Source of the DNA: Desulfurococcales archaeon
Lineage (GTDB): Archaea; Thermoproteota; Thermoprotei_A; Sulfolobales; NBVN01
Direction of reading: 5' to 3'
DNA: 32,713 bases
Assembly: GCA_015523295.1 (NCBI GenBank)
Contig: WAKQ01000022.1
Span: forward strand, 1 to 32,713
Made by a program: the position numbers and the translations under genes
The notes under the pieces: generated by a model
Database searches by the model: none
What the model was told of the DNA's origin: nothing
Seen by the model: only the letters and a program-made list of their open reading frames with translations
Shown: one piece after another, positions 1 to 32,713 of the stretch
Layout of the letters: every line of letters begins with the position of its first letter
How positions within the stretch are numbered: the stretch's first letter is position 1

Positions 1-112
1 AGGTTAGCCACGTGTTACTCAGCCGTTCGCCGCGCCCCGGTAACCGGGACGCACGACTCCCATGGCTTAGCCCCACCCCGATAGCGGTCGGGTCCGGCAG
101 GATCAACCGGAA
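1..112 (-). rRNA. 16S rRNA, 5' end (partial)
   Basis: Read on the minus strand, the segment starting at 112 begins with the near-universal archaeal 16S start ATTCCGGTTGATCCTGCCGG. It continues through the conserved GGGGCTAAGCCATGGGAG and CTGAGTAACACGTGGCTAAC segments, and runs off the left edge of the window. Only about the first 112 nucleotides are present. The wording of this 5' region matches crenarchaeal 16S as I know it, which is the best taxonomic clue here. Confidence 0.97.
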
Positions 113-360
113 TCGCGGCCGCAGGCCGCGGGCGGGGAGCAGCCTACCTAATACGTGGCCTGAAGCGACCCCTGTCAGACCCGAATGTTCTGGGGTTAGT
201 GCCCCAGGTTATTCGGGCCCCCACTCATTACTCACACCATTGTGATGTGTTTCCCTGTCGCCGCGGCCGGAGGGCGGTTCTTCACTCTCGGGGTTCAACC
301 CCGTGTCCGACCCAGCCGCCGCCAGTTGACCGCGGCTTTAGCGCATTTATCTGCGCCAGT
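113..360 (-). other. 16S rRNA leader with hairpins
   Basis: Untranslated leader between the predicted rRNA start site (about 360) and the 16S 5' end. It holds four inverted repeats: 341-356 (GCGCA/TGCGC), 289-303 (CGGGG/CCCCG), 180-217 (CCCGAAT and TGGGG arms with a 4x4 internal loop, reminiscent of a processing element), and 114-130 (CGCGGCC, 3-nt loop, GGCCGCG) directly against the mature 5' end. Archaeal rRNA leaders are usually cut at bulge-helix-bulge stems. Whether the 180-217 element is one is inference. Open frames in this stretch are not credible genes. Confidence 0.7.
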
Positions 361-380
361 ATCTACCTATTATCAACTTC

Positions 381-393
381 CTTATAAGTCCTT
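381..393 (-). promoter_or_regulatory. rRNA operon promoter (TATA and BRE)
   Basis: On the minus strand a purine-rich BRE-like AAGGA (389-393) abuts the TATA box CTTATAAG (381-388). Counting about 25 nt downstream predicts transcription starting near 360, which gives a leader of roughly 250 nt before 16S. This is the strongest TATA box in the gene-free stretch 113-560. The remaining 394-548 is AT-rich, with two poly-T tracts and a weaker TTTAAAG box near 518 that could serve the rightward nicotinamidase gene. Confidence 0.65.
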
Positions 394-560
394 AGGTAAA
401 AGCTGATGAAAGCTTTCAGACTGATCCACTCGGGAAGCGCCGCTTCACACAAAGTTTTTGTATTATTAAGATTCGCTTTTTTTGTATTAAATTATGAAGA
501 AGAACAGGCACTCTCTTAATTTAAAGTCTCCTCTATCAATACTTCACCGGGGGGAGAGAG

Positions 561-1145
561 TTGGCTAGGATAGGCGTCTCAAAGAAGTCAGCCTTGATCA
601 TTGTTGACATGCAGAAAGACTTCTGCGAGGGTGGAGCTCTTCCAGTTAAAGGGTGTTCCTCACTTATTCCTAAAATCAACAGGGTTCTGAAGGAGTTTGA
701 GGGTGATGAACTCCCCGTAGTGGCTAGCAGGGACTGGCACCCTCGAAACCATATATCTTTCAAGGAAATGGGAGGTCCCTGGCCCCCACACTGCATTCAG
801 GGGACTGAAGGTGCTAGATTACACCCGGACCTCAAAATCCCCAGTAAAACCATCATAGTCTCCAAGGGTTACCTCCCCGACAGAGATGCTTACTCCGCTT
901 TCGATGGAACAGAACTTCATTACCTTCTAAGCCTTAAAGGTGTGAGGAGATTATTCGTCACCGGTGTAGCTACAGAATATTGCGTTAGGGCTACAGCCAT
1001 GGACGCTCTAAAACTTGGGTATGAAGTGATAGTGCTTGAGGACTGCATAGCTCCCGTATCACCTGCAAATGGCGAGAAAGCACTTCAAGAGCTCCTTAAG
1101 GAGGGGGCGATCCTAGCAACTTCTGACGAGGTTGTAAGGATTTGA
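561..1145 (+). CDS. pncA: nicotinamidase (PncA family, isochorismatase fold)
   Basis: Hydrolyses nicotinamide to nicotinate in the cytoplasmic NAD salvage pathway. The 194-residue protein carries the expected catalytic triad D16 (VDMQKDF), K102 (SKGYLPDRD) and C141 (TEYCVRATA). Metal ligands D58, H60 and H64 lie in the DWHPRNH segment, and the length is normal for the family. The TTG start is chosen because a strong GGGGGGAG binding site lies just upstream (550-557). Its stop overlaps the TTG start of the next gene by four bases, so the two are probably one transcript. The product nicotinate would feed the phosphoribosyltransferase at 23128-24297. Identification is firm from motifs; metal identity cannot be judged. 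Confidence 0.93.
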   Translation: MARIGVSKKSALIIVDMQKDFCEGGALPVKGCSSLIPKINRVLKEFEGDELPVVASRDWHPRNHISFKEMGGPWPPHCIQGTEGARLHPDLKIPSKTIIVSKGYLPDRDAYSAFDGTELHYLLSLKGVRRLFVTGVATEYCVRATAMDALKLGYEVIVLEDCIAPVSPANGEKALQELLKEGAILATSDEVVRI

Positions 1146-1684
1146 AGGCTTTGAAGATGCCTCAATCACTCAGACCTATACTAGCCAAAGGCGTTGGTAA
1201 GGTCGTTAAGGGATCTAAACCTGAGGAAACTTCAGCAAAGTTAGTTAATGAGTTGAGGAAATGCATTCACATCGTGGCAGTAGGGGACGTGGTCTGCACA
1301 TCATTACTGAATATGAATAGAGTACCAGATATATGTGTGGTGGATGGGAAGACTAAGAGGGGCCCCTACCGCCTGCCTTCAGATATTCTCAAAACCTCCT
1401 TCAATGCCATCATGAGGGTAAGGAACCCCGCAAGCCATATAACGGAGGAGGCATTTCAAGCACTTGAAAACGCGTGGAGATATGTTAAATCAGACAGGAA
1501 GACACTTATAGTGGTAGAGGGTGAGGAAGATATGTTAGCACTTGCCGCATCAGCTATTATGGACCCAGGCTCATGCATTCTTTACGGAGTACCGGATATT
1601 GGCGTAAGTGTGATAATGTTGGATGAAGCCCTTAAAAATGAAGCAGTTGGGCTCCTCCGCATGTTCGAGGAGGTGGATGTTTAA
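1142..1684 (+). CDS. GTP-dependent dephospho-CoA kinase (DUF359 family)
   Basis: Archaeal-type enzyme for the last step of coenzyme A synthesis, using GTP to phosphorylate dephospho-CoA; unrelated to bacterial CoaE. The 180-residue protein shows family segments: GKVVKG near residue 20, the VGDVVCTSLL block near 50, DGKTKRGPY near 75, and VVEGEEDMLALAA followed by YGVPDIGV in the C-terminal half. Translation probably couples to pncA through the TTGA overlap. TTG at 1142 is the tabled start, with ATG 15 nt further in (1157) as an alternative. Its TAA overlaps the stop of the convergent protease gene. The family assignment is by recalled pattern, with no measured similarity. Confidence 0.85.
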   Translation: MKALKMPQSLRPILAKGVGKVVKGSKPEETSAKLVNELRKCIHIVAVGDVVCTSLLNMNRVPDICVVDGKTKRGPYRLPSDILKTSFNAIMRVRNPASHITEEAFQALENAWRYVKSDRKTLIVVEGEEDMLALAASAIMDPGSCILYGVPDIGVSVIMLDEALKNEAVGLLRMFEEVDV

Positions 1685-3612
1685 CCGCTTTTTCTCCTTG
1701 TAGCTACCCCCAATGCGAAGCCAGCAACAATTGATGCCAAAATTATGACGGCGTCGACAACCACGTCTATGGAAATGCCGCCGACGCCTTTCCCTGTAGA
1801 AATCAGCGGAGTAGTCGTTGTCGAGGTTTTAGTGGAGCTTGTAGGCACACTCGTGGTGGGGGGAGCAGGTATTTCAGCGGGGGTAGGGGTTGGACTCGAC
1901 GTAGTCGTAAGGGAAGACCTTGCTCTAGCACCTGAAATAATCATGTACCACATAGTGTTAACAAGGGCAAGGTCGTAGAAGTATATAGCCGTAACATCGT
2001 CGACCCCCCTTAACGTGTCTCCCCTCTCAACATATGATGAAGCCACGATAGGAATGAACCCAACCGCATACGCCTCACCTAGACCCCTCAACGAGACGTT
2101 CCTCAATCTCTCAGCGGTACCGTGAATGTCTGTTGTGAAGGCGGTGTTGAGCAGAGCCGCTGACGTTGCTGAAGCCCTCAGAGCAGCTGCAAGGGATGCG
2201 ATGAGATCTTTCTCCCGGTATGCTTCGGCCTCCTCCACAAGTTGCATGACGTTGCTGACGCTCCCTACCTGCGTACCGATGAGAGACTCAATATATGAGA
2301 CGGTGGTTCTAGCAAAATACACTAACAGGCTGACATCCTTTGCTAGCTCTGAGGGAGCTACTGAGAGCCCCGCTGACGGGATGGCGTAGTACATCTTCGC
2401 CCAGTCAATGACGCTTCTCGCGCGTAGAAAAGTGTAGGATGCCTCATAAATATCTGAAGGGCTTGCAGGCTGCGAAGGGAGCTCGTTCATGGAGCTGTTA
2501 GCTTCCATAGCTCTTGAGGCGACCTCTACCGCTATGCTCAGCTTCTCTACATCTCCACTGGATAGAGCATCGTTTCTTACCTGGGAGTAGGTCTCGAGGG
2601 CCTTCTTGACCTCATCCCTAACCTCACTTAGAAGATCCCCGTAGGTTTTACCACCGCTTATTATTTCAGCCAACCAGTACGCGGTCGACGCGTTTATAGC
2701 AGCACCAAATAGATCTGAAGCCGCTGAATAATACTTCCCTAACTTTACGTCCTTCAGCCCCCTCTCATATGATGCCCTAGCGCCTTTAATGTAGGCTGAG
2801 ACAAGTCCGCTACCTTCCTGCATTCTTAAAACAAGGGACTCCGCCTTCTTAATATATGTATTGTAGGTCTCCTCAGACTCGCTGATCCATGATTTTATCA
2901 CCTCCACCGCCTTCCCACTAAGAGACGTGTTTCCTTCAGGAGGTTCACTAACACTTACACCGAACCACCTCAAAGCATCGTAGATTGTCGAAACCTCAAC
3001 AACCTTAACCCCCATCTTCCTACCTAACTGCTCAACGTCGACATACCTTCCTAGAGAGAGGCTATAGGCGATATGCTGCCCTGCAGGTATCAGCATCACC
3101 TTAGCGTGGACTTCAGCAGCCGCCTGAAGCTTTTCCGGAATACCTCCCACCGGACCTATAGTACCGTCAGGCATTATCATTCCAGTCTCAACAACGCTCT
3201 CGTTGGGCTTGACGTGAAGTAGTGCTGCAGCGATAGCTACAGTCATTGCCGCCCCCGCGGAAGGGCCGCCCACAATTGTTGAGTTCGACTTAATGCTTAT
3301 GAAGTAGTCATAGTCGTAGAAATTCTTCCCTGTCACGTATGATGCTATGAGAGCTGCCAGCCTAGCTGATGCCTGCATGTCAACCTCAGCTAAGGGCTCA
3401 GTCGACAGATATACGACGCCTGTACCATTAGTCACTATAACATTAAGCCTTGTAGGGACGCCGAAGTACTTTCCCCCCTCCTCACCTACTGCAAGCAAGT
3501 ACATAGTGACTTGAGAAGCATTACTAAAAGGGCTTTCAGACAGCGAAGCCATGGGAATTAGTGAAATGATGATGAGGACCGTGAGCATCAGACCCCTAAG
3601 CCTTGTCTGCAC
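1681..3612 (-). CDS. secreted, membrane-tethered Lon-like (S16) serine protease
   Basis: The 643-residue protein starts with a signal-like hydrophobic stretch (about residues 8-24). A Lon-type S16 protease core follows, with Ser118 in GGPSAGAAM and Lys161 in GGIPEKLQAA, the usual Ser-Lys dyad. Residues 225-560 are a long, mostly helical region. Near the end comes a Thr/Ser/Pro-rich linker (about 565-605), then one hydrophobic segment (about 613-635) and a basic tail TRRKSG. No ATPase domain is visible, unlike Lon or LonB. This architecture puts the protease outside the membrane, anchored at its C-terminus. GTG at 3612 is preceded by AGGTGG. Substrates are unknown. COG1750-like proteins of this build exist in archaea, but I know of no defined role. 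Confidence 0.85.
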   Translation of the reverse strand: MQTRLRGLMLTVLIIISLIPMASLSESPFSNASQVTMYLLAVGEEGGKYFGVPTRLNVIVTNGTGVVYLSTEPLAEVDMQASARLAALIASYVTGKNFYDYDYFISIKSNSTIVGGPSAGAAMTVAIAAALLHVKPNESVVETGMIMPDGTIGPVGGIPEKLQAAAEVHAKVMLIPAGQHIAYSLSLGRYVDVEQLGRKMGVKVVEVSTIYDALRWFGVSVSEPPEGNTSLSGKAVEVIKSWISESEETYNTYIKKAESLVLRMQEGSGLVSAYIKGARASYERGLKDVKLGKYYSAASDLFGAAINASTAYWLAEIISGGKTYGDLLSEVRDEVKKALETYSQVRNDALSSGDVEKLSIAVEVASRAMEANSSMNELPSQPASPSDIYEASYTFLRARSVIDWAKMYYAIPSAGLSVAPSELAKDVSLLVYFARTTVSYIESLIGTQVGSVSNVMQLVEEAEAYREKDLIASLAAALRASATSAALLNTAFTTDIHGTAERLRNVSLRGLGEAYAVGFIPIVASSYVERGDTLRGVDDVTAIYFYDLALVNTMWYMIISGARARSSLTTTSSPTPTPAEIPAPPTTSVPTSSTKTSTTTTPLISTGKGVGGISIDVVVDAVIILASIVAGFALGVATRRKSG

Positions 3613-3673
3613 TCAAACCACCTAAAGTAAAAGTTATTGGCCAACATAATAAGTATTGGAACGAGGTATCGGT

Positions 3674-4333
3674 TTGCAGTTCCTTATCGTAGAGAACATG
3701 GAGCCTTGTCTCTCACCCTGGCTTCTTGCTGAATACAGGTACGTAGCAGAGATCTTCGGGGAGAGACTTATCATAACAAACGTTAAAGATGAGAATATGC
3801 TCCGCAGCCTAAGAACTTTAGCTAAGGCCACCCCAACATCCTTAGCGAACTTCATCAAAGAACATGGAATAAGTCCCCGTAATATCATAGTGCTGGATCC
3901 CTCAGCCCCTAAAGAACTGAAGGCCGAAGAAATCCAGTCAGCTGAAGCTGTAGTTATCGGCGGGATCATGGGGGACTACCCACCTAGAGGCAGGACGAGG
4001 GAACTGATAACTTCTAAAATTCCTGAGGCTATGGCCAGAAACTTGGGTAAATATCAGCTTACAATAGCTGGTACCGCCTACATCCTTAGAGAGGTGGAGA
4101 AGGGAAGGCCTCTCAACCAACTGGACATAAGGTACGGTCTCACACATGAATTAAGGCTTAACGACATCACTCTGGTAATAGATCTACCCTACGCCTTCCC
4201 CTTTGAAGACGGCAAGCCCGTTCTTCCAACTGATTATCTGTCCATAATAGGCGAAAGGAGTGTTTATTATGAGGCATATGAAGCCTGCAATGAGCATGCT
4301 AGCAGACCTCCACCACCTGGGAGGAGGCCTTAA
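3674..4333 (+). CDS. SPOUT-fold methyltransferase, Sfm1-like (PF04252/DUF431)
   Basis: Resembles the family of yeast Sfm1, a SPOUT-fold protein arginine methyltransferase acting on ribosomal protein uS3; archaeal members are annotated as predicted RNA methyltransferases. Visible signatures are an N-terminal block FLIVENMEPCLSPWLLAEYR, GGIMGDYPPRGRTREL in the middle, and ARNLGKYQLT with the knotted C-terminal part. A TTG at 3656 would add six residues. I prefer TTG at 3674 because GAGGT (3663-3667) sits six bases before it and the family usually starts about here. The 3' end overlaps the convergent sua5 gene by 35 bp. The substrate in archaea is an open question. Confidence 0.82.
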   Translation: MQFLIVENMEPCLSPWLLAEYRYVAEIFGERLIITNVKDENMLRSLRTLAKATPTSLANFIKEHGISPRNIIVLDPSAPKELKAEEIQSAEAVVIGGIMGDYPPRGRTRELITSKIPEAMARNLGKYQLTIAGTAYILREVEKGRPLNQLDIRYGLTHELRLNDITLVIDLPYAFPFEDGKPVLPTDYLSIIGERSVYYEAYEACNEHASRPPPPGRRP

Positions 4334-5297
4334 TTAGCCTGTAGTTAATTGCCTCCCATAGACCTCCCTCAGGCAACGGCTCAATAACGACATACTCCTT
4401 AACCGTCTTCTCCACCTCCCTTAGAAGCTTGAAGATCTCCCTTCCAACACCTTGAGGATCTCTACGAGAACCTAATACTCTTACCTCAAGACCTATTTCC
4501 CTATACTTCATCGCATTCTCGGAGAGAGCCACAAGCAACACGCGTTCCCTATGCAGCATATCGACCCAGCTAATCACCTTCTCAGGATCTGCACCTGAAC
4601 TACACTTTAAGAAGACAATTTTCTTACTTAAGATATAACGCTCTACATTACTTGGCGTCATCGAATAAGATTTAACAAACCTAGTACCCAGGAATTGTTC
4701 AAGCTCCTCCACGGTTATCAATCCCGGCCTTAATACCCTATAGGGCTTACTCGTGAGGTCTACCACAGTTGATTCAATCCCATAGGGTGTTTCTCCACCA
4801 TCAATGACGGCATCTATCCGATCATCTAGCTCATCTATTACATCGGTTGGTGTGAGAGGGGGTGGCCTTCCTGAGACGTTAGCAGAGGGGGCGACGAGGG
4901 GGTCACCCACCATCCCTATTAAGCTCTCAGCCACTGGGTGGGCCGGCCACCTCACACCTAAAGCTCTTCTCCCTGCAGTAACTTCGTAGGGAAGCACCCC
5001 TTTCTTAGGCAGGATTATAGTGAGGGGGCCTGGCCAATACCTTTCGGCCAACCTCATAGAGTCCGGGTTAGTGAATGAAGCATATTTCGACGCCATCTCA
5101 AATCCGGAAACATGAAGGGTTAAAGGTGAAGAGGTAGGACGTCTCTTCACTAGGAACACCTTATGAACCGCTGCGGCATCACTTGCTAAAGCACCTAGAC
5201 CGTAGACTGTCTCAGTGGGAAATGCAACCAGCCCCCCACTCCTTAAAATAATAGCTGCTCTCCTTAACCCCTCATCCGAGGGTTTCAGTAGTTGCAT
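4299..5297 (-). CDS. sua5: threonylcarbamoyl-AMP synthase (Sua5, two-domain)
   Basis: Makes threonylcarbamoyl-adenylate from threonine, bicarbonate and ATP, the first step of t6A at position 37 of ANN-decoding tRNAs. The YrdC domain (about residues 1-200) has FPTETVYGLG (26-35), the KRRP motif (51-54) and the SANVSGRPPP segment. A Sua5 C-terminal domain of about 110 residues follows a linker, which distinguishes it from short YrdC. The ATG at 5297 is preferred to an upstream TTG at 5336 because GAGGGG (5304-5309) lies six bases before it. It sits 100 bp downstream of trm5 on the same strand, so two position-37 modification genes are neighbours. Confidence 0.92.
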   Translation of the reverse strand: MQLLKPSDEGLRRAAIILRSGGLVAFPTETVYGLGALASDAAAVHKVFLVKRRPTSSPLTLHVSGFEMASKYASFTNPDSMRLAERYWPGPLTIILPKKGVLPYEVTAGRRALGVRWPAHPVAESLIGMVGDPLVAPSANVSGRPPPLTPTDVIDELDDRIDAVIDGGETPYGIESTVVDLTSKPYRVLRPGLITVEELEQFLGTRFVKSYSMTPSNVERYILSKKIVFLKCSSGADPEKVISWVDMLHRERVLLVALSENAMKYREIGLEVRVLGSRRDPQGVGREIFKLLREVEKTVKEYVVIEPLPEGGLWEAINYRLIKASSQVVEVC

Positions 5298-5399
5298 GTA
5301 CATCCCCTCTGAAGGAACCACGAATATAACGAGCAACTTCTAAAATATAATAATCTGGTGTAGTAGAACAACATACTTGCGGAGAAGACCCCGATGATG

Positions 5400-6485
5400 T
5401 CACGCATCCTTGCTGAAAGGTGATGGAGGAGAACCCCCTGAGGAATCCATCAGCTCCACATCAACCCTATAAATATATTTATGGGGTGCGTAGTCGATGA
5501 CTTTAGTAACCTCGAGGTTTCGTATTCTCCCAGCCCCCGCCACAGCCTTAATCCCCTCGAGGGCTTCCTCCTCATTTCCCGCAACTGTATATACGTGTAA
5601 AACACCACCGGGTTTCAGAACCTCCAATCCGTAAGGGATGTAATTAACCGCTTGAAGTGGAAGATTCATTACCAACCTATCGAAGAATCGCGGTTTAACA
5701 GCCTGAAAGAATTTGAGGGCATCTCCGGCTATAGCTATTACCTCACCTTTAACCTTCCTCTTATTGATCTCTAAGGAATCAAGCAAGCACCTGATGGCTT
5801 CCGGGTTCTTATCAACAGCATAAACAATGGTACGTGGTTTTGAAGTAACTATATGAAGGGTGAAGGGGCCTACTCCACAGAATATGTCGCCCACTACCTC
5901 TCCTTCTACTACCTTCTCAGCTATTCTACGGTGTTCTTCAGCTAATGACGGGTTAACGTATGTCTTAGTCACGTTAACAGCTATGTCGATACCATACTCC
6001 CTATATACTGTCTTCTCAACCCGTTCCCCGTAGATAAGAGTTAGAGGCCTAACCCTAAACTCACCATCAACAGGTCCAGCAGCATATATAGCCCTCACAT
6101 TCTTATTGATCTTAGCAAGCGCCTCACCGATGACCCTAGAGTAAGGCAGCACCTCTGACGGGAGCTTAATAATTAAAACATCACCTATAATATCGTAGCT
6201 ATTAGGGAGGAGCGCTATTAGGGAGTCTGGCATGTCCCCTTTAAGAAGTTCTTTATAGCTACTGTACCTACGAACAACCTTAAAAAGGTCATCGCAACAT
6301 GTATATGCAGCACCACTACCCAGCATGCTTGAGGGGCATTTCTTCACAGGTATTAGGACATCTGCCTCACTTCTCTTAACTTTCAAGTCGTTTCTAAGTA
6401 GATTCAGTTTCTTTAATGCCTTCATAACTTTCTCAGCGTCCTTCTTAGCAACTCTAACGCACTCTGAACGGACTAGCTCCTCCAT
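5400..6485 (-). CDS. trm5: tRNA (guanine-37 N1)-methyltransferase Trm5
   Basis: Methylates N1 of G37 next to the anticodon, using S-adenosylmethionine, and so prevents +1 frameshifts. The 361-residue protein has the archaeal/eukaryotic Trm5 layout: a small N-terminal domain (about 1-70, including Cys50, Cys63 and Cys64), a middle RNA-binding part, and a Rossmann methyltransferase domain with IFCGVGPFTL (201-210), VYAVDKNPEA (221-230) and the MNLP motif (273-276). ATG at 6485 has a close GGAGAAGG. Upstream, the TATA-like TTTATT is embedded in a perfect 7-bp inverted repeat (6510-6529). Archaea also use Trm5 relatives in wyosine synthesis; the subtype is not resolved here. Confidence 0.92.
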   Translation of the reverse strand: MEELVRSECVRVAKKDAEKVMKALKKLNLLRNDLKVKRSEADVLIPVKKCPSSMLGSGAAYTCCDDLFKVVRRYSSYKELLKGDMPDSLIALLPNSYDIIGDVLIIKLPSEVLPYSRVIGEALAKINKNVRAIYAAGPVDGEFRVRPLTLIYGERVEKTVYREYGIDIAVNVTKTYVNPSLAEEHRRIAEKVVEGEVVGDIFCGVGPFTLHIVTSKPRTIVYAVDKNPEAIRCLLDSLEINKRKVKGEVIAIAGDALKFFQAVKPRFFDRLVMNLPLQAVNYIPYGLEVLKPGGVLHVYTVAGNEEEALEGIKAVAGAGRIRNLEVTKVIDYAPHKYIYRVDVELMDSSGGSPPSPFSKDA

Positions 6486-6509
6486 AAACCTTCTCCACTA
6501 ACTTTTACT

Positions 6510-6529
6510 TCACCCTGAATAAAGGGTGA
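6510..6529. promoter_or_regulatory. inverted repeat over the trm5 promoter
   Basis: Perfect 7-bp arms TCACCCT and AGGGTGA separated by GAATAA, lying in the 71-bp gap between divergent trm5 and the NAD kinase gene. On the minus strand the CCTTTATT inside the repeat sits about 37 nt before the trm5 ATG, a plausible TATA position. A repressor bound here would block trm5 directly. Function is inferred from position only. Confidence 0.4.
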
Positions 6530-6556
6530 TGCATCGCGAATTCTAATTAAGGCGAC

Positions 6557-7411
6557 ATGGAAGAAATTGTTGGTGCCTTACAAGTGAAGTTAGGTGTGGT
6601 GCCCAAGTTTAACAGTCCTGAAGCTCTAGAGATAGCCGCCGACATATTGAAGTACGCAGAATCCTTGGGTGTGGAGGCCTTTATCGATTGGAGGGTTAAG
6701 GATGCAATGACGTGGAGTAAGAGATTCGCCGTTGCTAAAGACCATGTGGACGTGATAGTCATTGTGGGAGGTGATGGTACAGTATTGGGGACTCTACAGC
6801 TCCTAGGAGACTCTATCACACCTCTGATTACAGTGAGGTATGGGAAGAGAGGGTTCTTATGCGACGTCCCTCCTTTCGAATATAAGGTAATGATTGAAAG
6901 GCTTGTTCAGGGCAAGTATAGAGTGCATGAATATATGAGGCTGAAGGCCGTGGTAAACGGAAAGCCGTTGCCTTACGCGCTAAACGAGTACGCGATAGTC
7001 ACGAATGGCGAGGCCCGCTCTAAGGTGGGGAGGCTCCATGTCATGAAAAACGGGGAAGAAGTGTTCAGCATTGTAGGGGACGGCCTAATAGTCGCTTCGC
7101 CGGTGGGTTCAACAGCTTACTCTCTTGCTGCAGGCGGCCCAGTCGTAGACCCCCTAATGGAAGCTATTATAGTGACCCCCCTGGCCCCAGCAACTCTTTG
7201 CTCTAGACCCGTTGTACTGCCTTCATCATCAACCGTTGAAATTACCGTGAGAAGCGATTCACCTCCGCTGGAGCTGATGGCTGATGGCCAATATAAGCAT
7301 CCTTTGAAACCGGGTGATAAAGTGAGGATCTGGAAATCGCCAAAGCCAGCAATGTTCTTAAGGTTCTTTGAGGCTGATTTCTATGTCAAACTCTTCAGCA
7401 GATGCATGTAA
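6557..7411 (+). CDS. nadK: NAD kinase
   Basis: Phosphorylates NAD (and possibly NADH) to NADP in the cytoplasm. The 284-residue protein has the diagnostic GGDGT motif (71-75), the conserved Asn-Glu pair in ALNEYAIVTN (143-144), and the long glycine-rich block with GDGLIVASPVGSTAYSLAAG (175-193), which forms the NAD site. Length fits archaeal NAD kinases. The ATG at 6557 has only a weak AAGG upstream. The 3' end overlaps the nob1 start region, so the two are probably co-transcribed. Phosphate donor (ATP or polyphosphate) cannot be told from sequence. Confidence 0.94.
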   Translation: MEEIVGALQVKLGVVPKFNSPEALEIAADILKYAESLGVEAFIDWRVKDAMTWSKRFAVAKDHVDVIVIVGGDGTVLGTLQLLGDSITPLITVRYGKRGFLCDVPPFEYKVMIERLVQGKYRVHEYMRLKAVVNGKPLPYALNEYAIVTNGEARSKVGRLHVMKNGEEVFSIVGDGLIVASPVGSTAYSLAAGGPVVDPLMEAIIVTPLAPATLCSRPVVLPSSSTVEITVRSDSPPLELMADGQYKHPLKPGDKVRIWKSPKPAMFLRFFEADFYVKLFSRCM

Positions 7412-7913
7412 GCTTGCATACGTTCTCGATGCCGCAGGATTCTTCGCATCATATCAACTGATCGTCAACGGATCCGTTTACACTACCCATGAGGTAGTCA
7501 AGGAAGTAAAGGATGCTGATAGTGTGAGAACGCTCGAGATAGGCCTCTCAGCGGGTAAGGTGGTGGTTAAGGAATATAGTACTGAATCCATTGGTAAAGT
7601 TAAGGAGGTAGCCTCTAAGCTGGGAGAGTTGGGAAGGCTTTCCCATACAGACCTGGGTCTGCTGGCATTAGCTAACGATCTCTTAAGAGAATGTAGGGAT
7701 GTGATAGTTGTCTCCGACGATAGGTCAGTTCAGAATGTGGCCCTTGCTCTTGGAGCTAAGGTCCTCGGAATTAAAAGAAGGGGGCTCCGCAGGCCTAGAA
7801 AGTACGTCTATGTGTGTCCCTCATGTGGAAGGATATTTAAGATGCCTGGTACATGCCCCTATTGTGGGGTTGAGCTTAGGAGAGTTCGAGCAGATAGGGT
7901 TAGAAAACCTTAA
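7383..7913 (+). CDS. nob1: ribosome-maturation endonuclease Nob1 (PIN + zinc ribbon)
   Basis: Endoribonuclease that trims the 3' end of 16S rRNA precursor during small-subunit assembly. An N-terminal PIN domain holds the acidic residues D16 (VLDAAGFF), E37/E41, D90 (SHTDLGLLALA) and D112-D113 (VSDDRSVQ). A C-terminal zinc ribbon has Cys145/148 (CPSC) and Cys158/161 (CPYC), and a basic tail follows. I choose ATG at 7383, with GAGG nine bases before it, over the TTG at 7368. The gene overlaps nadK by 29 bp. The final TAA is overlapped by the stop of the convergent carboxyltransferase gene. Confidence 0.92.
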   Translation: MSNSSADACKLAYVLDAAGFFASYQLIVNGSVYTTHEVVKEVKDADSVRTLEIGLSAGKVVVKEYSTESIGKVKEVASKLGELGRLSHTDLGLLALANDLLRECRDVIVVSDDRSVQNVALALGAKVLGIKRRGLRRPRKYVYVCPSCGRIFKMPGTCPYCGVELRRVRADRVRKP

Positions 7914-9421
7914 GGTTGCACCTCAACAATAAACTCCTGCCCCCCAACAACCACTTTATACCTCTTTAACCGCTTCTGAACAGCACTTTCCTCCGCTCTC
8001 ACAGGTGCAGTACCTTCTGCTCTTACCCTGAAATATTCTGGCGCCACCTCAGGGAATAAACAGTAAGTAAGCACATCTTCTTCGCTCGGATTACTTAACC
8101 CTAGCTTCTTTACCTCTTCCCTACACTTTCCCAACTCAGGCTTTAGAAGGTCTGCAGGGCGTCCTTTAATAGGCTCCTCACCTTTCAGAACCTTCTCCCG
8201 AAGCTCTTCACTTATCTTACCTGGCGGCCTCCCATACAGGCCTTTTATATAGTCCTTGACCTCCTTAGTTATAACAGCATATCTTCCTGAAACCACATTA
8301 AGAACTGCTTGAGTCCCAACAATTTGGGAGAGGGGTGTGACCAGTGGTGGATATCCCAAATCCGCCCTAACCCTTGGGACTTCATCGAGGACCTCATCTA
8401 GCTTATCAAGTTTACCCAACTGCTTGAGCTGCGCGATCAGATTAGACATCATTCCACCAGGGATCTGATGAACAATCACATCAGGGTTTGGCAGGAGTAT
8501 AAGCGGGTTTAGAAGATCAAAATACTTACTCTCTAAGAGCTTGCGAAGATACCTTGAGACCTTATTAATGACTTTCAGGTTTACTTTAGGCCTCAACTCG
8601 TCTGGCAACGCATATAACACTGACTGAATGCCTGGCTGGGCGGTGCCAAAGGCAAGCGGTGAAACCGCTGTATCTATGAAGTCAACGCCCGCTCTAACAG
8701 CCTCAAGATATGTTGCCACAGATATCCCTCCAGTGGAGTGAGTATGCAGGTTTACTGGCACCTTAAACTCCTCTTTTATCCTTTTGATAAGCTCGGAGGC
8801 AGTCCTAGGAGCAATGATTCCAGCCATGTCCTTGATAGTTATCACATCTACGTCTAGGCCAAGCAACTCATCAACCACTTCAAGATAGTGCTCTACTGTG
8901 TGGATAGGGGACACTGTATAGGCTATGCATCCCTGAACCTCAGCCCCCACATTCTTAGCTTTTTTGACGGCGGTTCTCAGATTCCTCACATCGTTTAAAG
9001 CATCGAAAACCCTGAAGATATCGATGCCTGCCTCGTAAGCCTTACCCACAAACGCCTCCACAACGTCATCAGGATAATGCCTGTAACCAACCAGATTCTG
9101 CCCCCTGAGAAGCATTTGAAGCTTAGTTCTCCTGATCTTCGACTTCAGCACCCTAACCCTCTCCCAAGGATCTTCACGCAAGTACCTTATCGCGACATCA
9201 AATGTCGCCCCACCCCAGACCTCCATAGAGTAAAAACCGGCTGAATCCATCAACTCAGCAACGGGTATCATATCTTCAGTCCGTAACCTCGTCGCTAGAA
9301 GCGACTGATGAGCATCCCTGAAGGTTGTGTCGATGACCTTAACACTCACATCCATCACCGTGTGAGGCTCTCCTACCAATCTAATATATGTTGGCTCAGC
9401 ATTTCTTTCAAAGTTAATCAA
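7910..9421 (-). CDS. biotin-dependent carboxyltransferase subunit (PycB/OadA-like), no biotin domain
   Basis: Transfers a carboxyl group between biotin and pyruvate/oxaloacetate. The HMGL-type TIM barrel shows DTTFRDAHQSLLATR (31-45), the carboxyl-lysine segment TIKDMAG (K197) and metal histidines HTH (226-228); a PYC_OADA domain follows. The protein ends just after KVVVGGQEFIVEV, which looks like the first strand of a biotinyl domain, so the AMKM acceptor region is absent. Neither a biotin carboxylase nor a separate biotin carrier lies in this window, so partners must be elsewhere. The start is uncertain: TTG at 9421 is tabled, but GTG 9358 or ATG 9355 would give a family-like N-terminus. 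Pyruvate carboxylase and oxaloacetate decarboxylase roles cannot be told apart. Confidence 0.85.
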   Translation of the reverse strand: MINFERNAEPTYIRLVGEPHTVMDVSVKVIDTTFRDAHQSLLATRLRTEDMIPVAELMDSAGFYSMEVWGGATFDVAIRYLREDPWERVRVLKSKIRRTKLQMLLRGQNLVGYRHYPDDVVEAFVGKAYEAGIDIFRVFDALNDVRNLRTAVKKAKNVGAEVQGCIAYTVSPIHTVEHYLEVVDELLGLDVDVITIKDMAGIIAPRTASELIKRIKEEFKVPVNLHTHSTGGISVATYLEAVRAGVDFIDTAVSPLAFGTAQPGIQSVLYALPDELRPKVNLKVINKVSRYLRKLLESKYFDLLNPLILLPNPDVIVHQIPGGMMSNLIAQLKQLGKLDKLDEVLDEVPRVRADLGYPPLVTPLSQIVGTQAVLNVVSGRYAVITKEVKDYIKGLYGRPPGKISEELREKVLKGEEPIKGRPADLLKPELGKCREEVKKLGLSNPSEEDVLTYCLFPEVAPEYFRVRAEGTAPVRAEESAVQKRLKRYKVVVGGQEFIVEVQP

Positions 9422-9495
9422 TGATGTTTTCCATTTCCCAAATTTTTAGGGAGGTGGGAAATCCTTAAAGCCTTATGAAGTAACTTTAACTTGAT

Positions 9496-9583
9496 GCGGG
9501 GGTGCCCGAGCTCGGTCAAAGGGGACGGGCTTAAGACCCGTTGGCGTAGGCCTGCGTGGGTTCGAATCCCACCCCCCGCACCA
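9496..9583 (+). tRNA. tRNA-Leu (anticodon TAA), CCA encoded
   Basis: Seven-base acceptor stem GCGGGGG/CCCCCGC, anticodon arm ACGGG-CTTAAGA-CCCGT giving anticodon TAA, long variable arm typical of tRNA-Leu, T arm GTGGGTTCGAATCCCAC, and encoded CCA at 9581-9583. No intron. A TATA-like CTTAAAG at 9464-9470 lies about 30 nt upstream. It is nearly identical to the tRNA-Leu(TAG) at 20818-20905, differing in the D loop and anticodon arm. Confidence 0.97.
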
Positions 9584-9715
9584 ACCAGGAGGATTTATGA
9601 CACAGAATAACGTTGTTCACTATCATCCGATGATGCGAATGCAGTAGTATACTGACTTTCATATCTATTACGCTGTTAACCAGATATTAGTCTGACCTTA
9701 GTTAGTTTTTTATAA

Positions 9716-9988
<273 letters not shown>

Positions 9989-10041
9989 AGGTCTGGTTAT
10001 CATGGTTATCTAACTATATATACTTTAAGACTGTTTGATAT

Positions 10042-10530
10042 GTGGTGACTGTTTTGACTGACGAGGAATTGATCAGCTTAATATCTAACATGGCGAAAAG
10101 AGAGCTAGAGTACGCTCAAGAACTTACAGATCTTGCGAATAAGATTAAACATCCTGTGTTAAAGGCGTTATTCATTGGTATAGCCTCTGACTCCGGAAAA
10201 CACGCAAAGTTCTACGAATCAATAAGCGCTTTGCTATCAAATCCATACCCTCTAATCTCGCAGGAGAAGCTAGATGAGGTGAAGGAAGCCATAAAGAAAC
10301 ATATAGCTACCGAGAGTGACATGGTTAGGATTTCAAAAGAGCTTGCAGACCGGGAAAAGGATCCGAGGATTAAGCTTCTCTTAATGGCAATACACCATGA
10401 TGAATTAGCCCACCATAAAATACTAGTGAGCATTCAAGAAAACATAGTTAAAGCTCTAACTCTCACCGAGAAAGAGCTATGGGATCTGATATGGAAAGAC
10501 AGTCTCTGGCATGGCACGCCAGGAGGTTAA
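10042..10530 (+). CDS. ferritin-like (rubrerythrin-related) helical protein
   Basis: The 162-residue all-helical protein resembles the ferritin-like four-helix bundle: KRELEYAQEL in helix 1, IASDSGKHAKFYE in helix 2, a Glu in KKHIATESD, and MAIHHDELAHHKIL in the last helix. The usual E-x2-H of helix 2 reads S-x2-H here, so a standard di-iron site is not certain. There is no rubredoxin domain. The start may be GTG at 10042, which a TATATATA box near 10016 would make leaderless, or TTG at 10054, which has GGTGA five bases before it. A role in oxygen or iron handling with the neighbouring ferredoxin is inference only. Confidence 0.65.
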   Translation: MVTVLTDEELISLISNMAKRELEYAQELTDLANKIKHPVLKALFIGIASDSGKHAKFYESISALLSNPYPLISQEKLDEVKEAIKKHIATESDMVRISKELADREKDPRIKLLLMAIHHDELAHHKILVSIQENIVKALTLTEKELWDLIWKDSLWHGTPGG

Positions 10531-10632
10531 TGATTCATACTAATTAATGTGGATTAAAATATTAGAAATTTTAAATTTTTAAACCTATAAGCCCTACTTA
10601 CTTGCTTCTCATTTAGCTCATAATAATGACTT

Positions 10633-11526
10633 TCAGGAAGTTATAGTGTAAGTAGAGCCATCACAATAGATGCCTGGCGTGTTCAAGAAAGACAGTCCTT
10701 CCCGACATGTCGCGAAGGCAAGTCCCTTATCCAATGCCAGCTTCATTACCGTTAACATGTATCTTAGCCTGATCTCACGAGGAAGGTAGAAATACCCACC
10801 AACTTTTTCCCCTTTAGATATATATGTACTGTAGAACCAATCCTTTAGATGTGGGAATACCTTGCTTAACCTTGCAAGGGAATCCCACCTAGCCTTATAG
10901 GTGGAGGTTGTAACCTGCTTCACCCCAGCATCAGCTACAGCATCAATTAACTCTCTCAAATCATCTAACCCATCGTTAACCCTAGGGATTATCGGGTCAA
11001 TTCTCACAGTTACTGGTATACTTGAACGTGATAGTCTTTCAACAGCTTTTACTCGTTGAGATGGTGGTGGAGCACCAGGCTCTATCTTCTTCGCCAACTC
11101 ATCCTTCAATGTGGTGATAGTTATAGAGACCGCTACACCCCCGTCTTTCAGCAAGTCAGTATCTCTCGTTACTAAATCAGATTTAGTTACTAGCAATAAC
11201 CTAAAGCCCCTAGCCAGGATAGCTTTAATTACTTTCCGTGTAAGGCCTAGGGTTTCTTCAGGGGGTGTATAGGGGTCGCTTGACTCGCTCATTGAGATAA
11301 GAGCACCCTTAGGCAACCTGTCCAAGTCATGGAGTACGTTAACAAGTAAGTTTTTCTTAGGTCTTGGTCTGCTGAAGTCTTTAATATAAGACCTAGCATA
11401 GCAATAAATGCATCCATGAGCACAACCTGTATAGGGATTTAGAGTGAATTTATGTGGGCAGGTGCATAATCTAGACCTCCACGGGTCAAACTCCCTTATA
11501 ACTCTCAGACCCCTGATCCTAACCAT
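10633..11526 (-). CDS. radical SAM protein, SPL/COG1533 family
   Basis: The 297-residue protein has the radical SAM cluster motif C35-x3-C39-x2-C42 in YTGCAHGCIYCYARSY. Two further cysteines (C21, C23) lie in the preceding RLCTCPHKF. The barrel resembles the spore photoproduct lyase-like family COG1533, with SESSDPYTPPEE and LLLVTKSDLVTRD segments typical of it. Many members of this family are not DNA lyases, so the reaction is unknown. The ATG at 11526 has a near-perfect AGGTGAT site 5 bp upstream. It lies alone, downstream of tRNA-Ser on the same strand. Confidence 0.85.
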   Translation of the reverse strand: MVRIRGLRVIREFDPWRSRLCTCPHKFTLNPYTGCAHGCIYCYARSYIKDFSRPRPKKNLLVNVLHDLDRLPKGALISMSESSDPYTPPEETLGLTRKVIKAILARGFRLLLVTKSDLVTRDTDLLKDGGVAVSITITTLKDELAKKIEPGAPPPSQRVKAVERLSRSSIPVTVRIDPIIPRVNDGLDDLRELIDAVADAGVKQVTTSTYKARWDSLARLSKVFPHLKDWFYSTYISKGEKVGGYFYLPREIRLRYMLTVMKLALDKGLAFATCREGLSFLNTPGIYCDGSTYTITS

Positions 11527-11652
11527 CTACATCACCTGAAAATGAGTGAATTCAAAAGCTTTTTGAGCATAAAGCTATAGCATTTCCACATCCTAAGTAA
11601 CATATTCTCCTTCATAACTACTTTGTAGGGAGCGTTTGCTTCATAGAATGGA

Positions 11653-11765
11653 TGGCGCCGGGGGCGGGATTTGAACCCGCGTGCCCCAAAGGGGCAGTGG
11701 GTCTCCTGCTTCAAAACCGGAAATAGACTCGAGCCCACCCCCTTGGACCGCTCGGGCACCCCGGC
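11653..11765 (-). tRNA. tRNA-Ser (anticodon CGA) with 25-nt intron, CCA encoded
   Basis: On the minus strand, the acceptor stem GCCGGGG/CCCCGGC, anticodon stem GTGGG/CCCAC, loop CTCGAGA (anticodon CGA), variable arm TGCCCC-TTT-GGGGCA and GCGGGTTCAAATCCCGC T arm are all present, with CCA at 11653-11655. The anticodon loop is interrupted by 25 nt (11703-11727) between positions 37 and 38, the canonical archaeal intron site. An open frame spanning this tRNA is not a gene. Confidence 0.95.
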
Positions 11766-11841
11766 CCAAACAAATACTCAACTAAGAGGGTATTAATATT
11801 GTTGAGTGTTTAATGGCTGAAGCATTCAGCATCACTGAAGT

Positions 11842-12969
11842 CTAAAATCTAGGTCTAGGAACAATTTTTGAAGAGAGTTCCTTCATTTGCTCTAGCTTCT
11901 CCTGATGAGCCTTTAGGAATTCCTTCAGCCGTTCAGCAGTTTCCTTTTTGCATTTACCGCATAGTAGTTTACCTTCTTTGCATTTTTCATATATTTCCCT
12001 CAACTCACTGTCATCGTGGACTAGGTGATAGGCGTTCAACTCATACACCGGGCACTTCTCAGGTTCACCGCCTAGCCTCCGCTGCTCTGCCGCTGTTGGT
12101 CTTCCACCGGTTAAAGCATTCATAAGTTTCTTGACCGCAAATTCAGGTGGATCACTTAGCGCTATGTAGGACTCAGGATTAGAAGAGCTCATCTTCCCCC
12201 CTTGAAGTCCGCTCATGAATCTGTGGTAGGTTGATGCTGGCCTTGTCAAACCTAACTCGTTACTGAATCTATCAGCCAGATCCCTAGTCAGCCTGAGATG
12301 AGGGTCTTGATCTGCACCCACAGGAACTAAGACTAACTCATACCCGCCGAATTCAGGCAGTTGGGGATGTAGAATATCGGCAGCTTGAGTAAGGGCTGCT
12401 AAGATTTTAGCCGTCTCAAGATCTTCTCCATATATAGCCTTTAGCTCAGCAATAGTCACTTTCCTAGAGAACATTTGGATAAGTCTATAATATGGTGTTC
12501 TGTGGTTAGATTGGAAGTATATCTTTGTTTTCTCAGGATCAAGCCCTAGGGCAAGGTAATTGGGAATATACTCATTAAGTGCTAAATCAATGACTTCCTT
12601 CCTGCTTTTCTTTCGAACTGCATATGCTTCTATATCGGCTATCGCAACAAATACGTCGATGCCTAATTTCTGGTAATATACTAGCTGATCAATAACCATT
12701 TTATGACCAAAATGCATTCTCCCAGAAGGCATAAGCCCTGTAAGTATAGCTACCCTCTTATTATTCTTAATCGCCTCTAAAACACGGTCAAAGTCACGAT
12801 GTCCAAAAACTATCCCCCTCCGCATTAGCAGGTGAGGTTCTGCCAGCTTTCTAAGCTCTGGAAGCACCTCCTTGAAAGGCCTAATTCCGAAGTACTTGAA
12901 CAGCTTCTCATACTCTTTTACAGCTTCCGAACTCCATGGATCAATCCTGAACGCCACAATAGGCAACAC
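11842..12969 (-). CDS. trpS: tryptophanyl-tRNA synthetase
   Basis: Charges tRNA-Trp; class I synthetase of archaeal/eukaryal type. The 375-residue protein has the HIGH-equivalent PSGRMHFGH (81-89), the VPVGADQDPHLRLTRD segment (216-230) that shapes the Trp/adenylate site, and GGKMSSSNPE (257-266). A Cys cluster near the C-terminus (CKEGKLLCGKCKKE) could bind metal. GTG at 12969 is preferred because the TATA box at 12990-12998 predicts transcription starting at that base, a leaderless mRNA with no binding site visible. It is divergent from the KaiC-family gene with an 87-bp gap. Confidence 0.94.
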   Translation of the reverse strand: MLPIVAFRIDPWSSEAVKEYEKLFKYFGIRPFKEVLPELRKLAEPHLLMRRGIVFGHRDFDRVLEAIKNNKRVAILTGLMPSGRMHFGHKMVIDQLVYYQKLGIDVFVAIADIEAYAVRKKSRKEVIDLALNEYIPNYLALGLDPEKTKIYFQSNHRTPYYRLIQMFSRKVTIAELKAIYGEDLETAKILAALTQAADILHPQLPEFGGYELVLVPVGADQDPHLRLTRDLADRFSNELGLTRPASTYHRFMSGLQGGKMSSSNPESYIALSDPPEFAVKKLMNALTGGRPTAAEQRRLGGEPEKCPVYELNAYHLVHDDSELREIYEKCKEGKLLCGKCKKETAERLKEFLKAHQEKLEQMKELSSKIVPRPRF

Positions 12970-12988
12970 CGTAAGATCGTGAAGGATT

Positions 12989-12998
12989 CTTTTATAAA
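12989..12998 (-). promoter_or_regulatory. TATA box of trpS (leaderless)
   Basis: Minus-strand TTTATAAAAG, about 25 nt before the GTG start at 12969. The spacing fits transcription beginning on the start codon itself. The opposite gene has its own TATA-like GTTATAAT near 13017-13024 and a GGGGGTGGGG binding site at 13046-13055. Confidence 0.6.
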
Positions 12999-13056
12999 GG
13001 TTTGATTGTCTAGGCCGTTATAATCTCTAGAAGGTATTTACTTACGGGGGTGGGGA

Positions 13057-14397
13057 GTGAGTGATGAAATAATCAGGGTCAGCACGGGAATCGACAAGCT
13101 TGATGCCGCTCTTCAGGGAGGCGTGCCTAAAGGCTCTTGGGTCGCAATAACGGGCGAGCCTGGTACAGGGAAGTCAATACTATGCATGCATTATGCTTGG
13201 GCTGGTCTGAAGGTAGGTGACCCTGTTATCTACGTAACCACGGAGGCGGAGTTCAGAGACGTTGTAAGGCAGGCACGCCAGTTCAGGATGTTTTTAGATG
13301 ATTATGAAATACATTACCTTGGCAGTAAAGCCCCGCTACGAAAACCCCAACTAGTTGTAGTCGATATATTTAGCCTGCTTAAGACTGCCAAACAGTTGAG
13401 TGCCGATGTTGAAGAGATCGATAAAAGCAGAAGGTATGCAGCCCTAGAAATTGACGTGTTGATCGCAGCTATTAGAGAAGCCTATAGAGTGCTAGGCCTG
13501 TTAGAGGGAGGTAGGCACTCACCCTCAAGGCATGTGAGGTTAATTATCGATTCCCTCTCAGCATTTTGGGCGGATAGGCCTGCCATGGCCAGAAGGTATT
13601 CCTATCAACTTAAAATAGCTACTCATAGAGAGAACGTTACCGCTTACCTCGTCTCGCAATATGCGATGACCACTAAAAGCGTATCTCCGGGAACCCCGAT
13701 CATCATAAGAGAAGATGGAAGAGTGAAGAGCATTCCCGTTGATGAGTGGAGTAGTAAGTTCTTCAGCAGGGGAGAGACCGGGGTAAAGGCTATACCTTAT
13801 AAGGCTTACACGCTTAGTTTTGACCCAATCAGAAAAGTGATAGAGTGGGATGAAGTCCTAGCGGTTGTGAAGCATTTTGAGAGGCGCCCCCTCATAAAAA
13901 TAGTAACAGAGGATGGTAGAGGGATCTTAGTTACAGAGGATCACAGTATCTACGCTGCACATGGAAATAAATACATACCAGTGAAGGCGGGAAGATTAAG
14001 GGCAGGTGACCTTCTACCGATACCTAAGTCCTCCATCATTGCAGATTCTGGAAACGTTGAAGGAGAAGTGGATACAGTGAAAATCTCAAGGATCTCTAAG
14101 GTCGACTTTAAGGGCTTCGTATACGATCTAAGCGTTCAAAAGAATCAGAACTTCCTAGCCGGACATAAACCGCTTATTGCTCATAACAGCACGTTCGGAT
14201 TTGGGCTTGAACATATAGCTGACGGTGTAATTCATCTCTGGACAGCAAATGTTGAGGAGGCTAAGGAAGTTCGAAGATTCCTCATCATTAAGAAAATGCG
14301 TATGACCAATCACTATGAGGGCGCTTTCAGACTCTACATAGTGCCTGGAAAGGGCATAGAACTGAGGCCTTTGGGTGGTGCCGCGGCCGGGATTTGA
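13057..14397 (+). CDS. KaiC/RecA-family ATPase interrupted by a mini-intein
   Basis: The host protein is a single-domain KaiC-like (COG0467) ATPase of 276 residues after splicing. It has Walker A GEPGTGKS (33-40), E64 in TTEAEF, Walker B RLIIDSLSAF (D165) and the strand AYLVSQYAMTTK. Residues 208-377 are an intein, and after it the fold resumes with STFGFGLEHIADGVIHLW. Archaeal KaiC-like proteins are signalling or regulatory ATPases of mostly unknown partners; nothing here fixes the role. GTG start, with GGGGGTGGGG just before it. The last eight codons lie inside the antisense tRNA-Glu gene, and the TGA stop is formed by its T-loop bases. Confidence 0.88.
   Translation: MSDEIIRVSTGIDKLDAALQGGVPKGSWVAITGEPGTGKSILCMHYAWAGLKVGDPVIYVTTEAEFRDVVRQARQFRMFLDDYEIHYLGSKAPLRKPQLVVVDIFSLLKTAKQLSADVEEIDKSRRYAALEIDVLIAAIREAYRVLGLLEGGRHSPSRHVRLIIDSLSAFWADRPAMARRYSYQLKIATHRENVTAYLVSQYAMTTKSVSPGTPIIIREDGRVKSIPVDEWSSKFFSRGETGVKAIPYKAYTLSFDPIRKVIEWDEVLAVVKHFERRPLIKIVTEDGRGILVTEDHSIYAAHGNKYIPVKAGRLRAGDLLPIPKSSIIADSGNVEGEVDTVKISRISKVDFKGFVYDLSVQKNQNFLAGHKPLIAHNSTFGFGLEHIADGVIHLWTANVEEAKEVRRFLIIKKMRMTNHYEGAFRLYIVPGKGIELRPLGGAAAGI
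13678..14187 (+). other. mini-intein (170 residues) in the KaiC-family ATPase
   Basis: In-frame protein-splicing element, residues 208-377. Block A begins SVSPGTPIIIREDG with Ser1 as nucleophile. Block B is ILVTEDHSIYAA with the T-x2-H motif, block F is GFVYDLSVQKNQNFLAG, and block G is PLIAHN followed by Ser+1. All residues for standard splicing (Ser1, block B His, penultimate His376, terminal Asn377, Ser+1) are present. At 170 residues, with no LAGLIDADG motif, there is no homing endonuclease, so it probably cannot spread by itself. Splice junctions Lys207/Ser208 and Asn377/Ser378 rebuild a sensible KaiC strand. The insertion lies in the loop after the RecA-fold strand that follows Walker B. 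Confidence 0.88.
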
Positions 14398-14481
14398 ACC
14401 CGGGTCACGGGCTCTCCACGCAGGCAACAGCGGGAACTGCACGAAAGGCCCGCATACTTGACCGGGCTATACTACCGCGGC
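14376..14481 (-). tRNA. tRNA-Glu (anticodon TTC) with 28-nt intron, CCA encoded
   Basis: Acceptor stem GCCGCGG/CCGCGGC, D arm with GCCCGGTCAAGTATGCGGGC, anticodon stem CGGGC/GCCCG with loop CTTTCGA (anticodon TTC), T arm CCCGGGTTCAAATCCCGG, and CCA at 14376-14378. A 28-nt intron (14414-14441) splits positions 37 and 38. The 3' end of the gene is antisense to the last 22 bp of the KaiC-family coding sequence. Confidence 0.95.
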
Positions 14482-14578
14482 ACCAATGGAACCAATAACT
14501 CAGAGCCTTTAAAACATTATTCCCTGCTATAGTTTGCAAAACACTACGAGCAAGACAAAAAGCACTTCTATAAAACTG

Positions 14579-14677
14579 TGGTGCGGCGGCCGGGATTTGA
14601 ACCCGGGATCTCCGGCGCTCTACGGAGGACCCCTCCTTGGCAGGCCGGCGTCCTAGACCAGGCTAGACGACCGCCGC
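14579..14677 (-). tRNA. tRNA-Gly (anticodon GCC) with 20-nt intron, CCA encoded
   Basis: Acceptor stem GCGGCGG/CCGCCGC, anticodon stem CCGGC/GCCGG, loop CTGCCAC (anticodon GCC), T arm CCCGGGTTCAAATCCCGG, and CCA at 14579-14581. The 20-nt intron (14618-14637) sits between positions 37 and 38 and can itself fold (AGGA/TCCT). Discriminator base A. Confidence 0.94.
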
Positions 14678-14768
14678 CCAAAGAAACAATTAACAGCGGG
14701 TTATAAGCTTTTGATCCCCTCAGGCAAGGATAAACCTTAAAAAAATCTACACTATCAAAACAAGGGCA

Positions 14769-14845
14769 GGGCCCGTAGCTCAGCCAGGTGGAGCACCCGG
14801 CTGATAACCGGGGGGTCCGGGGTTCAAATCCCCGCGGGCCCACCA
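14769..14845 (+). tRNA. tRNA-Ile (anticodon GAT), CCA encoded
   Basis: Acceptor stem GGGCCCG/CGGGCCC, anticodon arm CCCGG-CTGATAA-CCGGG (anticodon GAT), T arm CGGGGTTCAAATCCCCG, and CCA at 14843-14845. No intron. The TATA-like CCTTAAAA near 14736 is about 30 nt upstream. It is the only plus-strand tRNA in the 14.3-15.4 kb group. Confidence 0.97.
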
Positions 14846-15251
14846 TGAGTTTATAAAGTATCCCATCCTCTCTATCAGTCCCGTTATTAATGGGGTTAAC
14901 TAAGAATAGACAAGAGATAAGGCATCTAGGTGAGGCACATCATATAGCTATTTTTAGAACCCTGCAATTTTGATGACTCCGAAGAAAAGAACATCATTAA
15001 AGGCACTTTCACTCACCCGATTTCGAGTGAACACCCCATCAGGAGCTGGAAGAATCAAAAATTATAGGAAGCGCTTTAATGGTTGGATTAGGTCGTATGT
15101 CGATTACCCTCCCCTGATCCTCCTGCAAAACAACTGCGGCTCAACGTGAGGTACGCCCTAAATAGATAACTCTTTGAAGCAATTACAGTCGAGCGATCTC
15201 ATAGTCATGTTATAAAGCAATTAAGTAGAAGGGGAATAACTGATGGTTATG
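14846..15251. other. gene-free spacer between tRNA-Ile and tRNA-Arg
   Basis: About 400 nt without a credible coding frame or recognisable RNA gene on either strand. One perfect 7-bp inverted repeat is visible at 15008-15031 (TTCACTC, 10-nt loop, GAGTGAA). The box-C-like TGATGA at about 14971 lacks matching D boxes. I see no coding signal, transposon end or tRNA fragment. Confidence 0.5.
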
Positions 15252-15374
15252 TGGCGGGCCCGGGGGGATTTGAACCCCCGACATCCGGCGTCCCCGGAAA
15301 GGGGACCGCTAGAGCTTAGGAACCCCCGGGTCCTTTAGGAGGCCGGCGCTCTATCCTAGCTGAGCTACGGGCCC
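15252..15374 (-). tRNA. tRNA-Arg (anticodon CCT) with 45-nt intron, CCA encoded
   Basis: Acceptor stem GGGCCCG/CGGGCCC, D arm GCTCAGCTAGGATAGAGC, anticodon stem CCGGC/GCCGG with loop CTCCTAC (anticodon CCT), T arm GGGGGTTCAAATCCCCC, and CCA at 15252-15254. The intron of 45 nt (15291-15335) splits positions 37 and 38. It is the longest in the window and holds two hairpins, including GTCCCC/GGGGAC. A TATA-like CCTTAAAA at about 15401-15408 fits its promoter. Confidence 0.94.
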
Positions 15375-15553
15375 ACCTCCAAACTTTAAGGATTCAAAGC
15401 AGTTTTAAGGATTACTCAAAGCCCTACCATACATTATGATATGATCTTCTACTGATGAGAGATTGAGCCATTTGCTAGTACGAGATCTTTAATCGATAGT
15501 AATGAATGCATAGTTTTAATTGCCATTCCTAACCTATGAGAGAAGGTGATCTT

Positions 15554-16318
15554 TTGATTGTGTACTTTGTAGGCACTGGAGCTGGAGGGAGCCCGGGATC
15601 TAAGAGGTGGAGGGCTTCTACTCTCTTTGAGCTTAAGGACTCCATTGTCTTGGTTGACTGCGGAGTGGGATGTCATTACAGACTCTCTGATAAGGGCTAC
15701 CTGAAAGATATCGATGCTGTTTTTGTGACACACCCGCACATGGATCATTTCTTAGGGCTTCCTGAGCTACTATTTCAAGCGCATATGGAGGGCAGGAAAA
15801 AGCATTTGACGATCTACGCACCTCCTGGTGTTGAGGAAACCATACGTGCTGCAGGTCCTCACCTATACACGTCTATAGACTTTAAATTCACAGTGAAACC
15901 TATGGAGCACGGGCTTGAAGTGAGTTTAGGAAGCGATGACTCTGTAAAAGTTTTCAGTGCCTGCCACCGTATAGAGGCTTACGGTATAAGAATTGAGAGT
16001 AAGGATGAACCCTCCGTAGGTTACTCAGGGGATACAGCAGAACCCTGTGAACCCCTCCTTAAAGGGTTTGAGGGTGTTGACGTCCTCATTCATGAGGCGA
16101 CGTGCTGCAATAAATATAAAGACTTATGCCATCAGTATGCACACTCAACTAACTATGAGGCGGTTGAAACAGCTAACAGAGTTGGAGCGAAAATTTTAAT
16201 ACTTAACCATATTGATGAAGTTTTCAATAGTGATGTTAGGAAAGAGGTTAGCGAGCTGAGAAAGAGCTATAAAGGGAAGTTAATCCTTTCAGAGGATGGG
16301 GAGGTCCTTCTCCTCTAA
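15554..16318 (+). CDS. metallo-beta-lactamase-fold hydrolase, RNase Z-like
   Basis: Zinc-dependent hydrolase similar to tRNase Z, which removes tRNA 3' trailers. Motifs with the start at 15554: FVGTGAGGSPGSKRWRAS at the N-terminus, THPHMDH (H60, H62, D64, H65), a CHR segment, GYSGDT with the bridging Asp, HEATC, AHST and LNHID. The order and the AHST/HEAT motifs are of RNase Z type, but no clear exosite insertion is seen, so other phosphodiesterase activity is possible. TTG at 15554 is chosen over ATG at 15536 because AAGGTGAT (15543-15550) lies just before it. In this genome CCA is encoded in the tRNA genes, which bears on what a tRNase Z would cut. Confidence 0.8.
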   Translation: MIVYFVGTGAGGSPGSKRWRASTLFELKDSIVLVDCGVGCHYRLSDKGYLKDIDAVFVTHPHMDHFLGLPELLFQAHMEGRKKHLTIYAPPGVEETIRAAGPHLYTSIDFKFTVKPMEHGLEVSLGSDDSVKVFSACHRIEAYGIRIESKDEPSVGYSGDTAEPCEPLLKGFEGVDVLIHEATCCNKYKDLCHQYAHSTNYEAVETANRVGAKILILNHIDEVFNSDVRKEVSELRKSYKGKLILSEDGEVLLL

Positions 16319-16358
16319 CATCTCTTCTAATTTGCCCTCTAATTTATAATGAAAATAG

Positions 16359-16371
16359 CGATTTTATTTTC
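16359..16371 (+). terminator. T-rich tract between convergent genes
   Basis: GATTTTATTTTCC, just after the RNase Z-like gene and before the 3' end of the ABC operon on the other strand. T-rich tracts terminate archaeal transcription, but none is tested here and there is no hairpin. Confidence 0.3.
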
Positions 16372-16386
16372 CCAGATCTGGCAATT

Positions 16387-17379
16387 TTATTCAACGACTC
16401 TCTCGTCCTTAAACTTAAGGAACTTAGTTATCTTCAGTGATATTTTTTGGCCTTCCTTTATTGATGCATTAGGAGGCAACCTTGCTCTAATTATAACGTC
16501 CTTTGAAAGGGTGACCTCGATAATTTGATAGGAGCCGAAATGCTGTACTGTTCTGACGGCACCGCTGATATCTCCATCGCCGCTAACTACTTCTACGTCT
16601 TCAGGCCTGAAGCCGACGTAATCGGAGTCTGTTAGCCCCATAAGGCTTGCCGGGATTACATTACTTAGTCCTATAAACTTAAAGGCGAACAACGTCCTCG
16701 GCTTTTCATATAATTGCTTGGGTGGCGCCTTCTCAACTATCTTGCCGTCATGTATGAGAACTATTTCATCAGCTAGTGCCATAGCCTCCTCTTGGTCGTG
16801 GGTTACATGTATCGCAGTCATCTTAAGCTTTCTCTGAAGCTCCTTAAGGAAACCCCTAATATCTACCCTAACTTTAGCGTCTAAGTTACTGAGGGGTTCG
16901 TCAAGTAGGAGTACCTTAGGTTCTTTAACGAGGGCCCTGGCTAAAGCAACCCTCTGCTGCTGACCACCGGAAAGCTCGCTAGGCCTATGATCCAGCACCT
17001 TATCTATCTCAAGTATTTCAGCAACTTCAAGGACTTTCCTCCTGATTTCCTCTTCCGGCACCTTCTTGACTTTTAAAGGAACTGCTATGTTCTCATACGC
17101 TGTTAAGTGAGGATAGAGAGCGTAGTTCTGGAACACTATCCCGATATTTCTCCTCCATGGAGGTAGCCAGGTTATGTCCTTGCCGTCAAGGTAGATCTTA
17201 CCCGTATCAGGGGTTTCCAAGCCAGCAATAATCCTTAACGTAGTAGTTTTCCCGGAGCCTGAAGGGCCTAGCATCACGTAATACCTGTTATCCTCGAAAA
17301 CCAGCCTATCAATAACTAGCTTGAACCTTGATCTTTTCGCAGTGAATTCCTTCTCAATATTTCTTAATTCTAACACCAT
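16387..17379 (-). CDS. sugar-type ABC transporter ATPase (MalK/UgpC-like)
   Basis: Cytoplasmic ATPase that powers the transporter encoded just upstream. Nucleotide-binding domain: Walker A GPSGSGKT (38-45), Q-loop Q84 (VFQNYALYPH), signature LSGGQQQR (136-143), Walker B LLLDEP (157-162) and switch His194 (HVTHDQEE). The C-terminal part from about 240 is a TOBE/OB-type regulatory domain (VGFRPEDVEV), as in CUT1 ATPases that can serve several sugar transporters. The ATG follows the permease stop codon with no gap. Third and last gene of the operon. The sugar cannot be inferred. Confidence 0.93.
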   Translation of the reverse strand: MVLELRNIEKEFTAKRSRFKLVIDRLVFEDNRYYVMLGPSGSGKTTTLRIIAGLETPDTGKIYLDGKDITWLPPWRRNIGIVFQNYALYPHLTAYENIAVPLKVKKVPEEEIRRKVLEVAEILEIDKVLDHRPSELSGGQQQRVALARALVKEPKVLLLDEPLSNLDAKVRVDIRGFLKELQRKLKMTAIHVTHDQEEAMALADEIVLIHDGKIVEKAPPKQLYEKPRTLFAFKFIGLSNVIPASLMGLTDSDYVGFRPEDVEVVSGDGDISGAVRTVQHFGSYQIIEVTLSKDVIIRARLPPNASIKEGQKISLKITKFLKFKDERVVE

Positions 17380-19083
17380 TTACCTACCACCCCACATTCT
17401 GATGAGGTTCTTCCTAGCCCACATTACTAAAAGTACCGGCGGGATCGTGCTGATTAAGCCCGCAGCAGCATCCTTCACATAGTTAGCCGCTGCAGGACTC
17501 ATCAAGTCGGCTATATAGATTGAGAACGTCTGAGCCCCTGTAAAAGACAGCGGATTATGTAAATTGTACGGAGAGTACGTAAACGCTAACGGAAATATTA
17601 GATTACCCCAACTATACGCGAAAACATAAACTGCCGCAACACTTAACCCTGCCTTGCTTAAAGGCAGGCCCATCTTAAGGAATGCCTTAAGCTTGCTCAT
17701 CCCATCCATTTGAGCAGCCTCGTCAATCTGCTTGGGGAAGTGCTGGTAGAAGTTATACATCACCCATGTGGAGACAGGTATAGTCGTTATAGGAAACGTT
17801 AGAACCAGACCCCACCAATTATTGATCAACCCTAAAGCCCAGAGGACGCTGTACAAGGGAATAATGTAAATGAGCCATGGAGTAGCCATTATATAGAAGT
17901 TATAGGTTAGGAGCTTGTCCTTGCCGAAACCATGTACCGCTATAGCATAGGCGAACATGGAGGAAAGAATTAACGTAATCAAAACATTAATCCCTGTAAC
18001 CCCTAGCGACGTAATAATATAGGATAGACCCTCCTGCAGCACAGAAACATAATTACTCAAGGTGGGTTGAGCGGGAAGTATAGATGGCGGGATTGACACC
18101 AGTTCAAGCGGGCTCTTCAACGACATAAGAATCATCCAAATCAGAGGGATGAATTCAAAAATGAAGAAAAAGCCTATGACTCCGTAATGTATACCCTTCC
18201 TTAACTCTCTTGACGGAATGAAGGAGGGCACAGGTAACTTAACCATGAATTTTGAGCCTAGGGCTTTAACGTAAGTTATTGCTAGGGATGAGTTGATTAT
18301 CGATAATAGAAATATCAGTGTTGCCGCATAACCCCTTAGCCTTATATCAGTAAAGAATTCTTCAAAAGCATGAAAAGCCAAATTATCCAGAACTCCAGGC
18401 CCGGCCTGCGAATAACCTATGTAGATAGGGCCGAAAATGAATATAGCTGAGATAGTTGTGAATACATAGGAGATCAATATTTGAGGAATGACTAATGGGA
18501 GGTCAACAAAGAAGAACTTCTTAGGTCCTGTCAACCCATCAGCTGCTGCTGCCTCCTCAATTTCTTTGGGTATCGAGATCAGCCCAGAATAAATAACTAA
18601 TACAGTCATCGGGAGAATCCTCCAAACCTCGACTAATATCACGGTCCATATCGATGCCGCCCAGTTATAGTTAGGTGTGAGGTAATAGGCTATACCGAAG
18701 AATGGGTTGAGCATTAAGTACCACATAACTGCTGCAGTGACTTCAGGGATGAAGGCCGGTATCACCATAATTGGTAATAACGCATTGCCTAGCTTCCCTA
18801 ATCTTTTCAGAGATGTAGCCACTGGTAAGGCTAATGCCGTTGTGAGGGCAGGTAAGATCAGCACATAAAGAAACGTGTTTCTCAGTATGGGGCCCATATA
18901 AGGGTCTTCCAATATCATCTGATAGTTCTCTAAACCGACGAATTTAACCTGACCTAGGAGATTGAATGTGTAGAAACTAAAAATAAAGTTACTTATTATC
19001 GGATAAGTGGTGAAGGAAACAAGATATATGAGAGCTGGCAGCACTAAAAAAAGAACGGTTTTATCGTTTAACTTCTTCAACAC
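17380..19083 (-). CDS. fused two-unit sugar ABC permease (MalF-MalG in one chain)
   Basis: A 567-residue membrane protein in which two CUT1 permease units are joined. Unit 1 (about 1-280) is MalF-like, with six or so hydrophobic segments and the EAA loop EEAAAADG (176-183) ending in VDLP. Unit 2 (about 281-567) is MalG-like, with its own EAA loop DEAAQMDG (454-461) ending in MGLP. Each EAA loop contacts one ATPase subunit, so the chain would supply both docking sites. CUT1 permeases are normally separate proteins of about 280-300 residues. There is no stop or frame break at the junction near residue 280, although a Met lies there (KFMVKLP). GTG start with GGTGA six bases upstream. Confidence 0.9.
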   Translation of the reverse strand: MLKKLNDKTVLFLVLPALIYLVSFTTYPIISNFIFSFYTFNLLGQVKFVGLENYQMILEDPYMGPILRNTFLYVLILPALTTALALPVATSLKRLGKLGNALLPIMVIPAFIPEVTAAVMWYLMLNPFFGIAYYLTPNYNWAASIWTVILVEVWRILPMTVLVIYSGLISIPKEIEEAAAADGLTGPKKFFFVDLPLVIPQILISYVFTTISAIFIFGPIYIGYSQAGPGVLDNLAFHAFEEFFTDIRLRGYAATLIFLLSIINSSLAITYVKALGSKFMVKLPVPSFIPSRELRKGIHYGVIGFFFIFEFIPLIWMILMSLKSPLELVSIPPSILPAQPTLSNYVSVLQEGLSYIITSLGVTGINVLITLILSSMFAYAIAVHGFGKDKLLTYNFYIMATPWLIYIIPLYSVLWALGLINNWWGLVLTFPITTIPVSTWVMYNFYQHFPKQIDEAAQMDGMSKLKAFLKMGLPLSKAGLSVAAVYVFAYSWGNLIFPLAFTYSPYNLHNPLSFTGAQTFSIYIADLMSPAAANYVKDAAAGLISTIPPVLLVMWARKNLIRMWGGR

Positions 19084-19108
19084 TTCAGCTCACCGAGGTC
19101 ACTATTGG

Positions 19109-20638
19109 TTACGAAACCTTCATGAGCTTGATCCAGCTTGTCTGAATGTTATTGAGTGTCTGCTCCGCAGACTGCTTTCCTTCAAGATATAGGGCAACCT
19201 GCTTTAGGAATATCGGAGTTAGATCACTCCAGAAGTTCGTTATCCTGTTAAATATCGCCATCCTCTTCAGAGGAACTGGGTTCGGCTTCAGCAGATCCTG
19301 ATAGAATGGCTTAACCCATGAGGTCTTCGGGTTCTCCGTGGCCAACTTCAGACCTGTATAAGTGGCTGGCAGAAAGCCTACAGCGTCAATAGCCTTCTTA
19401 TATACTTCATCAGAGAGCATGACGCTCACAAACTCAACAGCTAACTTAGGATCTTTGCTGTAGGGGTTGACACCCGCAAACGTTGGTGCCTGCGCAGTAG
19501 CGCCTCCAGGCAAGGGAGCGACGCCTAAATCGCCTGCAACCTTAGAAACAGAGGCATTATTGTAAAGCGGTAAGAAGGATGTCCATGCTGCACCCATGAC
19601 GTACTGGCCTGTCCTGTAAAGGTCTCTGAGCTGTGGATACTCCATGGCCTGAACTGTTATTGGAGGTTCGAACTGAATCAGCTTCTTATATGTCTTAAGG
19701 GCTTCTAGAGCTGACGTGCAATTGAACGTTGGAACTATCTTACCGTTTACTTCCTTGAAGTACACCCAGTATCCCTGAACGCCTATCCTGGCCTGCGGAG
19801 GTACATCGGTGCAGGCGCTGTCATGCACTGCATATGAGTAGAATATGCCTACATAAGTGTTTATCAATGCATGCTCTAAACCGTCAGGGAAGAGTAGAGC
19901 CCATTTTGTAGGTCCCTTCCATTGATTTAGCTTCTCCTGAATGAAGGACGCTCCAGTAATCAACTTGTCCCAGGTATCCCATTTCATAGGGTCGAAGTCG
20001 AAACCATATTTACTCTTAAACTCGTTTGCTAGGGTGGCGTTCTGGAAGAAGCTCTTCCTATATACTAATACGTAGCCGAAGACCTGCTGGAATGGGACGC
20101 CAAACGTTTTAACTATATTCCCCTCCTTATCTAAGAGGTAGACTGCTGTCATGGAACTTGGCGGTATATTGCTCTTGTTCAGAAGGCCGTTCTTAAAGTA
20201 TGGGGTAAGGTCTAGGAGGTAAGGTCCTAATTCAGATGCCTGCGATGGGTAGAAGAGGATCACATCGGGTGATGGTGCATGATTTTGCAAAGCTGTTAAT
20301 GCAGTAGTAACCATGTGAATGAAGGGTACAGCATTAATCCTTACGGTGACTCCTGGATGCTTGGCTTCGAAAACCTGAGCAGCTATCTTGACATATGGAA
20401 TCAGCGTGGGATCACCTGAACCTAGCAATACAGTAATAGTCTCGGTCTTCGGGGCTGATGTCGCTGTAGGCGATCCCGTAACCGTTATTGTCTTAGTGAC
20501 TGTAACTGTCTGGGCTCCGGCAGGAGCCTTCATGGATAGGGCGGCATAGTATGCTCCAAAACCAACCACCACACCAGTTATTATTACTGATAATATCACA
20601 GCCGATACAACTTTGGAGACTGCCCGGCTTGTGTTCAT
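19109..20638 (-). CDS. sugar-type ABC transporter substrate-binding protein
   Basis: Extracellular solute-binding protein (family 1) that captures the substrate for the transporter. The N-terminus MNTSRAVSKVV followed by a hydrophobic stretch (about 12-34) resembles the pilin-like class III signal and membrane anchor of crenarchaeal sugar-binding proteins. A Thr/Ser/Pro-rich linker (about 42-65) and the binding fold (VLLGSGDP, FEAKHPGVTV, SPDVILFYPS) follow. ATG at 20638 is preferred to GTG at 20647 because AAGGTG sits six bases before it. First gene of the operon; 25 bp to the permease. CTTAAATC near 20675-20682 may be the TATA box. Ligand unknown. Confidence 0.92.
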   Translation of the reverse strand: MNTSRAVSKVVSAVILSVIITGVVVGFGAYYAALSMKAPAGAQTVTVTKTITVTGSPTATSAPKTETITVLLGSGDPTLIPYVKIAAQVFEAKHPGVTVRINAVPFIHMVTTALTALQNHAPSPDVILFYPSQASELGPYLLDLTPYFKNGLLNKSNIPPSSMTAVYLLDKEGNIVKTFGVPFQQVFGYVLVYRKSFFQNATLANEFKSKYGFDFDPMKWDTWDKLITGASFIQEKLNQWKGPTKWALLFPDGLEHALINTYVGIFYSYAVHDSACTDVPPQARIGVQGYWVYFKEVNGKIVPTFNCTSALEALKTYKKLIQFEPPITVQAMEYPQLRDLYRTGQYVMGAAWTSFLPLYNNASVSKVAGDLGVAPLPGGATAQAPTFAGVNPYSKDPKLAVEFVSVMLSDEVYKKAIDAVGFLPATYTGLKLATENPKTSWVKPFYQDLLKPNPVPLKRMAIFNRITNFWSDLTPIFLKQVALYLEGKQSAEQTLNNIQTSWIKLMKVS

Positions 20639-20751
20639 TAAGAGCACCTTATTTTTCTTGATGAAACCGAGAGATTTAAGTCTTACTTTAGGTTATATTG
20701 TCAAAAATATTTAAATTCTTAGCTATTGGTAAATTACTATTAACTTAGTAA

Positions 20752-20801
20752 ATCTGGCAATTCAAAAATAATTACATCTAACTGGCAATCTAAAGATTGC
20801 C
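20752..20801. promoter_or_regulatory. TGGCAAT repeats and inverted repeat upstream of the sugar ABC operon
   Basis: A perfect inverted repeat, GGCAATCT-AA-AGATTGCC (20784-20801), and a further direct copy ATCTGGCAATT (20752-20762) lie between the ABC operon promoter and the tRNA-Leu 3' end. The same 11-mer occurs once more at 16376-16386, flush with the operon's 3' end. It may be an operator for a sugar regulator, or the hairpin may help end tRNA-Leu transcription 17 nt after its CCA. Confidence 0.4.
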
Positions 20802-20817
20802 CGAAAGTCTAATTATT

Positions 20818-20905
20818 TGGTGCGGGGGGTGGGATTCGAACCCACGCAGGCCTACGCCATCGGGGCCTAAGCCCGACCCCTTTGACCTTGCTCGGGCACC
20901 CCCGC
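20818..20905 (-). tRNA. tRNA-Leu (anticodon TAG), CCA encoded
   Basis: Acceptor stem GCGGGGG/CCCCCGC, anticodon arm TCGGG-CTTAGGC-CCCGA giving TAG, long variable arm ATGGCGTAGGCCTGC, T arm GTGGGTTCGAATCCCAC, CCA at 20818-20820. No intron. With tRNA-Leu(TAA) at 9496 this window has two leucine isoacceptors on nearly the same scaffold. Confidence 0.97.
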
Positions 20906-20969
20906 CCAAAAGTTGTTGGGGAGTAGTAGCTAATAAGTATGATTCAGGGTTTTATGATGGTGTTGAAGT

Positions 20970-22955
20970 TTGAGGAGGATATTCCACAGGCTGGTAAGTC
21001 CCTCTGACGTTTTGGAGATCGTGGAAGAGTATCTGGAGTTAAGGCCTTTAGGCATTGAGGTAGTTGATCTAAGAAACGCCTTAGGCAGAGTGCTTGCTGA
21101 GGATGTTGTCGCAGGCTGGGATGCACCACCCTATGACCGTTCTGAGGTTGACGGTTATGCTGTTTCTTCACTGGGTGTTGAGGGTGCGGAGGAGGACAAA
21201 CCGGTCAAGCTCGAGGTTATTGGTAGTGTAAGAATAGGCGAAGTTCCCAAGGTTGAAGTGAGGGAGGACACAGCTGTGGAGATCGACACCGGCGCCGTTA
21301 TCCCTAGAGGGGCTGATTCAGTAGTCATGGTTGAGCACACAAAGAGAGATAATGGGGAAGTGCTTGTTTTCAGAGCTTCCGCACCTGGTGAGAACATCGC
21401 TAGAGTAGGTTCGGACATCCTCAAAGGTGAGCTTCTCTTAAGGGAGGGCACATTGCTTGGTGTGGGGGAGATCGCCTCTCTGGCAGCGGTAGGTATAAAG
21501 TCTGTTAAGGTATTTAAGAAACCTAAAGTTGCTGTCTTCTCTATAGGCAATGAAATTGTCGAGCCAGGCAAGCCACTAGAACTACCTAAGATATTTAACG
21601 TTAACATGTATTCGATTGCAGCTCTACTGAGAGAACTGGGAGCTGAATCCATCCCAATGGGGATTCTTCCCGACGATTCTGACGTGATAAGAGACTCAAT
21701 TCTTAAAGCCCTCAGCCAAGCTGACGTAATTATAACGTCAGGCGGTACCTCTGCAGGGATAGGCGACCTTACTTATAGGGTTTTCGACGAGTTAGGCAAA
21801 CCAGGTGTAGTGATCCACGGCTTAAAACAGAAGCCAGGCAAGCCAACAGTCATTGCAGTGGTGAAGAACAAGCTTGTCATAGGGCTTCCAGGCTTTCCGC
21901 TCTCCTGCATTATGGCTTTCAGAAATGCTATTGCCCCTCTAATAGCTAGGCTTGCAGGCCTTAGTGAAGCACATCTTAAGCCTTGGTCAGTTAGGGCAGT
22001 GGCTGCTCAACGCATAAACGGTTTGAGGGGGAAGGAGCTTCTCCTGCCTGTCGTTCTTGTCTCCCGTGAAAGGAGATTACTTGCGTATCCTGTGAAGGTG
22101 AAGTCAGGGTCAGTTTACGTCCTGACATACGCTGACGGGTTTATACGCCTGCCTGAAGAAAGACATGTAGTCGAGGAAGGTGAAGAAGTACATGTTGAGC
22201 TGTTTAGCAGGTCTTGGAGGCCATCAGAGCTCATAGTGATAGGAAGTCATGACTATGTATTAGAGTATCTCATCATGAAAGCTCTAGGACTTAAGGGAAG
22301 TGCAAAAATAGTCCCTGCAGGTTCAACCCAAGGCATTTTGGCCACGGCTTCTGGCTTGGCTGACATAGGCGGTAGCCATCTCTACGATCCGGGCTCAGGC
22401 GAGTACAACGTTCCATTTATAGAAAGGCTAGGAGCCAGAAACAAAGTATACGTTATAAGGGGATGGCGTAGGGAGATCGGGCTCGTCATTAAGAAGGGAA
22501 ATCCGAAAGGGATCAGAAGCCTTAAAGATCTCCTTCGTGATGACATAGTGTTCGTGAATAGGAATACTGGCTCAGGCACCAGAACGTATTTAGACCACCA
22601 GCTAAAAGCTATAGCCAACGAGTTTGGAAAAGATTTCAACGAGGTAAAGAGAATGATTAGAGGATACTTCAATGAAGCAAAAACACATACAGGAGTTGCG
22701 GCCTCAGTAGCTCAAGGGAGGGCGGACACTGGCGTTGCAGTAAGGTATGCAGCAAAGCTCTATGGCCTTGACTTCATAAAGCTTACTGAGGAAATCTACG
22801 ACCTCATAATATACAGGGAGTCTATATCATCTCCATTAATTAAGGAGCTCATTTCACTTCTAAGGAGTCCTAAATTTGATGAAGTTCTGAAAAACTATGA
22901 AGGCTATAGAAGGGACGCTAACACGGGAGCAATCATTTACTCGCCATCCACATAA
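20970..22955 (+). CDS. moeA: MoeA fused to a periplasmic-binding (LysR-substrate-like) domain
   Basis: Residues 1-413 are a MoeA-type molybdopterin molybdotransferase, which inserts molybdate or tungstate into molybdopterin-AMP: PPYDRSEVDGYAV (53-65), DTGAVIPRGAD (107-116), TSGGTSAGIGD (256-266) and GLPGFPLSC (305-313). Residues 419-661 form a second domain of the periplasmic-binding type, with VPAGSTQGILA, DIGGSHLYDPGSGEYN, NRNTGSGTRT and GVAVRYAAKLYG. It is like ModA/TupA substrate domains but has no signal peptide, so it is cytoplasmic. Such fusions are known in archaea, and sensing or supplying oxyanion is a reasonable guess. TTG at 20970 is the only sensible start; GGTG lies about 8 bases before it. 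Confidence 0.9.
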   Translation: MRRIFHRLVSPSDVLEIVEEYLELRPLGIEVVDLRNALGRVLAEDVVAGWDAPPYDRSEVDGYAVSSLGVEGAEEDKPVKLEVIGSVRIGEVPKVEVREDTAVEIDTGAVIPRGADSVVMVEHTKRDNGEVLVFRASAPGENIARVGSDILKGELLLREGTLLGVGEIASLAAVGIKSVKVFKKPKVAVFSIGNEIVEPGKPLELPKIFNVNMYSIAALLRELGAESIPMGILPDDSDVIRDSILKALSQADVIITSGGTSAGIGDLTYRVFDELGKPGVVIHGLKQKPGKPTVIAVVKNKLVIGLPGFPLSCIMAFRNAIAPLIARLAGLSEAHLKPWSVRAVAAQRINGLRGKELLLPVVLVSRERRLLAYPVKVKSGSVYVLTYADGFIRLPEERHVVEEGEEVHVELFSRSWRPSELIVIGSHDYVLEYLIMKALGLKGSAKIVPAGSTQGILATASGLADIGGSHLYDPGSGEYNVPFIERLGARNKVYVIRGWRREIGLVIKKGNPKGIRSLKDLLRDDIVFVNRNTGSGTRTYLDHQLKAIANEFGKDFNEVKRMIRGYFNEAKTHTGVAASVAQGRADTGVAVRYAAKLYGLDFIKLTEEIYDLIIYRESISSPLIKELISLLRSPKFDEVLKNYEGYRRDANTGAIIYSPST

Positions 22956-23027
22956 TTATATAAGAAGAAAAATAAATCGTCCACAATCGTTCAAACTTAA
23001 ATTGCCTTTTAATCCAGTACTATACAT

Positions 23028-23103
<76 letters not shown>

Positions 23104-23127
23104 CCGGCCCTACATACTATAGTCACT

Positions 23128-24297
23128 TTAAAGGGGTGCTGGATCTTCAACATCACCTAGTTGTTTAAGCACATAATTTCTTACATCGTTCAGGAGTGGA
23201 GGGTCTCTAATAAGCCTTCCTTCCTCAATCCACTTAACCATTAACTCCTCAGCGCATTTCTGCGGGTGCTGACCCAGTCTCACAACTTCATAGTCAAGGG
23301 TCCCACATCTAAACACGCTCTTAGCACCTGGGTATTTACCTCTTTTTGTGTAGGGAATCCACTCCCCGTTAACCTCTTTCTCAACAATATCCATGCTCAT
23401 GTCGATAGGTTTTGGGTAAGTTATGGATGTACCTACACCGAAACCGTCAACGATGTCTCTTAACCTGAGGATTTCCGATTCATTCAATCCTCCGCTTACG
23501 AGGATCTGGACATCAGTTCTCCCTATCAAGCTAAGAGTCCATCTAATCTCCCTTACGATTTCCTTCATGTCCCCTCTCCTGCTCCGGGGGGTGTCCAGCC
23601 TCACACCCGCTAGTTTATCCTTAAGGGTATCCACGGCCTTTAAAGTGGCAAATCTCTCGTCACCAAAAGTGTCAACTAACGCTATCCTGGGAACATCCTT
23701 ATCAACAACCTCATCAAATGCTCTCCAAGCAACTGCTTCATCCCCTATAACAAGTATCAACGCGTGAGGCATAGTACCCTTAGGCTTGACTCCAAGATAC
23801 TCCTCATTAAATGCTCCTGAGATACCATCAACCCCACCAATATATGCTGCCCTATCAAGCATAGGGGATATCGCAGGATGAGCCCCCCTTAATCCGAAGT
23901 AGAGGACTGACTTACTTCCAGCCAGCTTCTTAATCCTTGCCGCACTTGTGGCAACAGACGTGTAATGCCTTAGAATACCCAGCAAGGGCGTCTCAAAAAG
24001 ACATATATCACTGTACCTCCCTTCAATTATCATCAAAGGAAAGTTACCCTTGATGAGTGTCCCTTCAGGTAGTGAATATACGGTAAGGTTCTTACCTCTT
24101 AAGAGATGCAGAGCTTCTTCCAGACCCGCATACACAGCCCATTCATAGTTTCTTGGGAGGTTACCAGTATGTATCTCCATTCTAACCTTAGCATCACTAT
24201 ATCCTTTGCTGTCAATGATCTTCTTAGTTCTCACAAAGTAAATGTCGGTTATTTTACCTGACAGGATTTCGTCCTCACTTGCTACATAAAACTTCAA
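23128..24297 (-). CDS. pncB: nicotinate phosphoribosyltransferase
   Basis: Joins nicotinate and PRPP to give nicotinate mononucleotide, entering NAD synthesis after nicotinamidase. The 389-residue protein has the compact archaeal form: an N-terminal YFVRTKKII segment, EGRYSDICLFETPLLGILRH, LYFGLRGAHPA with the conserved active-site His region, VDTFGDER (phosphoribosyl site), RLDTPRSRRGD and LVSGGLNE before GFGVGTSIT. A Cys pair lies in MEIHTGNL-to-FRC regions but no clear zinc motif. TTG at 24297 is preceded by GGGTG at 7 bases. It follows the small Cys protein by 33 bp on the same strand, so it is probably the last gene of that cluster. Confidence 0.93.
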   Translation of the reverse strand: MKFYVASEDEILSGKITDIYFVRTKKIIDSKGYSDAKVRMEIHTGNLPRNYEWAVYAGLEEALHLLRGKNLTVYSLPEGTLIKGNFPLMIIEGRYSDICLFETPLLGILRHYTSVATSAARIKKLAGSKSVLYFGLRGAHPAISPMLDRAAYIGGVDGISGAFNEEYLGVKPKGTMPHALILVIGDEAVAWRAFDEVVDKDVPRIALVDTFGDERFATLKAVDTLKDKLAGVRLDTPRSRRGDMKEIVREIRWTLSLIGRTDVQILVSGGLNESEILRLRDIVDGFGVGTSITYPKPIDMSMDIVEKEVNGEWIPYTKRGKYPGAKSVFRCGTLDYEVVRLGQHPQKCAEELMVKWIEEGRLIRDPPLLNDVRNYVLKQLGDVEDPAPL

Positions 24298-24330
24298 TTA
24301 AACACACCCATGCAGATCAGCTTCAAGGCG

Positions 24331-24726
24331 TTATTTACTCTTACTGGTTTTACCCGTAGCGAGCATCACCCATGAGATGATCTCATTAACATTGTCCTCG
24401 TTTAGTAAACCGAACTCCGCCAGATCGTTGAGGTATTCTTGGAAATCTTCAATCGGTATTAATTGAGCTTCCTCTTCAGTTAGTTCCAGCACGTAATTAT
24501 CTAAGGGTATAAACTCACCGTAGTTTCCATCCCTAAAAGTTATGGAGTATGTTGGAAGATTGAGTTTATCTACCGCCGCAGATATAATGCACCTATCACA
24601 GCCTTCATATACTATACCTTCAGTCAGTTTAAGTGTAGGAAAGACTGAGGCTTCACATAAATCCCTACATTCACTCATTAAATCCTCCAAACTCCTAAGT
24701 ATGAATTCCTCAAGCTCATCAACCAT
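24331..24726 (-). CDS. unknown acidic protein with four cysteines
   Basis: I do not recognise this family. With ATG at 24726 (AGGTGGT about 9 bases upstream) the protein has 131 residues; ATG at 24753 would add nine. Visible: an acidic helical start (MVDELEEFILRSLEDLM), C20-x3-C24 in SECRDLCE, C43-x2-C46 in EGCDRCI, a beta-rich middle (PTYSITFRDGNYGEF), and an acidic C-terminal half (LTEEEAQLIPIEDFQEYL) ending in a basic tail. The four cysteines could bind zinc or an iron-sulfur cluster. It starts about 40 bp after the radical SAM gene, so a partner, substrate or carrier role for that enzyme is possible but unproven. Confidence 0.7.
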   Translation of the reverse strand: MVDELEEFILRSLEDLMSECRDLCEASVFPTLKLTEGIVYEGCDRCIISAAVDKLNLPTYSITFRDGNYGEFIPLDNYVLELTEEEAQLIPIEDFQEYLNDLAEFGLLNEDNVNEIISWVMLATGKTSKSK

Positions 24727-24766
24727 CAATCTCAACCACCTGTATATCTTCATGTAGGGGGAAGCC

Positions 24767-25516
24767 TTAAGGATTAATATATCTCCTAGGTCTAAGACCG
24801 TACTTTCTGAGCAAAGCCCTCACGTGAGGGTACATTATCACAACTTCCCAATCTATGCATTCGCTTAACTTTTCATCAATGTCTGACAGTTCGATCGCAA
24901 ATTTCGCAATGTCAGCATCATTACTGAAGGAGATCATAGCTGCGGGGACTACATTTCTACACGGTTCTAACCCGCTTTCAAGCAAATTCTTCACCGCTGA
25001 TAACTGCAAGTCGAAACCGATAGGAAAGGCCCCGGTCAGCATTGCAAATTCATCCCGGTTGACGCCCTTAAAGGAAATCCTAACTAGGGCATTGTTAAAT
25101 CCTGCGAGCTCCCTCGAGTACATCTTATCTTGCCCAAGTAAAATTCCATTGGTCTCGACGATAAACATGTAACCGTCCTTTCTCGCTAGTTCAATTAGAG
25201 ATATTAAATGATCCCTGCACAAAGTAGGTTCCCCACCAGTTAATCTCACTTTATCATATCCGTTCTTTTCAGCTATCTTTCTCAGCTTAGCGTATGAGGA
25301 GAGAGGCGTGTAGAATTTACCCCAGTCATACCGGTCACGAAATCTCCAAGCCCAACAGAATTTACAGGAAAGATTACACCCTATAACGTCCCCTGAGGAT
25401 ACGCCCCCATACCATCTCCCTCCCCTGAATCTGAAGTAAAGCCTTTCCTCAGCGTCCCTCCCACCTAAACAGACTTTTCTCTTTACAATGTCTGAACGAG
25501 CTAATGGATCGTACAT
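24767..25516 (-). CDS. radical SAM enzyme of unknown reaction
   Basis: The 249-residue protein carries the cluster motif C47-x3-C51-x2-C54 in DVIGCNLSCKFCWAWRF. The SAM-binding GGEP occurs in RLTGGEPTLC, and ETNGILLG and RISFKGV follow as barrel strands. It resembles the short COG5014-type Fe-S oxidoreductases related to pyruvate formate-lyase activase. There is no SPASM or other extra Cys domain, so it probably holds a single cluster; additional cysteines are C16, C99, C187 and C220. The ATG overlaps the stop of the upstream metallo-beta-lactamase gene (TGATG), which suggests translational coupling and a shared pathway. Confidence 0.85.
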   Translation of the reverse strand: MYDPLARSDIVKRKVCLGGRDAEERLYFRFRGGRWYGGVSSGDVIGCNLSCKFCWAWRFRDRYDWGKFYTPLSSYAKLRKIAEKNGYDKVRLTGGEPTLCRDHLISLIELARKDGYMFIVETNGILLGQDKMYSRELAGFNNALVRISFKGVNRDEFAMLTGAFPIGFDLQLSAVKNLLESGLEPCRNVVPAAMISFSNDADIAKFAIELSDIDEKLSECIDWEVVIMYPHVRALLRKYGLRPRRYINP

Positions 25517-26379
25517 CAGATCCTCCTACCGTAGAGTTCTGGTCTTCTAGCCTCAAGCAGTTCAGGTTCCCGACCCATGAACTCCGCTGCAGTAATAGGC
25601 GGTGAATGGAGGACTGCTTTAGACGCATTTACCAGGAAGTGCTTATAATTTATGTCTCTTAGCAAGTGATGATCTACTATGAGCATGCCTTTACAGGATG
25701 AGAGGATTTTTCCAATATTCTCAGATGCTTTAATAACTGCCTCCTCCGGAAATCTATAGCCGGTGAGGTAAGTAGGAGGTCCGTCAAGCACTATAACGTC
25801 GGGCTGATGGCGGATTATGAAGTCAGTAGGTCCTGTGTGGACTGGGCCTTCTACATCAGATGTGAATAGAAAAGATCCTGTAGTGTCCGCCACGAAAACC
25901 TCAATGACATATCCCAGCTTGTCACTTATGCCGTGAGGATAAGGCGGTGAAAACTCTAGGTAAGTCCTACCCACTTTTAATTGCCTTCCATCCCCTATGA
26001 GTATCTCCTTCGTTCTCTCTTTAACGAGCTTTATGAACCTGGATGCCCTTATTTTCTGAGAAACGTTGATTTTAATTCTGGGATCTTTGATAATCAAAGT
26101 CTTGCCCTCGTAGATGTCCAGGGGTATATGCTTTCCAGGATCGTGATGGTCATAATGATAATGGGTTATTACAATAACATCGGATTCTCTGGCCCTTGCG
26201 GCTATCTTATCAGCTACCTCTCTAAGTCTTCTCCATTCTAGTTCATGCGGAGGCAGTGAAAACCTTCTCGGTGCTAGTGAAACTGCAGGGTCTATGAATA
26301 TCGTTAGGTCATCAGTTTCGACGAATGTTGCCATGGACCTCACACCCATGCTGTCGAACCCTATTAGAGAGATCTTCAT
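25516..26379 (-). CDS. metallo-beta-lactamase-fold protein (UPF0282 family)
   Basis: The 287-residue protein is a UPF0282-type archaeal metallo-hydrolase. Motifs are SMATFVETDDLTIFIDPAVS, THYHYDHHDP (H73, H75, D77, H78), LFTSDVEGP with the bridging Asp, VDHHLLRD late in the chain, and a C-terminal ELLEARRPELYG. The substrate is unknown for the family. ATG at 26379 has GGTGAT five bases upstream. It is the first gene of the leftward cluster MBL, radical SAM, Cys protein, nicotinate phosphoribosyltransferase. Confidence 0.85.
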   Translation of the reverse strand: MKISLIGFDSMGVRSMATFVETDDLTIFIDPAVSLAPRRFSLPPHELEWRRLREVADKIAARARESDVIVITHYHYDHHDPGKHIPLDIYEGKTLIIKDPRIKINVSQKIRASRFIKLVKERTKEILIGDGRQLKVGRTYLEFSPPYPHGISDKLGYVIEVFVADTTGSFLFTSDVEGPVHTGPTDFIIRHQPDVIVLDGPPTYLTGYRFPEEAVIKASENIGKILSSCKGMLIVDHHLLRDINYKHFLVNASKAVLHSPPITAAEFMGREPELLEARRPELYGRRI

Positions 26380-26509
26380 CCTAAATCACCAGCTAATAAT
26401 AGAGCAGTTTAAGAGACGCTTAATCCTTTACTCCTATCCACGATTCGATTGTCAGCTTATATTAGAAGCTATATGGTTTATTGCTTGGTAGTTACCGGGG
26501 AATTTAACC

Positions 26510-26953
26510 TTACCTAAGAGGGAATTTAGATCTCTCCTTTATTACGTCAAGGAGTATCGCTGGATAAACGTTTTCAACACCCTTAATTTCCTTGATAGCT
26601 TTCAGCTTAGCCTGCATTTCTCCACCATCATGAGCCCACAGCTCTACCATTATATCATGATCTCCTGAAGCCAATGCAACGAATACTGCATCATCCCTTT
26701 GAGCCAGCTCATGAGCCACTTCAAGGAGAGACTCAGAACTGACATTAACACCGACATATGCCACAGCGTTATATCCCAGTTTCTTAGGATCAACCTCCAA
26801 TCTATAACCCTTTATAACTCCATCCCTTTCCAACCTCTGGATCCTTTTCTTAACTGCTACGTCAGAAATAGCAAGCGCTCGAGCTATTTTAGTTGCTGGT
26901 ATCCTAGAGTTATTAGCGAGTAGCTCAAGTATTTTCAAGTCCCTTTCATCCAT
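26510..26953 (-). CDS. Lrp/AsnC-family transcription regulator
   Basis: DNA-binding regulator of 147 residues. The N-terminal winged helix-turn-helix (about 1-60) reads MDERDLKILELLANNSR and AISDVAVKKRIQRLERDGVI. The C-terminal RAM domain (about 65-140) is the ligand-binding, oligomerising part (AYVGVNV, VALASGDHDIMVEL). The effector, often an amino acid, is not predictable. ATG at 26953 has AAGGTG seven bases before it. A dyad over its own promoter suggests autoregulation. It lies between L12 and the metallo-beta-lactamase gene, 130 bp upstream of the latter, so it might control that cluster. Confidence 0.9.
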   Translation of the reverse strand: MDERDLKILELLANNSRIPATKIARALAISDVAVKKRIQRLERDGVIKGYRLEVDPKKLGYNAVAYVGVNVSSESLLEVAHELAQRDDAVFVALASGDHDIMVELWAHDGGEMQAKLKAIKEIKGVENVYPAILLDVIKERSKFPLR

Positions 26954-26964
26954 AATCCTACACC

Positions 26965-26999
26965 TTAACTTAAGTTGTTTGGAAAGTTAATATATATAG
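26965..26999 (-). promoter_or_regulatory. Lrp gene promoter with overlapping dyad
   Basis: On the minus strand the TATA-like CTATATATATTAAC (26986-26999) precedes the Lrp ATG by about 40 nt. Between TATA and start lie the palindrome AACTTAAGTT (26967-26976) and arms TTAACTT (26965-26971) and AAGTTAA (26984-26990). The position, covering TATA to start site, fits autorepression, which is common in archaeal Lrp genes. Confidence 0.45.
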
Positions 27000-27095
27000 T
27001 TTGAACTCACAATTCCAGTCGCTAAAGAAGCTAATAAAGAGAAGTTAATTACCAGCCAGGGCAACGATGTATTTCGCTTGTTTTCTTGAAAAATT

Positions 27096-27416
27096 TTATC
27101 CGAATAGTGATGATATGCCTTCAGCGATCTCCTCCTCACTTACCTCCTTCTCCTCCTCTTCCTCCTCCTTCTTCTCCTCAGAAGGAGCGGCTGAGGCAGG
27201 AGCCGGAGCAGTTGGAGCGGCAGCAGCAACGACTGGAGCAGCGGTCGCTTGCTTGATCACCTCATCTATATTAACCTCCTTTAAGGCAGCTACAAGCATC
27301 TTTATTCTATTTTCATCTGCTTGAATACCTGCAGCCTCAAGCACTTTCTTTATGTTCTCCTCAGTTATCTCTTTGCCAGCCGTGTGCAGTAAGAGGGATG
27401 CATACACATACTCCAT
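27096..27416 (-). CDS. rpl12: ribosomal protein L12 (archaeal P1)
   Basis: Stalk protein of the large ribosomal subunit that recruits translation GTPases. The 106-residue sequence has the helical dimerisation domain ([19 protein letters not shown] and [10 protein letters not shown]-like region), an Ala/Pro hinge (about 60-80), a run of Glu/Lys ([10 protein letters not shown]) and the conserved C-terminal GISSLFG that binds GTPases. GGTGGTG lies upstream of the ATG. L10 and L1, which are usually adjacent in archaea, are not beside it here; the gene stands alone between an acyl-CoA synthetase and Lrp. Confidence 0.96.
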
Positions 27417-27453
27417 TCACTTCACCACCGATAAGTTGAGGGGTAAGGCATAT

Positions 27454-28866
27454 TTAAGCGTTAGTGATACCCCTTAACTCATCAATCCTTAACTTAACTG
27501 ACTCCCTTAACTTACTATAGGTTATGAGTGCAGCGGTTGCTGATGCCGCCCTCTCAGGCATAGGGTAGGTGGGTATTCCCTTAGCGTTAAGGGTGGCGAC
27601 AGCATTATAAGACTTCTGCCCTCCAATCAATGCCACAATTAATGGCTTCTGAAGCCCGCCTAATTCACTTTCAATTCTCTCAATAAGCTCCTTAGCAATA
27701 ACTTCAGGATCTGTTACAGCAGTTTCACAATAAAGAGCTAATACAGCGCCAACGGATTCATTCTTCAAGGTCTCAATAACAGCATCGACGTAACCCTCAT
27801 TAGATATCATTCCCGTCACATCAATAGGGTTCTTCAGCGAGGCAAAACCAGGCAGCTTAGGCCTTAATTTATCTCTAAGGCTCTGAGGCGGTTCCTCAAG
27901 GTTAATATTGTTTTCCGCTAGGACATCTGTAGCCAAGACGCCTGCCCCACCGCCATTAGTAACAATGATTAACTTCCCACCCTTATAGCTTGGAAGATAT
28001 GAGAAGGCCCTAGCCCAATCAAACGCCTCCTCCACTGTGCTGGCCTCCAGTATGCCTGTTTCTTTGAATAGCGTCGAGTAGATAGCAACATTACCCGCTA
28101 GAGAACCAGTATGAGATGCCACAGCTTTAGCGCCTGCCTGAGTTTTCCCGGCCTTTATGACAATTAGCGGCTTCCTTAGCGTGAAGTTCTGGGCAGCCTC
28201 CATAAATCTCCTTCCATCCATGACGCCCTCCAGGTAGATAAGAACTACTTTTGTGTTGGCATCCTCTCTCAGGTAGTTCAGTAGATCGGCGTCATCAATA
28301 TCTGCCTTATTACCTATAGATACTATTGCAGACACACCTATCTTTTCAACTATGGTCATCCCCATCAGAGCTATGCCTAAAGCCCCAGACTGCGTGATAA
28401 AGCCCACAGAACCCGGAATCGCGTGGGTAGGGCCGAAAGTTGCGTTAATCCTAAGAGGTGTGTATAGAATTCCAAATATGTTAGGACCTAGAACTCTCAT
28501 ACCATGCTTCCTAGCGATCCTAACCACTTCTTCCTCTAAATCCTCCCGACCTACCTCCTTAAACCCTGAAGAGATTACTACTGCCACCTTAACGCCCTTC
28601 CTCCCCGCATCCTCAATAACGCTTGGAACCTTGTCGGCAGGTACAACAACTACAACCATGTCCACCTTACCAGGTATTGAAGAAACAGAGGGATACGCCT
28701 TCAGACCCAATATCTCATTAGCATATGGGTTAACGGGGTATATCTTCCCCCTATATCCGTATTCGACTAAGTTACGGACAATCTCATGTCCAATCTTCCC
28801 TGGAGTTCGAGAAGCTCCAACGATAGCTATTGATTCAGGCTTGAAGAGTGCTTCTATATTATCCAT
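27454..28866 (-). CDS. ADP-forming acyl/acetyl-CoA synthetase, alpha subunit
   Basis: Makes ATP from acyl-CoA, ADP and phosphate in archaeal peptide or sugar fermentation. The 470-residue chain has the CoA-binding Rossmann domain (SIAIVGASRTPGKIGHEI, 12-29), the flavodoxin-like ligase domain (GSVGFITQSGALG, 152-164), and H252 in SHTGSLAG, the phosphohistidine of the alpha subunit. The beta (ATP-grasp) subunit is neither fused nor adjacent and must be encoded elsewhere. ATG at 28866. It lies 37 bp before L12 on the same strand. Substrate (acetyl, branched-chain or aryl CoA) is undetermined. Confidence 0.9.
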   Translation of the reverse strand: MDNIEALFKPESIAIVGASRTPGKIGHEIVRNLVEYGYRGKIYPVNPYANEILGLKAYPSVSSIPGKVDMVVVVVPADKVPSVIEDAGRKGVKVAVVISSGFKEVGREDLEEEVVRIARKHGMRVLGPNIFGILYTPLRINATFGPTHAIPGSVGFITQSGALGIALMGMTIVEKIGVSAIVSIGNKADIDDADLLNYLREDANTKVVLIYLEGVMDGRRFMEAAQNFTLRKPLIVIKAGKTQAGAKAVASHTGSLAGNVAIYSTLFKETGILEASTVEEAFDWARAFSYLPSYKGGKLIIVTNGGGAGVLATDVLAENNINLEEPPQSLRDKLRPKLPGFASLKNPIDVTGMISNEGYVDAVIETLKNESVGAVLALYCETAVTDPEVIAKELIERIESELGGLQKPLIVALIGGQKSYNAVATLNAKGIPTYPMPERAASATAALITYSKLRESVKLRIDELRGITNA

Positions 28867-28979
28867 AGTCCGATCCCTGCAGGTTTTTAATTACAAAGTT
28901 AAAAATATGACCCTTTTAAGGGTTTTCTTCAATAGAGAAGGCAGCATAACGAATAACAAAAGCAATGCGAGGTGCTAAA

Positions 28980-29432
28980 ATGCTGCTTAAAGGCCACATC
29001 TTATTACTATTACTGCTTTTAACTGCACTCACCATCAATATGGTAGCATATTACTATGAGGTTGACATCACTTTAGGGTCTAATAGCTACCACTGCATCG
29101 TGATCGTGGATCTCTCAAGTGAAGGAACCCAACTAGTAAAAGGGAAATGCCATTCGTTATTACCTTCTAGTGGAAACCCCATCACATATCTGACCTCATC
29201 ATCAGGTGTGGGAAATATCATCACACCTTACCTCCTATCAGGAAAAAATGTAGGGAAGATTGAAACAGAGTTAAACGGAACTAAGCTGATCGTGACCTGG
29301 AAGCTCATAACAAAGCAGAAGTTCACTATGCTGAGTTACGCAGGGGTTCTCATAGTCTCATTAATCTCAGGAGGAGTTATTATAGCCGCAACCTACGTTC
29401 TATTAAATAGAGAAAAATACATTATTGATTAA
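28980..29432 (+). CDS. small two-helix membrane protein of unknown function
   Basis: I recognise no family. With ATG at 28980 (GAGGTG five bases upstream; an ATG at 28965 is less likely) it has 150 residues. It has a leucine-rich hydrophobic segment (about 7-24), a roughly 90-residue domain that could lie outside and contains C39 and C57, then a second hydrophobic segment (about 120-143) and a short charged tail REKYIID. The 3' end overlaps the convergent tmcA by 11 bp. The good binding site and membrane-protein composition support a real gene. Confidence 0.65.
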   Translation: MLLKGHILLLLLLLTALTINMVAYYYEVDITLGSNSYHCIVIVDLSSEGTQLVKGKCHSLLPSSGNPITYLTSSSGVGNIITPYLLSGKNVGKIETELNGTKLIVTWKLITKQKFTMLSYAGVLIVSLISGGVIIAATYVLLNREKYIID

Positions 29433-31845
29433 GTAGTTCCTGCTTAGCACCACCTGTTATTTTCTGAACTAGTCTCCTGAGTGCTGAGATAGCCCTACCT
29501 TTACTTATGTGGAGCTCGTCAAATATAGCGTCCCATAACCTGCCCTGCAAGGCTCTAGCAATGCCAACAACAGCTTCCTTTTCCTCCAATTCTTTAAACT
29601 TGCCGCTAAGCAATGCCTTCTTAATCGCTATATTTACAGCATCAGCTACAGACTCATAGGTCATTATCCCCTTCAGGTAAGCATCCAGTCTCCTCCTCTG
29701 TATATCAGTTAACTTAAAGTTATTGGCATAGGTAACGTTTCCCAAGGCAGTTTTGAAGAGGTGGTAAACTATGTCTGGCTCAAGGTCCCAGTAGACAGAA
29801 TGCAAACTTTCAGCGAGTTTGATGCTAAATTCACCGGCTGCTAGCTTCACTAAGTTCTTCCACCTCTCGGTGATAGGCCTAATCACTATTGATGTATACT
29901 CCCCGCTTATCCTGTTACGATCTGGGGAAAAATGAACCGGGATAAAGCCGTTCTTTACCCAGAAGTTCAGGAGTTCTCTCGTCACGCCAAAGCCGGCACC
30001 TACCCATGAGTATCCTCTATTCACTGCCTCTTTAACTATTTCACCCAGAAGGTATGAACCGATGCCCATCCCTTGAACCTCTAAATGAGTTGCAATCCTC
30101 ACGACACGCCAACCTGCTCCTTGGCCGAAATCCCTAACCCTAAAATGCTTCAAGAGCCTGTCCGGTATTATATTGCCAGGAATTTTACCACCAGCTATTA
30201 GCTCGTCAATAATATCCTCCGGTATGTTACCTTCCTCAGCTAATTGAGCTGCAGCTACAATCTTTCCGTTCTTTCTAAGCCTAACAGCTCTTATGCTGTG
30301 ATGAGGAGCATCAGCTATCCGCCCAAGATCATCAGGCTCGTTCCTATAGTGAGCAAGTACGAATATCCCGAAGAGAGAGGCGAGCTCTTTCTCTCCCTCA
30401 CTAGAGAAAAGGTACTCAGGGTCATAGGTCACATATTCAAAGGCTTTCTTTTTAATTTCTTCAATGTCTTTCTCGTCTAAGGTATCGGGTTCTGCATTAA
30501 GTTTTAAGACATCAAATAAGAAACCCTCTACAGGGTCTTCTTTACTATACCTAATAGGCTCCAGCATTTCATAGAACACAAGCTTTGTTTTCTTGTCTTC
30601 CTTCAACCTTTTCAGGAACCTTATTTGAAAGCCCCTACCAGCTCCTTCGTAGCCATGAATGGTTGTCGCATAAACTGTCCTTCGGAACTTCTGCCAGATA
30701 CTATGAAGAAGCGGGACAGGTATGCCTGCCGCCTCATCCACCACTACCATATCTACACCTAGCTTAAGAACTGTGTAGGGTTCCCAATATTCAATGCTAA
30801 ATCTCTCGCCTTTTAACTCAATCACATTACCTTTCTTTACTATCTTGCTATAGTGTAATCCAACCACATCCAATGTCTCAGCAGCTAAACGCATTAAGGA
30901 CTGCACTGACAAGGGCTCTAAGGCTGTAACAGCTATCCTCACCCTATTTTTATATCTAAGCATCTCCTTGATGAATCCAGCGAGAGAAATCCCTATAGCA
31001 CAGGATTTACCTCTACCTCTATCAGCAACTATTACCAGAGCAACACGCTTCCTACCCGGGTTAGGCACTAGATTATCCTCGACGAGCTTAATGACATTAA
31101 CCTGATCTTGAGTTAGGGCCTTAGAGTATACTTCGTCTGGAAATAGCCTATTTTCTGGGAAAGACAGTTTTCTCCTCGCAACTTTCTTAGTTTTCCTAAA
31201 TCCGTCCTTCAAAATTCTTCCGTTATCTACGTCAAATACATAGATAGCTTCATGCTCGAACAGCTTCCTTACAAAATACTTTATAAATATATGTCTTGGT
31301 CTAGGATGGTTAGGAACCGCTAAATTAGATCTGAAAATCGTATCTATTTCATTCCAAATTCCAACATTTGGAGTCATAAATATGAGTAAGCCACCGCCAA
31401 TAACAACGCCCGAAAGCCTGCCAACATCATTTGGTTTGAGATCGTTAGTGAGATCAAGTATCAGAACCTCATATGTTGTCCCTAAGAACTTACTACTTGC
31501 TTCATAGACATCCTGAGTGAACTCCACATCACTAAGGGAACTTAAAACCTGCTTAACTATTTTAGCCCTTACTCTAGCATCAGGGAATTCATCATGAAAA
31601 ATGTTCAGCACCCGGATGCTTTTACTTCCCTCTAGCTCTCTATACCTCCTAACGTATTTCCCTACTACATCCGCCACCAACCCCGCTACCTTAATAGGGT
31701 CAGAACCTGCCATAACCACTAGCCTTCTTTCCTTACCGTTAACAGCATTTCTTACATCTCTTAGGAGTCTCTTAACAAACTTCCTGTAATCGTCTGTCGC
31801 TGCTTCTCTAAGCTTTAATTTTATCTCTTTGAACTTAGCAACCAT
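29422..31845 (-). CDS. tmcA: RNA cytidine acetyltransferase TmcA (Nat10/Kre33 family)
   Basis: Makes N4-acetylcytidine in tRNA, and in archaea also in rRNA, using acetyl-CoA and ATP. The 807-residue protein has the family order: N-terminal DUF1726-like domain (about 1-200), RNA-helicase-like ATPase with ADRGRGKS (274-281) and VVVDEAAGIP, and a GNAT acetyltransferase domain with RIATHLEVQGMGIGSYLL. A helical tRNA-binding C-terminus follows. ATG at 31845; TATA-like CATTTAAG at 31866-31873 would start transcription at or next to the ATG. A striking dyad lies directly upstream (31871-31907). Confidence 0.95.
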   Translation of the reverse strand: MVAKFKEIKLKLREAATDDYRKFVKRLLRDVRNAVNGKERRLVVMAGSDPIKVAGLVADVVGKYVRRYRELEGSKSIRVLNIFHDEFPDARVRAKIVKQVLSSLSDVEFTQDVYEASSKFLGTTYEVLILDLTNDLKPNDVGRLSGVVIGGGLLIFMTPNVGIWNEIDTIFRSNLAVPNHPRPRHIFIKYFVRKLFEHEAIYVFDVDNGRILKDGFRKTKKVARRKLSFPENRLFPDEVYSKALTQDQVNVIKLVEDNLVPNPGRKRVALVIVADRGRGKSCAIGISLAGFIKEMLRYKNRVRIAVTALEPLSVQSLMRLAAETLDVVGLHYSKIVKKGNVIELKGERFSIEYWEPYTVLKLGVDMVVVDEAAGIPVPLLHSIWQKFRRTVYATTIHGYEGAGRGFQIRFLKRLKEDKKTKLVFYEMLEPIRYSKEDPVEGFLFDVLKLNAEPDTLDEKDIEEIKKKAFEYVTYDPEYLFSSEGEKELASLFGIFVLAHYRNEPDDLGRIADAPHHSIRAVRLRKNGKIVAAAQLAEEGNIPEDIIDELIAGGKIPGNIIPDRLLKHFRVRDFGQGAGWRVVRIATHLEVQGMGIGSYLLGEIVKEAVNRGYSWVGAGFGVTRELLNFWVKNGFIPVHFSPDRNRISGEYTSIVIRPITERWKNLVKLAAGEFSIKLAESLHSVYWDLEPDIVYHLFKTALGNVTYANNFKLTDIQRRRLDAYLKGIMTYESVADAVNIAIKKALLSGKFKELEEKEAVVGIARALQGRLWDAIFDELHISKGRAISALRRLVQKITGGAKQELLNQ

Positions 31846-31870
31846 CTCTCATCCTAACCTTTACACTTAA

Positions 31871-31907
31871 ATGAAGTATTTTAACTGATTCAGTGGAAGG
31901 ACTTCAT
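31871..31907. promoter_or_regulatory. symmetrical composite dyad upstream of tmcA
   Basis: ATGAAGT (31871-31877) and ACTTCAT (31901-31907) form perfect outer arms. Exactly six bases separate each arm from a central perfect palindrome ACTGA-T-TCAGT (31884-31894). The dyad abuts and partly overlaps the tmcA TATA box. It could be a two-part operator. A hairpin RNA is the other possibility. Confidence 0.45.
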
Positions 31908-32026
31908 CCTATTTTAGAGCTATTAAAAAGCTCTCATAAGAATTGTGTTAAGCAGATCGCTGTATAAAAAGCTAGACCTCAAAAATATGGGCTGCTATTG
32001 CTTACACATAATAACAAGTTAGTCAA

Positions 32027-32713
<687 letters not shown>

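Follow-up and report, generated by a model that had tools for sequence, protein, structure and literature searches.

An open reading frame in the window (the whole stretch of DNA analyzed here, 32,713 nucleotides of a Desulfurococcales archaeon) encodes an ATPase of the TIGR03881 family that is interrupted by a mini-intein of 170 amino acids. The frame opens with a GTG codon and runs for 446 codons to its stop without any internal stop codon. Sequence comparison and a structural model confirm the insert as a genuine class 1 mini-intein, for which splicing is predicted. We consider it very probable that an intein reached this RecA-fold ATPase by homing, lost its endonuclease by decay, and has since been retained. 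The coordinates are collected in Table 1.

Table 1. The interrupted ATPase gene and the parts of its intein (window positions).
Feature	Position	Strand	Basis
Precursor gene, KaiC_arch_4 (TIGR03881) ATPase plus intein, 446 aa	13057–14397	+	TIGR03881, 296.7 bits; PF06745 KaiC
N-extein, residues 1–207; Walker A GEPGTGKS (33–40); SQYAMTTK strand/loop at junction	13057–13677	+	Alignment to intein-less homologues, SSO2452
Mini-intein, 170 aa, Ser1–Asn170 (precursor residues 208–377)	13678–14187	+	PF14890, TIGR01445, family alignment, modelled intein fold
Intein Ser1, N-terminal nucleophile	13678–13680	+	Invariant across 10 alleles at site
Intein block B, T-E-D-H	13933–13944	+	Alignment: Asp, His invariant; first position Thr or Ser
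Intein C-terminal His-Asn	14182–14187	+	Invariant across 10 alleles at site
C-extein, starting at Ser+1 (STFGFGLEHIADG)	14188–14394	+	Ungapped against uninterrupted homologues

A preliminary description, made from the letters alone, had placed here a mini-intein with all splicing residues and without an endonuclease; its coordinates proved exact, and profiles, residues, and fold agree on the element. The excised insert scores 52 bits (E 8.7e-14) against the Pfam profile PF14890 Intein_splicing and 38 bits against the NCBIfam profile TIGR01445 intein_Nterm, above the respective cut-offs of 35.8 and 24.5 bits. A class 1 intein has Ser or Cys at its N-terminus, a TxxH motif, a terminal His-Asn, and Ser, Thr, or Cys at +1; the insert has Ser1, T86-E-D-H89 (block B), H169-N170, and Ser+1, together with V148-Y-D-L-S-V in block F. 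The endonuclease domain is absent from its 170 residues, as in mini-inteins generally, and no LAGLIDADG was found among the matches listed for the window protein and the insert (Pfam and NCBIfam profiles). Among solved sequences, the inteins of archaeal TFIIB, KlbA, and RadA come nearest to the insert. In an AlphaFold model the insert takes an intein fold, with a TM of about 0.8–0.87 (target length) to solved archaeal mini-inteins, and the host part matches SSO2452, the C-extein being modelled at low confidence. The mini-inteins of methanogen TFIIB provide both the best sequence match (5o9j, E 2.3e-13) and the best structural match (5o9i, E 1.2e-13), although their host protein and insertion site are unrelated.

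The insertion point in the ATPase lies between K207 and S378 (junction TTK-STFGF). Pfam finds KaiC in the full precursor as two pieces flanking Intein_splicing (126.9 bits); when the insert is removed, one piece spans residues 8–267 (144.2 bits), which bears out the earlier statement that removal restores an uninterrupted KaiC strand and loop. The uninterrupted homologues that the preliminary description proposed to look for are indeed common and align across the junction without a gap, examples being G002, from the same genus, and the solved SSO2452. In other words, the insertion is in frame and missing from homologues, as is characteristic of class 1 inteins.

The host exceeds the curated NCBIfam cut-off for TIGR03881 KaiC_arch_4 (296.7 against 247.8 bits) and is thus a member of that family. 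Its best PDB match is SSO2452 (2w0m, E 5.7e-50), ungapped over the junction, and by sequence it is kin to this type of RadA paralogue (aRadC). PMC8708640 describes SSO2452 as a paralogue of RadA with the ability to bind ssDNA and to inhibit the formation of D-loops, and anti-recombinase activity is reported for it. The label “KaiC” is misleading, since a RadA paralogue is the closest relative with a solved structure; the host is probably not a clock protein, and a timekeeping role is not indicated. A scan of viral contigs with the precursor alignment returned no relatives, and a viral origin of the precursor was rejected.

It should be mentioned that the surroundings of the gene hold tRNA genes that ARAGORN missed. 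An intron-containing tRNA gene at 14379–14481 on the minus strand (Rfam, 52.2 bits), antiparallel to the ATPase frame, shares 19 bases with its 3' end; at the locus L061, the neighbouring tRNA begins just past the stop codon. Two more Rfam matches of 110–120 bases, at 11656–11765 and 15255–15374 (both minus strand), are tRNA genes that probably contain introns. The 5' end of an archaeal 16S rRNA gene lies at the contig edge (1–113, minus strand). Additional inteins in the same genome interrupt genes for type II/IV secretion ATPases (L003 1045–3147, L007 1–2772, and L005 682–3102, all minus strand), with at least two in one frame of 1349 residues (contig C4) and one in a frame of 807 residues (C19).

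A close relative of the host is present in 40 of 214 genomes from the order, and in 11 of these 40 an intein occupies exactly the K207/S378 site. All inteins were read from assembled genomes, mostly MAGs. Ten are complete (G000, G001, G027, G005, G161, G156, G165, G015, G008, and G024), and that of G019 is partial, being cut by a contig end. Each of the complete inteins is a mini-intein of 158–220 residues without a full endonuclease, and Ser1, Asp-His, Tyr-Asp, His-Asn, and Ser+1 are invariant among them; in that of G024, about 50–60 additional residues stand where an endonuclease would usually lie and may be its remnant. The codons for the catalytic Ser residues switch between the AGC/AGT and TCA/TCT types from lineage to lineage at both junctions (L010–L012 versus the other alleles). 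The remaining relatives inspected, including G002, have an empty site. In the intein-rich clade of the window's family, the empty alleles have Gly or Ala at +1 (TTK-GTFGYG, TTR-ATYGFG, and TTG-ATFGYG); Ser is kept there by the empty alleles of most of the order's other lineages. Gly or Ala at +1 is unable to act as the splicing nucleophile, and the alleles that have them may have lost the intein and then drifted, or may be resistant to it.

Larger relatives of the intein were found in a more distant TIGR03881 subgroup, the gene of which is present in 116 of 211 genomes. Two of its members carry inteins at the same junction, that of G054 being about 455 residues long and that of G071 about 398. 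The intein of G054 matches PF14528 LAGLIDADG_3 at 25 bits; its endonuclease is probably dead, because the motifs (VSAGS and YAGGG) lack the acids. The peroxiredoxin of G054 is 100% identical to the A. pernix sequence, which matches PDB 2cv4, and we therefore take this genome to be Aeropyrum pernix, sequenced long ago, or a very close relative; its intein (G054:C1:494650-496824) is probably the InBase entry “Ape APE0745”. The A. pernix intein shares with the window the host family (359 bits to TIGR03881) and the insertion point (TTQ-SAFGW versus TTK-STFGF); it differs in its length and degenerate LAGLIDADG endonuclease, in a host of the more distant SSO2452-like subgroup, and in a splicing domain that is only distantly similar. 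At a greater distance within the phylum, the intein of G517 is 565 residues long (PF14528 LAGLIDADG_3, 43.9 bits), with both LAGLIDADG acids present (motifs YYVSEGS and YKGDGYI) and an apparently intact endonuclease; mini-inteins occur in G363 (196 residues) and G318 (195 residues). These three inteins begin one codon upstream (TT-SEAFGW or TT-SEAFGF), and the endonuclease allele of G517 may therefore represent a separate invasion. This series of endonuclease-bearing, decayed, and mini forms is the usual life cycle of homing followed by decay.

From the splicing residues, the empty alleles, the shared site, and the larger relatives, we infer the following course. The precursor would be translated as a single chain of 446 residues; Ser1 would begin an N–O acyl shift, Ser+1 would take over the N-extein, and Asn170 would cyclize, aided by His169, to release an ATPase of 276 residues. 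The insertion interrupts the loop that follows the conserved SQYA strand of the ATPase core, so without splicing the precursor is probably not active, and function would require excision of the intein. As for the history, an endonuclease-bearing intein would first have reached the site through homing, and its endonuclease would have decayed later, leaving the splicing domain, which may persist mainly because precise deletion is hard; mostly vertical descent, with an occasional transfer and an occasional loss, would have followed. One pair of loci, L071 and L072 (Ignisphaera), is interpretable for selection, synonymous sites being saturated in most pairs. Its intein has dN 0.152 and dS 0.88 (ratio about 0.17), and its exteins have dN 0.065 and dS 1.24 (ratio about 0.05). 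By this ratio the insert is kept under selection; it evolves faster than the host and yet is constrained, as expected if splicing must persist.

The preliminary description had suggested long vertical inheritance, which in its strict form means a single invasion in the ancestor of the order and only loss thereafter. Intein and host identities do correlate (Mantel rho 0.43, p 0.015), the clade of L010, L011, and L012 is the same in both trees, and as few as five state changes suffice on the host tree. However, the intein alignment rejects the topology of the host tree (AU p = 0.0225), a conflict that disappears once L013 is moved beside L071/L072 (p 0.116). The inteins of L013 and L071/L072 are 51–54% identical and their hosts 68–69%, whereas other inteins at this host identity are 27–38% identical to each other. 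Intein-bearing hosts do not form a single clade. A single clade of all inteins at the site is not rejected (p = 0.33, 0.32, and 0.49 with different sets), but common descent of all of them is not demonstrated by this, because the deep branches of the intein tree have poor resolution. With patchy presence and conflicting trees, simple long vertical inheritance is insufficient, and we regard its strict form as rather unlikely; descent is best read as mostly vertical, combined with one transfer or more and with several losses or independent gains.

A regulatory switch, in which splicing would answer temperature, redox state, or ssDNA and set the amount of active ATPase, seems to us somewhat less likely again. 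Mini-inteins hold the same site in several genera, the host is a RecA-fold ATPase akin to a RadA paralogue, and conditional splicing is reported for the mini-inteins in RadA of Pyrococcus horikoshii and Thermococcus sibericus (PMC5790916). These (4e2t and 2lqm) are likewise endonuclease-less, in a RecA-fold host, and of the same fold (TM 0.85 to 4e2t), but their insertion point is the P-loop of RadA (PMC5790916), whereas the present intein occupies the loop that follows the SQYA strand. Against the switch, close relatives such as G002 do without the intein, and the inteins diverge fast (24–50% identity in most pairs), with little kept outside the splicing blocks. No result here favours a regulatory role over the simple retention that we prefer. 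The more specific version, that this mini-intein lineage is kept in several crenarchaeal genera as a switch acting after translation on a RadA-paralogue anti-recombinase, is more doubtful still; if true, it would tie splicing to DNA repair or temperature. It is very improbable that the insert stays in the mature protein, whether as a host domain specific to the lineage or as a Hint/BIL-like domain that does not splice, given Ser+1 and the full set of splicing residues, the disruption of a core loop of a conserved ATPase, and empty alleles ungapped across the junction. No relatives were seen in which the insert forms part of the ordinary host protein, the case named beforehand as refuting.

The preliminary description knew of no intein at this KaiC site. 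We likewise found no description of one at the site or in a KaiC-type host in the open full texts searched, but the site is shared by 10 other genomes of the order and by Aeropyrum pernix. The element is therefore real but fairly ordinary, related archaea carrying inteins at the same or an adjacent site. In other words, the site is used repeatedly in the TIGR03881 family, and the mini-intein is undescribed in the open texts searched without being new in kind. At one or two adjacent codons, this family presents empty sites, an apparently intact endonuclease, decayed ones, a possible remnant, and many mini-inteins, a compact natural series of stages that makes it a good set for tracing homing and decay. 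The mini-inteins, which come from apparently heat-loving archaea (judged by named relatives), could also serve as splicing tools.
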